From Cellulophaga fucicola (GTDB taxonomy: Bacteria > Bacteroidota > Bacteroidia > Flavobacteriales > Flavobacteriaceae): a stretch of 64,000 nt of DNA. Shown here piece by piece: positions 1 to 64,000 of this stretch. Both the position numbers and the translations under genes were made by a program. The stretch spans positions 1,178,001 through 1,242,000 of the forward strand of contig NZ_FPIY01000001.1 of NCBI RefSeq assembly GCF_900119145.1, in the 5' to 3' direction. The notes beneath the pieces are model-generated. The model worked only from the letters and a program-made list of their open reading frames with translations. It was not told the origin of the DNA and did no database searches. Position 1 is the stretch's first letter. Every line of letters begins with the position of its first letter.

Positions 1-1
1 A

Positions 2-205
2 AAAGAACCTAGTGAACTTATAGATGGTAGATTTTTAATTTCTTCTAAAACCGACATCAAATTTAATCAAGAAAACTATTTTCAGGTATTTAATGATCGT
101 AATGGTTTTATAGAAAATTGCAGCATTTTAGATTTGCTATTTAATGAGGGAACAAATGCTTTATCTTATTTAAAGAATCATTCTATAGATTTTAAAAATG
201 CTTAG
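2..205 (+). CDS. WbqC-like family protein, C-terminal fragment (5' end outside window)
   Basis: An open frame runs from the window edge to a TAG at 203-205, giving 68 residues with no start codon in view. The end of the protein contains NCSILDLLFNEGTNALSYL, which resembles the C-terminal region of the WbqC-like family, where a 'SIIDLLFN.GP.A..YL' stretch is typical. WbqC proteins lie in surface-polysaccharide or membrane contexts, but their reaction is not settled. The stop overlaps the start of the following DUF6122 gene by 8 nt, so the two are probably cotranscribed. The family call rests on this short tail only. Confidence 0.6.
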   Translation, partial: KEPSELIDGRFLISSKTDIKFNQENYFQVFNDRNGFIENCSILDLLFNEGTNALSYLKNHSIDFKNA

Positions 206-512
206 ATTTTGTTTGCACTATGGCATACATTTTATTGTGCCAATCATAATAGGATACTTCTTTTTTAAAGAGCAACGAATAAGAGCTATTATTATACTCT
301 TAGCTGCTATTTTAATAGACATAGACCATATTATAGCAACACCAATATTTGACCCTAACAGGTGCAGTATAAATTACCATCCGCTACATACATATTGGGC
401 TATGGGAGTTTATTTAGGTTTATTATTTTTTAGAAAAACTAGAATTTTTGGCATAGCTTTACTACTACATATGTTAGCCGATTTTGTTGACTGTCTATTT
501 ATTAACTCCTAG
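198..512 (+). CDS. DUF6122 family small integral membrane protein
   Basis: This 104-residue protein is very hydrophobic, with about three to four membrane segments. It has a conserved-looking core with acidic and His residues (AILIDIDHIIATPIFDPNRC, then YHPLHTYW) and an HMLADFVDCLF tail. This matches what I know as DUF6122, a small Bacteroidota membrane family of unknown function. The Asp/His pattern recalls membrane metal-dependent hydrolases of the YdjM/LexA-regulated type, but that is only a resemblance. The start ATG overlaps the upstream WbqC-like gene by 8 nt. The 3' end overlaps the convergent EEP-family gene by 18 nt. Confidence 0.75.
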   Translation: MLRFCLHYGIHFIVPIIIGYFFFKEQRIRAIIILLAAILIDIDHIIATPIFDPNRCSINYHPLHTYWAMGVYLGLLFFRKTRIFGIALLLHMLADFVDCLFINS

Positions 513-1529
513 CTTAAAACTAGCCATTACAGGGAAATGATCTGATAATTTTACATCATAATTCTTATGACTAGTAACTGCAATATTATCACTTGCTAAA
601 ATAAAATCTATACGAAGAGGATAATATTTAAAATTATATGTTCTACCATATGTTGTTCCTTTTTCATTAAAAGTATCTAACAAATCACCTCGTATAACTC
701 TGTATACATTAGAATACTGATTGTTATTAAAGTCACCACAAACAATAGTTTTATAAGATGTATTTTTAATATGATTTTTAACTATTAAAGCTTGCTCCTG
801 CTGTCTTTTAAAAGACTTTGTAATTCTACCATACAGTTTAGAAGATTCTTCATTAGAAATAGCCTCTATATCTGGCACAACCTTTAAAGACTCTAAATGC
901 AAGTTATACACCCTAACAGTGTCGTTATTGCATAAAATATCTGCAAAACTTGCTATGTTATTGGTATGCTCAAAAGGTAATTCACCTGTTTTTAGTATTG
1001 GATATTTAGAATATATACCCTGTATAGCCTTACTTACATTATAATCTGGCGCAACAAAACTATAGTTATAATTTTGCTTTAATTGCTTGTAACGTATTCT
1101 ACTAAATTCCTGTATGCAAACAATATCTGGATCTTCCTTTAATACAAAGTCAATAATTTTATCTCCTATAGTGTTATCACTAGACCATTCGTTTATATTA
1201 AAACCTCTGGCGTTGTAAGTCATCACTTTTAAATCGTTCTCTTTTGGCTCTTCTTCAGAAAAATTAAATTTTATAAATAAGTCAACTAAAAAGTAACCCA
1301 AAACAAGGACAAATGCAGACAAAAAAACTCTCTTGTTTTTAGCTAATAACCAATAAAAACAGAAGATAATATTAACCAAAACCAACATTGGCAAAGACAA
1401 ACTAAAAACCGATAAAAACGGAAGTAGTTCTACAGAAACGTATGGTGCTAGGTAAGAGATACAAAGTAGTAGTGCAAACAAATAATTGAGAACAAATACA
1501 ATTCTACTAAAAAATGATTGCTTTTTCAC
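495..1529 (-). CDS. Endonuclease/exonuclease/phosphatase (EEP) family membrane protein
   Basis: 344 residues. The first ~95 residues contain three hydrophobic segments, followed by a soluble EEP domain with the family signatures in order: MTYNARGFN, DIVCIQEF, a GDFNNNQ metal/catalytic motif, RIDFILAS, and SDHFPV near the C-terminus. The fold includes DNases, phosphoinositide phosphatases and sphingomyelinases. The membrane anchor suggests the domain faces the periplasm or membrane, and the substrate cannot be read from sequence. Translation starts at a GTG that overlaps the upstream rhomboid stop (TAGTG), implying translational coupling. It is the last gene of the mutL-rhomboid operon. Confidence 0.85.
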   Translation of the reverse strand: MKKQSFFSRIVFVLNYLFALLLCISYLAPYVSVELLPFLSVFSLSLPMLVLVNIIFCFYWLLAKNKRVFLSAFVLVLGYFLVDLFIKFNFSEEEPKENDLKVMTYNARGFNINEWSSDNTIGDKIIDFVLKEDPDIVCIQEFSRIRYKQLKQNYNYSFVAPDYNVSKAIQGIYSKYPILKTGELPFEHTNNIASFADILCNNDTVRVYNLHLESLKVVPDIEAISNEESSKLYGRITKSFKRQQEQALIVKNHIKNTSYKTIVCGDFNNNQYSNVYRVIRGDLLDTFNEKGTTYGRTYNFKYYPLRIDFILASDNIAVTSHKNYDVKLSDHFPVMASFKLGVNK

Positions 1530-2407
1530 TAGTCTTCTTTACCTGCTATAAATAAAAAGTCTTTTTCTTCTTTTGATAAGCTCTCATAACCAGACTTGCT
1601 TATTTTATCTAAAATAGCATCTATTTTACGTTGCTTATCAACCTTCTTTCTATCTATTGTAGTCGTTGTTGTAGCTGTAGTTTTTCTAGGAGCTGTATTT
1701 CTATATACCGTTTTCATAGGTGCTTTTTTCTCTCTGCTAAACATATTTGCTACAGAATCCATAAACTTACCAAAACCAGCACCAATATCGTTCCCTTTTA
1801 ACAACTGTTTGGCATATAAAAAACCTAATGCTGCCCCTCCTAAATGAGATAACATTCCGCCTACATTCTGCCCAGAAGATAATCTTAACAAATCCAAAGC
1901 AACTATTACAACACCTAAATGCCATAATTTTATATCTACTATTAATAGTCGTACTGTTTGGTTAGGCAAGTAAGCACAAACAAAGATTAGAATTGCTGTT
2001 ACACCCGCAGATGCGCCAATTAGCACGCCATTTTCATTTATTAAAGCCGGTAATGTATTATATCCCAACATAAAAAGGAGTCCGCCCGCTATAACACCCA
2101 AAAAGTATACGTTCAAGAATTTTTTAGGGTCAAATAGATTTAGAAAAGTTCTTCCAAAAAAGTACAACATTAACATATTCCAAAAAATATGACCAAAGCC
2201 GCTATGAAAAAAAGAATAAGTTACTAAAGACCAAGGCTGTAGTATAAAATCTCCTAAATTTTCTGGAAGTTGAAACCATACAGTTATGCTTGGCAACCTA
2301 AATAAGTTGACTAGAATTAAGCTAACAAGATAAACAATAACATTAATTGCTATTAACTTTTCTACTATGCTTAACCTCGCATATTGTTGTTTTAAATCTC
2401 CTCTCAT
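1529..2407 (-). CDS. Rhomboid family intramembrane serine protease with C-terminal DUF6576-like extension
   Basis: 292 residues from the ATG at 2407; a TTG four codons upstream is possible but lies inside the preceding gene. About six membrane helices carry the rhomboid catalytic dyad: Ser in GAS(133)AG and His in SHLGGA (188), plus the HxxxN-type HIFWNM motif near 73-78 that forms the oxyanion site. After residue ~200 a soluble tail includes a Thr-rich linker and a helical AILDKISKSGYESLSKEEKD segment, common in Bacteroidota rhomboids. It would cleave transmembrane substrates in the inner membrane. It follows a second rhomboid gene by only 2 nt; substrates are unknown. Confidence 0.88.
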   Translation of the reverse strand: MRGDLKQQYARLSIVEKLIAINVIVYLVSLILVNLFRLPSITVWFQLPENLGDFILQPWSLVTYSFFHSGFGHIFWNMLMLYFFGRTFLNLFDPKKFLNVYFLGVIAGGLLFMLGYNTLPALINENGVLIGASAGVTAILIFVCAYLPNQTVRLLIVDIKLWHLGVVIVALDLLRLSSGQNVGGMLSHLGGAALGFLYAKQLLKGNDIGAGFGKFMDSVANMFSREKKAPMKTVYRNTAPRKTTATTTTTIDRKKVDKQRKIDAILDKISKSGYESLSKEEKDFLFIAGKED

Positions 2408-2409
2408 TT

Positions 2410-3150
2410 TTAATCCCAACGCTTATTATTAAACTGATTCTTTTTCCAGTACCACATCATTATAAATCCAAATATTGCGCCACCAACGTGAGCAAAATGT
2501 GCAATTCCACCACCAAATAAAGAATATCCAGTTACTCCAGAAAATAAATCTATTCCTATTAATACAGGAATAAAATACTTTGCTTTTATAGGAATTGGTA
2601 AAAATATCATCATTAATTCTGCATTTGGGAACATCATACCAAAAGCAACCAAAACACCATATATAGCTCCAGAAGCACCTACAGCCGGAGTATAATATGC
2701 ACTTAAAAAATTGTCTATTATACTTTTTGATTCGTAGCTATACCAATTTACATTTTGCCCTTCTAACAAAGCATTCATTACTTGCTCTTTAGAAATTCCT
2801 GAATTTACAATAGCATCTAGGCCTTTATTAAAGTAGTAATAATTAACTCCTGAGTGAATTAACGCCGCTCCAATACCTGCCGAAAAGTAGAAAAATAAGA
2901 ATTTCTTTTTTCCCCATATTTGTTCTAAAGGTGTACCAAAAGCATACAATGCATACATATTAAATGCGATGTGCATAAAACCACCGTGCATAAACATATG
3001 CGATACCAACTGCCACAATTGAAAGTTCTCATTCTCTGGAAACCATAATGAAAACCATTGATACATCTGATCTCCTAAAACCTGAGTGGCCAAAAAGAAG
3101 ATTACATTAATTATAATTAAATGCTTAATAACATCTGTAAGTCTACCCAT
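2410..3150 (-). CDS. Rhomboid family intramembrane serine protease
   Basis: 246 residues with about six membrane helices. The catalytic Ser is in VGAS(160)GAIYG and the catalytic His in AHVGGA (221), with HGGFMHIAFNM at 55-65 providing the conserved L1/oxyanion HxxxxHxxxN pattern. Compared with its downstream neighbour it has a longer insert between helices (about residues 104-150) and no C-terminal extension, so the pair are diverged paralogues, not a recent duplication. The start ATG overlaps the mutL stop (TAATG), so it is probably translated by coupling from mutL mRNA. Confidence 0.9.
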   Translation of the reverse strand: MGRLTDVIKHLIIINVIFFLATQVLGDQMYQWFSLWFPENENFQLWQLVSHMFMHGGFMHIAFNMYALYAFGTPLEQIWGKKKFLFFYFSAGIGAALIHSGVNYYYFNKGLDAIVNSGISKEQVMNALLEGQNVNWYSYESKSIIDNFLSAYYTPAVGASGAIYGVLVAFGMMFPNAELMMIFLPIPIKAKYFIPVLIGIDLFSGVTGYSLFGGGIAHFAHVGGAIFGFIMMWYWKKNQFNNKRWD

Positions 3151-5027
3151 TATATAAATTTTTTATCAATATCATTTTCTGTTATAGTAACATAAATTGG
3201 CTTGTTAAACGGGCTAACCATAGATTCTGTACAAGCAAACAAATCGTTTACCAACGCTGCCTGTGATAGCTTATCTAAAACATCTCCTGTTTTTACCGCC
3301 AATGACTTACACAATGCTTTACTTAATACATCTGCCTGTGAAAAGCCATCTGCACCAACATTTTGCTGACAATCTGCCATTAATTCGTCAAAAATAGAAC
3401 CCACTTCTGCCTCTGCAACCATTGGTGGTATTCCGTTTATTTCTACAACACTTTCACTTATTTCACCAAAAACAAAACCCATTGTGGTTAAATTGTCTTT
3501 AATTTCATTTAATATATCTATTTCTGATAAAGAAAAAGACAACTGTATAGGAAATAACAACTGCTGACTTAAACCTTCATTTAAAGTAACAGTTTTTAAA
3601 AATTTCTCGTACAATACACGTTGATGCGCTCTTCCTTGGTCTATAACAACCATACCAGACTTTATTGTTGTTACAATATACTTTCTTTTTAATTGAAAAG
3701 TAATTGCTGCAGTATCTAAATCATCATCAGAATCATCAAAAATTGACTTTGTACTAACTTCAGATTCAAAACTTAAGTTTCCAAAACCTGAAGATTTATC
3801 TTCCCTTGACGGTGTTTCTACATACAAACTCTCCCAACTTTCTGTACTAGGCTTTTTATATGATGAAAAAGACGAAGTAGCCGATTTTGGAGAACTACTA
3901 GAAGTAACTTTGGTTTCTTCAGCAAACGGATTAAAAGTAGAATCTACAGTTACTTTTGGTAGTACTGCATTTTTATCTTTATAACCGTATGGTGTTTGTA
4001 AATTATTGTCGTGCTCAAAATCTAGCGTTGGTGCTACATTAAACTGTCCTAAACTATGTTTTATAGTAGACCTTAAAATTGCATATAAAGTTTGCTCATC
4101 ATCAAACTTAATTTCTGTTTTAGTAGGGTGTATATTTATATCTATTGATGATGGATCTACTTCTAGATTTAAAAAGTATCCCGGATGCATTCCAGGCTTT
4201 ATTAACCCTTCAAAAGCAGCTAAAACAGCATAATGTAGATAGTGACTTTTAATAAATCTGTTATTCACAAAAAAATACTGCTCTCCTCTACTCTTTTTAG
4301 CAAACTCCGATTTACAAATAAAACCAGAAACCTTTACAACTTGAGTTTCTTCTTCTACAGGCACTAATTTTTCGTTCGATTTTTTCCCAAATATATTTAC
4401 TATACGCTGTCTAAAATTAGACTGCGGTAAATTAAATAATTCACTACCATTATTGTAATAATTAAAAGCTATTGATGGGTGTGCAAGTGCAACTCTATGA
4501 AATTCATCTGTTATATGACGAAGTTCTACCGAGTCTGACTTTAAAAAGTTTCTACGAGCAGGAATATTAAAAAACAAATGCTTTACAGCCAAAGATGTTC
4601 CCTGTGGCGTAACTACAACCTCTTGAGATTTAATTTCGCTACCCTCTATTTCTATAACAGTACCAATTTCTTCGTCTGCCGTTTTTGTCTGTAAGTCTAC
4701 ACGTGCAATTGCCGCTATTGAGGCCAATGCTTCTCCTCTAAAGCCTTTTGTGTTTAGATTAAATAAATCTTCAGCACTTTTTATTTTAGACGTAGCGTGT
4801 CGCTCAAAACTAAGTCGAGCATCTGTAGCACTCATACCCACACCGTTATCTACAACTTGTATTAGTGACTTGCCGCCGTCTTTAATAATTAATTTAATAG
4901 CTGTTGCTCCTGCGTCTATTGCATTTTCTAGTAGTTCTTTAACTACAGATGCTGGTCGCTGAACAACTTCACCCGCTGCAATTTGGTTTGCAACGTGGTC
5001 AGGTAAAAGTTTAATGATATCTGCCAT
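3150..5027 (-). CDS. mutL: DNA mismatch repair protein MutL
   Basis: 625 residues. The N-terminal GHKL ATPase is intact: QIAAGEVVQRP near 15-25, ELLENAIDAG with the catalytic Glu at 31-40, DNGVGM, and GFRGEAL near 95-101. A low-complexity Ser/Thr/Asp-rich linker (~340-440) leads to the MutL C-terminal dimerisation domain. In that domain the usual endonuclease motif DQHA..E is DQGRAHQR (463-470), and the CPHGRP-type motif is replaced by VSPFNKPIYV. This suggests a MutL without nicking activity. MutL couples MutS mismatch recognition to downstream repair. The start overlaps the upstream small gene's stop (TAATG). Confidence 0.96.
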   Translation of the reverse strand: MADIIKLLPDHVANQIAAGEVVQRPASVVKELLENAIDAGATAIKLIIKDGGKSLIQVVDNGVGMSATDARLSFERHATSKIKSAEDLFNLNTKGFRGEALASIAAIARVDLQTKTADEEIGTVIEIEGSEIKSQEVVVTPQGTSLAVKHLFFNIPARRNFLKSDSVELRHITDEFHRVALAHPSIAFNYYNNGSELFNLPQSNFRQRIVNIFGKKSNEKLVPVEEETQVVKVSGFICKSEFAKKSRGEQYFFVNNRFIKSHYLHYAVLAAFEGLIKPGMHPGYFLNLEVDPSSIDINIHPTKTEIKFDDEQTLYAILRSTIKHSLGQFNVAPTLDFEHDNNLQTPYGYKDKNAVLPKVTVDSTFNPFAEETKVTSSSSPKSATSSFSSYKKPSTESWESLYVETPSREDKSSGFGNLSFESEVSTKSIFDDSDDDLDTAAITFQLKRKYIVTTIKSGMVVIDQGRAHQRVLYEKFLKTVTLNEGLSQQLLFPIQLSFSLSEIDILNEIKDNLTTMGFVFGEISESVVEINGIPPMVAEAEVGSIFDELMADCQQNVGADGFSQADVLSKALCKSLAVKTGDVLDKLSQAALVNDLFACTESMVSPFNKPIYVTITENDIDKKFI

Positions 5028-5317
5028 TATTTTATGGAGAATATTGAAAGATCAAAATCTATAATGTATAAAAAAGCAAAAAGTAGAATACCAATAATAA
5101 TGGCCATTCTAATTTTCATATTTCTGTCGCCCTCTTTACGTAAATCTGAAAAAGCGTTTCCAAATTTACCTTTTATGCCTTGTTTTGGGCCAACAGTTGT
5201 ACGGAACTGATCTAGCTTATGCTGAATTTTATACGGGTTACCTTCGCCTTTATCGTCAAAGTAACGAGGCTGATAGTCGTACGACCTATTCTTCCGTAAT
5301 CTTGTGAATTTTCCCAT
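5027..5317 (-). CDS. Small conserved single-span membrane protein upstream of mutL
   Basis: 96 residues from the ATG at 5317, reading MGKFTRLRKNRSYDYQPRYF. A longer reading from 5389 adds 24 hydrophobic residues but bypasses a good TAnnTTTG promoter at 5332-5339, so I prefer the short form. The N-terminal ~70 residues are basic and hydrophilic, followed by one membrane helix (about 73-90). Homologues in flavobacteria have sometimes been labelled as a riboflavin synthase subunit because of the neighbouring ribH, but nothing in this sequence resembles that enzyme. Its stop overlaps the mutL start. Function unknown; a membrane-anchored basic protein cotranscribed with mutL. Confidence 0.8.
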   Translation of the reverse strand: MGKFTRLRKNRSYDYQPRYFDDKGEGNPYKIQHKLDQFRTTVGPKQGIKGKFGNAFSDLRKEGDRNMKIRMAIIIGILLFAFLYIIDFDLSIFSIK

Positions 5318-5331
5318 AATAACTAGATTTT

Positions 5332-5339
5332 CAAAGGTA
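5332..5339 (-). promoter_or_regulatory. Bacteroidota-type -7 element for the mutL operon
   Basis: On the minus strand this reads TACCTTTG, matching the Bacteroidota housekeeping -7 consensus TAnnTTTG, 14 nt upstream of the ATG at 5317. No clear TTG -33 box at the ideal spacing was found. It lies just beyond the ribH terminator, so it fits the first gene of the mutL operon. Confidence 0.45.
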
Positions 5340-5421
5340 CTTAAAAACACAAAAAATAGCACAGATACTGTGCCAAAACTTGTTAACAAGTCAAATAGTC
5401 CTAAAAGAAAAAAAGTAAATC

Positions 5422-5470
5422 AAAAAAAATACTCCTAAAAGTCTGTTTTACAAAGACTCTTAAGAGTATT
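5422..5470 (-). terminator. Strong Rho-independent terminator after ribH
   Basis: Read on the minus strand, arms at 5454-5470 and 5428-5444 form a 17-bp stem with only two G-U pairs and a 9-nt loop, followed directly by a run of Ts. It lies 32 nt after the ribH stop and separates ribH from the mutL operon. Confidence 0.85.
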
Positions 5471-5501
5471 ACTTTATACTGTTAGCACAGTAATAACAAA
5501 A

Positions 5502-5984
5502 CTAGTTTCCTAATGCTGCCATTTTTATAGCTGCAATAGCAGCTTCTGTACCTTTATTACCGTGTTTACCTCCGCTACGGTCTATAGCTTGTTGTAAATT
5601 ATTATCTGTTAATACACAGAAAATAACTGGAGTATCTGTCTGTACATTTAAGTCTTTTATACCTTGTGCTGTTGCACTACATACAAAATCGAAATGTTTA
5701 GTTTCTCCCTGTATAACACTACCAATAGCAATTACTGCATCTACATTTTTAGTTGCAATCATTTTTTTACTACCATAGGTAAGTTCAAAACTTCCAGGAA
5801 CGTCCCAACGAATTATATTCTCCTTTACAGCGCCACAATCTAACAATGCTTCTATAGCACCATTAAAAAGTCCTTCTGTAACCTCTGTGTTCCATTCTGA
5901 AACAACAATCCCAAACCGAAAATCTTTCGCGTTTGGGATTGATGCCTTATCATAAACTGATAAATTTTTATTAGCCGTGGCCAT
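5502..5984 (-). CDS. ribH: 6,7-dimethyl-8-ribityllumazine synthase
   Basis: 160 residues, the normal length. It catalyses condensation of 5-amino-6-ribitylaminouracil with 3,4-dihydroxy-2-butanone 4-phosphate, the penultimate step of riboflavin synthesis. Visible signatures are GIVVSEWN at the substrate site, WDVPGSFELT, AIGSVIQGETKHFDFVC with the catalytic His, and FCVLTDNN. Lumazine synthase assembles as pentamers or icosahedral cages in the cytoplasm. It follows the TPR membrane protein by 7 nt, a conserved flavobacterial pairing, and ends in a strong terminator. No FMN riboswitch is apparent upstream. Confidence 0.96.
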   Translation of the reverse strand: MATANKNLSVYDKASIPNAKDFRFGIVVSEWNTEVTEGLFNGAIEALLDCGAVKENIIRWDVPGSFELTYGSKKMIATKNVDAVIAIGSVIQGETKHFDFVCSATAQGIKDLNVQTDTPVIFCVLTDNNLQQAIDRSGGKHGNKGTEAAIAAIKMAALGN

Positions 5985-5991
5985 ATATTTC

Positions 5992-6753
5992 TTATTTAGC
6001 TTTACCTATGAATGCGTCTATTGTAGCTGCTTCTTGAGATGATGCAAAATCGTTTTTAATTCTTTCAAAGAATTTTAACGCTTTGTCTTTTTTACCCAAT
6101 TCTAATGCTGCAACACCTGCTTTATATAAATATCTAGGAGTAGTAAAATCGTTCTCTCCTTGTGCAATTGCTTTTTCATAATACCCTAAAGCATCTTCAG
6201 TTTGGTTTAACTGCATAAAAGAATCACCAATACCACCTTTTGCTAAAGCTCCTAAAGTAACATTATCTGTACTAAAGTCTTCTAAATGGTTAATTGCCTC
6301 TTTATAATTCTTTAAATTTAAGTAAGCCATACCTGCAGAATAACTAGCTAAATTAGCTGTTGGTGTACCGCTGTAGTTCTCAATAATACCTAAAAATCCG
6401 TATTTCCCTTCAGAACCATTTAAAGATAAAGTTAATAAAGAATCTTTATTAGCAGATGGGTTGTTTAATGCCTGATCTAAATATTGCTGTGGGTAATAAA
6501 TTTCATTATTAGCTTGTGCAGTTTTAGGATTTTGCACAAAATTAACGTAAGCCAAATAACCTAAAACTCCAATAGCAATAACGCCAATAACACCTAGAAT
6601 AGCTTTTTGGTTGTTTGCAACCCACTCTTCAGATTTAGATGCACCTTCATCTAAAGTATTAAATACTTCAGCTGTTGTACTCTCTTGTTCTTGGATTTCT
6701 ACTTCTTCTTCTTTAGTCTTTGGTTTGTACCCTCGCTTCTTATATGTAGCCAT
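5992..6753 (-). CDS. Tetratricopeptide repeat membrane protein
   Basis: 253 residues. A charged cytoplasmic N-terminus (~1-50, rich in Lys and Glu) is followed by one membrane helix (about 51-70) and a periplasmic domain with TPR-like repeats (about 145-245, for example [20 protein letters not shown]). The layout of a short cytoplasmic tail, one helix and periplasmic TPRs resembles YfgM-type proteins that associate with the Sec translocon and chaperones, but homology to YfgM is only suggested. It is the first gene of a two-gene unit with ribH and is divergent from recF. Confidence 0.75.
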
Positions 6754-6773
6754 AGTTAATTTTATTGATCGCG

Positions 6774-6781
6774 CAAAAATA
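6774..6781 (-). promoter_or_regulatory. -7 element for the TPR-ribH operon
   Basis: The minus strand reads TATTTTTG, a match to TAnnTTTG, 20 nt before the ATG of the TPR gene at 6753. The -33 region has no perfect TTG. It sits in the 124-nt divergent region shared with recF. Confidence 0.45.
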
Positions 6782-6877
6782 AAGTTTTTATTGAAATTTA
6801 AAACCTTATTTATTCGTTATTTTTCAATAATTTGCGAGTTCTCTTATATTTCTAAAATAAAACTTGCCAAATACAGA

Positions 6878-7957
6878 ATGCTTTTAAAGAAATTATCTCT
6901 TGTAAATTATAAAAATTTTGACTCTAAAGAATTTGAATTCGATGCAAAAATAAACTGCTTTGTTGGCAGCAATGGCATAGGAAAAACAAATATTTTAGAT
7001 GCAATTTATCATTTGTCTTTTGGCAAAAGCTACTTTAATCCTATTGCCTCTCAAAACATAAAACACGGCGAAGAATTTTTTGTAATTGACGGTCTATTTT
7101 TTAAGGAAGAAAGAGAAGAAAAGATCATTTGTAGCCTAAAAAAAGGTGCTAAAAAAATAATTAAGCGAAATGGAAAGGCATATGACAAGTTTTCTGACCA
7201 TATTGGTTTCTTACCTTTGGTTATTATTTCTCCCGCAGATAGAGATTTAATATTAGAAGGTAGTGATACACGTAGAAAATTTATAGACGGTGTAATATCA
7301 CAATCTAACAAGATTTATTTGCAAACCCTTTTAAAATACAACAAAACACTTTTACAACGCAATTCTCTTTTAAAGTACTTTGCCGTAAACCATACTTTTG
7401 ACAAAACTACCCTTAGTGTATACAACGAGCAGTTACAAGAATTTGGAACTATAATACACAAAGAGCGTGTTGCTTTTTTAGACTCATTTATTCCTATTTT
7501 TAAAGAGCAATATGCTGCAATTTCTGGTGGTAAAGAAAATGTTACTATTAACTACAATAGTAAATTATTAGAAAAAGATTTGTTGCAGTTATTTGATGAA
7601 AACTTAGATAAAGATAGAGCTGTACAATATACAACTGTAGGTATACATAAAGACGATTTATCTTTTGAAATAGATGAATACCCTATTAAGAAATTTGGAA
7701 GCCAAGGGCAACAAAAATCTTTTTTAATAGCTTTAAAATTGGCTCAGTTTAACTTTATAAAAGAACAAGCAAAAACAACTCCTATTCTTTTATTAGATGA
7801 TATTTTTGATAAGTTAGATGAAAACAGAGTATCACAAATTGTATCTTTAGTAGATGATGATAATTTTGGGCAGATTTTTATAAGTGACACACACGCAGAC
7901 AGAACAGAAGGCGTTGTAAAAAACATACACCAGAGTTACAAAATTTTTAAGCTATAG
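6878..7957 (+). CDS. recF: DNA replication and repair protein RecF
   Basis: 359 residues from the ATG at 6878. The frame is open far upstream into the divergent TPR gene, but canonical RecF begins with 'L..L.L.NYKNF', as here. It is an SMC-like ATPase with Walker A GSNGIGKT at 30-37, a signature-like [18 protein letters not shown], and Walker [13 protein letters not shown]. RecF helps load RecA on gapped DNA together with RecO and RecR. The gene is not beside dnaN/gyrB as in many bacteria. Here a DUF721/DciA-like gene lies downstream, an arrangement often seen in Bacteroidota. Confidence 0.95.
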
Positions 7958-8006
7958 CACACTGTAACAGATCTTTTAAATAAAATCTTGCAGAAAGTAA
8001 AATGAA

Positions 8007-8040
8007 GCATAAAAGAACTCTTATTTTATGCCTAAATTTG
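8007..8040 (+). promoter_or_regulatory. Inverted repeat abutting a -7 element upstream of the lipoprotein gene
   Basis: An 8-bp inverted repeat (gcataaaa at 8007-8014, ttttatgc at 8024-8031) lies one base before TAAATTTG (8033-8040), a TAnnTTTG match. The repeat could be a weak recF terminator or an operator for the lipoprotein promoter; the sequence does not distinguish these. Confidence 0.35.
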
Positions 8041-8081
8041 TAGCCCCCTAAATTACTTTTACCTAAAAAAAATTAAAAAAG

Positions 8082-8498
8082 ATGAAAAAACTAGCTCTTT
8101 TAGGTGTTATTCTATTATTTATAGGATGTAACAAAACAACAGTACAAAAAAAAGATCTACAGTTATTAAATGGCTATTGGGAAATTAACAAAGTATTTTT
8201 TTCTGATGGTAGTAGTAAAGAATATAAGGCTAGCCCAATGGTAGATTTTTTTAAGATTGATAGCCTAAAAGGATTTAGAACAAAAGTACAACCAAAAATA
8301 GGAGGTGCTTTTAATACAAATAAAGATGCAGATAAGGTAGTTATAACTGAAAAAGAAGGTACATTTACCATACATTACACAAACGACCTCACGGAAAGAG
8401 AAGAAGAAATTCTAAGCCTTAGTAAAGACTCTTTTACAGTTAAAGACAACGAACAAATTACATACGTATACCTACGTTACCAACCTATAGAATTATAA
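8082..8498 (+). CDS. Small lipoprotein, lipocalin-like
   Basis: 138 residues. A signal peptide ends in the lipobox LLFIGC, with Cys at 16. The mature part starts with a hydrophilic stretch followed by LLNGYWEINKVFFSDG, the 'L.G.W.....' pattern at the start of lipocalin-like/DUF4488-type domains, and later alternating beta-rich segments. It probably sits in the outer membrane. No enzymatic motif is visible. It is placed between recF and the DUF721 gene, and its stop is only 5 nt from the next start, so it is cotranscribed with it. Confidence 0.7.
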   Translation: MKKLALLGVILLFIGCNKTTVQKKDLQLLNGYWEINKVFFSDGSSKEYKASPMVDFFKIDSLKGFRTKVQPKIGGAFNTNKDADKVVITEKEGTFTIHYTNDLTEREEEILSLSKDSFTVKDNEQITYVYLRYQPIEL

Positions 8499-8503
8499 AA
8501 ATA

Positions 8504-8800
8504 ATGGCGAAGCGCAAAAAAGAGAACCTATTATTAGGAGACCTTTTACAAGATTTTATAAAAGAAAACAAATTAGACCGTGGTATAGATGGTGTTGATG
8601 CACGTGCTGCTTGGAAAAATCTAATGGGTCCTGGAGTAAACAATTATACAACTTCTGTAGAGTTACGCGCCACCACCCTATTTGTATCTTTAAGTTCTTC
8701 TGTTTTAAGAGAAGAATTAAGTCACGGAAATTCTAAAATTATAAAAATGATAAATGAAGATTTAGGTAAAGAAGTTGTAAAAAAGCTAGTTTTACGTTAA
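8504..8800 (+). CDS. DUF721 (DciA-like) family protein
   Basis: 98 residues. The pattern LLGDLLQDFIKENKL at the N-terminus, AWKNLMGP...NYTTSVELRATTLFVSLSSSVLREEL in the middle and a basic C-terminus match DUF721. That family includes DciA, the ancestral helicase-loading partner of DnaB in many bacteria lacking DnaC. The protein is short, holding just the KH-like domain and lacking the disordered tail of proteobacterial DciA. Its proximity to recF supports a replication role, but loader activity is inferred. Confidence 0.82.
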   Translation: MAKRKKENLLLGDLLQDFIKENKLDRGIDGVDARAAWKNLMGPGVNNYTTSVELRATTLFVSLSSSVLREELSHGNSKIIKMINEDLGKEVVKKLVLR

Positions 8801-8823
8801 CCATATTTCATTTTAAAGCATAA

Positions 8824-8856
8824 AAAAAACCATCAAGCAAAACTTGATGGTTTTTT
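8824..8856. terminator. Bidirectional terminator between DUF721 gene and ndk
   Basis: Arms 8830-8837 and 8843-8850 form an 8-bp GC-containing stem around a 5-nt loop, flanked by a run of As on the left and Ts on the right. The hairpin can therefore end transcripts from both convergent genes. Confidence 0.88.
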
Positions 8857-8877
8857 ATTTTTTATCTGTTTAAAGAT

Positions 8878-9297
8878 CTAGAAAATCTCTCTTCCAGAAA
8901 AATGGAAAGCTCCTTCAATAGCAGCGTTCTCATCACTATCAGATCCGTGAACTGCATTTTCTCCTATAGAAGTTGCATATAATTTACGAATAGTACCTTC
9001 AGCAGCATCAGCTGGGTTAGTAGCACCAATAAGAGCTCTAAAATCCTCAACAGCGTTATCTTTTTCTAAGATAGCAGCAACAATAGGACCTCTAGTCATA
9101 AACTCTACTAACTCTCCAAAAAATGGACGCTCGTTATGTACAGCATAAAATGCTTCTGCATCTCTTTTGCTTAACTGCGTATATTTCATTGCAACAATTT
9201 TAAAACCTGCAGATGTAATTTTTTCTAAAATACCTCCAATGTGACCGTTCTCTACACCGTCTGGCTTAATCATTGTAAAAGTTCTGTTTGTAATCAT
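8878..9297 (-). CDS. ndk: Nucleoside diphosphate kinase
   Basis: 139 residues from the ATG at 9297. A longer frame adds 17 residues that fall over the promoter, so the short form is right. The enzyme transfers the gamma phosphate from ATP to nucleoside diphosphates through a phospho-His. Visible are [11 protein letters not shown] at the N-terminus and NAVHGSDS with the catalytic His near the C-terminus. The ~140-residue length is standard. It is a monocistronic gene with its own consensus promoter and shared terminator. Confidence 0.96.
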
Positions 9298-9315
9298 CTT
9301 CTTTTTAATTTTTTG

Positions 9316-9345
9316 CAAAAATAATGCTTTTAATATAACACGCAA
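9316..9345 (-). promoter_or_regulatory. Consensus Bacteroidota promoter for ndk
   Basis: On the minus strand TTG (9345-9343) is followed after 19 nt by TATTTTTG (9323-9316), a full match to the -33 TTG / -7 TAnnTTTG architecture. The ATG at 9297 lies 18 nt beyond the -7 box. Confidence 0.6.
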
Positions 9346-9411
9346 CAAATTAACCTAAAAGCTTGTAAAGCTATCGTTAATAGATTGTTACATTTTACCA
9401 CTGTAAGCTAA

Positions 9412-10446
9412 TTAATATTTTTGCCTTAATTGCTCTAATACTCTGCCGTTATCTCCAATCATTTTAAAATTAACTGTTTTAGTTTTAAAATTAAAGTCTA
9501 ACATTCCAAAGCTTTTTACAAAAATCACTTCTCCTACTCTATAAGGATTTTCTTCACCAGAAAAACCTGTGTATGTATGTGTTAACCCACTACTTGTAAA
9601 GTCTACTAAAGGATATTCTATACCGTCTATATTATCTACAGAAAACTCAGATATATGTCTGTCTCCAGATAAAATCATAGCTCCTTTTGCTTTAGAATCT
9701 TTTAATAACCTTTTAAGTTTATCTACTTCGTGCGGAAAATTACCCCAACCTTCAAAACCGTGTTTATTAGATATGTACTGTACACTACTTACTAGAATAT
9801 TAAAATCTGCATCAGAATTAGTTAATTCTTCTGTTAACCATTTCCATTGTTGCTCTCCTAAAATTGTTCCTTCTCCATATACATTTGGCTGCACACGTCT
9901 TTCTTTACTTGTAGATGGTGTTAAAGCTGTTCTAAAATAACGTGTATCTAATACTAAAACCTTAATTTTTCCTTCTGGTAAGTTATAATTATGAACCGCA
10001 TAAACCCCTTCTCTTGTTCTTCTTGGGCTATCTTTTGCTACTCCCATAAAGTCTAAAAACTCTTGTTCACTATCTTTCTTTGCTTTAAACTCTACGCCTC
10101 CATCATTTAAACCATAATCGTGGTCGTCCCAAGTACCAATTACAGGTACTGTCTCTTTCAATTTTTTATATCCAGGAATATTATTCTGTGCTTCATAAAC
10201 ACTTCTTAATTCTTCCATATTATCTGTATCTGCATAGATATTATCTCCGCCCCAGATCCATAAATTAGGATTGGTTGCTAAAACATCATCCCACAAAGGG
10301 TTTACCTCATCATGTTTATTACAAGATCCAAAAGCTATAATAAAATCTGACTCACTTGCTACTACTGGCTTCTGTTCTACAACATCACTTGTTTTACAAG
10401 CACTTACTATTACGAGCAACCCTAGTATAAAAATATTCTTTTTCAA
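9412..10446 (-). CDS. PhoD-like alkaline phosphatase family lipoprotein
   Basis: 344 residues. The start is a TTG at 10446, supported by a GGAG sequence a few bases upstream and by the signal peptide MKKNIFILGLLVIVSACKT with lipobox Cys at 16. The metallophosphatase domain shows GSCNKHDEVNPLW, GGDNIYADT, TWDDHDYGLNDGG and GDRHISEFS, the Asp/Asn/His metal ligands of the PhoD fold. These enzymes are Ca/Fe-dependent phosphodiesterases or phosphatases acting outside the cytoplasm. It appears monocistronic; no Pho-box was recognised. Confidence 0.88.
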   Translation of the reverse strand: MKKNIFILGLLVIVSACKTSDVVEQKPVVASESDFIIAFGSCNKHDEVNPLWDDVLATNPNLWIWGGDNIYADTDNMEELRSVYEAQNNIPGYKKLKETVPVIGTWDDHDYGLNDGGVEFKAKKDSEQEFLDFMGVAKDSPRRTREGVYAVHNYNLPEGKIKVLVLDTRYFRTALTPSTSKERRVQPNVYGEGTILGEQQWKWLTEELTNSDADFNILVSSVQYISNKHGFEGWGNFPHEVDKLKRLLKDSKAKGAMILSGDRHISEFSVDNIDGIEYPLVDFTSSGLTHTYTGFSGEENPYRVGEVIFVKSFGMLDFNFKTKTVNFKMIGDNGRVLEQLRQKY

Positions 10447-10565
10447 AATCTCCTTTTTATAATATTACAGAACAATTTTAAGACTATTTTTTTACATGCT
10501 AAAGCTTTATAACATCTATTAACTATAACATAAACCGGTTTTATTATAAAAGCTGCTCTCTCTTT

Positions 10566-10594
10566 TTGAGCATTTACTAAAAACACTATCTTTG
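10566..10594 (+). promoter_or_regulatory. Promoter for nrnA-gldI-PPIase cluster, leaderless type
   Basis: TTG at 10566-10568, 18 nt spacer, TATCTTTG at 10587-10594, a full Bacteroidota promoter match. The ATG at 10601 begins only 6 nt after the -7 box, so the transcript would have almost no 5' leader. Confidence 0.6.
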
Positions 10595-10600
10595 GTGGTT

Positions 10601-11617
10601 ATGAATAAAGAAGACATTAAAGCAACTAAGTCATTACTTAGTACGCCTCAAAAAATAGTTATTATACCACATAAAAACCCTGATGGAGATGCAATTGGCT
10701 CTACACTAGGACTATGGTATTATTTAAAAAGTATAGATCAGGATGCAGTTGTTATTGCTCCTAATAATTTTCCAAAGTTTTTAAAATGGATGCCTGGGCA
10801 AGAAGAAATTGTCATTTTTGAAGACGATAAAGAGCGTGCTCAAAAGTACATTACAGATGCTAGCTTAATTTTTACTTTAGATTTTAATCATTTATCTCGT
10901 GTAGGTTTTATGCAAGAAAGCTTAGAAGCTGCAGAAGGTACATTTATAATGATAGATCATCACCAAGCACCATCAGACTATGCAAAAGTAACATACTCAG
11001 ATGTTAGTATGAGCTCTACTTGCGAAATGGTTTACAATTTTATTGAAGCCATAGATAGTACTTCTAAAATTACAAGTGATATTGCAAACTGTTTATACAC
11101 TGGTATAATGACAGATACAGGCTCTTTTAAATACTCTTCTACCACAAGCAGAACGCACCGCGTAGTTGCAGATTTAATAGACAAAGGAGCAGAAAACATA
11201 GCCATACACAACAAAGTGTTTGATACCAATTCGCCTAGTCGATTACATATTTTAGGCTGTGCATTAAAGAATATGGTTATTCTAGAAGATTACCATACTG
11301 CCTACATCACATTAAGTCAAGAAGAGTTAGACCAAAATAACTTTAAAAAAGGAGATACAGAAGGTATTGTTAATTACGGACTTACATTAGACAATATTAT
11401 ATTTGCAGTAATATTTATTGAAAATAAAGACGAAGGAATTATAAAAATATCATTTAGATCTCAAGGCGATTTTTCTGTAAACGAATTTGCAAGAGCTCAT
11501 TTTGAAGGTGGTGGTCACGATAATGCTGCTGGTGGTAAAAGTGATCTTTCTTTGCCAGAAACAACAACTAAATTTATTGGTTTACTAGACAGCTATAAAG
11601 ACAAATTAAAAGGATGA
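10601..11617 (+). CDS. nrnA: DHH family oligoribonuclease/PAP phosphatase, NrnA-like
   Basis: 338 residues from the ATG at 10601; an upstream TTG at 10592 lies inside the promoter and is rejected. The DHH domain shows HKNPDGDAIGS, LDFNHLSRVG, IDHHQAP and GIMTDTGSFKYSST. The C-terminal DHHA1 domain ends with the substrate-binding GGGHDNAAGG. NrnA degrades short RNA oligomers and dephosphorylates 3'-phosphoadenosine 5'-phosphate. The stop overlaps the gldI start (ATGA), so the two are translationally coupled. The nrnA-gldI-PPIase order is familiar from flavobacterial genomes. Confidence 0.92.
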   Translation: MNKEDIKATKSLLSTPQKIVIIPHKNPDGDAIGSTLGLWYYLKSIDQDAVVIAPNNFPKFLKWMPGQEEIVIFEDDKERAQKYITDASLIFTLDFNHLSRVGFMQESLEAAEGTFIMIDHHQAPSDYAKVTYSDVSMSSTCEMVYNFIEAIDSTSKITSDIANCLYTGIMTDTGSFKYSSTTSRTHRVVADLIDKGAENIAIHNKVFDTNSPSRLHILGCALKNMVILEDYHTAYITLSQEELDQNNFKKGDTEGIVNYGLTLDNIIFAVIFIENKDEGIIKISFRSQGDFSVNEFARAHFEGGGHDNAAGGKSDLSLPETTTKFIGLLDSYKDKLKG

Positions 11618-12165
11618 AAAAATTAATATACGTAGTACTAGTTTTAAGTATTATTAGTTGTGACGGACCAGAAGCTAGAAGACCAATTAAAGTAAAAACT
11701 GGCAGCTACATAAAAGAGTCTATAAAACGTAATAAGGATCTATTAGCTAAAGAAGAAAAGCAAATACAAAGTATTATAAAAAAAGATACTACAAACAATT
11801 ATACTAGTGGTAAAAATGGTTCTTGGTTTTTTTACAATACAAAAAACGATCAAGAAACATATACAATACAGCCAGACGATTTAGTAACTATGAAATATAG
11901 TATACTAAGCCTTACAAACGACACTATTTATAGCTTTAACGATATTGGAACTGTGACTTACAAAGTAGATAAACAAGATTTATTTTTAGGTTTACGCAGT
12001 AGTGTTAAGCTTTTAAAAGAAAATGAAACTGCTACGTTTTTATACCCATCTTCTTTAGGGTATGGGTACCATGGAGACGATAATAAAATAGGAACCAACG
12101 TGCCTTTAAAAGCAGTTGTCTCTATACTAAATGTAGAAAAAGAAAAAGATAGTATTCTAAATTAA
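11614..12165 (+). CDS. gldI: Gliding motility-associated FKBP-type peptidyl-prolyl isomerase lipoprotein GldI
   Basis: 183 residues. The signal peptide MKKLIYVVLVLSIISC ends at a lipobox Cys (16), followed by DGPEARRPI. The mature N-terminal part is charged and helical; the C-terminal ~100 residues are an FKBP-type fold (VTMKYSILSLTNDTIYS ... FLYPSSLGYGYHGDDNKIGTNVPL). GldI is needed in Flavobacterium for gliding and is thought to fold components of the gliding/type IX secretion machinery in the periplasm. The core genes of that machinery are not in the window. Confidence 0.9.
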   Translation: MKKLIYVVLVLSIISCDGPEARRPIKVKTGSYIKESIKRNKDLLAKEEKQIQSIIKKDTTNNYTSGKNGSWFFYNTKNDQETYTIQPDDLVTMKYSILSLTNDTIYSFNDIGTVTYKVDKQDLFLGLRSSVKLLKENETATFLYPSSLGYGYHGDDNKIGTNVPLKAVVSILNVEKEKDSILN

Positions 12166-12186
12166 AAATCAATTAAAAAAGTAGAA

Positions 12187-13362
12187 ATGAAAAAAAGTTT
12201 TTTAATCTTATTAATGGCCATTACTGCAATGGTAAGTTGTAAATCTGGACAATATGCAGATTTAGATGATGGTTTATATGCAGACATAAAAACCAACAAA
12301 GGAGATATGTTGGTAAAATTAGAATACAATTTAGCACCAGTAACAGTTGCTAACTTTGTTTCTCTTGCCGAAGGAAAAAGTCCATTTGTTAGTGAAGAGT
12401 ACAAAGGAAAAAAATATTACGACGGTATTATTTTTCATAGAGTAATGAAAGATTTTATGATACAAGGTGGCGACCCTACAGGTACTGGTATGGGCAACCC
12501 TGGTTATAAATTTAAAGATGAATTCACCGATTCTTTACGTCATACAAAAAAAGGAATCTTATCTATGGCTAATTCAGGCCCTAAGACAAACGGAAGTCAG
12601 TTTTTTATAACTCACGCTCCTACTCCTTTTTTAGATGGTTTAGATGAAAACGGAAATTTAAAAAATTGTGATAACCCAAGAATTGGTTGTCATACTGTTT
12701 TTGGAGAAGTCGTAAGAGGTATAGAAGTTGTAGATTCTATTGCTATCGTAAAAGTAGTTGCTAAAAACAGACCTTTAGAAGATGTTACTATCTCTACAAT
12801 AGAAATAGTAAGAAAAGGAAAAGAAGCTAAAAAGTTTGATGCTATTAAAGTGATGACAGCTTATTTTGATGAAGAAAAAGAAGAAGAAAAAAAACAAATA
12901 GCTTTAGCAGAAGAAGCTAAAAAAACTGAAGCTGCTTTTGCTGCTGAAACTGCAGAACAAATTAAAAAAGCAGAAACGTTACCATCTGGTTTAAAAGTAC
13001 TTGTTTTAACTGAAGGTACTGGTGAAAAACCAAGAATAGGCCAAAAAGCATTAGTTAACTACGCTGGTTGGTTAAGTAATGGTACTTTGTTTGATACATC
13101 ATTAGAAGGTATTGCCAAGAAATTTGGGAAATATGATATTATTTATAAAATGCACGGCAACAATTTAAGTCCTTCTCCTATGGATTACAGCCCAGAAGCA
13201 AGATTAGCTGCTGGTTTTAAAGAGGGTTTATTACGTATGAAGGTTGGCGATAAAGTTCGTTTATTTATACCGCCACATTTAGGGTACGGTGAGCTAGGTG
13301 CTGGACCAATACCTCCTAACTCGGATTTAATTTTTGATGTAGAAATTACTGGCATTCAATAG
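12187..13362 (+). CDS. Two-domain peptidyl-prolyl isomerase lipoprotein: cyclophilin fused to FKBP
   Basis: 391 residues. A signal peptide with lipobox Cys at 18 precedes a cyclophilin domain (about 28-215; [19 protein letters not shown] and [16 protein letters not shown] are the active-site stretches). A Lys/Glu-rich helical linker (~225-270) is followed by an FKBP domain (about 272-391; [37 protein letters not shown]). Both domains look complete, so one protein carries two unrelated prolyl isomerase activities, probably anchored in the periplasm. It follows gldI by 21 nt and likely shares its promoter. Confidence 0.93.
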
Positions 13363-13397
13363 TGTAGAATTCTCTTAACAAAAAATTATCATTAAAT

Positions 13398-13424
13398 TAA
13401 AGGACTGCTCTTGGCGGTCCTTTT
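13398..13424 (+). terminator. Terminator after the PPIase gene
   Basis: A hairpin with arms AAGGAC..GC and GC..GTCCTT (13400-13408 with 13414-13422, one G-U pair) and a 5-nt loop is followed by a T-rich tail. It closes the nrnA-gldI-PPIase unit. Confidence 0.78.
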
Positions 13425-13486
13425 TATTTGTAGTACATTTACTACAAATTAATTCTCCCCATATAACCTTAAACAAATAAAACGCT

Positions 13487-14560
13487 ATGAAAAAATTTGC
13501 ATTAAAAACAGTACTACTGGTATTTTTACTTTCCTTTTTATCCTGTGACAACTCATCTAACGATCTTTTAGATGCTATTAATGATGAAAAAGGAGAAACA
13601 CAAGAAGAAGAAAACACTAACGATGACGAAACTAACAACAGCACAGCTAAAACTGTTGTAGATGCCTATGGACAGTTAAGTGTAAGCGGAAGTAAAATTG
13701 TTGACAAAAATAACAATGCCATACAATTGCGTGGTATGTCTCTATTCTGGAGTCAATGGATGCCACAATACTATACAAAAGGCACCGTTTCTTGGCTAAA
13801 AAAAGACTGGAACGCTACTATTGTTAGGGCTGCTATGGCGGTAGAAGATAATGATGGTTACTTAAGCAATCCAGAAAGAGAAAAAGCTAAAATCTTTACC
13901 GTAATAGATGCCGCTATAGAAGAAGGTATTTATGTAATTGTAGATTGGCATAGTCACCATGCAGAAGACCATTTAGAAGATGCTAAAAAGTTTTTTGCAG
14001 AAGTTGCTCAAAAATACGGAGACAAGCCTAACATTATCTACGAAATTTACAACGAACCTTTAGATGGTGTTTCATGGAACAACACACTTAAACCATACCA
14101 TGAAGCTGTTATTAAAGAAATTAGAAAGTATGACCCAGACAATATTGTAGTTTGTGGTACTAGAGTATGGTCACAACGTGTTGATGAAGTAATTGGCAAT
14201 GAAATTAATGATGCTAACGTAGCGTATACTCTTCATTACTATGCAGCTAGTCACAAGCAATATTTAAGAGATATTGCCAAACAAGCCATAGACAACAACT
14301 TAGCTATTTTTGTTACAGAATATGGCACAACAGAATACACTGGTGATGGGTATGTAGACACTTCAGAGAGTAAAGCTTGGTGGAAATTTTTAGATGATAA
14401 TAAAATATCTTGGTGCAACTGGTCTATAGCAGACAAGAACGAAAAATCTGCTGCCTTAACTCCAGGAGCTAGTGGTGATGGCAATTGGAGTCTAAACCAA
14501 GTAACCGAATCTGGAAAACTTGTACGAACTGAAATGAAGGATAAGAATCCTACTTTCTAA
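13487..14560 (+). CDS. Glycoside hydrolase family 5 endoglucanase, lipoprotein
   Basis: 357 residues. A signal peptide with lipobox LSC (Cys 20) leads to a very acidic linker (~21-58), then a GH5 domain. It shows LRGMSLFWSQ, a WHSHHAEDH stretch, the acid/base Glu in IYNEP (E190) and the nucleophile Glu in VTEYG (E278), followed by the W-rich SWCNWSIADKNE segment. This resembles GH5 subfamily 2 cellulases, which cut beta-1,4-glucans. The acidic residues after the Cys could act as a surface-export signal for Bacteroidota lipoproteins (inference). It stands alone between terminators, not in a polysaccharide utilisation locus. Confidence 0.92.
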   Translation: MKKFALKTVLLVFLLSFLSCDNSSNDLLDAINDEKGETQEEENTNDDETNNSTAKTVVDAYGQLSVSGSKIVDKNNNAIQLRGMSLFWSQWMPQYYTKGTVSWLKKDWNATIVRAAMAVEDNDGYLSNPEREKAKIFTVIDAAIEEGIYVIVDWHSHHAEDHLEDAKKFFAEVAQKYGDKPNIIYEIYNEPLDGVSWNNTLKPYHEAVIKEIRKYDPDNIVVCGTRVWSQRVDEVIGNEINDANVAYTLHYYAASHKQYLRDIAKQAIDNNLAIFVTEYGTTEYTGDGYVDTSESKAWWKFLDDNKISWCNWSIADKNEKSAALTPGASGDGNWSLNQVTESGKLVRTEMKDKNPTF

Positions 14561-14594
14561 GAAGAGTAAAAAAGAGTAAAAAAATGAAGTTTAT

Positions 14595-14632
14595 AAAAAG
14601 CCCCATTTGAAAAATTTCAAATGGGGCTTTTT
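14595..14632. terminator. Bidirectional terminator between GH5 gene and pepD
   Basis: A long symmetric hairpin (arms about 14595-14612 and 14615-14632, core GCCCCATTTGAAA) has As on the left and Ts on the right, so it can stop both convergent genes. Confidence 0.9.
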
Positions 14633-14651
14633 GTTATAGATAGTTCTTTTA

Positions 14652-16103
14652 TTATTCAGGGCTATTTTTTAATACCTCTAAAGTAAATTTCCAAAACTTT
14701 TGTACAGACGAAATACTTACACGTTCATCTGGTGAGTGTGCTCCTTTTATAGTTGGTCCAAAACTAATCATATCCATTTCGGGGTAGTTTTGCCCTAAAA
14801 TACCACATTCTAAACCTGCGTGGCAAGCTACAACTTTAGCTTTAGCTCCAAAAACAGTTTCATACTGTGCGCTTAAAACTTTTAAAATTGCAGAATCTGG
14901 GTTAGGATTCCACCCTGGGTATTCACCACTAAAGTCTACCGTAAAGTCTGCTAGTTCAAAAACAGATTTTAATGCGTTAGCTAAATCCATTTTTCCAGAA
15001 TTTACAGAAGATCTAGTTAAACACCCTATTTTTATAGCTCCGTCTTTTACTATAACTCTTGCTATGTTGTTAGATGTTTCTACCAAATCAGAAATACTAG
15101 CACTCATTGCATATACACCATTATGCGCAGCATAAATACCACGCAACATTTTTTGTTGTGCATCTGCTTGCATTGCACTTTCTGGTAAATCTATTTCAGT
15201 TAAACTAATAGTTAAATTTGGTTCTGTAACTTTTAATTCTTCTTTAATTGTAGCAGCCCAATCTTCAAAATTTTGTAAAAAATCTTTAGTCACTTTAATA
15301 GCAACTATAGCATTACTTTCTCTTGGTATTGCATTACGTAAACTACCTCCATCAATCTCAGAAATAGCCAATTCTGTATGTAAACTAGTATTATACAATA
15401 CTCTGTTCATTATTTTATTAGCATTACCTAAACCGCGGTGTATATCCATACCACTGTGCCCACCACTTAAGCCTTTTACAGTTACTTTATAACCTGTAAA
15501 ATTAGCTTGTACTGGCTCTAACTCATAAATTCTTCTAGCAGTAACATCTACACCACCTGCGCAACCTATATCAATTTCATCATCTTCTTCTGTATCTAAA
15601 TTTAAAAGAATATCGCCTTGTAAAACACCTCCTTTTAACCCCATTGCACCTGTCATACCTGTTTCCTCATCAATAGTAAACAAAGCTTCTAAAGCAGGGT
15701 GTGGTATATCTGTGCTTTCTAGCAAAGCCATAATAGCAGCAACACCCATACCATTATCTGCACCTAGAGTAGTTCCTTGAGCTCTAACCCAGTCACCATC
15801 TATGTACATTTGTATTCCTTGAGTATCAAAATCAAAAACAGTATCGTTATTTTTTTGGTGCACCATATCTAAATGAGACTGCAACGTAACCATTTTTTTG
15901 TTTTCTAAACCTGGTGTTGCAGGCTTTCTAATAATAACGTTACCAACTTCATCATTTAAAGTTTCTAACTGTAAAGACGCCCCAAAATCTAACATAAACT
16001 GTATTACTCGCTCCTCTTTTTTAGAAGGTCTTGGTACTGCATTTAAATCTGCAAATTTGTTCCAAACAGCTTTTGGTTCTAACTCTCTTATTGTTTTACT
16101 CAT
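14652..16103 (-). CDS. pepD: Aminoacyl-histidine dipeptidase (peptidase D, M20 family)
   Basis: 483 residues, matching the ~485-residue PepD length. It is a cytosolic zinc dipeptidase for beta-Ala-His and other Xaa-His dipeptides. Visible motifs are LQSHLDMVHQ (first metal His), GADNGMGVAA (bridging Asp), TIDEETGMTGA (catalytic Glu and metal ligand), GLSGGHSGMDIHRGLGNA for the dimerisation domain, and AHAGLECG-like CHAGLECGIL plus GPTIKGAHSPDERV at the C-terminus. It is monocistronic, and its start lies 72 nt from the divergent DUF3810 gene. Confidence 0.95.
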   Translation of the reverse strand: MSKTIRELEPKAVWNKFADLNAVPRPSKKEERVIQFMLDFGASLQLETLNDEVGNVIIRKPATPGLENKKMVTLQSHLDMVHQKNNDTVFDFDTQGIQMYIDGDWVRAQGTTLGADNGMGVAAIMALLESTDIPHPALEALFTIDEETGMTGAMGLKGGVLQGDILLNLDTEEDDEIDIGCAGGVDVTARRIYELEPVQANFTGYKVTVKGLSGGHSGMDIHRGLGNANKIMNRVLYNTSLHTELAISEIDGGSLRNAIPRESNAIVAIKVTKDFLQNFEDWAATIKEELKVTEPNLTISLTEIDLPESAMQADAQQKMLRGIYAAHNGVYAMSASISDLVETSNNIARVIVKDGAIKIGCLTRSSVNSGKMDLANALKSVFELADFTVDFSGEYPGWNPNPDSAILKVLSAQYETVFGAKAKVVACHAGLECGILGQNYPEMDMISFGPTIKGAHSPDERVSISSVQKFWKFTLEVLKNSPE

Positions 16104-16165
16104 CTCATTATTTTTTCTAGGCCCAAAATTACATAATAGAAAATGATTTTATAGCTACTATTCCT

Positions 16166-16173
16166 TATTTTTG
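16166..16173 (+). promoter_or_regulatory. -7 element almost touching the DUF3810 start codon
   Basis: TATTTTTG at 16166-16173 matches TAnnTTTG. Tandem ATGs lie at 16176 and 16179. With initiation a few bases after the box, the transcript would begin at or just before the second ATG, implying leaderless translation. The -33 TTG is imperfect. Confidence 0.5.
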
Positions 16174-16178
16174 ATATG

Positions 16179-17246
16179 ATGAATAACAAATTAAAAAATG
16201 CTATTGCCTTATTACTGCCTTTACAAATTATTTTGGTAAAGTGGTTGGCTAACTATCCTGCACTTATTGAAGAATATTACAGTAATGGTCTTTACCAGTA
16301 CACGTCTAAATTCTTCCGTTTTGTTTTAGGGTGGGTTCCTTTTTCGGTGGGCGACATATTATACGCCTCTCTTATAACTTTAGCAATTAGGTATCTTATT
16401 ATAAAACGAAAACACATCAAACAAAAACCGCTATTGTTTTTAAGAAATATAGTAGTAGTCCTTTCTATAGCTTATTTTACATTTCATTTTAGTTGGGGGT
16501 TAAATTACTACAGAGAACCCCTTTATAAAACGTTAAAAATAAAAGAAAAACACTCTTTAGATGAACTAGAAACTTTTGTTACTGCCTTAATTGCAAAAAC
16601 AAATACTATTCACGCAACAATAACAAAAGATAGTACAACAGCCGTAGTAATACCATATACAAAATCTGAGATTTTTGATATAACTACAAAAGGATATGTT
16701 GAATTACAAAAGAAATACCCGTTATTAGATTACAGAAACTCTAGCTTAAAAACATCTTTGTTTAGTTCTGGTTTAAGCTATGCTGGCTATGGTGGTTATT
16801 TAAATCCATTTACAAACGAAGCTCAAGTTAATGGTAAAATACCACTATACAGATTTCCTGTTGTTGCAGGTCATGAAGCCGGACACCAAATTGGATATTC
16901 CGCAGAAAACGAAACTAATTTTATTGGTTACTTAGTTACCGCTAACAACCCAGACGTTTATTTTAAATACGCAGCATACTCTTACGCACTTAGTTATTGC
17001 TTAAGTGATATTAGATATAACGATCCCGAATTGTTTAATGCTTTATACAGTAAACTAAACGTTGGAGTTAAAAAAAACTATCAAGAATTAAGTACGTTTT
17101 GGAATAATTATGAAAACCCTATGGAGCCAGTTTTAAAATCTGTATACAGTACTTTTTTAAAAGCTAACAACCAGGCAGACGGAATGAAAAGCTACAGTAG
17201 AATTGTTTCCTTACTTGTTGCATACCACCAAGAGAATCCTTTGTAA
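16179..17246 (+). CDS. DUF3810 family membrane protein with HEAGH zinc-peptidase-like motif
   Basis: 355 residues from the second of two adjacent ATGs (16176 gives one extra Met). Three hydrophobic segments lie in the first ~110 residues, followed by a soluble domain with VVAGHEAGHQIGYSAENETNF. That is an HExGH-type zincin motif with a downstream Glu-Asn-Glu that could supply the third ligand. The family is DUF3810, a Bacteroidota membrane group of unknown role. The motif argues for a membrane metalloprotease, but activity is inferred. It precedes the amidohydrolase pair by 136 nt. Confidence 0.82.
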   Translation: MNNKLKNAIALLLPLQIILVKWLANYPALIEEYYSNGLYQYTSKFFRFVLGWVPFSVGDILYASLITLAIRYLIIKRKHIKQKPLLFLRNIVVVLSIAYFTFHFSWGLNYYREPLYKTLKIKEKHSLDELETFVTALIAKTNTIHATITKDSTTAVVIPYTKSEIFDITTKGYVELQKKYPLLDYRNSSLKTSLFSSGLSYAGYGGYLNPFTNEAQVNGKIPLYRFPVVAGHEAGHQIGYSAENETNFIGYLVTANNPDVYFKYAAYSYALSYCLSDIRYNDPELFNALYSKLNVGVKKNYQELSTFWNNYENPMEPVLKSVYSTFLKANNQADGMKSYSRIVSLLVAYHQENPL

Positions 17247-17382
17247 GCAAAAAACCCATACTTCTTATACTGCTAAATGGTTAAAATACATCAATTTTAA
17301 CATTTTATTACAATTTCCGAATGGACGTTTCTATATCTTTAGGCGGACTAATTTAACTAATCAACTCAAAAAGAAAACCGAT

Positions 17383-20340
17383 ATGAGAATACGACTCCTA
17401 TCGCTTGCCTTATTTTTGGCAAGTGCTACTATGTTTGCACAGGATTACTTCCCTACAAACTCTGGTGTAAAATCTAAAAACAACAATTACACCGCATTTA
17501 CTAATGCAAAAATCTTTGTTACGCCTACACAAATTGTAGAAAACGGAACACTACTTATTAAAAATGGTAAAGTAGTACAAGTAGGCAAAAGCGTGACTGT
17601 TCCTAAAAATTCTATTACAGTAGACTTAAAAGGTAAATCTATTTATCCATCTTTTATTGACATTTACTCGGACTTTGGAGTAACAAAACCAAAAGCTTCT
17701 GGTGGTAGATCTACACAGTATGAGGCTACAAGACACGGTTATTATTGGAACGACCATGTTATGCCAGAAAACAATGCGTTATCTGTTTTTAAGTTTGATG
17801 AAAAAAAAGCTGCTGAATACCAAAAAGCAGGTTTTGGTGTAGTAAACTCACACATACAAGATGGTATTGCACGTGGTACTGGTATACTTGTTACTTTAAA
17901 TGATGATGGCACAAACAGCGATCGTATTTTAGATGATAGATCTGCTCAGTATTTTTCTTTAACCAGAAGTGCGGTGAAAAATCAATCTTACCCATCTTCT
18001 TTAATGGGTTCATTAGCATTACTAAGACAAATGTATTCAGATGCAAACTGGTATGCTAACGGTAACAGCGATACTAAAGATTTATCTTTAGAAGCTTTAA
18101 ATAAGAACAAAGGTTTAGTTCAGATTTTTGAAGCTGGTGATAAAGGTCACGCTTTAAGAGCTGATAAAATTGGTGACGCAAACAACATACAATATGTAAT
18201 TTTAGCTGGTGGTAACGAGTACGAAAGTATTGCAGACATTAAAGCTACTAATGCTACGTACATTGTGCCTATTAATTTCCCAGATGCTTATGACGTTTCT
18301 AACCCATACCAAGCTGGTTATGTTTCTTTAGCAGATATGAGAGGTTGGAACCAAGCACCTTCTAATCCAAAAGTATTAGCAGATAATAATGTACCTTTTA
18401 CATTTACTACACACGATCTTAAATCTCCTGCTGCTTTTAAATCTAAATTACTAAAAGCTATTGCATATGGTTTGCCAAAAACTAAAGCATTAGAAGCTTT
18501 AACTACGGCACCTGCACAAATACTAGGGAAATCTAATCTAATAGGATCTTTACAAACTGGTAGTTATGCTAACTTTTTAATTACTTCTGGTGATGTTTTT
18601 GAAGAAAGCACTACGTTGTATGAAAACTGGATTCAGGGACAGAAAAACGTAATTACAGATAAAGACGTAAAAGATATTAGTGGTAACTATAGTTTAGCAA
18701 TTGACGGCACTACATATAAATTAGAGATTAAAGGTGCTGCAGACAAGCCATCTGCTACACTAAAGCAAGACTCTACAACAGTAAAATCTAAATTCTCTTA
18801 TAAAGAAGATTGGATAGATCTTTCTTTTGCTACTAATGAAGGAGAAAAGAGATATAGAATGACAGGAGTTGTTGCTCCAAATTCTGATAATATTAGCGGT
18901 AAGTTAGTTTTACCAAACGGAAACGAATCTACTTTTGTAGCTACTAAAACAGGAGATGTAGATAAAAAAAATAAAGATAAAAAAGAAAATAGTACGCCTG
19001 AGTTATTACCAATTACCTATCCTAATGTTGGGTATGGCTATACTACATTACCAAAACAAGAAAACATTTTATTTAAAAATGCTACTGTTTGGACAAGTGA
19101 AGCTGCTGGTATCTTAAAAAATACAGATGTACTAGTTAAAAAAGGAAAGATTGTAAAAATCGGAACTAATTTAAGTGCAGGTGGTGCAACTGTTGTAGAT
19201 GCTACAGGAAAGCACTTAACTGCTGGCATTATAGATGAACACTCACATATAGCTGGTTTAAGCATTAATGAAGGAGGCCAAAACTCTTCTGCGGAAGTAA
19301 AGATGGAAGATGTAGTAGATAATGAAGATGTAGACATTTACCGTAATCTTGCTGGTGGTGTAACATCTATTCAATTATTACATGGATCTGCAAACCCAAT
19401 TGGTGGGCGTTCTGCGTTATTAAAATTAAAATGGGGACAAAGTGCAGATGAAATGATTTATGACAACTCTCCTAAGTACATAAAATTTGCTTTAGGTGAA
19501 AACGTAAAACAATCTAACTGGGGTAGTCGTTCTCGTTTTCCACAAACAAGAATGGGTGTAGAACAAATGTTTATAGATTATTTTCAGCGTGGTAAAGAGT
19601 ATGATGAAAAGAAGAAAAGCGGACAACCATTTAGATATGATGAAGAAATGGAAGTTATTGCCGAAATTATTAATGGCGAACGTTTTATTAGTTGTCACTC
19701 TTACGTACAATCAGAAATTAATATGTTAATGAAGATTGCGGAGAAATTTAACTTTAGAGTAAATACTTTTACGCATATTTTAGAAGGTTATAAGGTTGCA
19801 GATAAAATGAAAGAACACGGTGCTGGTGCATCTACCTTTAGTGACTGGTGGGCTTACAAATACGAAGTTAACGATGCAATACCATACAATGCTGCAATAA
19901 TGCAAAGTCAAGGTATTACTGTAGCTATTAATAGTGATGATGCCGAAATGTCTAGAAGATTAAATCAAGAAGCTGCTAAGACTGTAAAGTACGGAAATAT
20001 GACTGAGCTAGAAGCTTGGAAAATGGTTACTATTAATCCTGCTAAATTATTACACCTAGATAATCGTGTAGGAAGTATTAAAGAAGGTAAAGATGCAGAT
20101 TTAGTTCTTTGGAACAATAACCCTTTATCTGTATATGCAAAAGCAGAAAAGACATTAATAGAAGGTGTTGTTTATTTTGATTTAGAAAAAGACAAGCAGC
20201 AAAGAGAAGCTATTAAAGAAGAAAGAAATAAGCTTATTTCTATGATGCTAGAAGAAAAAGAAGGTGGCAAACCAACGCAAAAGCCTATTATGAAACAAAA
20301 ACCAAAGTTCCATTGTGATACTATGGATACTGAGTGGTAA
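17383..20340 (+). CDS. Secreted double amidohydrolase-like protein
   Basis: 985 residues from the ATG at 17383, chosen because it begins a clear signal peptide (MRIRLLSLALFLASATMFAQ); 60 upstream in-frame residues have no such features. It contains two tandem amidohydrolase-like regions. The second (about 580-950) keeps DEHSHIAG with the HxH metal pair, later CHSYVQSEI, FTHILEG and INSDDAEMSRR, so it may be active. In the first (about 25-430) the HxH position reads IDIYSDFG, so metal binding there seems lost. A beta-rich segment (~435-555) joins them. The resemblance is to imidazolonepropionase-like exported enzymes; substrate unknown. Confidence 0.85.
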   Translation: MRIRLLSLALFLASATMFAQDYFPTNSGVKSKNNNYTAFTNAKIFVTPTQIVENGTLLIKNGKVVQVGKSVTVPKNSITVDLKGKSIYPSFIDIYSDFGVTKPKASGGRSTQYEATRHGYYWNDHVMPENNALSVFKFDEKKAAEYQKAGFGVVNSHIQDGIARGTGILVTLNDDGTNSDRILDDRSAQYFSLTRSAVKNQSYPSSLMGSLALLRQMYSDANWYANGNSDTKDLSLEALNKNKGLVQIFEAGDKGHALRADKIGDANNIQYVILAGGNEYESIADIKATNATYIVPINFPDAYDVSNPYQAGYVSLADMRGWNQAPSNPKVLADNNVPFTFTTHDLKSPAAFKSKLLKAIAYGLPKTKALEALTTAPAQILGKSNLIGSLQTGSYANFLITSGDVFEESTTLYENWIQGQKNVITDKDVKDISGNYSLAIDGTTYKLEIKGAADKPSATLKQDSTTVKSKFSYKEDWIDLSFATNEGEKRYRMTGVVAPNSDNISGKLVLPNGNESTFVATKTGDVDKKNKDKKENSTPELLPITYPNVGYGYTTLPKQENILFKNATVWTSEAAGILKNTDVLVKKGKIVKIGTNLSAGGATVVDATGKHLTAGIIDEHSHIAGLSINEGGQNSSAEVKMEDVVDNEDVDIYRNLAGGVTSIQLLHGSANPIGGRSALLKLKWGQSADEMIYDNSPKYIKFALGENVKQSNWGSRSRFPQTRMGVEQMFIDYFQRGKEYDEKKKSGQPFRYDEEMEVIAEIINGERFISCHSYVQSEINMLMKIAEKFNFRVNTFTHILEGYKVADKMKEHGAGASTFSDWWAYKYEVNDAIPYNAAIMQSQGITVAINSDDAEMSRRLNQEAAKTVKYGNMTELEAWKMVTINPAKLLHLDNRVGSIKEGKDADLVLWNNNPLSVYAKAEKTLIEGVVYFDLEKDKQQREAIKEERNKLISMMLEEKEGGKPTQKPIMKQKPKFHCDTMDTEW

Positions 20341-20369
20341 ACCTAATAGACAACATAAAAATAACAGAA

Positions 20370-21665
20370 ATGAAAAAAATTATATATATACTGATAGTAG
20401 TTTGCTTTACCGCAAATGGTTTTGCACAACAAACACCTGCTAGTCCACAGACAGAAGCAATTACCATAGAAGGTGCTATTGCACATTTAGGAGATGGTAC
20501 AGTTATAGAAAATTCTCTAATAATGTTTGAAGGTGGTAAAATTACCTTTGTAGGAGATGCAAAAATGAAAATTGCTCGTAAAGGGCAAATTATAGATGCT
20601 AAAGGAAAACACGTATACCCAGGTTTTATAGCTGCCTGTACTGTTTTAGGTTTGGTAGAAGTAGATGCTGTAAGAGCTAGTGATGACCAAGAAGAAATTG
20701 GCGGGATGATACCACACGTTAGAAGTATTATTGCTTACAACTCGGAATCTAAAGTTATAGAAAGTATGCGTCCAAACGGCGTACTTATGGCACAAATAGC
20801 TCCTAGAGGTGGTGTTATACCTGGTACATCTTCTGTTGTACAGTTAGATGCTTGGAACTGGGAAGATGCGGCTGTAAAAACGGATGACGGAATACATTTA
20901 CACTGGCCAAATAGCTACAGAAGAGGTCGTTGGTGGCTAGGTGAAGACAGAGGTATGCAGCCAAATAAAAAATACAAAGAGAATATAACTAGTATTGTAG
21001 ATTTTATAGTAAATGCAAAAGCTTATAACAAAACAACAGCTAAACCATACCACCAAGAATATGCTGCTATGGAAGGTTTGTTTTCTGGAGACCAGAAATT
21101 ATATGTTTACGCAGATGGCGAAAAAGAAATTATTGATGCTATTACTACTTTAAAAGAAAACAATATTAAAAATGTTGTTTTAGTAGGAGGTTACAATGCA
21201 TACAAAATAACAGATTTTCTTAAGAAAAATGATATCCCAGTATTGGTAAGAGCAATGCATAATTTACCAAGTAATAATGATGATGATTACGATTTACCAT
21301 ATAAAATGGCAAAACTATTAACAGATGGTGGATTATTAGTTGGTATCCAGAATAATGGCGAAGCTAATTTCCAGAACAGAAACTTACCTTTTTATGCAGG
21401 TCAGGCTGTTGCTTACGGAATGGAAAAAGAAGCTGCTTTGCAATTAATTACAAACAATACTGCAAAGATTTTAGGAATTGATAAAACCCACGGTACACTA
21501 GCTGTTGGTAAAAGCGCAACTTTATTTATATCTGAAGGTGATGCTTTAGAAATGCGTACCAACAAATTAAACAAAGCCTTTATAGATGGTAGAGATGTGT
21601 CTTTAGAAACACACCAAACCGAATTATACAAAAGGTATATGGGTAAATACAACAGAGGAGAATAA
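20370..21665 (+). CDS. Secreted amidohydrolase-like protein lacking the HxH motif
   Basis: 431 residues from the ATG at 20370, the start of the signal peptide (MKKIIYILIVVCFTANGFAQ). Earlier in-frame codons overlap the previous gene. The fold pattern is amidohydrolase-like: a small beta domain with AIAHLGDGTVIENSLIMFEG, then VYPGFIAACTVLGLVEV where active members have HxH, and LGIDKTHGTLAVGKSATLFI at the C-terminal composite domain. The catalytic metal site appears missing. It follows the large amidohydrolase closely and may form a complex with it (inference). A strong terminator follows. Confidence 0.83.
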   Translation: MKKIIYILIVVCFTANGFAQQTPASPQTEAITIEGAIAHLGDGTVIENSLIMFEGGKITFVGDAKMKIARKGQIIDAKGKHVYPGFIAACTVLGLVEVDAVRASDDQEEIGGMIPHVRSIIAYNSESKVIESMRPNGVLMAQIAPRGGVIPGTSSVVQLDAWNWEDAAVKTDDGIHLHWPNSYRRGRWWLGEDRGMQPNKKYKENITSIVDFIVNAKAYNKTTAKPYHQEYAAMEGLFSGDQKLYVYADGEKEIIDAITTLKENNIKNVVLVGGYNAYKITDFLKKNDIPVLVRAMHNLPSNNDDDYDLPYKMAKLLTDGGLLVGIQNNGEANFQNRNLPFYAGQAVAYGMEKEAALQLITNNTAKILGIDKTHGTLAVGKSATLFISEGDALEMRTNKLNKAFIDGRDVSLETHQTELYKRYMGKYNRGE

Positions 21666-21680
21666 ACTGTTGTAATAATT

Positions 21681-21720
21681 AAAAAAGCCGTCTAAAACAA
21701 ATGTTTTAGACGGCTTTTTT
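21681..21720. terminator. Bidirectional terminator after the amidohydrolase pair
   Basis: An 18-bp perfect hairpin (arms 21681-21698 and 21703-21720, 4-nt loop) has As and Ts at its base. It lies between convergent genes. Confidence 0.92.
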
Positions 21721-21745
21721 AATACCATTATTTTCTATTACTTGC

Positions 21746-22555
21746 TTATTCTTGTATTTTACCTTCTACAAAAACTGCTGCTTTAGGCTTAGCAAAAAAT
21801 GAAGCAGACTTAGCTTCTTTAGTTACTGTAACATTCTCAAAAGGAACTGTATTTCTTAATCCTTTAATAACACCATCTTCAGAAGTGTGCCAGCTAATAG
21901 ACTTTGGCAATACTAAACCGTTTACGGTTTGCCAGTCGTTATAATGTATCCAACTATAGTTATTAGATGTTTCTCCGCTTCTGTAACTAACACTATACCC
22001 CAACCAAGCCATTTGTTTTGTTTCTGGATCAAAATGTATAAAATATAAATCCTTGTAAGATGCTCCTACCCCTGGATTATAACTAATTTTAACTCCTGGA
22101 TAACTCTTACCCTCATATACTACATCTTCAGTTTCTCCGTAAACAATACCATCATCTGCTAATACAAAAGGCATTGCATAAAAGTAAAACATAAGATTAT
22201 GATAAAATACAGCATCACCTTTATAAGTACCTTCTGTATCTAATAACCAAGTTTTTGCACCATCATGACCAATAGTGTAAGCAGCTGTTTCTATTTTATC
22301 TTCTCTAGTTTTTAAATTAACAGTATGTGTTTCTTTTGCATCTGGCTTAGGAATATCAAAAGTTAAAGTACCCATATTTTTCCAAGTATCTAACCCTCCG
22401 TGAGCTTTAAAAACCTCTTGTAATTCTTCAGGATAATTAGATGTAACTACTGCTACCTTTTCTTCGTTTTTTACTTCTTCTTTTGTTGTTTCTTTTTTCT
22501 CTTGCTTACAAGAAATAAAGAAAACAGAAAATACCATTAATGCTAAATACTTCAT
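21746..22555 (-). CDS. DUF6503 family lipoprotein
   Basis: 269 residues. The signal peptide ends at lipobox ISC (Cys 16), followed by a Lys/Glu-rich linker to about residue 38. The mature domain starts with AHGGLDTWKNMGTLTFDI and contains many aromatic beta-strand stretches (LYFIHFDPETKQMAWLGY, YSWIHYNDWQ). This agrees with DUF6503, a Bacteroidota lipoprotein family whose fold resembles outer-membrane lipoprotein carriers of the LolA/LolB type. The function is not known. It is monocistronic and divergent from the TrmH-type gene. Confidence 0.82.
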   Translation of the reverse strand: MKYLALMVFSVFFISCKQEKKETTKEEVKNEEKVAVVTSNYPEELQEVFKAHGGLDTWKNMGTLTFDIPKPDAKETHTVNLKTREDKIETAAYTIGHDGAKTWLLDTEGTYKGDAVFYHNLMFYFYAMPFVLADDGIVYGETEDVVYEGKSYPGVKISYNPGVGASYKDLYFIHFDPETKQMAWLGYSVSYRSGETSNNYSWIHYNDWQTVNGLVLPKSISWHTSEDGVIKGLRNTVPFENVTVTKEAKSASFFAKPKAAVFVEGKIQE

Positions 22556-22638
22556 TTTTTAAATTTTTAGTTTTTAAGTTAACTGCTTATTAAGTTACAA
22601 TTCGTCGTACTCCAGTAACATAGTTTACAATATTACAT

Positions 22639-22646
22639 TACTTTTG
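22639..22646 (+). promoter_or_regulatory. -7 element close to the RNA methyltransferase start
   Basis: TACTTTTG matches TAnnTTTG, and the ATG at 22652 is only 5 nt past it, again implying a leaderless or nearly leaderless mRNA. A TTT rather than TTG sits at the -33 position. Confidence 0.5.
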
Positions 22647-22651
22647 TATTA

Positions 22652-23455
22652 ATGAATACATTTAAGCAAATTACTAGCCTACAGAATCCGTTAATTAAGA
22701 AAACTTTAGTACTTAAAGATAAGTCTAGAGAGCGTAAAAAAAGTGGTCTTTTTGTCTTAGAAGGTGTAAGAGAACTACAACTTGCCTTAAAAGGAAACTA
22801 TAGTATTGAGACTTTATTTTTTTGTGAAAATTTAATCTCAAAAGAAACTGTAATCAACCTAACAAAAAATAACACAACAGCAGAGGTTATAGAAATTACA
22901 TTAGATGTTTACCAAAAAATAGCATACAGAGCTACAACAGAAGGTGTTATGGCTCTTGTAAAATCTAAAGAACACAACCTTGATAGTTTACATTTTTCTA
23001 CTAAAAAACCATTAATTTTAGTTGCAGAAGCTCCAGAAAAACCAGGTAATATTGGTGCGCTATTACGTACTGCAGATGCTGCTAATTTAGATGCAGTAAT
23101 AATAGCTAATCCAAAAACAGATTTATACAACCCTAATATTATACGCTCTAGTGTTGGTTGTGTTTTTACAAATAAAATTGCAACAGGTAACACAACAGAA
23201 ATAATAGCGTTTTTAAAAGAGCATAATATTGCTACCTATTGTGCTGCATTAACTGCTTCCAAAGCATACACAAAGGTAGATTACGCAGAAAGCTCCGCTA
23301 TTGTTGTTGGTACAGAAGCTACAGGATTATCTAACGAGTGGCTAAACAACTCTACCCAAAACATAATTATACCTATGGAAGGGCAAATAGATTCTATGAA
23401 TGTTTCTGTTGCTGCTGCTATAGTTATTTTTGAAGCTAAACGACAAAGAAGTTAG
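22652..23455 (+). CDS. TrmH/SpoU family RNA 2'-O-methyltransferase
   Basis: 267 residues. A small N-terminal substrate-binding domain (~1-105) precedes the SPOUT knotted methyltransferase domain. Its motif 1 is EKPGNIGALLRTADAANLDA with the catalytic Arg, motif 2 is VVGTEATGLSNEWL, and motif 3 is IIPMEGQIDSMNVSVAAAI, which makes the SAM-binding knot. The family methylates ribose in rRNA or tRNA using S-adenosylmethionine. The domain order resembles TsnR/RlmB-type enzymes, but which nucleotide is modified cannot be read here. Confidence 0.9.
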   Translation: MNTFKQITSLQNPLIKKTLVLKDKSRERKKSGLFVLEGVRELQLALKGNYSIETLFFCENLISKETVINLTKNNTTAEVIEITLDVYQKIAYRATTEGVMALVKSKEHNLDSLHFSTKKPLILVAEAPEKPGNIGALLRTADAANLDAVIIANPKTDLYNPNIIRSSVGCVFTNKIATGNTTEIIAFLKEHNIATYCAALTASKAYTKVDYAESSAIVVGTEATGLSNEWLNNSTQNIIIPMEGQIDSMNVSVAAAIVIFEAKRQRS

Positions 23456-23499
23456 GATTCACTATTTTTACATACCAAACCACCACTAATAACCATTAT

Positions 23500-24726
23500 A
23501 TGAATATCTTATTTTATGTTATACTGGCTATTATTCTACTACAATTTACCATAGATGCGGTAGTAGATTATTTAAATGCTAAAAAATTTAAAGAAGCTGT
23601 ACCTAAAGAATTAGATGGTATTTTTAACGAAGAAGAGTATAAAAAATCTCAACGTTACAAAACTGCTAATTATAGATTTGGTCTATTTTCTGGTACGTTC
23701 TCTTTATTATTAACACTATCTTTTTTAATCTTTGGAGGTTTTGGTTGGGTAGATAGCATTGCGCGTAGCATAACGGACAACCCTATTTTAATAGCCATTG
23801 TATTTTTTGCAATTGTAATGATTGGTAGTAGCGTATTAAATGTACCATTAGCATATTACAGCACTTTTGTTATAGAAGAAAAGTTTGACTTTAATAAAAG
23901 CACAAAAAAATTATTCTTTATAGACCTTTTAAAAAGCTGGATTTTAACTGCTATTATTGGTGGTGCATTATTAACACTTGTAATTTGGTTTTACAATTGG
24001 GCTGGTACTAATTTTTGGATATACGCTTGGGCAGCTATTGCAATTATTTCTGTATTTATGAATATGTTTTATAGCAAACTAATTGTACCTCTTTTTAACA
24101 AACAAAAACCTTTAGAAAATGGCTCTCTTAAAACTAAAATTGAAGAATACGCTAAGAAAGTTGGTTTTGAATTACAGAATATTTTTATAATAGATGGTTC
24201 TAAAAGATCTACAAAAGCAAATGCTTATTTCTCTGGCTTTGGAAAGCAAAAAAGAATTACATTGTATGACACTCTTGTAAAAGATTTAGATGAAGAGGAG
24301 ATTATTGCCGTTTTAGCGCACGAGGTTGGTCATTACAAACGTAGACATATTCTATTTAACTTAACGGCTTCAATTATATTAACAGGGCTTACTTTATACA
24401 TTTTATCAATCTTTATTAATAACCCAGATATATCTTTAGCTATAGGCGTATCTGTACCAAGTTTCCATGCTGCATTAATTGGTTTTGGTATACTATATAG
24501 CCCAATATCAGAAATTACTAACTTAATAATGAACTACTTATCTAGAAAGTTTGAGTACCAAGCAGATGATTACGCTAAAAAAACCTATGCACACACCCCA
24601 TTGATTACATCGTTAAAAAAACTATCTAAAACTAGTTTAAGCAACCTTACGCCACACCCTGCATATGTTTTCATGAATTATTCTCACCCTACTCTTTTAG
24701 ACAGAATTAATAATTTAAAAAAATAA
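23500..24726 (+). CDS. M48 family zinc metalloprotease, Ste24/CAAX prenyl protease-like
   Basis: 408 residues with about seven membrane segments. The zinc site is AHEVGHYKRRH (HExxH) near residue 275, with the third ligand Glu in SRKFEYQADDYA. The full-length Ste24 architecture (N-terminal helices, catalytic loop, C-terminal helices and cytoplasmic tail) is preserved. Bacteria generally lack CAAX-prenylated proteins, so the likely role is membrane-protein quality control, as for HtpX. It lies 44 nt after the methyltransferase gene and 43 nt before rel. Confidence 0.92.
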   Translation: MNILFYVILAIILLQFTIDAVVDYLNAKKFKEAVPKELDGIFNEEEYKKSQRYKTANYRFGLFSGTFSLLLTLSFLIFGGFGWVDSIARSITDNPILIAIVFFAIVMIGSSVLNVPLAYYSTFVIEEKFDFNKSTKKLFFIDLLKSWILTAIIGGALLTLVIWFYNWAGTNFWIYAWAAIAIISVFMNMFYSKLIVPLFNKQKPLENGSLKTKIEEYAKKVGFELQNIFIIDGSKRSTKANAYFSGFGKQKRITLYDTLVKDLDEEEIIAVLAHEVGHYKRRHILFNLTASIILTGLTLYILSIFINNPDISLAIGVSVPSFHAALIGFGILYSPISEITNLIMNYLSRKFEYQADDYAKKTYAHTPLITSLKKLSKTSLSNLTPHPAYVFMNYSHPTLLDRINNLKK

Positions 24727-24769
24727 TTTTTGTTGATTATTCTGAAACTTTAATGTAATTTTAGTTCAT

Positions 24770-26974
24770 ATGACGGAAGCAGAAATAGAAAAAGAAAATA
24801 AAGAAATTACACGCCAGTATAAAGAATTGCTGCGCGTTAGCTATCTAACACTTTCTGATGAAGATAAAAAACTAATTAGATCTGCGTTCGAGATTGCTGT
24901 GGATGCACACAAAGATCAACGTAGAAAATCTGGCGAAGCTTATATTTTTCATCCTATAGCGGTAGCTAGAATTGTAGCTTCCGAGATTGGTTTAGATGCT
25001 GTTTCTATTGCTTCTGCCCTATTGCATGATGTTGTAGAAGACACTGAATATACATTGGCAGACATAGAACGTATGTTTGGCGAAACGGTAGCTAAAATTG
25101 TAGACGGCTTAACTAAAATTGCTCACCTAAAAAAAGATATGAATGTATCTCAACAGGCAGAGAATTTTAGAAAAATGCTATTAACTTTAAATGATGACGT
25201 TAGAGTTATTATTATAAAAATTGCAGACCGTTACCACAATATGCTTACTATGGATTCTATGCCAGAGCATAAGCAGTTAAAAATAGCTTCTGAAACATTA
25301 TACATTTACGCTCCTCTTGCTCATAGAATTGGGTTATATAATATTAAAACTGAATTAGAAGATTTAAGTTTAAAATATACAGAGCCCGAAGTCTACAACG
25401 ATATTCAGAGTAAAATTGAAGAAACAAAAGAAGAGCAACAAGAATATATAGACTCTTTTTCGCACACCATACAAGATTCTTTAGACAAAGAAGGTTTAAA
25501 TTATACCATTAAAGGCAGAATGAAATCTATCTTTTCTATTCGTAGAAAAATGAAGGTTCAGAATGTACCTTTTGATGAGATTTATGACAAATTTGCTATT
25601 CGTATAATTTATAAGTCAGATAAGGCTAATGAAAAGTTTTTGGCTTGGAAAATTTATTCTGTAGTTACAGATAATTTCACTCCAAACCCCGTACGTTTAA
25701 GAGATTGGATTTCTTCTCCTAAATCTACTGGTTACGAGGCCTTGCATATTACAGTAATGGGACCAGATGCCAAATGGGTAGAAGTGCAAATACGTAGTGA
25801 GCGTATGCACGAAATTGCAGAAAAAGGATATGCTGCTCATTTTAAATATAAACACGGAGAACAAAAAGAACAAGGTATAGAGATTTGGTTAAATAGACTG
25901 CAAGAAGCATTAGAAAATGCAAATACCAATGCTGTAGACTTTGTAGAAGAATTTAAGTTAAACTTATACTCTAAAGAAATATTTGTTTTTACACCACAAG
26001 GAGATTTAAAGTCTATGCCTAAAGGAGCCACTTCTTTAGACTTTGCGTTTCATATACACTCAGAGGTTGGTTTAAAAACAAGAGGTACAAAGGTAAATGG
26101 TAAATTAGTACCATTAAATACCATTTTACATAGTGGTGACCAGGTAGAGGTTATTACATCAGAAAAAAGTAAACCTAACCAAAGTTGGTTAGATTATGCT
26201 ACTACGGCACGTGCAAGATCTAAAATTAAATCTTCTTTAAGAGAAGAGAAAAAAGAAGTTGCAGAAGATGGTAAAGAAATATTACGTCGTAAGCTAAAAT
26301 CTCAGAAAATTAGTTTTAATGAGGATACCATTAATAAAATGGTGTACCATTTTAAATTAAAAACTAGTTTAGATTTATTTTACAGAGTAGCTACCGGTTC
26401 TATAGACAATACACAGATAAAAGATTTTGCATCGTCATATAGTAATGCTTTTATTAGTTTCTTTAAAAATAGAATTAGAAGAACTCCTTCTCAAGAAAAT
26501 ATAGATAAGGAAGAAATTACGGCAAAATATGATCAGCTAGTTTTTGGTAAAGAAGAAGAAAAACTAAAGTACAAACTGTCTCAATGTTGTAACCCAATTC
26601 CTGGAGATGATGTGTTTGGTTTTATTAGTGTAACAGAAGGTATAAAAGTACACACTAAAAACTGTCCAAATGCCATATCTTTGCAATCTAATTACGCTTA
26701 TAGAATTATACAGGCTAAATGGATAGATTCTTCTCAGCAAGAGTTTACGGCAAACGTTCAATTAACAGGTATAGACAATATTGGAATTATTAGTGACCTT
26801 ACAACAATTATTTCTCAACAAATGCATGTAAACATGAGAAGTGTTAACTTTAGTACTGATGGCGGTACTTTCTCGGGAAAAATATCTGTTGTAGTTAAAA
26901 ATAATTCCATCTTAATTAAGCTTATTAACAATTTAAAGAAAATTAACGGTATAGATAAAGTAGTAAGGATTTAA
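24770..26974 (+). CDS. rel: Bifunctional (p)ppGpp synthetase/hydrolase, RelA/SpoT family
   Basis: 734 residues in the full Rel layout. The HD hydrolase domain has H47, H61 and LLHDVVEDT (84-92). The synthetase domain (~240-370) has YDKFAIRIIY, GYEALHITV and VEVQIRSERMHEIAEKGYAAH. A TGS domain (~405-465) contains FVFTPQGDLKSMPKGAT. A ribosome-contacting zinc-finger-like segment, CCNPIPGDDVFGFISVTEG, is followed by a C-terminal ACT domain. Both active sites look intact, so it can make and degrade the stringent alarmone. Confidence 0.95.
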   Translation: MTEAEIEKENKEITRQYKELLRVSYLTLSDEDKKLIRSAFEIAVDAHKDQRRKSGEAYIFHPIAVARIVASEIGLDAVSIASALLHDVVEDTEYTLADIERMFGETVAKIVDGLTKIAHLKKDMNVSQQAENFRKMLLTLNDDVRVIIIKIADRYHNMLTMDSMPEHKQLKIASETLYIYAPLAHRIGLYNIKTELEDLSLKYTEPEVYNDIQSKIEETKEEQQEYIDSFSHTIQDSLDKEGLNYTIKGRMKSIFSIRRKMKVQNVPFDEIYDKFAIRIIYKSDKANEKFLAWKIYSVVTDNFTPNPVRLRDWISSPKSTGYEALHITVMGPDAKWVEVQIRSERMHEIAEKGYAAHFKYKHGEQKEQGIEIWLNRLQEALENANTNAVDFVEEFKLNLYSKEIFVFTPQGDLKSMPKGATSLDFAFHIHSEVGLKTRGTKVNGKLVPLNTILHSGDQVEVITSEKSKPNQSWLDYATTARARSKIKSSLREEKKEVAEDGKEILRRKLKSQKISFNEDTINKMVYHFKLKTSLDLFYRVATGSIDNTQIKDFASSYSNAFISFFKNRIRRTPSQENIDKEEITAKYDQLVFGKEEEKLKYKLSQCCNPIPGDDVFGFISVTEGIKVHTKNCPNAISLQSNYAYRIIQAKWIDSSQQEFTANVQLTGIDNIGIISDLTTIISQQMHVNMRSVNFSTDGGTFSGKISVVVKNNSILIKLINNLKKINGIDKVVRI

Positions 26975-26983
26975 AATTTACAC

Positions 26984-26991
26984 TACATTTG
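26984..26991 (+). promoter_or_regulatory. -7 element for the Fur-family gene and purA
   Basis: TACATTTG matches TAnnTTTG and lies 25 nt before the ATG at 27017. It indicates that the Fur-family gene and purA can be transcribed apart from rel. Confidence 0.45.
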
Positions 26992-27016
26992 CAAACCGAA
27001 AAGCTGTAGAAATACT

Positions 27017-27466
27017 ATGGGTAGTAACAAAAATCAAGACATTGTAAAGAATGTCTTCACGACTTTTTTAGAAGAAAACGGACACAGAAAAACTCCCGAA
27101 CGCTACGCTATACTCCAAGAAATTTACGAAAGTGAAGATCATTTTGATATAGAATCTCTCTATATTAAGATGAAAAACAAAAACTATAGAGTAAGTAGAG
27201 CAACCTTATACAACACTATTGAACTTTTATTAGGTTGCAAATTGGTACGTAAGCACCAATTTGGGAAAAACCAAGCTCAGTATGAAAAATCGTATTTTGA
27301 TAGACAACATGATCATGTTATACTAACAGATACAGGTGAGGTAATGGAGTTTTGTGACCCTAGAATACAGTCTATCAAGAAAACAATAGAAGAAGTGTTT
27401 GACATTAAAATAACAAACCATTCACTATACTTCTACGGAACAAAAAATAAAAAAGAGAACAACTAA
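27017..27466 (+). CDS. Fur family transcriptional regulator
   Basis: 149 residues. A winged-helix DNA-binding domain ([38 protein letters not shown]) is followed by a dimerisation domain with the metal-ligand stretch [19 protein letters not shown]. The C-terminal half has no CxxC zinc site of classical Fur. This leaves Fur versus PerR/Zur assignment open. It is 13 nt upstream of purA, a common flavobacterial arrangement, so the two are cotranscribed. Confidence 0.9.
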
Positions 27467-27479
27467 CCAATTACAACTA

Positions 27480-28751
27480 ATGGCAGTAGATTTACTACTA
27501 GGACTCCAATGGGGAGACGAAGGAAAAGGAAAAATTGTTGATGTATTAACTAAAGATTACGACATTATTGCACGTTTTCAAGGTGGTCCAAATGCTGGGC
27601 ATACTTTAGAATTTGATGGCATTAAACACGTACTTAGAACAATTCCATCAGGAATTTTTCACAAAAAAGCAATGAACGTTATTGGTAACGGTGTTGTAAT
27701 AGACCCTGTTGTCTTTGTAAAAGAATTAGAAGGTTTAGATCAGTTTAAAATAGACTACAAGGCTAAACTTATTATTTCTAGAAAAGCACATTTAATTTTA
27801 CCAACACACCGTTTATTAGATGCAGCATCTGAAGCATCTAAAGGAAAAGCGAAAATTGGTTCTACTTTAAAAGGTATTGGTCCAACTTATATGGACAAAA
27901 CTGGTAGAAACGGTATGCGTGTTGGCGATTTAGAATTAGATTCGTGGAAAGAGAAATACCGTCATCTTGCAGATAAGCATGAAACTATGATTGGTTTCCT
28001 AAGTGTTGATGTACAATATAATTTAGAAGAAATGGAAGTAGAATTCTTTGAAGCTGTAGAGCGCTTAAAAGAATTAACCTTTATAGATAGTGAAGAGTAT
28101 TTAAACCAAGCTATTAAAGATGGTAAAACAATATTAGCAGAAGGTGCACAAGGATCTTTATTAGATATTGATTTTGGAACATACCCATTTGTTACATCAT
28201 CTAACACTACAGCAGCTGGTGCTTGTACTGGCTTAGGTATTGCTCCTAACAAAGTAAAAGAAGTATATGGTATTTTTAAAGCATATACTACACGTGTAGG
28301 TTCTGGTCCTTTCCCAACAGAGTTGTTTGATGAAGTTGGTGCTAATATGGCTAAAGTTGGTCACGAATTTGGTGCAGTAACTGGTAGACCTCGCCGTTGT
28401 GGTTGGTTAGATCTAGTTGCATTAAAATATGCGTGTCAAGTAAATGGTGTTACACAATTAAATATGATGAAAGGTGATGTGCTTTCTGGTTTCGATAACC
28501 TACAAGTATGTACGTCTTACAAATATAAAGGTGAAACAATAACACATTTACCATACAATATAGAACCAGAAAATGTAACTCCTATATACACAGAGTTCCC
28601 TTGCTGGAAAGAAGATCTAACTCAAATGACAGATCCTTCTCAGTTTCCAAAAGAACTAAATGAGTATATAGATTTTTTAGAGAAAGAATTAGAAATTCCT
28701 ATAAAAATTGTTTCTGTTGGTCCTGACAGAAAACAAACAATTAATAGATAA
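27480..28751 (+). CDS. purA: Adenylosuccinate synthetase
   Basis: 423 residues. It converts IMP and aspartate to adenylosuccinate with GTP, the first committed step to AMP. The N-terminus has LLLGLQWGDEGKGKIVD (P-loop-like and catalytic Asp) and GGPNAGHT. Later come the IMP-binding GIGPTYMDK and GEGAQG-like AEGAQGSLLDIDFGTYPFVT stretches, and TGRPRRCGWLD near the C-terminus. Length and motifs are standard. A hairpin terminator follows. Confidence 0.97.
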   Translation: MAVDLLLGLQWGDEGKGKIVDVLTKDYDIIARFQGGPNAGHTLEFDGIKHVLRTIPSGIFHKKAMNVIGNGVVIDPVVFVKELEGLDQFKIDYKAKLIISRKAHLILPTHRLLDAASEASKGKAKIGSTLKGIGPTYMDKTGRNGMRVGDLELDSWKEKYRHLADKHETMIGFLSVDVQYNLEEMEVEFFEAVERLKELTFIDSEEYLNQAIKDGKTILAEGAQGSLLDIDFGTYPFVTSSNTTAAGACTGLGIAPNKVKEVYGIFKAYTTRVGSGPFPTELFDEVGANMAKVGHEFGAVTGRPRRCGWLDLVALKYACQVNGVTQLNMMKGDVLSGFDNLQVCTSYKYKGETITHLPYNIEPENVTPIYTEFPCWKEDLTQMTDPSQFPKELNEYIDFLEKELEIPIKIVSVGPDRKQTINR

Positions 28752-28754
28752 TAC

Positions 28755-28788
28755 AAAAAGCCACATTTTAAAATGTGGCTTTTTTTTT
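28755..28788 (+). terminator. Terminator after purA
   Basis: Palindromic arms around GCCACATTTT/AAAATGTGGC (28760-28779) are followed by about nine Ts. Confidence 0.9.
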
Positions 28789-28861
28789 ACTTCCTTATAA
28801 GCTTATACACGCATAATCTTAATTCTATGCCAATGTGTTATAAGAACAATCAAAAAAAACC

Positions 28862-28869
28862 TATTTTTG
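28862..28869 (+). promoter_or_regulatory. -7 element upstream of the OstA-like gene
   Basis: TATTTTTG matches TAnnTTTG, 15 nt before the TTG start codon at 28885. The location just after the purA terminator supports an independent transcript. Confidence 0.45.
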
Positions 28870-28884
28870 ACCAAAATTTAAGAC

Positions 28885-30612
28885 TTGCTAAAATTTAAAA
28901 TAGTTATAGGTTTATTATTGTTTGTTTATGGAGTTAACGCGCAGGTTAAACCCGTAGAAAAAAAACAAATAAACATAGTACACGGAGCTAACTTTACAAA
29001 AGACGAAGTTAAACTACCAGGAGCTTCTATTTTTAGTAGAGATAGTGAAAGACAGGTAGAGTTTGAACACCAAGGAGCAACCTTGTGGTGCGACGTTGCT
29101 GTATTTTACCCTAAAGAAAACAAACTTATTGCTATAGATAACGTTCGTATGCAACAGGGAGACTCTATACAAATGGACAGTGGTAAACTAGAGTATTTTG
29201 GTGATATAAAACTAGCAAAAGCCTCTAAAAATGTAGTTTTGCAAAGTCCAGACGCTACACTTACCACAGATACTTTGTATTTTGATAGAGAAAAACAAGA
29301 ATCTTACTACAGGCATTATGGTACTATTATAGATACCGCAAATACTATAAAAAGTAGAATTGGCCGTTTTTTTATGACTACTAACAAATACCAATTGTTA
29401 GATAGTGTTACAGTACAAAACCCAAAATACCATGTATTATCAGAACAATTAGATTACTATACAGAATCTGAGCATCTATATATGTACGGCCCTTCTACCG
29501 TTACTGGCAAAGACTATGTAATGTATTGCGAGCGTGGATATTACGATACAAAAGTAGAAACTGGTTATGGTATAAAAAACACGCGTATAGATTACAGCAA
29601 TAAAATAATAGTGGGTGATAGTGTTTACTTTAATAAACGCAAACAATTTGCCTCTGCTACAAACAACATTGTTGTAACAGATACTGTAAACGATGGTGTA
29701 ATAAGAGCACACTACGCTGAAGTTTACAAAGAAAAAGATTCCGTCTTTGCTACTAAAAGAGCCGTTGCTATTAATGTAATGGAAAAAGACTCTTTGTATA
29801 TGCACGGAGATACTTTAATGATTACCGGAAAACCAGACAATAGAGTTATACGCGCCTTTAGAAATGCTAAATTTTTTAAGACTGATATAAGTGGTAAGTG
29901 CGATTCTATTCATTTTGATCAAAAAACTGGCGTAACACAACTTATTACAAATCCTATTATTTGGAACATAGACAACCAAATGACAGGAGATAGCATCCAT
30001 TTAATTAGTGACTTAAAGACTGACAAATTAGACTCTCTTAAAGTGATAAATAATGCATTTATCATCTCATTAGACACTATTAGTAAAACAGGTTACAACC
30101 AAGCAAAAGGAAAAAATCTCTTTGGTAAGTTTGTAAACAACGAGTTAAACATGATAGATCTTGTACAGAATGTAGAAGTAATTTATTATTCTTATAATGA
30201 TGAAAATGAATTTATAGGTATAGATGAATCTCTTTGTGGTAAGGTAAGTATGCTTATGCAAGAGAATGCCATAGACGTTATTACGTATTACATAAACCCA
30301 TCTGGCACAACATTTCCAGAAGGTCAAGAACCAGAAAGAGGTGTAAAACTAAAGGGGTTTGTTTGGTATGGAGATCAACGTATTTACACCAAAGAAGATA
30401 TTTTTGATGAGGATGATAACAATATTGTTCTTCCTATAATAAGAGGTATTAGCAATCCTATAGATATAGACGCAGAAGAACAAGAGCGTCATAAAAACCA
30501 AGGAGACCCTATAAATAACCCGCCCAATACCAAGGCAACTAGAAAAAAAAGTTTACCTAAACCTACTCTAGCAAAGCCAGCACCAAAAACAAAACTTAAG
30601 CAACAAAAATAG
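28885..30612 (+). CDS. OstA-like (LptA/LptD N-domain type) exported protein
   Basis: 575 residues starting at TTG. This start is favoured because it opens a signal peptide (MLKFKIVIGLLLFVYGVNAQ) and there is no in-frame ATG nearby. The body is a long run of short beta-strand repeats such as DSIQMDSGKLEYFGD, LTTDTLYFDRE and KYHVLSEQLDYYTE, characteristic of the OstA/LptA beta-jellyroll that carries lipopolysaccharide across the periplasm. No LptD barrel is present. The last ~60 residues are Pro/Lys-rich and probably disordered. A role in LPS transport is inferred from fold. The next gene starts 7 nt later. Confidence 0.85.
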   Translation: MLKFKIVIGLLLFVYGVNAQVKPVEKKQINIVHGANFTKDEVKLPGASIFSRDSERQVEFEHQGATLWCDVAVFYPKENKLIAIDNVRMQQGDSIQMDSGKLEYFGDIKLAKASKNVVLQSPDATLTTDTLYFDREKQESYYRHYGTIIDTANTIKSRIGRFFMTTNKYQLLDSVTVQNPKYHVLSEQLDYYTESEHLYMYGPSTVTGKDYVMYCERGYYDTKVETGYGIKNTRIDYSNKIIVGDSVYFNKRKQFASATNNIVVTDTVNDGVIRAHYAEVYKEKDSVFATKRAVAINVMEKDSLYMHGDTLMITGKPDNRVIRAFRNAKFFKTDISGKCDSIHFDQKTGVTQLITNPIIWNIDNQMTGDSIHLISDLKTDKLDSLKVINNAFIISLDTISKTGYNQAKGKNLFGKFVNNELNMIDLVQNVEVIYYSYNDENEFIGIDESLCGKVSMLMQENAIDVITYYINPSGTTFPEGQEPERGVKLKGFVWYGDQRIYTKEDIFDEDDNNIVLPIIRGISNPIDIDAEEQERHKNQGDPINNPPNTKATRKKSLPKPTLAKPAPKTKLKQQK

Positions 30613-30619
30613 ATTTCAG

Positions 30620-31801
30620 GTGAAAAAGGACTTTTTACACTACCAAGCACAAACTAGTCCGCATCCTTTAACTTTAGAAGTTTCACGAGCTAGCGGCAGT
30701 TATATTTACGATAAAAACAACAATGCACATTTAGATTTTGTGGCAGGTGTTTCTGCGTGTACACTAGGACATTGTCACCCAAAAGTAGTAGATGCAATAA
30801 CCAAGCAAGCATCGGAATATATGCACGTTATGGTTTATGGAGAATATGTACAAAAACCAGCCGTAGCATATGCTAAATTATTAGCCTCTTTGCTTCCAGA
30901 AAAATTAGAAACCACATACTTGGTTAATTCCGGTACAGAAGCTATTGAGGGAGCCTTAAAGCTAGCTAAAAGAGCTACTGGAAGGCATCAAATTGTTGCT
31001 GCACACAATTCGTATCACGGAAATACAATGGGTAGTATGAGTGTTTCTGGTTCAGAATCGCAAAAAAGCGCATTTAGACCTCTGGTTCCCGGCACAACAT
31101 TTATCAAATTTAATTCAGAAAAAGATATAGATAAAATTACAGAACATACTGCTGCTGTAATTTTAGAAACCATACAAGGAGGTGCAGGTTTTATTGTACC
31201 TAAAAATAACTATTTAGAAAAGGTAAGAGCTCGTTGCACAGCAGTTGGCGCACTTTTAATTTTAGACGAAATACAGCCTGGTTTTGGAAGAACCGGAAAA
31301 CTGTTTGCTTTTGAAAATTACAACTGTATTCCTGATATTTTAGTCATTGGTAAAGGTATGGCTTCTGGTATGCCTGTAGGTGCTTTTGTTGCGTCTAACA
31401 ACTTAATGAGAAACTTGCAAAACAACCCTAAACTAGGGCATATTACAACATTTGGAGGCAATCCTGTAGTTGCTGCTGCTAGTTTAGCTACACTACAAGA
31501 ATTAACAAATACAAATCTAATTAAAGAGACTTTAGAAAAAGAAAAACTCTTTAAAAAACAACTAAAACACAAACACATTAAGGATATACGTGGTAAAGGT
31601 TTAATGCTCGCAATTATGCTAGAAAATGCCGATATTACAAACCACGTTGTTCTATATTGTGCAAAAAATAAACTGGTATTATTCTGGTTATTATTTGAAC
31701 CTAGAGCTGTACGCATCTCTCCTCCTCTAACAATTTCTAATGAAGAAATTATTGCAGGATGCAAACTAATACTAGAGGCTTTAGACAACTACAAGAAATA
31801 G
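30620..31801 (+). CDS. Class III pyridoxal-phosphate aminotransferase (acetylornithine/aspartate aminotransferase family)
   Basis: 393 residues from a GTG start 7 nt after the OstA-like gene. PLP-fold signatures are LVNSGTEAIEGALKLAKRATG, SYHGNTMGSMSVSG, LILDEIQPGFGRTGKLFAFE with the PLP-binding Asp, and VIGKGMASGMPVGAFVAS with the Schiff-base Lys. These enzymes act on omega-amino groups of ornithine-like or related substrates. The exact substrate is uncertain, since arginine-pathway neighbours are absent. Confidence 0.9.
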   Translation: MKKDFLHYQAQTSPHPLTLEVSRASGSYIYDKNNNAHLDFVAGVSACTLGHCHPKVVDAITKQASEYMHVMVYGEYVQKPAVAYAKLLASLLPEKLETTYLVNSGTEAIEGALKLAKRATGRHQIVAAHNSYHGNTMGSMSVSGSESQKSAFRPLVPGTTFIKFNSEKDIDKITEHTAAVILETIQGGAGFIVPKNNYLEKVRARCTAVGALLILDEIQPGFGRTGKLFAFENYNCIPDILVIGKGMASGMPVGAFVASNNLMRNLQNNPKLGHITTFGGNPVVAAASLATLQELTNTNLIKETLEKEKLFKKQLKHKHIKDIRGKGLMLAIMLENADITNHVVLYCAKNKLVLFWLLFEPRAVRISPPLTISNEEIIAGCKLILEALDNYKK

Positions 31802-31902
31802 GTTGTTAACTATTTTGTTAATAATATACACACCAACCACCCCAAAAAAGAGACCTAAAGCGTTACTTTTATTTTAATCTTATTAAGTAAGAAAGAATTT
31901 AT

Positions 31903-33303
31903 ATGGCATTTGAAGCTGAAGAAAGACCAGACAGACCAATAGCAAAATTTGAGTCAATGCTAAAGACAGATGATGTCTATTTCTTTGACGCGGAAGATTT
32001 TGAAGACATTATTCACCATTATTTAAACAATGGAAAAATGTCATTGGCAAAAAAAGCCATTAAAATTGGTTTAACCCAACACCCAAGTACTATAGAGCTA
32101 AAGCTTTTAGAAGTAGAGGTACACGTTTTTGAAAACAACCTTGAGCTCGCAGAAAGTATGCTAGATAGTTTACAGACTATAGACAGTAATAACGAAGAAA
32201 TATACATACAGAGAGCAAATATCTTCTCTAAAAAAGACGATCATAGTACAGCAATTAAACTACTAGAAAAAGCGTTATCTTTATCTGAAGACGCCATAGA
32301 CATACACTCTTTATTAGGTATGGAGCATCTTTTTATGGATAATTTTGAAGAAGCTAAAAAGCATTTTATTCAATGTGTTTTGTTTGATGAGCAAGATTAC
32401 GCATCACTTTACAACATTATTTACTGTTTCGATTTTCTAGAAGATTATGATGGTGCTATTGAATTTCTAAATGATTATTTAGAAAAAAACCCATATTGCG
32501 AAGTTGCTTGGCATCAATTAGGAAAACAATATTTTGCTAAAAAAATGTATAATGAAGCTATAAATGCATTTGATTTTGCAATTATTTCTGATGACACTTT
32601 TGTTGGTGCTTATTTTGAAAAAGGAAAAATTCTAGAACGCTTAAAACGTTACAATGAAGCTATAGAAAATTATGAATTTACTATAGAGATTGAAGATCCT
32701 TCTGCTTTTGCATATTTACGTATTGGTAAATGCCATGAAAAACTTGGCAATACAGAATTAGCTAAATTAAATTACTACAAAACAGTTCATGAAGATCCTT
32801 TACTAGATAAGGGCTGGTTAGCAATTACTAACTTTTACATGAAACAAAAAGACTATTTAAAAGCTAAAGAATACATTACAAAAGCTATTAATATAGAAGA
32901 GGAAAACTTATTCTACTGGGAGAAAAACGCCTATATTAACGAAGCTTTAGGCTTAATTGAAGAGGCTGAAATGGCCTACCAAAAAATGGTAGACTTAGGA
33001 GATTGCGAATTAAAAACGTGGTTGCTTTGGAGTAGTTTGGTATTAAAAAAAGGAGATCCACATTCTGCTATACAAATACTACAACAGGCTTTAGAGTTCT
33101 ACCCTAGCAATTCAGATGTTTTGTATAAAATAGCTGGTGCACATATGGTGTTAGATCAAACTATAAAGGCAAAAGAATTTTTAGTTAAAGCCTTAAAAGC
33201 CAATACTAAAAAAGTTGCTATGTTTAAATTGGAATTTCCTCAGTTTAAAAATAATGTTTGGATAAACAACATTATTCTAGAATTTGGCAACTCTTCCAAA
33301 TAA
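31903..33303 (+). CDS. Tetratricopeptide repeat protein
   Basis: 466 residues, no signal peptide. Most of the chain from about residue 40 is TPR helices, for example SLYNIIYCFDFLEDYDGAIE, VAWHQLGKQYFAKKMYNEAI and AYLRIGKCHEKLGNTELAKL, perhaps ten or more repeats. Such proteins act as cytoplasmic scaffolds. No catalytic domain is attached. It is widely recognisable in flavobacteria but without a known partner. The following DUF368 gene starts 29 nt after the stop. Confidence 0.88.
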   Translation: MAFEAEERPDRPIAKFESMLKTDDVYFFDAEDFEDIIHHYLNNGKMSLAKKAIKIGLTQHPSTIELKLLEVEVHVFENNLELAESMLDSLQTIDSNNEEIYIQRANIFSKKDDHSTAIKLLEKALSLSEDAIDIHSLLGMEHLFMDNFEEAKKHFIQCVLFDEQDYASLYNIIYCFDFLEDYDGAIEFLNDYLEKNPYCEVAWHQLGKQYFAKKMYNEAINAFDFAIISDDTFVGAYFEKGKILERLKRYNEAIENYEFTIEIEDPSAFAYLRIGKCHEKLGNTELAKLNYYKTVHEDPLLDKGWLAITNFYMKQKDYLKAKEYITKAINIEEENLFYWEKNAYINEALGLIEEAEMAYQKMVDLGDCELKTWLLWSSLVLKKGDPHSAIQILQQALEFYPSNSDVLYKIAGAHMVLDQTIKAKEFLVKALKANTKKVAMFKLEFPQFKNNVWINNIILEFGNSSK

Positions 33304-33332
33304 ATCTATATTTTTACGTTTTTATTATAATT

Positions 33333-34253
33333 ATGAAAGAACGTAGCATATTACAGTATTTTTTTATCACTCTTAAAGGTTTAGCAATGGGCGCAGCAGA
33401 TGTTGTTCCTGGAGTATCTGGTGGTACAATTGCATTTATCTCTGGTATTTATGAAGAACTTATAGAGACCATTAACAATGTTAATTTTTCACTTTTTAAA
33501 ACTTTAAAAGAAGAAGGTTTTAAAGTAATGTGGACTAAATTAAACGGTAACTTCCTAGTAGCCTTATTTTTAGGAATTGGTATTAGCGTACTTTCTCTAG
33601 CAAAAGGTATTAGCTGGCTTTTAGAGAATCATCCTGTTTTAGTTTGGTCTTTCTTTTTTGGTCTTGTAGTTGCTAGTATTATCATTATAGCTAAATCTAT
33701 AGAAAAATGGAATGCTGCAGCTATTATAGGTCTTATTTTAGGTGCTGTAGTTGCATATTACATTACAACACTACCTGTTAGTGACAACTCTGCTAGTCTA
33801 CCATTTTTATTTTTATCTGGTGCTTTAGCTATTTGCGCAATGATTTTACCTGGTATTTCTGGCGCATTTATACTTGTACTATTAGGTTCGTATAAAACAA
33901 TATTAGACGCAGTTCACAGCTACGATATAAAAACTATAGCTATTGTAGGTGCTGGTGCCATTTTTGGATTATTAAGTTTTGCACGATTATTAAAGTGGAT
34001 GTTTCATCACCAAAAAAACTTAACACTAGCTGTATTAACTGGTTTTATATTAGGTTCATTGGCTAAAATATGGCCTTGGAAAACAGTACTAAAAACTAAA
34101 GTTTTTGGTGACAAAATAATACCTGTAGTTGAGCAAAACGTTTCTCCTTTTTCTTTTAATGGCGACAACCAATTATTAGCTGCTGTATTACTAGCTGTCT
34201 TAGGATTTTCGCTTATTTTTATACTAGAAAAAGTAGCTTCAAAAAACAAGTAG
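33333..34253 (+). CDS. DUF368 (PopT-like) polyprenyl-phosphate carrier, copy 1
   Basis: 306 residues from the ATG at 33333; a longer frame starts inside the TPR gene and is rejected. The protein has about eight or nine membrane segments and the two inverted family motifs: GAADVVPGVSGGTIAFISGIYEELI near the N-terminus and ILPGISGAFILVLLGSY in the middle, plus a KIWPWK loop. DUF368 proteins have been shown elsewhere to recycle undecaprenyl phosphate across the cytoplasmic membrane (PopT family), so a role in cell-envelope lipid-carrier recycling is likely. A second copy follows after 6 nt. Confidence 0.88.
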   Translation: MKERSILQYFFITLKGLAMGAADVVPGVSGGTIAFISGIYEELIETINNVNFSLFKTLKEEGFKVMWTKLNGNFLVALFLGIGISVLSLAKGISWLLENHPVLVWSFFFGLVVASIIIIAKSIEKWNAAAIIGLILGAVVAYYITTLPVSDNSASLPFLFLSGALAICAMILPGISGAFILVLLGSYKTILDAVHSYDIKTIAIVGAGAIFGLLSFARLLKWMFHHQKNLTLAVLTGFILGSLAKIWPWKTVLKTKVFGDKIIPVVEQNVSPFSFNGDNQLLAAVLLAVLGFSLIFILEKVASKNK

Positions 34254-34259
34254 ATAACA

Positions 34260-35279
34260 ATGGCACATACTAGAACATTTATAGACAAGCTTCTCCTTGT
34301 TGTAAAAGGACTATGTATGGGCGCCGCAAATAAAGTTCCTGGAGTTTCAGGAGGTATTGTAGCCTTTGTTGGTGGTTTTTATGAAGAGTTTATATACTCT
34401 TTACAGAAATTTAATTTTAAAGCTTTAAAGCTACTTTTAAACGGCAGATTAAAAAGTTTCTACACTTATATTAATGGTACATTTATTACGCTACTAATTT
34501 TTGGTATGCTTATAAGTTACTTTAGTGTTTCTAAAGTTTTAGACTATTTTTTAGAACATAATGAGCTTAATGTTTGGGCTTGTTTTTTTGGGATGATTAT
34601 TGGATCTATTTACTACATAGCAAAGGACTTTGACCACTGGAATAAAAAAACCTTCTTTGCTGCAATTGTTGGTTTGGCAATAGGAATTTCAATAAGCTTT
34701 TTAAATCCTGCTACAGAAAATGATAACTTATTCTTTATATTCTTCTGCGGAATTATTAGTGTTTCTGGTATGACGCTACCAGGTTTATCTGGCTCTTTTA
34801 TTTTAATTTTATTAGGTAACTATGTACTTCTCTTAGTAGACTCGGTTAATGCATTGTATGATACATTTGCAGAAATAATTAAAGGAGATTTTAGTTTTAC
34901 TAAAAACTCAGAACGCTTAAACACCTTAACTATACTTGGTGTTTTTACAGCTGGCTCTGCTGTTGGCTTGGTTAGTTTATCTCACATTATAAGTTATGTT
35001 TTAAAACATTTTAAACATATAACAACTGCTGTTATTCTAGGCTTTATTACCGGCTCTTTAGGTGTTGTTTGGCCTTGGAAAAAAACAGTTTACAAACTAG
35101 ATAACGTTGGGAATACTTTAATAGACTCTAACGGAAACGAAATTATCAAGAATTATTCGCGCTATTTTCCAGATTTTGTGATTTCTGAAACATGGTGGGC
35201 AGTTTTTTTTGTAGTTATAGGAATAAGTATTTTATTAGGTCTAGATTGGTATGGAAAACACAGAAAAGCAACAGCATAA
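34260..35279 (+). CDS. DUF368 (PopT-like) polyprenyl-phosphate carrier, copy 2
   Basis: 339 residues. Same topology and motifs as its neighbour (GAANKVPGVSGGIVAFVGGFYEEFI, TLPGLSGSFILILLGNY, VVWPWK), but clearly diverged and about 30 residues longer, mainly in a loop before the last helix. Its start is 6 nt after copy 1 and its end overlaps aroE by 29 nt, so the three are cotranscribed. Two tandem carriers may form a heteromer or have different polyprenyl or leaflet preference; both are inference. Confidence 0.88.
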   Translation: MAHTRTFIDKLLLVVKGLCMGAANKVPGVSGGIVAFVGGFYEEFIYSLQKFNFKALKLLLNGRLKSFYTYINGTFITLLIFGMLISYFSVSKVLDYFLEHNELNVWACFFGMIIGSIYYIAKDFDHWNKKTFFAAIVGLAIGISISFLNPATENDNLFFIFFCGIISVSGMTLPGLSGSFILILLGNYVLLLVDSVNALYDTFAEIIKGDFSFTKNSERLNTLTILGVFTAGSAVGLVSLSHIISYVLKHFKHITTAVILGFITGSLGVVWPWKKTVYKLDNVGNTLIDSNGNEIIKNYSRYFPDFVISETWWAVFFVVIGISILLGLDWYGKHRKATA

Positions 35280-36003
35280 ATATGGGCTAATAGGAAAAGA
35301 TATAGAGTATTCTTTTTCTAGAAATTACTTTACCCAAAAGTTTAAAAATCTTGGCCTTTCTAATTACGAATACGTAAATTTTGACTATCAAGAAATTGAC
35401 GAATTTAAAACCACGTTAGCGAACAACCATAACATTATGGGTTGTAATGTTACCATACCATACAAAGAAAGTATTATTCCGTTTTTAAATGATTTAGATG
35501 TAAAAGCTAAAGCCATTGGTGCTGTAAATACAATAAAGTTTACAAAAAATGGACTAGTGGGTTACAATACAGATGCATACGGATTTAAAAAATCTATAGA
35601 ACCTCATCTTAAAAAACACCATAACAAAGCTTTAATTTTAGGTACTGGAGGTGCTTCTAAGGCAGTAAAATATGTTTTAGAAGAACTAGGTATTGTATGT
35701 ACATATGTCTCTAGAACAGCAAAAGAAAATCAATTTACATATACAGATTTAAATAAAAATAAAATTGAAGAACATACTGTTATTGTTAATTGTTCTCCAT
35801 TGGGCACACACCCAAACATCACAGAAAAACCAGCTATTCCTTATCAATATCTAACAAAAGATCATTTACTTTTTGATCTTATTTACAATCCAGAAAAAAC
35901 AGCTTTTTTAAGTGCGGGACAAGCACAAGGAGCTGCCATTAGTAACGGACAACATATGTTAGAACACCAAGCAGAAGAGTCTTGGAAAATATGGAATAGT
36001 TAA
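35251..36003 (+). CDS. aroE: Shikimate dehydrogenase
   Basis: 250 residues, shorter than the ~270 of proteobacterial AroE but typical for Bacteroidota. It reduces 3-dehydroshikimate to shikimate with NADPH. Visible are YSFSRNYF for shikimate binding, GCNVTIPYKESI with the catalytic Lys, AVNTIKF, GYNTDAYGF with the catalytic Asp, and the NADP-binding GTGGASKAV. The start overlaps copy 2 of DUF368 by 29 nt. A later start would remove part of the first strand. Confidence 0.94.
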   Translation: MENTEKQQHKYGLIGKDIEYSFSRNYFTQKFKNLGLSNYEYVNFDYQEIDEFKTTLANNHNIMGCNVTIPYKESIIPFLNDLDVKAKAIGAVNTIKFTKNGLVGYNTDAYGFKKSIEPHLKKHHNKALILGTGGASKAVKYVLEELGIVCTYVSRTAKENQFTYTDLNKNKIEEHTVIVNCSPLGTHPNITEKPAIPYQYLTKDHLLFDLIYNPEKTAFLSAGQAQGAAISNGQHMLEHQAEESWKIWNS

Positions 36004-36034
36004 ATAGAATATTAAATTTTAGAATAGCTTAAAA

Positions 36035-37330
36035 ATGAATTATTACTCGTTAAACAAAAAAGCACCTAACACTACATTTAAAAATGCAGTTGTAAAAGGT
36101 TTGGCTCCAGATAAAGGTTTATACTTTCCAGAAAGCATTACTCCTTTGCCTGAAGATTTCTTTAAAAACATAGATCATTTATCTAATTCAGAAATTGCGT
36201 TTACTGCAATTAAACAATTTGTTTCTCCGGAAATTCCTGAAGCTATTCTAAAAACTATTGTAGAAGAGACATTATCTTTTGACTTCCCAGTTGTAACGTT
36301 AGATAAAAACGTATCTACTTTAGAGCTTTTTCACGGTCCCACAATGGCATTTAAAGATGTCGGCGCTCGTTTTATGGCTCGTTGTCTTGGCTATTTTAAT
36401 AAAGATAATACTAATGAGGTTACTGTACTGGTAGCTACATCTGGAGATACTGGCGGCGCTGTTGCCAATGGCTTTTTAGGAGTAAAAGGTGTAAACGTAG
36501 TTATTTTATACCCAAGCGGAAAAGTAAGTGACATACAAGAAAAGCAATTAACTACTTTAGGACAAAATATTACAGCTTTAGAAGTAGACGGTGTTTTTGA
36601 CGATTGCCAGGATATGGTAAAACGTGCATTTTTAGACGATGAATTAACTAGTAAAATGCAGTTAACATCTGCAAACTCTATTAACGTAGCACGTTGGTTA
36701 CCACAGCTCTTTTATTTTATATTTGCCTATAAGCAACTACACAACACCCATAAAAATATTGTTTTTTCTGTACCTAGTGGTAATTTTGGAAATATATGTG
36801 CAGGTATGGTAGCACAGCAATTAGGTCTGCCAATTAAGCATTTTATAGCATCTAACAACGAGAACAATGTTGTAACTAACTATTTAAAAACAGAAGATTA
36901 CAACCCTAAACCATCTGTGCAAACTATTAGTAATGCTATGGATGTAGGTAACCCAAGTAACTTTATACGTATACAGGAAATTTATAAAAATAATTTTTCT
37001 GCTTTAAAAGAAAACTTATCTTCTTTTAGTTTTTCTGATAAAGAAACTAAGGAAGCATTAGCTACTATTTACAAAGAATACAATTATGTAGCAGATCCGC
37101 ACGGAGCTGTTGGTTACTTAGGCTGCAAAGCATATCTAAAAAATAATGAAGATGTACACTGTGTATTTTTAGAAACTGCACACCCAACTAAGTTTTTAGA
37201 TGTGGTTGAAGAAGTAATTAAAGAAAAACAACCATTACCAGAACAGATACAGTCGGTAATACATAAAACAAAAGTAGCCACCAAAATTGGCAGCTACAAT
37301 GAATTAAAATCTTTTTTATTAAAAAATTAA
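36035..37330 (+). CDS. thrC: Threonine synthase
   Basis: 431 residues. It converts O-phosphohomoserine to threonine using PLP. Motifs are GLAPDKGLYFPE at the N-terminus, LFHGPTMAFKDVGARF with the PLP Lys, ATSGDTGGAVANGF for phosphate binding, and FSVPSGNFGNICAG. No other threonine-branch genes are adjacent. Its stop abuts the convergent SDR gene with no gap, so no terminator separates them. Confidence 0.96.
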   Translation: MNYYSLNKKAPNTTFKNAVVKGLAPDKGLYFPESITPLPEDFFKNIDHLSNSEIAFTAIKQFVSPEIPEAILKTIVEETLSFDFPVVTLDKNVSTLELFHGPTMAFKDVGARFMARCLGYFNKDNTNEVTVLVATSGDTGGAVANGFLGVKGVNVVILYPSGKVSDIQEKQLTTLGQNITALEVDGVFDDCQDMVKRAFLDDELTSKMQLTSANSINVARWLPQLFYFIFAYKQLHNTHKNIVFSVPSGNFGNICAGMVAQQLGLPIKHFIASNNENNVVTNYLKTEDYNPKPSVQTISNAMDVGNPSNFIRIQEIYKNNFSALKENLSSFSFSDKETKEALATIYKEYNYVADPHGAVGYLGCKAYLKNNEDVHCVFLETAHPTKFLDVVEEVIKEKQPLPEQIQSVIHKTKVATKIGSYNELKSFLLKN

Positions 37331-37981
37331 TTAAGCATTTACAGTAGAAAATTTATCTAAAGCTTCACCTATTAAAGTATTTCCTTTAATAATTTCAAAA
37401 GTGGCTTTGTTTGCTACATCATCATTTAGAGTTCTAACTAATGTTTGTGCAACATCACTTCTACTAATTTCACCTCTTTTATTTAACTTTCCTTGGAGCT
37501 CTATTTCATTATGGGGCTCTTCGTTAGTTAAAGATCCCGGGCGTACTATACTATAATTTAACCCGCTGGTTTTTAAGTATTCATCTGCATTATGCTTTGC
37601 TTTTAAATACTCTTGTAATTGTTCTGCTTCTTCCGGCTTATCTGCCCCCATAGAACTTAACATTACAAACTTTTTAATATTGTTTTGTTTAGATGCATCA
37701 ATTAGTCTCTTTGCTCCTTCTTGGTCTACTTCTATTACTTTTTTTCCCCCAGAACCAGCTGCAAATAAAACTTTATCTACACTTTCCATTTGGTTAAATA
37801 CTTTGTTTATATCGCCCTCTAAATCACCAAGAACAGTATCTATATGTTTTGCTTTAAAATATTCTTTCTGCTCTTCTTTTCTAACCATTGCAATAGGGTT
37901 AAAATATTGAGATTCTTTTAAAAGGTTCACTATTTGTTTTCCTGTGGTACCGTTGGCACCGGCTACTAATATGTTTTCCAT
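37331..37981 (-). CDS. Atypical SDR family NAD(P)-binding protein
   Basis: 216 residues. A Rossmann motif GANGTTGKQI opens the protein, then DTVLGDLEGD, VDKVLFAAGSGGKK, VMLSSMGADKPE and the YSIVRPGSLTNEE stretch, as in atypical short-chain dehydrogenases of the NmrA/BVR-B/YwnB type. The Tyr-xxx-Lys catalytic pair is absent, so a classic dehydrogenase activity is unlikely; it could be an NAD(P)H sensor or flavin-related reductase. It is monocistronic and converges head-on with thrC. Confidence 0.85.
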   Translation of the reverse strand: MENILVAGANGTTGKQIVNLLKESQYFNPIAMVRKEEQKEYFKAKHIDTVLGDLEGDINKVFNQMESVDKVLFAAGSGGKKVIEVDQEGAKRLIDASKQNNIKKFVMLSSMGADKPEEAEQLQEYLKAKHNADEYLKTSGLNYSIVRPGSLTNEEPHNEIELQGKLNKRGEISRSDVAQTLVRTLNDDVANKATFEIIKGNTLIGEALDKFSTVNA

Positions 37982-38172
37982 ACTCTAGTATAACATTCAA
38001 CAACGCCAATTCCTAATATATTAAGTGGTTTAACGTTAGTTTAATACAAATTAACAAAGCCTTTGCACTACTTTTCTTTACTAAAATTAGCAATCTTAAA
38101 AAAGGAATAGATCAACCTAGAAACAACAAATTTTTATACATACACAGGTTTATAAAAACGAACAATTTTCGA

Positions 38173-38180
38173 TACCTTTG
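38173..38180 (+). promoter_or_regulatory. -7 element for gcvT
   Basis: TACCTTTG matches TAnnTTTG; the ATG at 38220 is 39 nt further on. The 238-nt region 37982-38219 otherwise shows no gene, and I recognise no glycine riboswitch in it. Confidence 0.45.
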
Positions 38181-38219
38181 AAAAAAACTAACTATAGTCT
38201 AATTATATAAATTGTTTTA

Positions 38220-39305
38220 ATGAAAAATACTGCATTATCATCTACTCACGAAGCTCTTGGCGCTAAAATGGTTCCTTTTGCTGGTTATAATATGCCTGTT
38301 TCTTACGCTGGTGTAAACATAGAACATGAAACTGTACGCAAAGGTGTTGGAGTTTTTGATGTATCGCATATGGGAGAGTTCTTAATTGAAGGTCCAAATG
38401 CTTTAGACTTAATACAGAAAGTTACATCTAACGATGCTTCTAAATTAGTTATTGGTAAAGCTCAGTATAGCTGTTTACCAAATGAAACTGGTGGTATTGT
38501 AGATGACCTTATTGTTTACAAACTTAAAGATGAACAATATTTATTAGTAGTTAATGCATCTAATATTGATAAGGATTGGAATCATATTTCTAAATACAAC
38601 GAAACTATAAAAGCAGAAATGCGTAATATTTCTGAAGGATATTCTCTTTTAGCTATCCAAGGCCCTAAAGCTATTGAAGCTATGCAGTCTGTAACATCTG
38701 TAGATTTAGCTGCAATTAAATTTTACACTTTTGAAGTAGCAGATTTTGCTGGTGTAGAAAATGTAATTATTTCTGCAACTGGGTATACTGGTTCTGGAGG
38801 ATTTGAAATTTATTGTAAAAATGAAGATGTAAAACAAATTTGGGATAATGTTTTTAAAGCTGGTGCTGAGTTTGATATTGCTCCTATTGGTTTAGCTGCT
38901 AGAGACACATTGCGTTTAGAAATGGGTTATTGTTTATATGGTAACGATATTAGTGACACTACGTCTCCGTTTGAAGCAGGTCTTGGGTGGATTACTAAGT
39001 TTACTAAGGACTTTGTAAATAGTGAGGCTTTAGCTAAGCAAAAAGCAAATGGCCCAGAACGTAAATTAATTGCTTTTGAACTTACAGAGAGAGGTATTCC
39101 TAGACACGATTATGATATTGTAGATGCTAATGGCGCTAAAATTGGTATTGTTACTTCTGGTACTATGTCTCCTTCTTTAAACAAAGGTATTGGCTTAGGT
39201 TATGTACCAACAGCAGTATCTAGTGCTGGTTCAGAAATATTTATACAAATTAGAAAAAAAGCAGTTGCTGCAACTGTTGTAAAATTACCTTTTTATAAGG
39301 CTTAA
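38220..39305 (+). CDS. gcvT: Aminomethyltransferase (glycine cleavage system T protein)
   Basis: 361 residues. It moves the aminomethyl group from the H-protein lipoyl arm to tetrahydrofolate, releasing ammonia. Recognisable stretches are [70 protein letters not shown] and [18 protein letters not shown], all in the order of bacterial GcvT. Other gcv genes are not in the window, so the system is split on this genome. glsA begins 7 nt downstream. Confidence 0.96.
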
Positions 39306-39312
39306 TTTTTAT

Positions 39313-40227
39313 ATGACAGATTTTCAAAGTATTATCAACAACATCCATAACCAATTAATTAACGAAGAAGTTAAGGGTGTTGTTGCATCTTACATTCCGG
39401 AACTTTTTAAACAAGATATAAATAGTTTCGGTATTTTTTTACAACATATAGATGGTAGCACTTATTCTGCCGGACAAGCAGAAACTCCATTCTCTATACA
39501 AAGTATTTCTAAAGTACTTGCGCTATCTAAAGCTATTGCTTTTGAAGACAATCGCATTTGGCAACGTGTAGACGTAGAACCGTCTGGCAACCCATTTAAT
39601 CATTTATCTTTATTAGAGTTAGAAAATGGTATTCCTAGAAATCCGTTAATAAACTCTGGCGCATTGGTTATTGCAGATATACTACTAACACATTTAAAAA
39701 ATCCTAAAGAAGACTTTTTAAACTATGTTAGAACAATTGCAAATGACCAAACTATAAATTATAATACAAAAGTAGCAGCATCAGAAAAAAGAACTGGCTA
39801 CACCAATTACGCAGCAGCAAATCTTTTAAAATCTTTTAAAAATCTAACTAATGATGTAGATGATGTTTTAGATTTTTATTTTCATCAGTGTTCTATAGAT
39901 ATGAGTTGCTCCCAACTAGCTAAAGCTTTCTATTTGTTTGCAAATAGTGGTAAATGCGTAAACAATATACAACACATACCAGTTAGCCAAGCTAAACGTA
40001 TAAATGCTATTATGCTTACTTGTGGTTTTTATGACGAGGCAGGCGAGTTTGCTTTTAGAGTTGGTTTACCTGGCAAAAGTGGTGTTGGCGGCGGTATAGT
40101 TGCTTTGCTACCTAATAAATTTATTATCTCTACTTGGGCTCCTGGTCTTAATGCTAAAGGAAATTCTTTATTAGGAATGCAAGCATTAGAACTATTTACG
40201 ACTCAGACTAAACTCTCTATTTTTTAA
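39313..40227 (+). CDS. glsA: Glutaminase
   Basis: 304 residues, standard length for the serine-dependent beta-lactamase-like glutaminase. It hydrolyses glutamine to glutamate and ammonia. The catalytic Ser-x-x-Lys is in FSIQSISKVLAL, followed by EPSGNPFNHLSLLE, PRNPLINSGALVI, and VGLPGKSGVGGGIVAL near the C-terminus, all family signatures. It is probably in the same transcript as gcvT and the downstream reductase, since gaps are 7 and 16 nt. Confidence 0.95.
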   Translation: MTDFQSIINNIHNQLINEEVKGVVASYIPELFKQDINSFGIFLQHIDGSTYSAGQAETPFSIQSISKVLALSKAIAFEDNRIWQRVDVEPSGNPFNHLSLLELENGIPRNPLINSGALVIADILLTHLKNPKEDFLNYVRTIANDQTINYNTKVAASEKRTGYTNYAAANLLKSFKNLTNDVDDVLDFYFHQCSIDMSCSQLAKAFYLFANSGKCVNNIQHIPVSQAKRINAIMLTCGFYDEAGEFAFRVGLPGKSGVGGGIVALLPNKFIISTWAPGLNAKGNSLLGMQALELFTTQTKLSIF

Positions 40228-40243
40228 GTCGACAAACTGAGTA

Positions 40244-41077
40244 ATGAAAGAGAAAAAATCTAAACATAGAATTTTAATTCTGGGTGCAAGTGGCTTTGTT
40301 GGTAACTCTATATACAAAGAGCTACACGCTTATTACGATACTTACGGAACGTATTGTTACAACGAGAAGGATTATAAAGATAATGGTCAGTTTTACCATT
40401 ATAATGTAGAAGAGACAGACATTTACGAATTATTAGAAATTGTAAAACCAGATTATATTATATCTGCCATACGAGGTAATTTTGCTGCACAGGTATTGGC
40501 ACATCAACATATAATAGAATACGTTACCACACATAATACCAAATTACTGTTTTTATCTTCTGCTAATGTTTTTGATGCGTATAGCAAATACCCATCGTAT
40601 GAGTTAGATAAAACATTATCTCTTAGTATTTATGGTCGATTAAAAATTAAGATTGAAAATATGTTGTTAAGATTACCAAAGAGCAAAGCAATTATTATAC
40701 GCTTGCCAATGGTTTTTGGTAACAACTCTCCCCGAATTAAAGAAATTAAAACGCTATTACACAACAAAGAAGCTATAGAGGTTTTTCCTAATTTAATTTT
40801 TAACGTTACGCACATAGATAAGGTTACGCAGCAAATACACTACATTATTAATCACGATAAAACAGGTGTTTTTCATTTAGGGAGTAGCGACTTGGTACAT
40901 CATGAAGATTTTATAAAAGAAATAATTACCAAAATTGGTTTGTACAACCCTATATACAAAAGAGTGTTTGCTTCTAATGAAGATAGATATTTAGCAGTTT
41001 TACCAAAAAGCAACAAACTGCCTAAACATCTACGTACCACATACCAAGACACAATAGATCATCATCTTTTCTCTTAA
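40244..41077 (+). CDS. RmlD-like NAD(P)-dependent sugar-nucleotide reductase/epimerase
   Basis: 277 residues. The N-terminus carries ILGASGFVGNSIYKEL (Rossmann GxxGxxG). This is followed by an RmlD-like body: ETDIYELLEIVKPDYIISAIRG, LLFLSSANVFDAYSKYPSYE, and a YGRLKIKIENML segment with the Tyr-xxx-Lys pair. These enzymes reduce or epimerise sugar nucleotides for surface glycans. No glycan cluster surrounds it, so the pathway is unknown. Confidence 0.85.
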   Translation: MKEKKSKHRILILGASGFVGNSIYKELHAYYDTYGTYCYNEKDYKDNGQFYHYNVEETDIYELLEIVKPDYIISAIRGNFAAQVLAHQHIIEYVTTHNTKLLFLSSANVFDAYSKYPSYELDKTLSLSIYGRLKIKIENMLLRLPKSKAIIIRLPMVFGNNSPRIKEIKTLLHNKEAIEVFPNLIFNVTHIDKVTQQIHYIINHDKTGVFHLGSSDLVHHEDFIKEIITKIGLYNPIYKRVFASNEDRYLAVLPKSNKLPKHLRTTYQDTIDHHLFS

Positions 41078-41080
41078 TAC

Positions 41081-41112
41081 TTGTTTTAACGTTGTTACTT
41101 CTTGTAACTTTG
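41081..41112 (+). promoter_or_regulatory. Promoter-like sequence for pterin carbinolamine dehydratase
   Basis: TTG at 41081-41083 and TAACTTTG at 41105-41112 are spaced by 21 nt, close to the Bacteroidota consensus. The ATG at 41135 is 22 nt further downstream. Confidence 0.45.
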
Positions 41113-41134
41113 CGGTACACTAAATTTTAGAAAG

Positions 41135-41422
41135 ATGCAAAAATATACAACTGAAGAAATAACTAGTAAATTAAATAATTTAGACGGTTGGGATTATACT
41201 GATGGTGCTTTAGAAACTACATTTGAATTTAAAAACTTTAAAGAAACATTCTGTGTAATGACTCGTATTGCTTTTGAATGCGAAATACAAAATCATCATC
41301 CAGATTGGAGTAACTTGTACAACACATTAACCATACGTTTAAGCACACATGATGCAAATGGTGTTACAGAAAAAGACTTTGTATTAGCTAAAACTATTGA
41401 AGAAATAATAGACAGCGAGTAG
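41135..41422 (+). CDS. 4a-hydroxytetrahydrobiopterin dehydratase (PCD/DCoH family)
   Basis: 95 residues, the size of single-domain PCD enzymes. The signature ECEIQNHHPDWSNLYNTLTIRL gives the [EDKH]-x(3)-H-[HN] active site, with AFE and HHPDW. LSTHDANGVTEKDFVLA completes the family pattern. The enzyme dehydrates 4a-hydroxy-tetrahydropterin formed by aromatic amino acid hydroxylases and prevents 7-pterin formation. No phenylalanine hydroxylase gene is in the window. Confidence 0.93.
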   Translation: MQKYTTEEITSKLNNLDGWDYTDGALETTFEFKNFKETFCVMTRIAFECEIQNHHPDWSNLYNTLTIRLSTHDANGVTEKDFVLAKTIEEIIDSE

Positions 41423-41439
41423 CATTAAAAAATATAAAG

Positions 41440-41466
41440 CCTAGCCATTATGTGCTAGGTTTTTTT
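41440..41466. terminator. Terminator between the dehydratase and SBF-type transporter genes
   Basis: The stem CCTAGC (41440-41445) / GCTAGG (41454-41459) has an 8-nt loop and a T run. It overlaps the last bases of the minus-strand transporter gene, and serves mainly the plus-strand gene. Confidence 0.75.
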
Positions 41467-42424
41467 ATGCTTCTCTTTTAGCAAGCTTAGTTGCTACAAC
41501 ACTTATTATTAATATTTGTATAGCGTGAAAAAGCATTATTGGCAATAACACAATACCTATAACGGCCATATTACCAAATATAATTTTAGAGAAAACTGTA
41601 CCGTGAACCAAGGACTTTTTTGTGCCACAGAACTGAGCAGTAATTAAATCTTCTTTATTGAAATTTAATTTTGACGCTATAAAACCTGTACTAAAATATG
41701 CTATGGTAAATAAGATTAGTACGCCTAGTAATATTAGTACTAAATCTAACATAGATACAGTACTAAAAATTTTATCATTAAAGGACGATGCAAAACTTTT
41801 GTATATAATTAATAAAATAATAGACTTATCAAACAACGTAATTTTACTACTGTGTTTTTGTGCAAAGTCACCCAAATAACGTTGCAACAATACTCCTACC
41901 ACAACTGGTAAAATAATTTGCACAATAAGCTTGGTATAAATATCTACAAAACTAAAGCCAGCTTGGTCACTAGTCACAAACAAGCCCATCCATAAAGGAG
42001 TTACCAAAATACCAATTATACCAGAGATACTAGCATTAAAAATAGCTGCAGGTATATTTCCTTTTGCTATAGAAACCATTACCACAGATGATGACACCGT
42101 AGATGGTAATGCTGCTAAAAAAAAGAAAGCCAACCATATTGTTTCTTGTTCTTGGCTTTGCAACAATGGCCTAACTAATAAAACTAGTAACGGAAATAAA
42201 ATAAATGTAGATGCTTGTATTAATATATGAAGCTTCCAGTTTTTTAAGCCGGCTTTAAGTTTAGACGGACTTAGTTTTAATCCATAAAAAAAGAATATTA
42301 AAGATATACCAACACTGCTTATAGTGTTAATAGGGATTAAACTGTCTTTAGCTCCCCATTGCGGAAAAAAATAAGCCACAGTAATTACAGCTATAATAAA
42401 TAAGACAAACTTATCAATCTTCAT
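41465..42424 (-). CDS. Bile acid:sodium symporter (SBF-like) family transporter
   Basis: 319 residues with about nine to ten membrane helices. The pattern ISSVGISLIFFFYGLKLSPSKLKAGLKNWKLHI at the N-terminus (two crossing helices), AALPSTVSSSVVMVSIAKGN and FNASISGIIGILVTPLWMG match the SBF/BASS superfamily, which import organic anions with sodium. The substrate is unknown; in bacteria it may be pantoate, keto-acids or sterol-like anions. The C-terminus (GTKKSLVHGTVFSKI) is typical of the DUF4137-type bacterial group. Monocistronic. Confidence 0.88.
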   Translation of the reverse strand: MKIDKFVLFIIAVITVAYFFPQWGAKDSLIPINTISSVGISLIFFFYGLKLSPSKLKAGLKNWKLHILIQASTFILFPLLVLLVRPLLQSQEQETIWLAFFFLAALPSTVSSSVVMVSIAKGNIPAAIFNASISGIIGILVTPLWMGLFVTSDQAGFSFVDIYTKLIVQIILPVVVGVLLQRYLGDFAQKHSSKITLFDKSIILLIIYKSFASSFNDKIFSTVSMLDLVLILLGVLILFTIAYFSTGFIASKLNFNKEDLITAQFCGTKKSLVHGTVFSKIIFGNMAVIGIVLLPIMLFHAIQILIISVVATKLAKREA

Positions 42425-42587
42425 TTTTATTCTTTGTTTTTTACCCTACAATATTAAGTACTTGTAGTTAGATTGAGAAAGATAATTGCTTTAAAATATC
42501 CTCTTTTTTTAAGGTTAAACCAATTCTATTATTTAATTTCATCCTAGAATTACATAATTCTATTTTTAATTTAAAAAGTATAGAGAA

Positions 42588-43352
42588 ATGCATATAGTAT
42601 CTTGGAATGTAAATGGTGTACGTGCTGTTGTAAAAAAAGAATTTTTAGAATCTGTTGCTAGTATGCAACCAGATATTCTTTGTTTACAAGAAACTAAAGC
42701 ACAAGATGATGAGGTTGCCAAGGCCCTTGATCCATTAAAAGATTTTAGTTTAGCATCTAACTCTGCAGATAAAAAAGGATATTCTGGAACTGCTACGTTA
42801 AGCAAAGTAAAAACTTTAAGTAGTAAGGCAGATATAGGTATAGAAGAGCACGATTTAGAAGGTAGAGTACTTTGTACAGAATACGAGCATTTTTATGTGG
42901 TAAACGTATATGTACCTAATTCCGGACAAAAACTAGACAGATTAGAGTACAGAAAGCAATGGGATAAAGATTTTTTAAATTATTTAAAAGAGCTAGAAAA
43001 GAAAAAGCCTGTAATTGCATGTGGCGATTTTAATGTAGCACATACTGCTATAGATTTAAAGAACGATAAAAGCAATTACAACAAAACTGCTGGCTACACA
43101 CAGACAGAAATAGATGGAATGGATAATTTTATTGCTGCCGGCTTTATAGACTCTTACAGACTATTACACCCAAAAGAAGTAGCGTATACTTTTTGGAGCT
43201 ACCGTTTTAAATCTAGAGAACGTAATACGGGTTGGCGTATAGATTATTTTTTAGTGAGTAAATCTATTGCAGACAAAGTTAAGGAGGTAACCATTTTCTC
43301 TGGCATTATGGGATCTGACCACTGCCCTATTGGTTTAAAAATTAATTTTTAA
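42588..43352 (+). CDS. xth: Exodeoxyribonuclease III / AP endonuclease
   Basis: 254 residues. EEP-fold DNA repair enzyme that cuts abasic sites and degrades 3' ends. Motifs are SWNVNGVRAVV, ILCLQETKA with the metal Glu, YVPNSGQKLDRLEYR, ACGDFNVAHTAIDL, WRIDYFLVSK and GSDHCPIGL with the catalytic His. Unlike the EEP protein at 495-1529 it has no membrane segment. Monocistronic. Confidence 0.95.
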   Translation: MHIVSWNVNGVRAVVKKEFLESVASMQPDILCLQETKAQDDEVAKALDPLKDFSLASNSADKKGYSGTATLSKVKTLSSKADIGIEEHDLEGRVLCTEYEHFYVVNVYVPNSGQKLDRLEYRKQWDKDFLNYLKELEKKKPVIACGDFNVAHTAIDLKNDKSNYNKTAGYTQTEIDGMDNFIAAGFIDSYRLLHPKEVAYTFWSYRFKSRERNTGWRIDYFLVSKSIADKVKEVTIFSGIMGSDHCPIGLKINF

Positions 43353-43368
43353 ATAATATAAGTAAAGT

Positions 43369-43406
43369 AAAAACGCCTAAAGAGTTTAATTCTTTAGGCG
43401 TTTTTT
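43369..43406. terminator. Bidirectional terminator between xth and the TlpA operon
   Basis: Arms around ACGCCTAAAGA (43373-43383) and TCTTTAGGCGT (43391-43401) with As and Ts at the base lie between convergent genes. Confidence 0.9.
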
Positions 43407-43423
43407 ATTGTAATTAATTAAGT

Positions 43424-44806
43424 CTAAATCCCCAGCTCATTAAACAAAGTAATTAAATCTTTGTTAGATGGTTTTGGTGCATTGCTTCTAACAATTTTTC
43501 CTTCTGGATCTAATAAAATAAACTTAGGAATACCTTTTATAACGTAATCTTTAGCAAAGTCCGAGTCAAAAGATTTATTAGCATACAACTGTACACCTCC
43601 CATACCTTTTTCCTCTACCATCTTTTTCCATTTGTCATGGTCTCTTTCTGCATCTACAGAAATGCTCACAAACTCTATGTTTTTATTATGGTATTTTTTT
43701 TCAATTTCTTGTAAAAAAGGAACCTCATATAAACAAGGTCCACACCAAGTTGCCCAAACATCTATAAAAACATATTTTCCTTTATAGTCGTCTAAAGAGC
43801 TAGTACCTCCTTTATAATTTTCATAACCTATAAACTTAGGTGAAGGTTGCCCTTCTGCTGTCAATTGCAGTTCGTTATATAGTTTTGTTATTTGCCCATT
43901 GTTTTCTTCATTAGTAGAATACTTTAAAAAATCGTTATAATACGTAGTCTTATCAAAAGTAAAAGTTAATGTAAACTCAGCTGCCTTAAACAAAAGTGTA
44001 TTTCTAATGTAATCGTTGCTGTTTTCACCTACTGCATTTAAATACGATATATCATAATCTTTGCCTTGTTCATCTTGTATTTTTTTTGCTTCTTTTTGAT
44101 AATGAGAAGCTACTAACCCTTGGTAAGTAGCAGAATAATTATAAACTTCCTCTTCTTCTAGAGATATATTTTCTACATCTTTTAAAAAATCTTTAGAAAC
44201 TGTATAAGTAGAATCGTTAGCAAAATACCTATACATTTCTTGATGCTTTAAAAGCATATCTAACCTAAAATAATTTAGATCTTTTTTTTCTAAAGTTTTA
44301 AAAGTTGAGTCTATTCCTGAATCGGTATCTAAAACTTGCTCTAATTTAGTTTTAAATTTTTGCAACCTATTCTCATATTCCTTTTCTCCTGAAGCATAAA
44401 ATTTTTGTCCTATTTCTCCGTAAAACTGTTCCTTTTCTTTAGATTTTAAGATTAAAAAATTAGTCTCGGGTGCACCAATACCAGTAATAGTTAAACTATT
44501 TTTAAAATCGCTTGCATTAAAATTGATATTAATATTACGACCTTCTTTTATGTAAACTGGTATAAAATTTTTACCAGCCTGAATGCTATAAGTATCCGTA
44601 CCTAACCTAAGCGTATCTGTAAAAGTACCATCTGTGTTAAGAGTAATTTCTGCTACAGATTTGTAATTTTTATTTACTTTTAAAGAAGCCTCTGGCGAGT
44701 TTTCTATTTTACCAGAAACTAAAACGTAATCTATAGTTTCTTGCTTATTCTCTTTACAAGACGTTACTAAAACTAGAGTTAAAAGTGTATATATTATTTT
44801 TCTCAT
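43424..44806 (-). CDS. TlpA family thiol-disulfide oxidoreductase lipoprotein, long form
   Basis: 460 residues. A signal peptide ends at lipobox TSC (Cys 17). A long N-terminal beta/alpha region (~25-315) with SGKIENSPEASLKV resembles the DUF4369-type beta domain and a helical spacer. The C-terminal thioredoxin domain (~320-460) has WATWCGPC with CxxC at 355-358, and the cis-Pro in IKGIPKFILLD. It would reduce or oxidise periplasmic disulfides. It is last in the FecR-SusC-SusD-TlpA operon, 14 nt after the second TlpA. Confidence 0.9.
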   Translation of the reverse strand: MRKIIYTLLTLVLVTSCKENKQETIDYVLVSGKIENSPEASLKVNKNYKSVAEITLNTDGTFTDTLRLGTDTYSIQAGKNFIPVYIKEGRNININFNASDFKNSLTITGIGAPETNFLILKSKEKEQFYGEIGQKFYASGEKEYENRLQKFKTKLEQVLDTDSGIDSTFKTLEKKDLNYFRLDMLLKHQEMYRYFANDSTYTVSKDFLKDVENISLEEEEVYNYSATYQGLVASHYQKEAKKIQDEQGKDYDISYLNAVGENSNDYIRNTLLFKAAEFTLTFTFDKTTYYNDFLKYSTNEENNGQITKLYNELQLTAEGQPSPKFIGYENYKGGTSSLDDYKGKYVFIDVWATWCGPCLYEVPFLQEIEKKYHNKNIEFVSISVDAERDHDKWKKMVEEKGMGGVQLYANKSFDSDFAKDYVIKGIPKFILLDPEGKIVRSNAPKPSNKDLITLFNELGI

Positions 44807-44820
44807 TCTAGGCTTTTAGA

Positions 44821-45897
44821 TTAATTATTGAATCCATATTTAGCTAATTCTTCCCAAATTTTTTCTTCATGGAAATTTCCTCTAGATACAATAACACCTT
44901 CTGGGCTAATAATTACTAAATGAGGAATTGCTGTTATATTAAAGCTATTAGATACTTTTTTAGTGTCTAATAATTGTATCCACGGCATTTTTTCTTCTTC
45001 TACTGCTTTTTCCCATGCACCTCTATTAGCATCTGTAGATATACTTACAATTTCTAAGTTTTTAAATGCTTTATGTATCTCTTTTAAGTTAGGGATTCCT
45101 TTACGACAAGGACCGCACCAAGATGCCCAAAAATCTATTAAAACATACTTACCTTTGTAATCTGATATTTTAAAATCTCCTTCTTTTTCTGCATACGGAA
45201 TTGTAAACAAAGGAGCTTTTTGACCAACTGCGGTAGTTAATTCTGATTTAAGTCTTTTATCTAAAGACATTAAATAATAAGAATCTTTAACGTCTGGAGA
45301 GAAACCATCAAGTATTTTTTGTAATGTATCTGCCTTTGCTCCCCAAAACTCCTGATTAATTATTGCTGGCAAAACATAACTATTAGGGTACTTATCTATT
45401 GCTTTTAATAAAGATGGGGCATAGCCTGCCTTAAAAATAGAATCGTTAGCGACTAAATTTCTTTTATACTTTAATTTAGACATTCTTTGGTATCCTAATT
45501 CTTTACCAATACTTAAAAACTCTTTTTGGTAATCGTTTTCTTCAATTACAAATTCGCCGTTTTCTAATCTAATATTAATAGCTAAAGGACCTGTAAAAAC
45601 TTCTAATTTATAATACTTTTCTGCTAATTGTATATTTACAGTACGTAATACTTTAGTTGTATCTAAGTTTAGTCTAGTTTCAGAAGAATTTATCTCTTTA
45701 GTTATTGTTAATTTCTCTGCTTCTTCTCTAGATGAAAGAATTTGATACGGATAAACTACCACTTTACCTTCTTTTACATTTCCAGTATGTATTGTAATAA
45801 TACATTCTTGTGCTTTGCTTACTTTCTCTTTTGGCTGACAGCTAACTACACTGCATAGAAATACAGATAGCATAAGCGCTATAAATTTTATTTTCAT
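44821..45897 (-). CDS. TlpA family thiol-disulfide oxidoreductase lipoprotein, short form
   Basis: 358 residues. A signal peptide with a lipobox-like VVSC (Cys 20) is followed by an N-terminal region without assigned function (~25-225) and a C-terminal thioredoxin domain. That domain has WASWCGPC (CxxC at 261-264) and a cis-Pro in ITAIPHLVII. It is only distantly similar to the downstream long form, mainly in the thioredoxin half. Located between SusD and the other TlpA, it most likely acts on the material imported by this SusCD pair. Confidence 0.9.
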   Translation of the reverse strand: MKIKFIALMLSVFLCSVVSCQPKEKVSKAQECIITIHTGNVKEGKVVVYPYQILSSREEAEKLTITKEINSSETRLNLDTTKVLRTVNIQLAEKYYKLEVFTGPLAINIRLENGEFVIEENDYQKEFLSIGKELGYQRMSKLKYKRNLVANDSIFKAGYAPSLLKAIDKYPNSYVLPAIINQEFWGAKADTLQKILDGFSPDVKDSYYLMSLDKRLKSELTTAVGQKAPLFTIPYAEKEGDFKISDYKGKYVLIDFWASWCGPCRKGIPNLKEIHKAFKNLEIVSISTDANRGAWEKAVEEEKMPWIQLLDTKKVSNSFNITAIPHLVIISPEGVIVSRGNFHEEKIWEELAKYGFNN

Positions 45898-45940
45898 CTT
45901 AAATAATGTGTGTTTTTATAAAAAAACATAAGAGATTAAA

Positions 45941-47338
45941 TTAATCTCTTATGTTGTCACCTATTGCTGGTGTAGCGTTAATATATTTTTTAGCTATTGG
46001 TAAAGCCCAATTTTTTCCGTTTGCTTGTAAGTTATATGTTTCACCGTTTAAGCTTCTAGACAATGTAATGTTTGCATTATCAAACTCATTATAACGTTTT
46101 AGATCAAAAAAGCGTAAACCACTACCTACTAGTTCCATTCTTCTCTCATTCTTAACTATATCTAAAACTTCTGCTTTATCTGTACTTACCAAAGGTGTAT
46201 ATGTACCAGTTTTAAACCTGTTTTCCCTAATTAAGTTTACATCTGCTAAAGCCAAGTTTAAATTATTTAGACGAGCATTACACTCTGCCCTAATTAACAA
46301 TACTTCTGGTACTGTAAAACCAGAACCTCTATAGTTTGTAAAAAATGGCGCCCCAAACGCATTACCTTCTTCTTGTATTCCGAATAAGAAAGAAATTGGT
46401 GAAAACATTGTCTTACGTAAATCGTCTTCTGTATACATAGAAAATAATTCATCGCTTGCTACTAATAAACTATATGTATTAGGAGACCCTTTTGACCATA
46501 ATAATTGTTTGTCATTTTGTGGTTGATCTAGATATAGAACATCTAAATAAAAACCATAATCATTATAATTATTTATGGTATTATATATTGCGTAAGAACT
46601 ATTTGCTGCATCTAATGCTTTTTCATAATCTGCCATATATAAATATATTCTTGCTAAAAAAGCATACGCATTTACTTTAGATGGCCTGTGTTTATGATTA
46701 TTACTTTCTGGTACATCTGGTAAATTAGCAATAGAGCTCTCTACGTCTTCTATTATTAAGTTATAAACTTCTTGTACAGATTTTCTAGATAAATCTGCTC
46801 CTTCTAAATTAGAATCTAAACGCATTGGCACTCCTGGATTAGAAGCTGCATCTGTATTGTAATGTAAACCATACAAGTTTACCAAAGCAAAATAACTAAA
46901 TGCTCTTTGTATTTTTGCTTCTGCTAGAATTTCTAACTTTTCTGACTCGGACCCATTAGTTGCAGACATTATCTCTTCTACAATAATATTTGTTGGATAT
47001 ATTTGACCATATAATGTTGCCCAATCGCTATCTTCTTCGTTTGCTAAATACAAATCGTTATCCCAAGTATATGCTCTTATAACCTGCGCTCCAAATCGAT
47101 TAGACGTATTATCATTAATTGTAAAATCGTCTGACATATAATCTGTGTTAGCATACGTATCTCCAAAGCCTGGAGATACTCCTTGATAGGCCCTCCCTAC
47201 TTGATCTAACAATAAACGATAATCTTTTACCGTTGTTGGTATTACTTCTCCTTTTGGCTGAATTTCTAGCCACTCTTCTTTATTACAAGATGAAATTAAT
47301 ACTAATACAAGTATTAATACTGAATATTTTAGTTTCAT
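45941..47338 (-). CDS. SusD/RagB family outer-membrane nutrient-binding lipoprotein
   Basis: 465 residues. The signal peptide ends at lipobox SSC (Cys 18), followed by NKEEW, whose acidic residues fit a surface-export signal. Family features are EWLEIQPKGEVIPTTVKDYR near the start, YLANEEDSDWATLYGQIYPTNII, AKIQRAFSYFALVNLYG, KVNAYAFLARIYLYMADYEKAL (TPR-like) and EVLDIVKNERRMELVGSGLRFFDLKRY at the end. SusD lids the SusC barrel and captures substrate at the surface. The substrate type is unclear as no glycosidase or peptidase is adjacent. Confidence 0.93.
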   Translation of the reverse strand: MKLKYSVLILVLVLISSCNKEEWLEIQPKGEVIPTTVKDYRLLLDQVGRAYQGVSPGFGDTYANTDYMSDDFTINDNTSNRFGAQVIRAYTWDNDLYLANEEDSDWATLYGQIYPTNIIVEEIMSATNGSESEKLEILAEAKIQRAFSYFALVNLYGLHYNTDAASNPGVPMRLDSNLEGADLSRKSVQEVYNLIIEDVESSIANLPDVPESNNHKHRPSKVNAYAFLARIYLYMADYEKALDAANSSYAIYNTINNYNDYGFYLDVLYLDQPQNDKQLLWSKGSPNTYSLLVASDELFSMYTEDDLRKTMFSPISFLFGIQEEGNAFGAPFFTNYRGSGFTVPEVLLIRAECNARLNNLNLALADVNLIRENRFKTGTYTPLVSTDKAEVLDIVKNERRMELVGSGLRFFDLKRYNEFDNANITLSRSLNGETYNLQANGKNWALPIAKKYINATPAIGDNIRD

Positions 47339-47350
47339 ATATACTGTATT

Positions 47351-50300
47351 TTAAAAATTAAGTGTAAAGTTTAAGGTAAACGTAGGAGTTGTTGGTAGAT
47401 AAAAGCTTTCTGGATCTTCATTCCATTTATTAAAGTTTATTAAGCCAATATTTCTTGCTTGTAAACTAATTCTAAAGGCATCTAATCCTGTATTTTCTAA
47501 AACTTTAGAATCAAAATTATATCCAAAAATTATTTCTTTAAATCTAATGTGCGATGCAGAGTCTATAAACTGATCTCCATATGCATAATAGTAGTACCCC
47601 GAACTTCCAACATCATTTGGTCCTGTTGGAACTCTGGGAATACTTGTTGTGTTTTCATCTCCCGGGTTTTGCCATCTATTTTCAAAATCTGAATGAATAT
47701 AAGCTGTCGTTTGTCTTCCATAATCAAGTACATTATCATTTCTAAATACGTGTCCTAATTTATAGGTTACTAATGTTCTTACATAAAAATTCTTATAACT
47801 AATATTATTTACCCATGATCCATAGTACTTAGGTGTAGTTGTACCGCTATAAACCAATGCATCTGTATTTTGTATAGGTGCCTCTTCTAAAGTACCATCT
47901 ACATCTATTCTACCATTTACATCTACTAATTGTCCATTTTCGTTTAATGTTAACGGATCTCCGTTTGCATCTAAACCAGCAGACTCAAAACTATAAATAT
48001 ATCTTAAAGGTTTACCTTCTAATGGTTGCCCTAATAAATATGTGTCTACTGTTTCTTCTGGCACATCTACTTTTGTAACTGTGTTTTTATTATGACTAAA
48101 ACGTAATGTAGTACTATATTTAAGGTCTGTTTTTTGAGCAACACTAACATTTAAGTTAACATCTACACCTTCATTTTCCATTTCACCAACATTAATTGTG
48201 GCATTATTAAACCCGTATACAGACGGAAAAGAAACTGGAGATAATAAATCTGTACTCTTTTTATAGTAATAATCTACATTACCACTTACAACATTGTTAA
48301 ACAAACCAAAATCTAAACCTAAATTAGTTACATAAACTTTTTCTAAACGTAACTCTGGGTTTTTAACATTTCTTATATAAGCAAATTCTACATCTGTAGC
48401 ATAGTGTCTTGAGTTTTCTGCAATTAAATGAGGCCCAGTAGTACGGTCTACATTGCCATTTACACCATAAGTACCTCTTAAAGAAAGGCTATTAAATATA
48501 TTTCCTTTAAAGAAATCTTCATTGTGTATATCCCATTTACCACCAACTGAATATAAAGGTATATTTCTATAATCTTTACTTGCTCCAAACAAATTGGTAT
48601 CGTCTAACCTAATACTACCTGTTACTGTATATTTATTAAGATATGTATACGCACCGTTTGCGTAATAAGACACAAACCTATTTTCTAAATAAGTAACAGA
48701 TGCTGGGTTTATTACACTTCTAGTACCACCACCACTAGCAGTAACTGGCACTCTTTCTCCAAATGCCATAGAAGCAGAAGTTAATGCTTGTGGATCAAAA
48801 CCATACAATGTATTACTATTAAAGGTGTTTTTAACCTGTCTAAGTTCATACCCTGCCAATGCCGTTACCCTATGCTTAGCATCATCAAAAGACTTATTAA
48901 AGTTTAATTGTATTCTTCCTTGTCTTGTTTTGTTGGTTCCGTTACTGTAACTATAAATACTACCTTTATTTATATGGCTTATTAAATCACCATCCTCTTC
49001 TCGTGTAAATGTATTTACAAGGTTTCTAACGTAATATGTGTTTTCATTATAAAGAGAACTCCCTTCATAATTACTCCACTCATATTGGTAAGATCCCTGA
49101 ATAGATAAGTAGTCTAATAATTTATAATCTATAGCAGTTTGTATACGCATAGAGGTACCTTCTACAGTATTGTCTTTATTATTAAACTCTTGCATTAAAT
49201 TATAGTCCCAATTATAAGGGTAACCTTCTGCTACTTTTTCCTCTTTAAACTCTTGGGCTAAACCAAAAGGTTGCACTATTTGATTTCCATTAACATCTAA
49301 TATTTTTTGATATTGATAATGGTTTCCGTAGTCCCCAGAAGACATACCATTATTTTTTTGCTTGCTAGAGGTAAAGTTAAAATCGTTAGAGATTGTTAAC
49401 TTAGGAGTTACATTAAAAACACCTCTTAAATTTGCTATTAATTGGTCCGAGTCGTTATTTTTAAAAAAGCCGTTGCTCTCATTTTTATTGTATGACACAG
49501 AACTTCTGTACATACTATTTTCGCCACCACCGCTGATTGCAAAATTGTATTGAGACCAGTAAGAGTCGTTCATAAACAAATCTTGGAACTCATTACGACT
49601 ATCTACCCCTCTTAAACCGTTAATAATACCATCTGCATCTGCTTGCGAAATTAACCCTTCATTTAATTTTAAGTATGTTTCTAAACCAGCTCTTAATGGT
49701 GGCTGATTACGGCCTTCTGGCAATAATGCCCATCCATTATCCGCCTTATGTTTTTCATACTCTAAAAAACTACTAGTAGATGCGTAGTTTAAGTCTTCTA
49801 AGTTGTTTTTAGGTGTTACAGAATAGTTTGTAGAAAACTCTATAAGAGGTTTTCTATTTTTATTTCCTTTTTTAGTTGTAATAACAATAACACCATTTGC
49901 TGCTCTAATACCCCAGATAGATGCAGCAGCGGCATCTTTTAAAACTGTAATATCTTTTACATCGTTAGGGTTAATAGATTCTAATCCTTGAGATATAGGA
50001 AAACCATCTACCACTACTAATGGCGTAGCACTTACTTGTAAAGAACCAATACCTCTAATTACCGGACCATCTGCATCATCAAATAAAAGACCAGATAATT
50101 CCCCTTCAATTTTAGATAAAATATCCTGAGAAATTTTAGTCTCTAAAACTTTGGAGTCTACCTTATCAAAAGAACCTGTAGCTCTTTCTTTAGATATTTT
50201 TTGGTATCCTGTACTTAAAACTACTTCATCTAATTGTGTTGCATTTCTTAACAATACTGCATCTATAACAGTAGCATCTGTTACTTCTTGTTCTATAGCC

Positions 50301-50854
50301 TCAAAACCAACATAAGAAAAACTTATTACATCTCCTTTAGCTGCGTTTATACTATATAAACCATCAAAATCTGTGTATGTTCCTTTTTTAGTTCCTTTTA
50401 CTAAAACCGTAACACCCAATAATGGCACACCGTTTACATCTGTAATTTTACCTGTAATTTTTTGCTGTATTGTAAAACTAGATCTTTTGGGACTTATAAT
50501 TATTGTATTGTTCTTTGTTAAAGAAAAATCATATCCTTCCACATTAAAACAATTATTTAATAACTCATTGGTTTTTATACTCCCTCTTTTTACTGTTAAG
50601 AAAGGAAAACCCTTAAATAAGTCTTCGTGGTACAGAAAAGTATAATCTGTCTGAGTTCTTATAATATTAAAAACCTCATCAACAGAAATTACTTTATCGG
50701 CATCTATATAGACTTTTGCTGTCTGAGAAAAAACCTCATTGGACGAAAAACTAAATACGGTTGTACAAAATAGAAACAGAAATATTCTCATAATAAACTT
50801 CAAGACACCTGCTCTCTTGCGAAAGTAAATGGAGTTAATAACTTTTATTTTCAT
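47351..50854 (-). CDS. SusC/RagA family TonB-linked outer-membrane transporter with STN signalling domain
   Basis: 1167 residues. After a signal peptide that ends near 44 comes an STN domain (~45-122; KVYIDADKVISVDEVFNIIR), as in transducers that talk to FecR. It is followed by a carboxypeptidase-regulatory-like beta domain (~132-200), a TonB plug with LDEVVLSTGYQKISKERATGS, DGFPISQGLESINPNDVKDI and AAASIWGIRAANGVIVITTK, and a long 22-strand barrel ending in TFTLNFTLNF. It imports substrate with TonB energy and, with FecR/FecI, senses it. SusD follows 12 nt downstream. Confidence 0.95.
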   Translation of the reverse strand: MKIKVINSIYFRKRAGVLKFIMRIFLFLFCTTVFSFSSNEVFSQTAKVYIDADKVISVDEVFNIIRTQTDYTFLYHEDLFKGFPFLTVKRGSIKTNELLNNCFNVEGYDFSLTKNNTIIISPKRSSFTIQQKITGKITDVNGVPLLGVTVLVKGTKKGTYTDFDGLYSINAAKGDVISFSYVGFEAIEQEVTDATVIDAVLLRNATQLDEVVLSTGYQKISKERATGSFDKVDSKVLETKISQDILSKIEGELSGLLFDDADGPVIRGIGSLQVSATPLVVVDGFPISQGLESINPNDVKDITVLKDAAAASIWGIRAANGVIVITTKKGNKNRKPLIEFSTNYSVTPKNNLEDLNYASTSSFLEYEKHKADNGWALLPEGRNQPPLRAGLETYLKLNEGLISQADADGIINGLRGVDSRNEFQDLFMNDSYWSQYNFAISGGGENSMYRSSVSYNKNESNGFFKNNDSDQLIANLRGVFNVTPKLTISNDFNFTSSKQKNNGMSSGDYGNHYQYQKILDVNGNQIVQPFGLAQEFKEEKVAEGYPYNWDYNLMQEFNNKDNTVEGTSMRIQTAIDYKLLDYLSIQGSYQYEWSNYEGSSLYNENTYYVRNLVNTFTREEDGDLISHINKGSIYSYSNGTNKTRQGRIQLNFNKSFDDAKHRVTALAGYELRQVKNTFNSNTLYGFDPQALTSASMAFGERVPVTASGGGTRSVINPASVTYLENRFVSYYANGAYTYLNKYTVTGSIRLDDTNLFGASKDYRNIPLYSVGGKWDIHNEDFFKGNIFNSLSLRGTYGVNGNVDRTTGPHLIAENSRHYATDVEFAYIRNVKNPELRLEKVYVTNLGLDFGLFNNVVSGNVDYYYKKSTDLLSPVSFPSVYGFNNATINVGEMENEGVDVNLNVSVAQKTDLKYSTTLRFSHNKNTVTKVDVPEETVDTYLLGQPLEGKPLRYIYSFESAGLDANGDPLTLNENGQLVDVNGRIDVDGTLEEAPIQNTDALVYSGTTTPKYYGSWVNNISYKNFYVRTLVTYKLGHVFRNDNVLDYGRQTTAYIHSDFENRWQNPGDENTTSIPRVPTGPNDVGSSGYYYYAYGDQFIDSASHIRFKEIIFGYNFDSKVLENTGLDAFRISLQARNIGLINFNKWNEDPESFYLPTTPTFTLNFTLNF

Positions 50855-50918
50855 AAATTTGAGTTGTTAGTTGGTTAAACATTTAGTTGATTAATTAATT
50901 GATAATTTTTTTAAAGAG

Positions 50919-50952
50919 GCAGGGTCTTAACTTTCCACGGCATAGACTCTGC
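50919..50952. other. Inverted repeat in the fecR-susC intergenic region
   Basis: GCAGGGTCT (50919-50927) and AGACTCTGC (50944-50952) form a 9-bp stem with one G-U pair and a 16-nt loop. It lies 37 nt after the fecR stop and 65 nt before the susC start. It could attenuate read-through into susC or be an operator; the sequence alone cannot tell. Confidence 0.5.
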
Positions 50953-50989
50953 TCTTTTCTTTTTACTCTTTGTTGTTCTCTCTTCTTTT

Positions 50990-52162
50990 TTAATTTAAAA
51001 TTATACTTGTATTATTTATTTTATATGATGTAATAAACCCTGAATTTTTAATGGATAATAATATATCTTCTAAAGGAGAATCTTTACTTATAACCCCCAT
51101 AAATTTGGCATTTTTCACTTCCTCATTTGTAAATTCAAAATCTACATTATACCAACGAGATAAAACTCTTGTAATCTCTTCTAAAGGTTTACTTTTAAAG
51201 CTAAACACTCCGTTTTTCCAAGATGTAACATCGTAAACATCTACAATATCTTTACTATAACTTTTAGTATCTACATTAAAAGCAATTTGTTCATTTGGTT
51301 TTAATATATCACTGTTACCATTTAGCGTAAGAGCCACCTTACCCTCTACTAAAGTTGTATACACTGTATCTTCATTTGTATATGCTTTAATATTAAACTC
51401 GGTTCCTAAAACTTCTACTTCTTGGTACTTAGATAGGACTTTAAACTTACTTCCTAAGTGGTTTGTACTTGGAGACACATCAAAATAAGCTTCACCATAA
51501 ACCAATTCAACTTTTCTTGTTTTGCCTTCTGTAAAATGTTTTGGATATTTTAATTGAGATTCAGAGTTTAACCAAACTTTTGTTTCATCAGATAACTTCA
51601 CAAAATATTGTCCTCCTCTTGGTACAGTTAAATAATTGTATTCTATTGTAGCATTTGGTTTTATATTGTTATTTGTATAAACCAATTTGTTTTTAGAAGA
51701 ACTAACAGAACCGTTTTCGTATATACTATCTTTCTGCAAAACTACATCTGTACCATCTTCTAATGTTAAAATAGCTTTTTCTGTTCCAGGAGTTATTGTA
51801 TGTTCTGTTGCAACAACTTCAATTAGTTCATTTTTAGGAGCACTAGTATTAAATAAATAGTAAGCTCCTAAACTTGCAAAAACAATAAATACAGCTGCAT
51901 ACTTTAAAAAAGAAACAAACTTTTTCCTTTTTAAACCCTTATCACTATCTTTAATTAGCTGAAGCAGTTTTTCTTTTTCTTTCTCTGTCTGAAAATCTTT
52001 CATACAATAATCAACTATGTAATTTGCTTTAACATAGCTTTTAAATAATTCTTTGTTAGACTCTTCTTTTAATGCATCTAGTAACTTATCTAAATCTTTT
52101 TCTGTACTAGATTTAGATAAATATTTAGTTATAATAATTTCTATGTTTTCTGAATTTGGCAT
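50990..52162 (-). CDS. FecR family anti-sigma factor/signal transducer
   Basis: 390 residues. A cytoplasmic N-terminal region (~1-82) that would bind the sigma factor is followed by one membrane helix (~85-103) and a periplasmic FecR domain (~118-300). The latter contains TVPRGGQYFVKLSDETKVWLNSES, RKVELVYGEAYFDVSP and LGTEFNIKAYTNEDTVYTTLVEGKV. A C-terminal DUF4974/STN-like domain (~320-390) shows PLEEITRVLSRWYNVDFEF. It receives the SusC STN signal. Divergent from the sigma gene by 102 nt and upstream of susC by 135 nt. Confidence 0.95.
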   Translation of the reverse strand: MPNSENIEIIITKYLSKSSTEKDLDKLLDALKEESNKELFKSYVKANYIVDYCMKDFQTEKEKEKLLQLIKDSDKGLKRKKFVSFLKYAAVFIVFASLGAYYLFNTSAPKNELIEVVATEHTITPGTEKAILTLEDGTDVVLQKDSIYENGSVSSSKNKLVYTNNNIKPNATIEYNYLTVPRGGQYFVKLSDETKVWLNSESQLKYPKHFTEGKTRKVELVYGEAYFDVSPSTNHLGSKFKVLSKYQEVEVLGTEFNIKAYTNEDTVYTTLVEGKVALTLNGNSDILKPNEQIAFNVDTKSYSKDIVDVYDVTSWKNGVFSFKSKPLEEITRVLSRWYNVDFEFTNEEVKNAKFMGVISKDSPLEDILLSIKNSGFITSYKINNTSIILN

Positions 52163-52180
52163 TATTATGCTCTTTTTAAC

Positions 52181-52208
52181 TAATGACGCAACTATTTAAC
52201 ACTACCCC
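52181..52208 (-). promoter_or_regulatory. Possible ECF-sigma promoter for fecR
   Basis: On the minus strand GGGGTA (52208-52203) and CGTCATTA (52188-52181) are spaced by 14 nt. The CGTC core resembles ECF-sigma -10 elements and lies about 19 nt before the fecR ATG. The spacer is a little short, so this is a tentative call. Confidence 0.35.
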
Positions 52209-52264
52209 AACGTTTTTTTATTTTTTTTTTTACATTGCACTAATATTTATTAAAAAAACGAGCT

Positions 52265-52867
52265 ATGAAGATGATTTTTACTAATGAAGAAGAGCTTAAA
52301 TCCGAACTAAAAAAAGGTAATGAAAAAGCATTATCTTATTTAATGGATACCTACCACCAACCTCTATGCCTATACGTTTATAGCCTAAGTAACGACTCTG
52401 ACAGTGCCAAAGATATTGTGCAAAATATTTTTATTAGACTTTGGGAAAAACGAAATAAAACAGACGGCATTATTTCTATAAAAAGATTTTTATACAAATG
52501 CTGTTATAATGAATTTATAAATCAATATAGAAAAGATAAAAAAATTTTAGCTTTTGAAGTAGAACATGTAAATGCCCTTGAAGAACTTATTAAAGATGAA
52601 AATGAAGCTTTACTTAAAAGACAAATAGAACTACTAAAAAAAGAAATACAAAATTTACCTCCGCGTTGTAAAAAAACATTTTTACTCAGTAAAGAAGATG
52701 GACTTTCTAATATGGAAATTGCACATAAAATGGACGTTACTATAAAAACTGTAGAGGGGCAAATTACAAAAGCTTTTAAAATATTAAGATCAAAATTGGG
52801 AGACCAGATAAACCCTGTTTTATTTTTGCTTTTTAATTCCAAAAAATTTAATCCAAATATATTTTAA
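52265..52867 (+). CDS. RNA polymerase ECF sigma factor, FecI-like
   Basis: 200 residues. Sigma-70 region 2 covers about 20-90 (SLSNDSDSAKDIVQNIFIRLWEKR), and region 4 about 125-180 (LPPRCKKTFLLSKEDGLSNMEIAHKMDVTIKTVEGQITKAF). The pairing with FecR and an STN-bearing SusC gives the classic cell-surface signalling triad, with this sigma expected to activate susC-susD-tlpA. Unusually for many Bacteroidota, the sigma and FecR genes are divergent rather than in one transcript. A Met-Lys-Met start leaves a second possible ATG at 52271. Confidence 0.95.
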   Translation: MKMIFTNEEELKSELKKGNEKALSYLMDTYHQPLCLYVYSLSNDSDSAKDIVQNIFIRLWEKRNKTDGIISIKRFLYKCCYNEFINQYRKDKKILAFEVEHVNALEELIKDENEALLKRQIELLKKEIQNLPPRCKKTFLLSKEDGLSNMEIAHKMDVTIKTVEGQITKAFKILRSKLGDQINPVLFLLFNSKKFNPNIF

Positions 52868-52984
52868 ACTCACTTTTATTATAATGTTACTCTTCTTTTA
52901 AAAGTAAGCCTAAAAACAAATATACATTTGTATTGGTTGGTAAAAAGATAGCTTTTAAAACTTTATTTTATAGTAAAAGAGGCT

Positions 52985-52992
52985 TATTTTTG
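52985..52992 (+). promoter_or_regulatory. -7 element for heme A synthase gene
   Basis: TATTTTTG matches TAnnTTTG, 25 nt before the ATG at 53018. Confidence 0.4.
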
Positions 52993-53017
52993 CATTCTAT
53001 TTTAGACTTCCAAAAAA

Positions 53018-54043
53018 ATGCAAAAAACTTTTATAAAAACAGCTAAGATATCCTTAGTTTTTGTTTACCTCGTTATTATTGCTGGTGCAGTAGTTAGAAT
53101 GACTGGTAGCGGAATGGGGTGTCCTGATTGGCCAAAATGCTTTGGACAATACATACCACCAACAGATATCTCAGAATTACAATGGCAACCGTTTTCGTTC
53201 TTTAAAAAAGGAGAAGTGATTATAGTAGATAAAACATTGCAAGTTGCAAGTACCGATTTTACATCTAGTGCCCAGTTTAACAAAACTAATTGGCAAACCT
53301 ACACAAAACATAATTATGCCATTTTTAATGCCACACATACCTGGATAGAATATATTAATAGACTATTTGGAGCTCTTGCTGGTTTAGCTATATTTTTTCT
53401 AGCTCTTTTATCTTTTAAATACTGGAAGAATAAAAAATCTATAACAATATTGTCTTGGATTCTTGTTTTTGCAATGGGTTTTCAGGCTTGGTTAGGAGCA
53501 ACTGTAGTTTATTCTCTTTTAAATCCTGTTAAAATTACAATACATATGGTTATGGCTTTAGCAATTGTAGCTATTTTGCTATACATAATTTATAGTATAA
53601 AAGACAAAACAGTAACGGTTTATAAAGACAAAAAAACAAGACAACTTATTTTGGTTGCTTTACTTTTAACTCTAATACAAATAGTTTTAGGAACACAAGT
53701 TAGACAAATGGTAGATGACCAAGCAGACATAGTTGGCGATGCTGCAAAAAACTTATGGCTAGACAATGTTACCGTTACATTCTACATACATAGGTCTTTT
53801 TCTATACTCGTTGCCTTATTAAATCTTTTCATTTTTTATAGAATTACAAAACTAAAACTAGGCTTAACTAAAATAAAATGGGTGTTATTACTGTTATTAT
53901 TAGAGATAATTACAGGTGTAGCTATGAATTATATTCACTTTCCGTTTGGGAGTCAAACACTTCACCTTGTTTTAGCCTCTCTCCTATTTGGAGTTCAGTT
54001 TTATATGGTTTTAGAACTATTAAATACTACTAAAAAGAATTAA
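53018..54043 (+). CDS. ctaA: Heme A synthase, COX15/CtaA family
   Basis: 341 residues with eight membrane helices. It oxidises the C8 methyl of heme O to give heme A for cytochrome oxidase. The family features are GAVVRMTGSGMGCPDWPKCFG near the N-terminus (with a Cys pair in the extracytoplasmic loop), NATHTWIEYINRLFGALAG with the heme His, THMVMALAIV-like IHMVMALAI, and HRSFSILVAL. The two internal four-helix repeats are typical. It is monocistronic; other oxidase genes are not nearby. Confidence 0.94.
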   Translation: MQKTFIKTAKISLVFVYLVIIAGAVVRMTGSGMGCPDWPKCFGQYIPPTDISELQWQPFSFFKKGEVIIVDKTLQVASTDFTSSAQFNKTNWQTYTKHNYAIFNATHTWIEYINRLFGALAGLAIFFLALLSFKYWKNKKSITILSWILVFAMGFQAWLGATVVYSLLNPVKITIHMVMALAIVAILLYIIYSIKDKTVTVYKDKKTRQLILVALLLTLIQIVLGTQVRQMVDDQADIVGDAAKNLWLDNVTVTFYIHRSFSILVALLNLFIFYRITKLKLGLTKIKWVLLLLLLEIITGVAMNYIHFPFGSQTLHLVLASLLFGVQFYMVLELLNTTKKN

Positions 54044-54050
54044 AACTTTG

Positions 54051-54058
54051 TAACTTTG
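54051..54058 (+). promoter_or_regulatory. -7 element for the pRiA4b ORF-3-like gene
   Basis: TAACTTTG matches TAnnTTTG, 21 nt before the ATG at 54080. No good -33 TTG was found. Confidence 0.4.
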
Positions 54059-54079
54059 CAAACCCGCAATATTTAAAAA

Positions 54080-54592
54080 ATGATTTATAAAATTAGAATT
54101 ATCCTAGATGCAAAGGATGATGTTTTCCGAGATATAGAAATTGAAGATAACAAAACACTAGAAGATTTTCACAATGCAATAACACAAGCCTTTGGTTTTT
54201 TAGGTAGTGAAATGGCTTCTTTTTACACTTGTGATGAAGAATGGAACCAAGATGAAGAAATTGCTCTTTTTGATATGAGTGAAAGTGGTTCTGATGTTAA
54301 ACTTATGAATGAAGTCTTTTTAGAAGATATACTTACAGAAAAAACACCTAAATTAATTTACGTGTACGACTTTTTAAGTATGTGGACTTTCTTTGTAGAA
54401 CTTGCAGACATTGTAGAAAAAGAAGATGGCTTAGCATACCCTAATGTACTGTTTAGCTTTGGAGAAATACCAGATAGCCCACCAGAAAAAAACTTTGAGG
54501 CTGACGGGCCTAAAGAAGGTGATTTTGATGATGAATTTGGTGAAGATTTAGGCAGTTATGAGGATTTAGATTTTGATGAAAATTGGAACTAA
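54080..54592 (+). CDS. Plasmid pRiA4b ORF-3-like domain protein
   Basis: 170 residues. The opening YKIRIILDAKDDVFRDIEIEDNKTLEDFHNAITQAFGF is the hallmark of the pRiA4b ORF-3-like family, with a second conserved part LIYVYDFLSMWTFFVELADI. Residues from about 135 onward are strongly acidic (Asp/Glu-rich). The family is found on plasmids, on IS1096-type elements and on many chromosomes, with no known function. Nothing mobile surrounds it here, so presence of the domain is not evidence of a transposon. Confidence 0.85.
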   Translation: MIYKIRIILDAKDDVFRDIEIEDNKTLEDFHNAITQAFGFLGSEMASFYTCDEEWNQDEEIALFDMSESGSDVKLMNEVFLEDILTEKTPKLIYVYDFLSMWTFFVELADIVEKEDGLAYPNVLFSFGEIPDSPPEKNFEADGPKEGDFDDEFGEDLGSYEDLDFDENWN

Positions 54593-54646
54593 ACTCTTAA
54601 ACGAAAAGCATATTTTTACAACAACTAATATTAAAACAATATACCA

Positions 54647-55705
54647 TTGATAAATTTATATTCTACCCAAATAGAAAGTATTTCTATACACCGTGTTGGT
54701 AATAAAAACAAAGGAGAAGGCGCTTTTTTATCTAATCAGCCTTTTACTTTAAACGATGAAACAACTGGTCTTTTAAAAGAGTATTTCTTTAAACCATTTA
54801 GAGAAAAAGAAGAAAACTACTTTAAGTTTACAAATGAGGTAGATGTAGAATTTAATGAAATATACAAATTAGCTGCAGAAATTTTTGACGCTCCAGAAAG
54901 TTGCCATGCTGTTTCTAAAAAAGTAGCAACACACTTGTTTGAGCAATCTAATCACCCACATATAAAAAGTGGAGAATTATATGTAACGCATTTAACAGAT
55001 GTATTACTAGATAACAAAAAAGTAGATGCCATTGGTATATTCAAAAGCGAGCTTAAGCACGATTTTCTACAGTTAATAGAAGATGGTGAAAATATAGACA
55101 TTAATATTCTACAGGGAATAAATATTAATAAATTAGATAAAGGTTGCTTAATTTTTAATTCTCATAAAGAAGAAGGCTACAAAGTTTTATCTGTAGATAG
55201 CAACCGTTATGACACCAAATATTGGCTAGAAAACTTTTTAGGAGTAGATGCTTTAGCTGATGAAACATTTTACACTAAAAACTACCTTAAATTCTGTCAG
55301 AATTTTGCAAAAGATGTTGTTTTACCTGCCGAAGATAAGCAACAAGAAGTTTTGTTTATGAACAAGGCTGTAAACCATTTTGCAAAAAACGATTCTTTTG
55401 AAGAAACAGACTTTTTAAACGATGTAATGGAAAACCCTGAGCTAATACCAGAGTTTAAAAATTACAAAGTAGAAAAAGGACCTAAGTTTAGTGTAGAAGA
55501 TGTATCTAACTTTAATATTGCTAACAAAGCAGTATCTGATGTCCGTAAAAAAATTAAAAATGTTATTAATTTAGATACCAACATCCAGATAAAAATGGAC
55601 TTTATAAACCCAGAGTCTGCAGAAAAATTTGTAGAAAAAGGTTGGGATGAAGAGCGCCAGATGTATTATTACCTAGTTTACTTTAATAAAGAAGAAAAAA
55701 GCTAA
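54647..55705 (+). CDS. 37-kDa nucleoid-associated protein family
   Basis: 352 residues from a TTG start, which gives the usual 'MINLYSTQIESISIHRVGN' N-terminus. Such a start is expected in flavobacterial homologues. Further motifs are KGEGAFLSNQPF, a middle portion with HLTDVLLDNKKVDAIGIFKSE, and a long helical C-terminus. This is the YejK/NdpA-type family of nucleoid-associated proteins, present in many bacteria and bound to DNA in E. coli, with an unclear role. Confidence 0.87.
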   Translation: MINLYSTQIESISIHRVGNKNKGEGAFLSNQPFTLNDETTGLLKEYFFKPFREKEENYFKFTNEVDVEFNEIYKLAAEIFDAPESCHAVSKKVATHLFEQSNHPHIKSGELYVTHLTDVLLDNKKVDAIGIFKSELKHDFLQLIEDGENIDINILQGININKLDKGCLIFNSHKEEGYKVLSVDSNRYDTKYWLENFLGVDALADETFYTKNYLKFCQNFAKDVVLPAEDKQQEVLFMNKAVNHFAKNDSFEETDFLNDVMENPELIPEFKNYKVEKGPKFSVEDVSNFNIANKAVSDVRKKIKNVINLDTNIQIKMDFINPESAEKFVEKGWDEERQMYYYLVYFNKEEKS

Positions 55706-55750
55706 AAACTACTTACTTAGTAACTTTTAGCTTTACATATATTTTAATTG

Positions 55751-55794
55751 TAATGGAGAATCGAATTAATCAATTTTAATTCTGTTCTCCATTA
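55751..55794. other. Large inverted repeat overlapping the 3' end of the kinase-like gene
   Basis: Arms TAATGGAGAA (55751-55760) and TTCTCCATTA (55785-55794) enclose an inner repeat GAATTAA / TTAATTC. The last nine codons and stop of the minus-strand gene lie inside it. It could be a terminator for either convergent gene, but T runs are weak. Confidence 0.55.
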
Positions 55795-56851
55795 TTTGTT
55801 TCATACTAACATCTTCATAATTACGCTTTACAAAATCTAAAGCTAAATCTAAAACTCTACCCATTTTTCGGCATTTTTTAAATTGCATATCTAAAGTTAA
55901 CTCATAAATCTGCTCGCGTAGCATTTTAATATTTTCTGGTGTAGAAATTGTATCTTTTTTACAAATAGCTCTTAGCTTTTTAATTCTATTACCAGAACTT
56001 TTAATTCGTTTTGCTACTATAGATCGTTCCTCTAATTTATATTGGTCTACAGAGCTTATTAAAAGTTTTTTACGAACCAATTCTACCATTTGAAAGTTTT
56101 CTTTAAAAAACTGAGGTCTATATACCTTTAATTTACCTTCAAAACATTGCTGATCAAAATCTATTGCTCTTATACGGTACACTACATGATCAAAATCATG
56201 CACAGGTACAATTACATAGTTATAAGATCTCATATCACCCAAAAGACGAATCATACAACGTTCATTAAACTTTACAAACTCTTTAGCTAGTTGTGCTTTT
56301 TCAGACTCTGTACATTTGGGTAACATATCCTTGATAAAAACATCTCCGGGAATACCAGCTATATGCTCCTCTATTAAAGTGTCTTTATACACTAAAAAGT
56401 TAAGGTTATAGGGAGATAACATATGCTCTAGCTCTAAGCCATAAATTCTAGATGCATCCGTCTTTTTTATATAGAAATACGTAAAGTTATCATTTAAAAT
56501 ATTACGTACTTTTATCCTAAAAGGCTTAGAGTTTCCAAAAGTGCAAAAATCTACAGCATCAATATTTAAGTACTGTATAATATTATCTCCACCATCAGAA
56601 AGTAAAATAGAATACACTTTTTTTAAGCTTAAATCTATCTCTACTCTATCATATTCAGAATAATAAACACGCACCCATAGTGTATCGTTATCGTCTGAGT
56701 CGTATACAACTACCGAGCCTGAAAAACGTAACAAATCTTCATAAAAAATAGGAATCTCCATTTTTCTATTATAATGTTCTAAATAAGCGTCTAATTGACT
56801 ACTTACTGGGTAAGCAGGTTTCTTTTTAGACATTAGTTTTTCCTCTGACAT
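55766..56851 (-). CDS. Uncharacterised protein with protein-kinase-like motifs
   Basis: 361 residues, no signal peptide or membrane span. I do not recognise a named family. The order of motifs looks kinase-like: beta-strand with Lys pair (YFYIKK, 129-130), a helix with Glu (GLELEHML, 138-145), a hinge-like EEHIAGIPGD, a catalytic-loop-like GDMRSYN with D206 and N211 in the D-xxxx-N spacing of HRDxxxxN, then AIDFDQ (230-234) resembling the DFG Asp. The stretch between N211 and D231 is longer than in typical kinases. The C-terminal ~100 residues are Lys/Arg-rich helices. An alternative start is Met 7. Function is inferred only. Confidence 0.55.
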   Translation of the reverse strand: MSEEKLMSKKKPAYPVSSQLDAYLEHYNRKMEIPIFYEDLLRFSGSVVVYDSDDNDTLWVRVYYSEYDRVEIDLSLKKVYSILLSDGGDNIIQYLNIDAVDFCTFGNSKPFRIKVRNILNDNFTYFYIKKTDASRIYGLELEHMLSPYNLNFLVYKDTLIEEHIAGIPGDVFIKDMLPKCTESEKAQLAKEFVKFNERCMIRLLGDMRSYNYVIVPVHDFDHVVYRIRAIDFDQQCFEGKLKVYRPQFFKENFQMVELVRKKLLISSVDQYKLEERSIVAKRIKSSGNRIKKLRAICKKDTISTPENIKMLREQIYELTLDMQFKKCRKMGRVLDLALDFVKRNYEDVSMKQIMENRIKID

Positions 56852-57021
56852 TAACTTCTAATTTTATTACAAAATAGTCAAATAGTTGAAATAAAAAAGA
56901 AAAATATTCTTTTATTAAATTCCATTATCACATATCACAACAGTATAAGAAGCCCTTACAACATTTATTAAGATACCAGAAAATCTATTTGTTATTTTGC
57001 AAATACAATAAAATATAAACA

Positions 57022-59475
57022 ATGCCTATACATCAAAAACATTTCAAATTAATCTTAGTTTTATTTGTCTGTTTTTTAAATTATTTTGGATATTCTCAAT
57101 TAAGCGATTTACACTATTTACCACCTTTAAAACAAGGAGGAAACAACCAAGCTGTTAGAGAACAGGCTGTATATTTATCTACTCCAGAAACTGCTGTTTT
57201 TACGGTAAACGTTTACCAAGGTACAATTACAACACCCATAGCCACTTTAACCCTTTCTAATGGCGCTCCTGCTACATACAACTTAACAAATGGAGATAAT
57301 GACATTACATTAGTTAAAAATGCAAATACAGGTATTGTATTAACTCAAAGTGGTTTACGTTTTGAATCTCCTGGAGGAGAAAAATTTTATGTAAACTATA
57401 GAGGTAGTTCTGGATCACAATCTACATCACTTACAAGTAAAGGTAGACAAGCAATGGGGCAAATTTTTAAATGGGGTGGTATTCCTAACCGTGGCACCCA
57501 CAACAGTTTAACAAACGCTCTAGGGATAATGGCTACTGAAGATAACACAGTAGTAAACTTATCTGGCTATGACCCAAACAGTGAGTTTAGACTAGGAAAT
57601 AATGCTGGTGGTATTACAAATGATACGTACCAAATAACTTTAAATAAAAATGAATCTTTTGTTTTTGAAGCTTACGTAAAACAAACTACAGCAAATATAG
57701 ATGGTTGGCTAGGAGCAACAATACAATCTACAAAAAACATTGTAATTAGTAATGGTGGTTTAAATATTGGAGTAAGAGTAGGAAATGCAAGCAGAGATGC
57801 TGCTATTGACCAACCAGTACCAGAAAATAAAATAGGAAAGGAATATGTTTTTATTCGTGGTAATGGTAATAATGAAACAGAAAAACCAATAATTATTGGC
57901 ACACAAAATAGTACTGCTATTTTTGTAAATGGTTCTACAACACCTATTGCTACTATAAACAACGGGGATTATTTTGAGATTCCAGAAAGCAATTATTCAA
58001 ATTCTGCATCTGGTGGCAATATGTTTGTTACAACGTCTAAAGATGCTTATGCTTACCAATCTTTAGCTGGTGGTAGTTCTATAGTTACTGTGGGCTTAAA
58101 TTTTGTTGCTCCTGTAAACTGCTTATTACCAGATAACCTAGATAACATTCCAGATATAAAAGATGCAGCTGGTATTACAATGAATGGAGGTGTTACTATT
58201 ATTGCCTCAACTTCTACTCCAGACTCAAATATTAGCGTAACAGATGGTAACGGAAATGTAACCTTACCTGCAGCATCAACTGTTACAGGCTCTCCTGACT
58301 GGAAAACATTTTATGTACCAAATTTAACAGGTAATGTATCTGTACAATCTACAGGACCTATTGCTGTTGGCTTTATAGGTTTTAATGGCGCTAGAGGTAT
58401 TGCTGGATATTTCTCTGGTTTTGATACTGTACCAGATGTAGATTTACAAGTCTCCGGTGGTGGTTGTTTACCAGGATCTATAATACAAGTAAAAGATCCT
58501 AATTTTGATGCCTACCAATGGTACCAAAATGGTACAATTGTACCTGGGGCAATATTCTCTAGTTACACTCCTAATGAAGCTGGTGATTATTTTGTTCGAG
58601 TTACAAAAGGTGGCTGTACATACGATTCTCAACCAATTGCAGCTTATTATTGTTTGCCAGATATTGTTGTTAAAAAAACAGCCGATCTAAATTCTGTTTT
58701 AGAAGGTGATATTGTTAAATTTAAAATTACAGTAGAAAGTCTTGGTGTTAATAATGTTACCAATCTTAAAATTAGAGACGTTTTACCTGCTGGTTTAACA
58801 TTGTTATCTGCTAGTCCAACAGTAGGTAGTTGGTCTGCACCGCAATGGACAATAGGTACCCTTAGTCAAGGAGAACTAGTTTCTATTATATTAGAGGTGC
58901 AAGTAGATGAACTACCCTTTAATTCTACTATAACATCTTATACCAACACAGTAACTAATACTCAAAACCAAGTAGATAGCAATACAACACCAGATGATAT
59001 GTCTGAAACACTAACTGTTGCTAATAATGAAATTATAATATCTAAAATTGCTTTAGCTGCACCAGATGGATCTTATGACAGTTTAAATGAAGAAATTAGA
59101 TATTTACTAGTGGTAACAAATAATGGTCCAAATACACTAACAAATGTAACTATTACAGATCCCATAGCAGATGCTGGTAGCATTAGTCCGACTTCTGTAG
59201 CAACACTAGCCCCTTCTAGATCAGCAAAATTTACATTAACACATAGCATAAATAATACCGATTTAAGTGCTTTATTAGTTACAAATACCGCAACAGCACA
59301 AGGAGAATTACCAAATGGGTTTAGTATATCTGATACTTCTGATGATCCAAATGAAAATGCTAATGTAGATAACAATGACGATGGGGAACCAGACGACCCT
59401 ACTATTGTAATTTTAGGAAGACCTAAAACAGTTATTACGAACAGAAAAATAACGCATAGGGTAAAACTTAACTAA
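57022..59475 (+). CDS. Large secreted protein with IgGFc-binding-like N-terminus and two DUF11-like domains
   Basis: 817 residues. Signal peptide to about residue 26. The N-terminal ~460 residues (SDLHYLPPLKQGG, ALGIMATEDNTVVNLSGYDP, VTTSKDAYAYQSLAG) resemble the IgGFc-binding-protein N-terminal fold seen in many Bacteroidota surface proteins. A CLPG/YQWYQNG PKD/Ig-like domain (~470-535) follows, then two DUF11-like beta-sandwich repeats (about 545-660 and 670-775). The C-terminus is a short basic tail (RPKTVITNRKITHRVKLN) and not the usual type A or B T9SS sorting domain. It is presumably a cell-envelope or adhesin-like protein. Confidence 0.8.
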   Translation: MPIHQKHFKLILVLFVCFLNYFGYSQLSDLHYLPPLKQGGNNQAVREQAVYLSTPETAVFTVNVYQGTITTPIATLTLSNGAPATYNLTNGDNDITLVKNANTGIVLTQSGLRFESPGGEKFYVNYRGSSGSQSTSLTSKGRQAMGQIFKWGGIPNRGTHNSLTNALGIMATEDNTVVNLSGYDPNSEFRLGNNAGGITNDTYQITLNKNESFVFEAYVKQTTANIDGWLGATIQSTKNIVISNGGLNIGVRVGNASRDAAIDQPVPENKIGKEYVFIRGNGNNETEKPIIIGTQNSTAIFVNGSTTPIATINNGDYFEIPESNYSNSASGGNMFVTTSKDAYAYQSLAGGSSIVTVGLNFVAPVNCLLPDNLDNIPDIKDAAGITMNGGVTIIASTSTPDSNISVTDGNGNVTLPAASTVTGSPDWKTFYVPNLTGNVSVQSTGPIAVGFIGFNGARGIAGYFSGFDTVPDVDLQVSGGGCLPGSIIQVKDPNFDAYQWYQNGTIVPGAIFSSYTPNEAGDYFVRVTKGGCTYDSQPIAAYYCLPDIVVKKTADLNSVLEGDIVKFKITVESLGVNNVTNLKIRDVLPAGLTLLSASPTVGSWSAPQWTIGTLSQGELVSIILEVQVDELPFNSTITSYTNTVTNTQNQVDSNTTPDDMSETLTVANNEIIISKIALAAPDGSYDSLNEEIRYLLVVTNNGPNTLTNVTITDPIADAGSISPTSVATLAPSRSAKFTLTHSINNTDLSALLVTNTATAQGELPNGFSISDTSDDPNENANVDNNDDGEPDDPTIVILGRPKTVITNRKITHRVKLN

Positions 59476-59518
59476 AAACCTTTGTATCATCTAAATTTTA
59501 AAACATTTTGTAAGATTT

Positions 59519-59547
59519 TGTAACAAATTCTTGAACCGCTCGTCTTA
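59519..59547 (+). promoter_or_regulatory. ECF-sigma type promoter for the ABC transporter operon
   Basis: TGTAAC (59519-59524), a 16-nt spacer and CGTCTTA (59541-59547) match the AAC ... CGTC architecture of ECF-sigma promoters. A TTGTAA copy also lies a few bases further upstream. The ABC gene start is about 30 nt downstream. Which sigma factor reads it is unknown. Confidence 0.6.
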
Positions 59548-59577
59548 TGACCATAACAATCATAAAACCAACGACCC

Positions 59578-60480
59578 TTGGAAAAAATACTTACAGTTAA
59601 AAATCTTACTAAAAAATTTGGCTACTTAACCGCAGTAAAAAACCTGTCCTTTACCATAGAAAAAGGGAATGTATATGGTATTTTAGGCCCAAACGGAAGT
59701 GGTAAATCTACAACTCTTGGTATTGTACTAAATGTAGTAAATAAAACTTCTGGAGATTTTAGTTGGTTTGATGGAAGCATAAATACACACCAAGCCTTAA
59801 AAAAGGTTGGTGCAATTATAGAAAGACCTAACTTTTACCCTTATATGACTGCGGTTCAAAACCTGAAGTTAGTTTGTAAAATTAAAGAAGTTAGCGAGGA
59901 TAAGATTGAAGAAAAACTTGCTTTGGTTGGTTTATTAGATCGCAAAAACAGTAAATTTAAAACCTATTCATTAGGTATGAAACAGCGTTTAGCTATTGCT
60001 TCTGCTCTACTTAACGATCCTGAAATACTTATTTTAGATGAGCCTACTAACGGTTTAGATCCTCAAGGAATTCATCAAATTAGAGAAATTATAAAAATAA
60101 TTGCAGCACAAGGAACTACTATTCTATTAGCTTCTCATTTGTTAGATGAAGTAGAAAAAGTATGTAGTCACGTTGTAATTTTAAGAAAAGGAGAAAAATT
60201 ATATTCTGGCCGTGTTGATGAAATGATTGCTAGCTATGGCTTTTTTGAATTAAAAGCTGAAGATAATGAAGCGCTTTTATCATTTTTAAAACTAAATCCA
60301 AATTTTAGTTCTTTGGAAGAAGAAAATGGCATAATCACAGCTAATCTAAAGACTGAATTAAGTGCTACTGAATTAAATAAAGAACTATTTAATAGTGGTA
60401 TAATTTTATCGCATTTAGTAAAACGTAAAGAAAGCTTAGAAGAGCAATTCTTAGAACTTACTAAAAACGAATCTAACTAA
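59578..60480 (+). CDS. ABC transporter ATP-binding protein
   Basis: 300 residues from a TTG start, giving MEKILTVKNLTKKFG, the normal beginning of this subfamily; no closer ATG exists. It has Walker A GPNGSGKST (37-45), the signature YSLGMKQRLAIASALL, Walker B ILILDEPTNGLDPQG, and the H-loop His in ASHLLDEV. The C-terminal ~75 residues form an added domain typical of ABC-2 exporters of the drug/bacteriocin-immunity (NatA/BcrA) type. It pairs with the permease 27 nt downstream. Confidence 0.93.
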   Translation: MEKILTVKNLTKKFGYLTAVKNLSFTIEKGNVYGILGPNGSGKSTTLGIVLNVVNKTSGDFSWFDGSINTHQALKKVGAIIERPNFYPYMTAVQNLKLVCKIKEVSEDKIEEKLALVGLLDRKNSKFKTYSLGMKQRLAIASALLNDPEILILDEPTNGLDPQGIHQIREIIKIIAAQGTTILLASHLLDEVEKVCSHVVILRKGEKLYSGRVDEMIASYGFFELKAEDNEALLSFLKLNPNFSSLEEENGIITANLKTELSATELNKELFNSGIILSHLVKRKESLEEQFLELTKNESN

Positions 60481-60507
60481 TCAAATCAACCAAAAAACTA
60501 TAAAATT

Positions 60508-61341
60508 ATGTTACGCTTACTACAAATAGAATTTATAAAATTATGGAACAATAGGGCAAGTAAAGTATTAATACTTTCTTACTTTATTTTAATGGTTCTT
60601 ATTGCCGGAATATCTATGATAAAAGTAGACTTTGGACCTTTAAAGTTTCATATTGCAGATGTAGGTATTTTTAATTTTCCTTACATATGGCATTTTAATA
60701 CCTTTATGGCTGCTTTTTTAAAGCTATTCTTAGCCATAGTTATTGTATCTATGATTGCTAATGAATATAGTAACAAAACAATAAAACAAAACCTAATAGA
60801 CGGCTTATCTAAAAAGGAATTGATACTTTCTAAATTTTTAACAATTGGGGTATTTTCTTTAGCTTCTACTGTCTTTATATTTCTAATATCTTTAATACTT
60901 GGCTTAATCTACTCGGACTTTAATGAAGTTTCTATTATTTTTTCTGACTTAGAATACCTCCTAGCCTATTTTGTAAAACTAATTGGTTTTTTCTCTTTTT
61001 GCTTCTTTGTCGGGGTACTAGTAAAACGATCGGCTTTTGCTTTAGGATTTTTATTTATCTGGTTTATTGGAGCGGAAATTATCCCTTACACATACTTAGC
61101 ATCAAAATACTCTAAAGAAGTTGCAGATTCAGTTTCTAGGTTTTTTCCTTTTGGATCTATGTGGAGTACAATAACAGAACCTTTTAGCAGATTAAATGTT
61201 ATAAAATCTGCTGCACAGCAAGTTGGTGAGGATATCTCTAGAGATTATAGTGTGCAACCTTTACAATTACTAATTGTATTATGTTGGACCACTATTTTTA
61301 TATATTTATCATATGTGTTGTTAAAAAAGCGAGATTTATAA
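60508..61341 (+). CDS. ABC-2 type transporter permease
   Basis: 277 residues with six membrane helices in the ABC-2 pattern: a large gap after the first, and a cluster of four between about 100 and 200. Recognisable features are LIEFIKLWNNRASKV, ANEYSNKTIKQNLIDGLSKKELILSKF and a final helix near 255-272. It forms the pore of an exporter with the upstream ATPase. Substrate unknown; antimicrobial peptide or lipid-related stress export is possible given the promoter type, but this is inference. Confidence 0.88.
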   Translation: MLRLLQIEFIKLWNNRASKVLILSYFILMVLIAGISMIKVDFGPLKFHIADVGIFNFPYIWHFNTFMAAFLKLFLAIVIVSMIANEYSNKTIKQNLIDGLSKKELILSKFLTIGVFSLASTVFIFLISLILGLIYSDFNEVSIIFSDLEYLLAYFVKLIGFFSFCFFVGVLVKRSAFALGFLFIWFIGAEIIPYTYLASKYSKEVADSVSRFFPFGSMWSTITEPFSRLNVIKSAAQQVGEDISRDYSVQPLQLLIVLCWTTIFIYLSYVLLKKRDL

Positions 61342-61371
61342 GTATATTGAAGCGTTATAGAGAACGCTTAT

Positions 61372-64000
61372 ATGAAACCAACCGTAAAATTACTCGCATT
61401 AGCTTTGCTTTTGCCTATGCTATCTATTGCGCAAAGTCAAGCTTCAAATTGGTACTTTGGAGATGGTGCAGGTATACGTTTTAACGATAATGGTAGTGTT
61501 ACCGCTCTTACAGACGGAAAACTAAACACTAAAGAGGGCTGTGCTACAATATCTGACGATGATGGTAATTTGTTATTTTACACAGACGGCATACGTGTTT
61601 ATACAAAAGACCATGTTATTATGCAGAATGGTAACGGGTTATATGGTGATCCTTCTAGTTCTCAATCGGCTTTAATTGTTCCAAACCAAAAAGACACAAA
61701 TATTTTTTACATTTTTACAGTAGATACAAGTGTTTTTGAAGCAGATCCAGATTACGGTTTAAATTACTCCACCGTAGATATGTCTTTAGATGGCGGCAAA
61801 GGAGCAGTAACCATTAAAAATACTAAGCTTTTAGATTATTGCTCAGAAAAAATTACTGCAGTATTAAAAGATTGTTTTGATAAATCTGTTTGGGTAATCA
61901 CATACGCTAATGAAAATGGTAGCGAAGGTGTTTTTAATACTTTTCACGCTTTTGAGGTTAATGATAGTGGTGTTGTAACTACATCTGTAAAATCTAAAGT
62001 AAATAGTTTTGTTTCTGATAAAAGAGGGTATTTAAAATTATCTGCAGATGGTAGCAAAATGGCCTCTGCTAATGTTAGTGAAGGTTTATTTTTATATGAT
62101 TTTGATGCTGATACTGGTACACTTACAAATGAGCAGCGAATAAACATTAGCGCTACTAATAAAAATCCTTACGGATTAGAATTCTCTCCTAACAATGAGC
62201 TTCTTTACGTACACACTTATAATGCGCAACAAGGTTTAGCTGTAGAGTCTTCTAATTTATTGCAGTACAATTTAACTGCTGCAAATATATCTGCTAGTGA
62301 AGTTGTCTTAGACGAACAAAATATTTTTAGAGGTGCATTACAACTTGGTGAAAATGGTAAAATATATAGATCTGTAGCTAACTCTTATGATCAAGGCACA
62401 AGTTATTTAGGGGTTATTAATAATCCTAACCAAGTTGGTACAGCTGCTGGTTACCAGCATAACGCTATTAGCTTACAAGGCAAATTAGCTACCCAGGGAT
62501 TACCTCCTTTTATTCAGTCTTTTTTTGCTAAAGAAGATTTAGTAAAAAACACAGATGGCAGCACAAGTGCATCATTAACTATTTGCGAGACCGAAGAACT
62601 TACTTTAGAAGTAGATGCTATTCCGGGAGCAACATACACTTGGTCTCTTAACGGATCTGTTTTAATTGGAGCTAACAGTAATACTTATACAGTTGCCACA
62701 ACAACTATGACAGATGCCGGAAAATACACTTTAGAAGTAACTCCTGCAGATCCGTCTGAATGCCCTATTATTGGTGAGGCTCAAATTAATATAAATCCAT
62801 TACCTGTAATTAACAACGCAACATTAACTCAGTGCGATTTAGATGCCTCATCCACAGATGGTTTTGCTATTTTTAATCTTGAACAAGCTAGTTTTGATAT
62901 TTCTAACGGTATAGCAGAGAATACGGTTAGTTTTTATGCCAACCAAGCAGACAGAGATTCTAATATACCTATTACAACCCCTATTGGTTTTACTAATACA
63001 ACTGCTACAAACCAAACTATATACACTAGTGTTACCAATAAAAACGGGTGTATAGTCTATGCTGAACTGGCTTTAGAGGTGCAACCTACCACGAGTAGCC
63101 TACCAAAAGCATTACCATATTACGCTTGTGATATGGATTCTTATGATGCTGAGCAAACCGGAATGTTTGACTTAGAGTCTATAAAAACAATAGATTATCC
63201 TGGTCTAGAGGTTAGTTTTTATGTTTCTATAGAAGATGCCGCTTTAGAATTAAATCCTATCTCTGACGAAAATTATATTTCTACAACTGCTACTCTATTC
63301 GCTAGATTAGAAGCAAGCAACCAATGTCAAGGCGTAGAAGAAGTTAACTTAATTGTACAACCAACTCCTGTAGTTGTTATTGAGGATGAATATTATTTTT
63401 GCACAGACAATCCTATTTTAGAACTTACAGCAGAACTTGGTTTTGATACGTACAAATGGTTTAAAATTGAAGACAATGGTACAGAAACTTCTATATCTAG
63501 TTCGGTTAATACAACTATTACCAATGTTGGAAACTACAGATTAGAACTTGGCTACAGTTACAATAGTGGTGCGCAAATCTGTACTAACAGTAAAGAATTT
63601 AAAGTTACACCATCTAATATTGCTGTAATAACTAATGTTGAAGTAAAAGATATAAGAAAAAACAACTCTATTACAATTTTAGTTAGCGGAGATGGTGATT
63701 ATGAATATGCTATTACAGACCCGTTTGGACCATACCAAGACAGCAATAATTTCAATAACGTACCTGCCGGAATTTTAGAGGTTTTTGTTAGAGATAAAAA
63801 TGGCTGTGGTACTACAGAACCTTATGACGTTTCTGTTATTGGTTATCCTAAACTATTTACACCTAATGGTGATGCAATTAACGAAACCTGGCAAATTAGC
63901 GGTATTAGCAATACATTTTTAGCTAAAAGCGATATTTATATTTTTGATAGGTATGGAGTTCTTGTTGCTAAAATAGATCCTAGTTCTGCTGGCTGGAACG
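61372..64000 (+). CDS. Type IX-secreted type B (gliding-associated CHU_C-like) surface protein, 5' part
   Basis: The frame is open from ATG 61372 to the window end (876 codons) with no stop. A signal peptide (about 1-21, ending SIAQS) leads to a beta-propeller-like region (~22-385; SNWYFGDGAGIRF, ISDDDGNLLFYTDG, LIVPNQKDTNIFYIFTVDT). It is followed by Ig/PKD-like domains (~400-820; for example ATYTWSLNGSVLIG). Near the end GYPKLFTPNGDAINETWQI and IYIFDRYGVLVAKI mark the start of the type B T9SS sorting domain. The domain is cut, with some tens of residues missing. The gene is 30 nt after the permease. Confidence 0.9.
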   Translation, partial: MKPTVKLLALALLLPMLSIAQSQASNWYFGDGAGIRFNDNGSVTALTDGKLNTKEGCATISDDDGNLLFYTDGIRVYTKDHVIMQNGNGLYGDPSSSQSALIVPNQKDTNIFYIFTVDTSVFEADPDYGLNYSTVDMSLDGGKGAVTIKNTKLLDYCSEKITAVLKDCFDKSVWVITYANENGSEGVFNTFHAFEVNDSGVVTTSVKSKVNSFVSDKRGYLKLSADGSKMASANVSEGLFLYDFDADTGTLTNEQRINISATNKNPYGLEFSPNNELLYVHTYNAQQGLAVESSNLLQYNLTAANISASEVVLDEQNIFRGALQLGENGKIYRSVANSYDQGTSYLGVINNPNQVGTAAGYQHNAISLQGKLATQGLPPFIQSFFAKEDLVKNTDGSTSASLTICETEELTLEVDAIPGATYTWSLNGSVLIGANSNTYTVATTTMTDAGKYTLEVTPADPSECPIIGEAQININPLPVINNATLTQCDLDASSTDGFAIFNLEQASFDISNGIAENTVSFYANQADRDSNIPITTPIGFTNTTATNQTIYTSVTNKNGCIVYAELALEVQPTTSSLPKALPYYACDMDSYDAEQTGMFDLESIKTIDYPGLEVSFYVSIEDAALELNPISDENYISTTATLFARLEASNQCQGVEEVNLIVQPTPVVVIEDEYYFCTDNPILELTAELGFDTYKWFKIEDNGTETSISSSVNTTITNVGNYRLELGYSYNSGAQICTNSKEFKVTPSNIAVITNVEVKDIRKNNSITILVSGDGDYEYAITDPFGPYQDSNNFNNVPAGILEVFVRDKNGCGTTEPYDVSVIGYPKLFTPNGDAINETWQISGISNTFLAKSDIYIFDRYGVLVAKIDPSSAGWN

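Follow-up and report, generated by a model that had tools for sequence, protein, structure and literature searches.

A conserved, unnamed Bacteroidota protein with a candidate protein-kinase-like active site

What kind of protein is encoded by the open reading frame of 361 amino acids on the minus strand at positions 55766-56851 of the window, our term for the whole 64,000-nucleotide stretch of Cellulophaga fucicola DNA analysed here? The initial annotation had assigned the protein no named domain and had read a series of short motifs as the active site of a protein-kinase-like (PKL) fold, allowing for a new kinase, a lipid or small-molecule phosphotransferase or a pseudokinase. All of these motifs were found at the expected residues of the minus-strand translation: YIKK, LELEH (139-143), EEHIAGIPGD (161-170), GDMRSYN (205-211) and AIDFDQ (229-234). 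Frame 1 of the plus strand contains many stops across the same interval, and no plus-strand reading frame of at least 80 amino acids overlaps it. The gene matches the 3.92 Mb host genome once, and two strains of Cellulophaga, at 97 and 95% identity, are its closest named relatives at the protein level. No signal peptide was apparent by eye in the 361-residue protein. The features discussed below are collected in Table 1.

Homologues were gathered from 130 + 65 loci and reduced to 173 distinct sequences; a locus with a masked interruption, a fragments-only locus, the window genome's own copies and identical sequences were left out. From these 173, 41 representatives that are mutually less than 70% identical were chosen, the other 40 sharing 38-70% identity with the window protein. 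The 173 sequences were also extended to 238 rows by adding 65 rows, in part repeats of loci that were present before. Thirty-eight positions were invariant across the 41 representatives, including K129, E142, E161, H163, G166, D206, N211, D231, F232, D233, Q234, Q235, Y244, P246 and N252. E142, E161, H163, D206, N211 and every residue from D231 to Q235 were each retained in 173/173 homologues, so that the free variation of D206, N211 and D231 that had been named as an argument against the kinase-like reading did not occur. K129 was present in 172 of the 173, and its sole change came from a contig labelled coverage 3 (L037). The initial annotation had offered K129 and K130 jointly as the ATP lysine; K129 stood, and K130 was variable (lysine in 128 of 173). 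Both E140 and E142 lie in the predicted helix 133-145, and either may pair with K129; the fully invariant one is E142 and not the proposed E140 (169/173). Within the catalytic-loop candidate, S209 and Y210 were kept in 146 and 156 of the 173 sequences. D206, N211, D231, D233 and E142 were found in all 238 rows of the larger set, and K129 and Q235 in 237 each. The dN/dS values (NG86) were 0.028, 0.026 and 0.046 against three relatives (L001, L002 and L003, respectively), and dS was not computable for four remoter ones. This conservation, together with synonymous change far in excess of amino-acid change, indicates a genuine and ancient gene on which strong purifying selection acts.

Table 1. 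Features of the gene and its protein in window coordinates (residue numbers refer to the 361-residue protein)
Feature	Position	Strand	Basis
Whole gene, 361 aa	55766..56851	-	ORF list, translation, genome scan
Residues 1-94, N-terminal extension; K11, R29, W59 and Y80 invariant in representatives	56570..56851	-	alignment, model
Residues 66-84, predicted helix ahead of the N-lobe sheet	within 56570..56851	-	model
Residues 103-112, CTFGNSKPFR, candidate nucleotide-binding loop in the turn that joins predicted strands 1 and 2; C103, N107, P110 and R112 in 173/173	56516..56545	-	alignment, models
Residues 127-130, YIKK, strand 3; K129 candidate ATP lysine, K130 variable	56462..56473	-	alignment, model
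Residues 133-147, ASRIYGLELEHMLSP, helix C as predicted, carrying E142, before strand 4; S146-P147 in 173/173	56411..56455	-	alignment, models
Residues 159-170, LIEEHIAGIPGD, strand 5 and hinge; E161, H163, G166 and P168 in 173/173	56342..56377	-	alignment, models
Residues 203-211, LLGDMRSYN, candidate catalytic loop with D206 as possible base and N211 as possible Mg ligand	56219..56245	-	alignment, model
Residues 212-230, predicted strands 7 and 8, long hairpin; D219 in 172/173	56162..56218	-	alignment, models
Residues 231-235, DFDQQ, DFG-equivalent candidate; all five in 173/173	56147..56161	-	alignment
Residues 236-252, after DFD; Y244, P246 and N252 invariant in representatives; low model confidence	56096..56146	-	alignment, model
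Residues 253-361 with the stop codon, C-terminus predicted as helical; Q270, L311 and M330 invariant in representatives	55766..56095	-	alignment, model

The motif set departs from that of classical kinases at several points. L204, invariant in 173/173 sequences, occupies the place of the HxD histidine (H164), and the His-Arg of the Ser/Thr kinase HRD motif is absent, GDxxxxN being present instead. DFD replaces DFG, no activation segment is visible by eye, and the turn between strands 1 and 2 carries G106 (170/173) without a classical GxGxxG loop. The catalytic loop of some deep lineages is LLGDMHSGNF, which we take to resemble the GDxHxGN of APH and ABC1 kinases. The PKL catalogue of Kannan et al. 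2007 (PMC1821047) counts six catalytic residues among its ten key ones and states that all but one of the ten have been lost in some family. Our family offers candidates for all six catalytic residues (G52, K72, E91, D166, N171 and D184), those for K72, D166, N171 and D184 being clear and those for E91 and G52 likely. It differs from that catalogue in the leucine at H164 and in having no histidine at the place that spacing would give to H158 (PMC1821047).

Two AlphaFold2 models were built from alignments of the window protein with loci 82-97% identical to it. Model 1, from 61 close homologues, had a mean pLDDT of 50.7 and a pTM of 0.42; model 2, covering residues 55-347 with 75 sequences, had a pLDDT of 53.9 and a pTM of 0.37. 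The two are not mutually independent, the protein and most of the aligned sequences being common to both. Both fell below a pLDDT of 50 over about residues 183-279, the segment that holds D206, N211 and D231, and over parts of 133-150 and 162-177. Both predicted strands 95-103, 111-117 and 122-130, helix 133-145 and strands 152-155 and 158-163, followed by helices 169-179 and 182-204/206 and strands 211-219 and 222-230. This succession of strands and helices is that of a kinase domain. In both low-confidence models K129 ends strand 122-130, E142 lies in helix 133-145 and E161-H163 end strand 158-163; D206 is located at or just past helix 182-204/206, strand 211-219 begins with N211, and D231 directly follows strand 222-230, these last three residues at a pLDDT below 50. 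K129, E142, E161-H163, D206, N211 and D231 would accordingly be candidates for the places of kinase Lys72, Glu91, hinge, Asp166, Asn171 and Asp184.

When the models were used for fold searches, all 50 Foldseek matches listed for each model were kinases, mostly protein kinases (out of 1668 and 1711, respectively, at E values no higher than 10), with best E values of 0.04 for model 1 and 0.0073 for model 2 and none below 0.001 among the matches listed. VIA-align placed ethanolamine/choline kinases first and APH(2'') next, matching mainly the N-lobe, and 49 of the 50 matches listed for each model had a kinase fold, the exception being 6l77. Its best scores were Z 7.0 (rmsd 3.3 over 100 residues) for model 1 and Z 7.3 (3.4 over 94 residues) for model 2, and a Z below 8 may reflect merely a common arrangement. 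Because of these Z values, the great number of kinases in the PDB and the running of the searches without a control model, the results may be taken as support for a kinase fold and not as proof of it. The structural side of the initial reading was thus supported in part: the motifs fell on the expected elements and the fold searches listed kinases, but a complete two-lobed fold was not obtained, residues 183-279 staying below a pLDDT of 50.

The statement that the protein has no named domain held throughout, as Pfam, NCBIfam, PHROGs, PADLOC and the sequences of the PDB gave no identification. Searches of the four family libraries with the window protein and the 41 representatives yielded weak, scattered matches on which the members did not agree. 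The best family match of the window protein was Utp25_C (E 0.0048), whose 17 bits lie below the cut-off of 32.8, and the best of any member was a PADLOC CARF model, matched by 1 of 41 at E 0.00039. The families listed for the representatives included no kinase by name (25 of the 28 Pfam families were listed, and 25 of 31 in another search). At E values up to 10, neither the window protein nor the family profiles A2 and A3 matched a PDB sequence. Five deep members were searched singly against the PDB. One of them (L178) had as its best match 7cy2, an ABC1 family protein, at E 0.07, and the two aligned in register and without a gap between the hinge (TLIEEHIIGIPAD) and the catalytic loop (GDMHAGNFVI), both included; one match at E 0.07 in five such searches is not very unlikely by chance. 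No kinase was found with the other four.

Comparison sets for four kinase families were taken from Bacteroidota: APH (28 of 30 loci), ABC1 (the strong 15 of 30), HipA (30) and CotH (30). In profile-profile comparisons, all four families scored within the range of 19, and later 32, control alignments, several of the 13 added controls apparently repeating earlier control families under a second name. The APH profile reached 20.1 against 23.8 for the best control, and with the enlarged family alignment the APH, ABC1, HipA and CotH comparisons ranked 11, 19, 24 and 35 of 36. In the APH alignment, which was not significant, GDMRSYN and IDFDQ landed on the APH catalytic loop and DFG, respectively; the full-length alignments with ABC1, HipA and CotH were out of register. 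When only the block 150-245 was used, the alignments with APH, ABC1 (hinge and loop) and HipA coincided with the catalytic loop, unlike that with CotH. The four profiles were also run by hmmsearch against the 238 family rows and 260 control proteins, one of which looks kinase-like. With ABC1, 43 of the 223 rows that received a score lay above the 95th percentile of the controls, the five best being out of register; APH, HipA and CotH showed no convincing excess over the controls, and their best matches were out of register. Taken together, these sequence comparisons do not prove kinship.

By profile match the protein was accordingly not assigned to APH (PF01636), which is missing from the Pfam families listed (25 of 28) and whose own profile was not above the controls, nor to ABC1/UbiB (PF03109), likewise missing from that listing and not above the controls in the profile-profile comparison. 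HipA (PF07804) and CotH (PF08757) were set aside because Pfam (25 of 28 families listed), profile-profile comparison and hmmsearch all gave no convincing match. Likenesses to some of these families were nevertheless observed. Choline/ethanolamine kinases and APH head the VIA-align results, mainly by the N-lobe, and APH agrees with our family in the register of the catalytic loop and DFG with its profile and lacks the HRD arginine as well. An acidic residue replaces the DFG glycine both here and in choline kinase, where the catalogue gives E186 (PMC1821047). Set against this are the want of a significant sequence or profile match and the leucine at the HxD histidine. ABC1/UbiB/ADCK proteins share the ungapped hinge and catalytic loop of 7cy2 with one deep member, whereas only one of the five members has such a PDB match. 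HipA has a D-x4-N in common with the family, but its set carries a DDHxKN loop that is missing here. The distance from N211 to D231, which the initial annotation had regarded as a mark setting the protein apart, was 19-21 residues in 238/238 rows, compared with 13-17 in APH (10 of 28 sequences fitting the search pattern), 13 in ABC1 (13 of 15) and 17-19 in HipA (27 of 30); the pattern fitted 0/30 CotH sequences. By this measure the gap is long but hardly longer than that of HipA, and it does not serve as a distinguishing mark.

We consider that the protein is probably an active PKL-fold enzyme that founds its own Bacteroidota family and most likely phosphorylates a small molecule, in contrast to a classical Ser/Thr kinase. 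Of the parts of this reading, the fold is highly likely, ATP-dependent transfer is likely, and a small-molecule substrate is favoured on balance. The ATP phosphates would be bound by K129 of strand 3 and E142 of helix C, and magnesium by N211 and D231 together with D233; residues 161-168 would make up the hinge, and D206 would act as the catalytic base. The target would be a small molecule or metabolite, as with aminoglycoside/choline-type kinases. A position nearer to small-molecule kinases than to Ser/Thr kinases is the best reading because HRD is absent, DFD is acidic, the hinge is like that of ABC1 proteins and no activation segment is seen by eye. The explanation as a whole is supported by the invariant residues, purifying selection, the order of the motifs and their placement in the low-confidence models, and further by the rarity of the motif pattern in the randomization tests given below, the kinases listed by the fold searches, the 7cy2 match of one deep member and the register of the non-significant APH alignment. 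The low pLDDT at D206, N211 and D231, the lack of a listed Foldseek match with E below 0.001, profile scores within the controls, L204 in place of the HxD histidine, the absence of GxGxxG and the four of five deep members without a PDB kinase count against it. Overall, the initial observation holds, and the kinase-like reading built on it is supported in part.

Four other explanations were weighed. An atypical protein kinase, HipA-like or other, would have the same fold and active site with a protein side chain as its substrate. Among the sets measured HipA has the nearest N-to-D distance, protein kinases make up most of the Foldseek matches listed, though they are very numerous in the PDB, and the gene is mostly single-copy and chromosomal. 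We nevertheless find this explanation unlikely, since the HipA_C profile does not match, HRD is absent, no activation segment is visible by eye and VIA-align puts choline kinases and APH first. The same ATP site could also serve another chemistry, such as AMPylation (SelO-like) or glutamylation. Kinase-fold enzymes with chemistry of this type exist, and the invariant DFDQQ and unusual catalytic loop would be in keeping with one; this is very unlikely, however, because K/E/D/N/D is the ordinary phosphotransfer residue set and a specific sign of the other chemistry is absent.

The low model confidence and the lack of a significant profile or PDB match would suit an altogether different fold, that of some other Mg-dependent alpha/beta enzyme in which conserved acidic residues happen to mimic the order seen in kinases. 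The kinase-like secondary-structure order and motif placement in the two models (not mutually independent) and the kinases listed by the fold searches argue against such a fold. So do two randomization tests, both framed after the motif was known: the pattern K-E-DxxxxN-D with kinase-like spacing arose in 608 of 200,000 trials when labels were shuffled among the 38 invariant positions, and in 127 of 200,000 when positions were placed at random. We therefore regard a non-kinase fold as quite unlikely. The pseudokinase allowed for at the outset, or a scaffold, draws on the fact that enzyme activity is so far only predicted; with all catalytic residues retained and invariant in 41/41 representatives, and the only K129 change in the coverage-3 contig, it is highly improbable.

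The protein probably belongs to a kind of enzyme already known but forms a new family within it. We tentatively suggest, as a possibility short of an expectation, that it is the founding member of an unrecognised PKL family, widespread in Bacteroidota and without a relative in the phage, plasmid and viral collections, whose conserved reaction, a phosphorylation in metabolism or some other modification that uses ATP, would be new to these bacteria, possibly tied to low-molecular-weight thiol chemistry where the gene directly follows bshA. A kinase-type active site that is invariant down to 38% identity across a phylum and unrecognised by four family libraries would, if true, mean a new enzyme family in many bacteria. 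Since the family has no name to look for in the literature, silence there is weak evidence of novelty. The gene is a concrete target, being usually single-copy and chromosomal with mutable sites (K129, D206 and D231) defined in advance.

The gene is patchily distributed. It was matched in 59 of 100 genomes of relatives, in 99 of 395 genomes drawn across the phylum (including G343, with decayed-looking fragments only) and in 111 of 345 drawn across the class (including the G343 fragments, a weak fragment in G732 and two contig-end pieces). Apart from such pieces, carriers had one copy each, the exception being G189 with two, and matches were either very strong or absent, leaving no trail of distant relatives. 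The two copies in G189 are L171 and L172, the latter with His for D219. The locus in G343 (L185) consists of gene fragments with stops, and two family-mates in the phylum sample have an intact match. It is, on its sequence, apparently a decayed copy, which indicates that the gene can be lost. No relative of the gene was found among viral contigs, plasmids and phages. BshC occurs in 384/395 phylum genomes, so that its co-occurrence with the gene is uninformative, and COX1 in 327/345 class genomes, so that the gene's presence does not simply follow the COX1 oxidase; neither explains the patchy distribution.

A scan of genome contigs found 386 relatives, of which the best 80 were taken. Across 79 loci the widest neighbour cluster spanned 7 family labels at inconsistent positions. 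Thirteen loci from the 28 carriers outside the class in the phylum sample were examined. In six of these (L170, L173, L174, L177, L179 and L184; four family labels), the gene for the bacillithiol glycosyltransferase BshA lies directly upstream on the same strand. NCBIfam TIGR03999 confirmed BshA for L170 and L184, and the other four BshA genes are 74-81% identical to one of these two. The end of the BshA gene falls anywhere from about 87 bases ahead of the mechanically called start of the homologue to 4 bases within it, and the two genes possibly form an operon; as a clue to function, this neighbourhood is a weak lead. In three loci that share one family label (L165, L167 and L190), a class II fructose-bisphosphate aldolase-like gene was noted by eye downstream on the same strand.

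In the window itself the gene is unaccompanied, with a divergent neighbour at 57022-59475 (+) and a convergent one at 54647-55705 (+), and its neighbours reappear mainly near homologues of close relatives. The genes at 54080-55705, which had no NCBIfam match at E 1e-5, were named by eye as pRiA4b ORF-3-like and NdpA-like, and this pair adjoins the gene again mainly in the Cellulophaga/Maribacter group. Farther away, at 47351-52867, adjacent genes for a SusC-like TonB receptor, a FecR-like anti-sigma factor and an ECF sigma factor, also named by eye, make up an ordinary Bacteroidota set.
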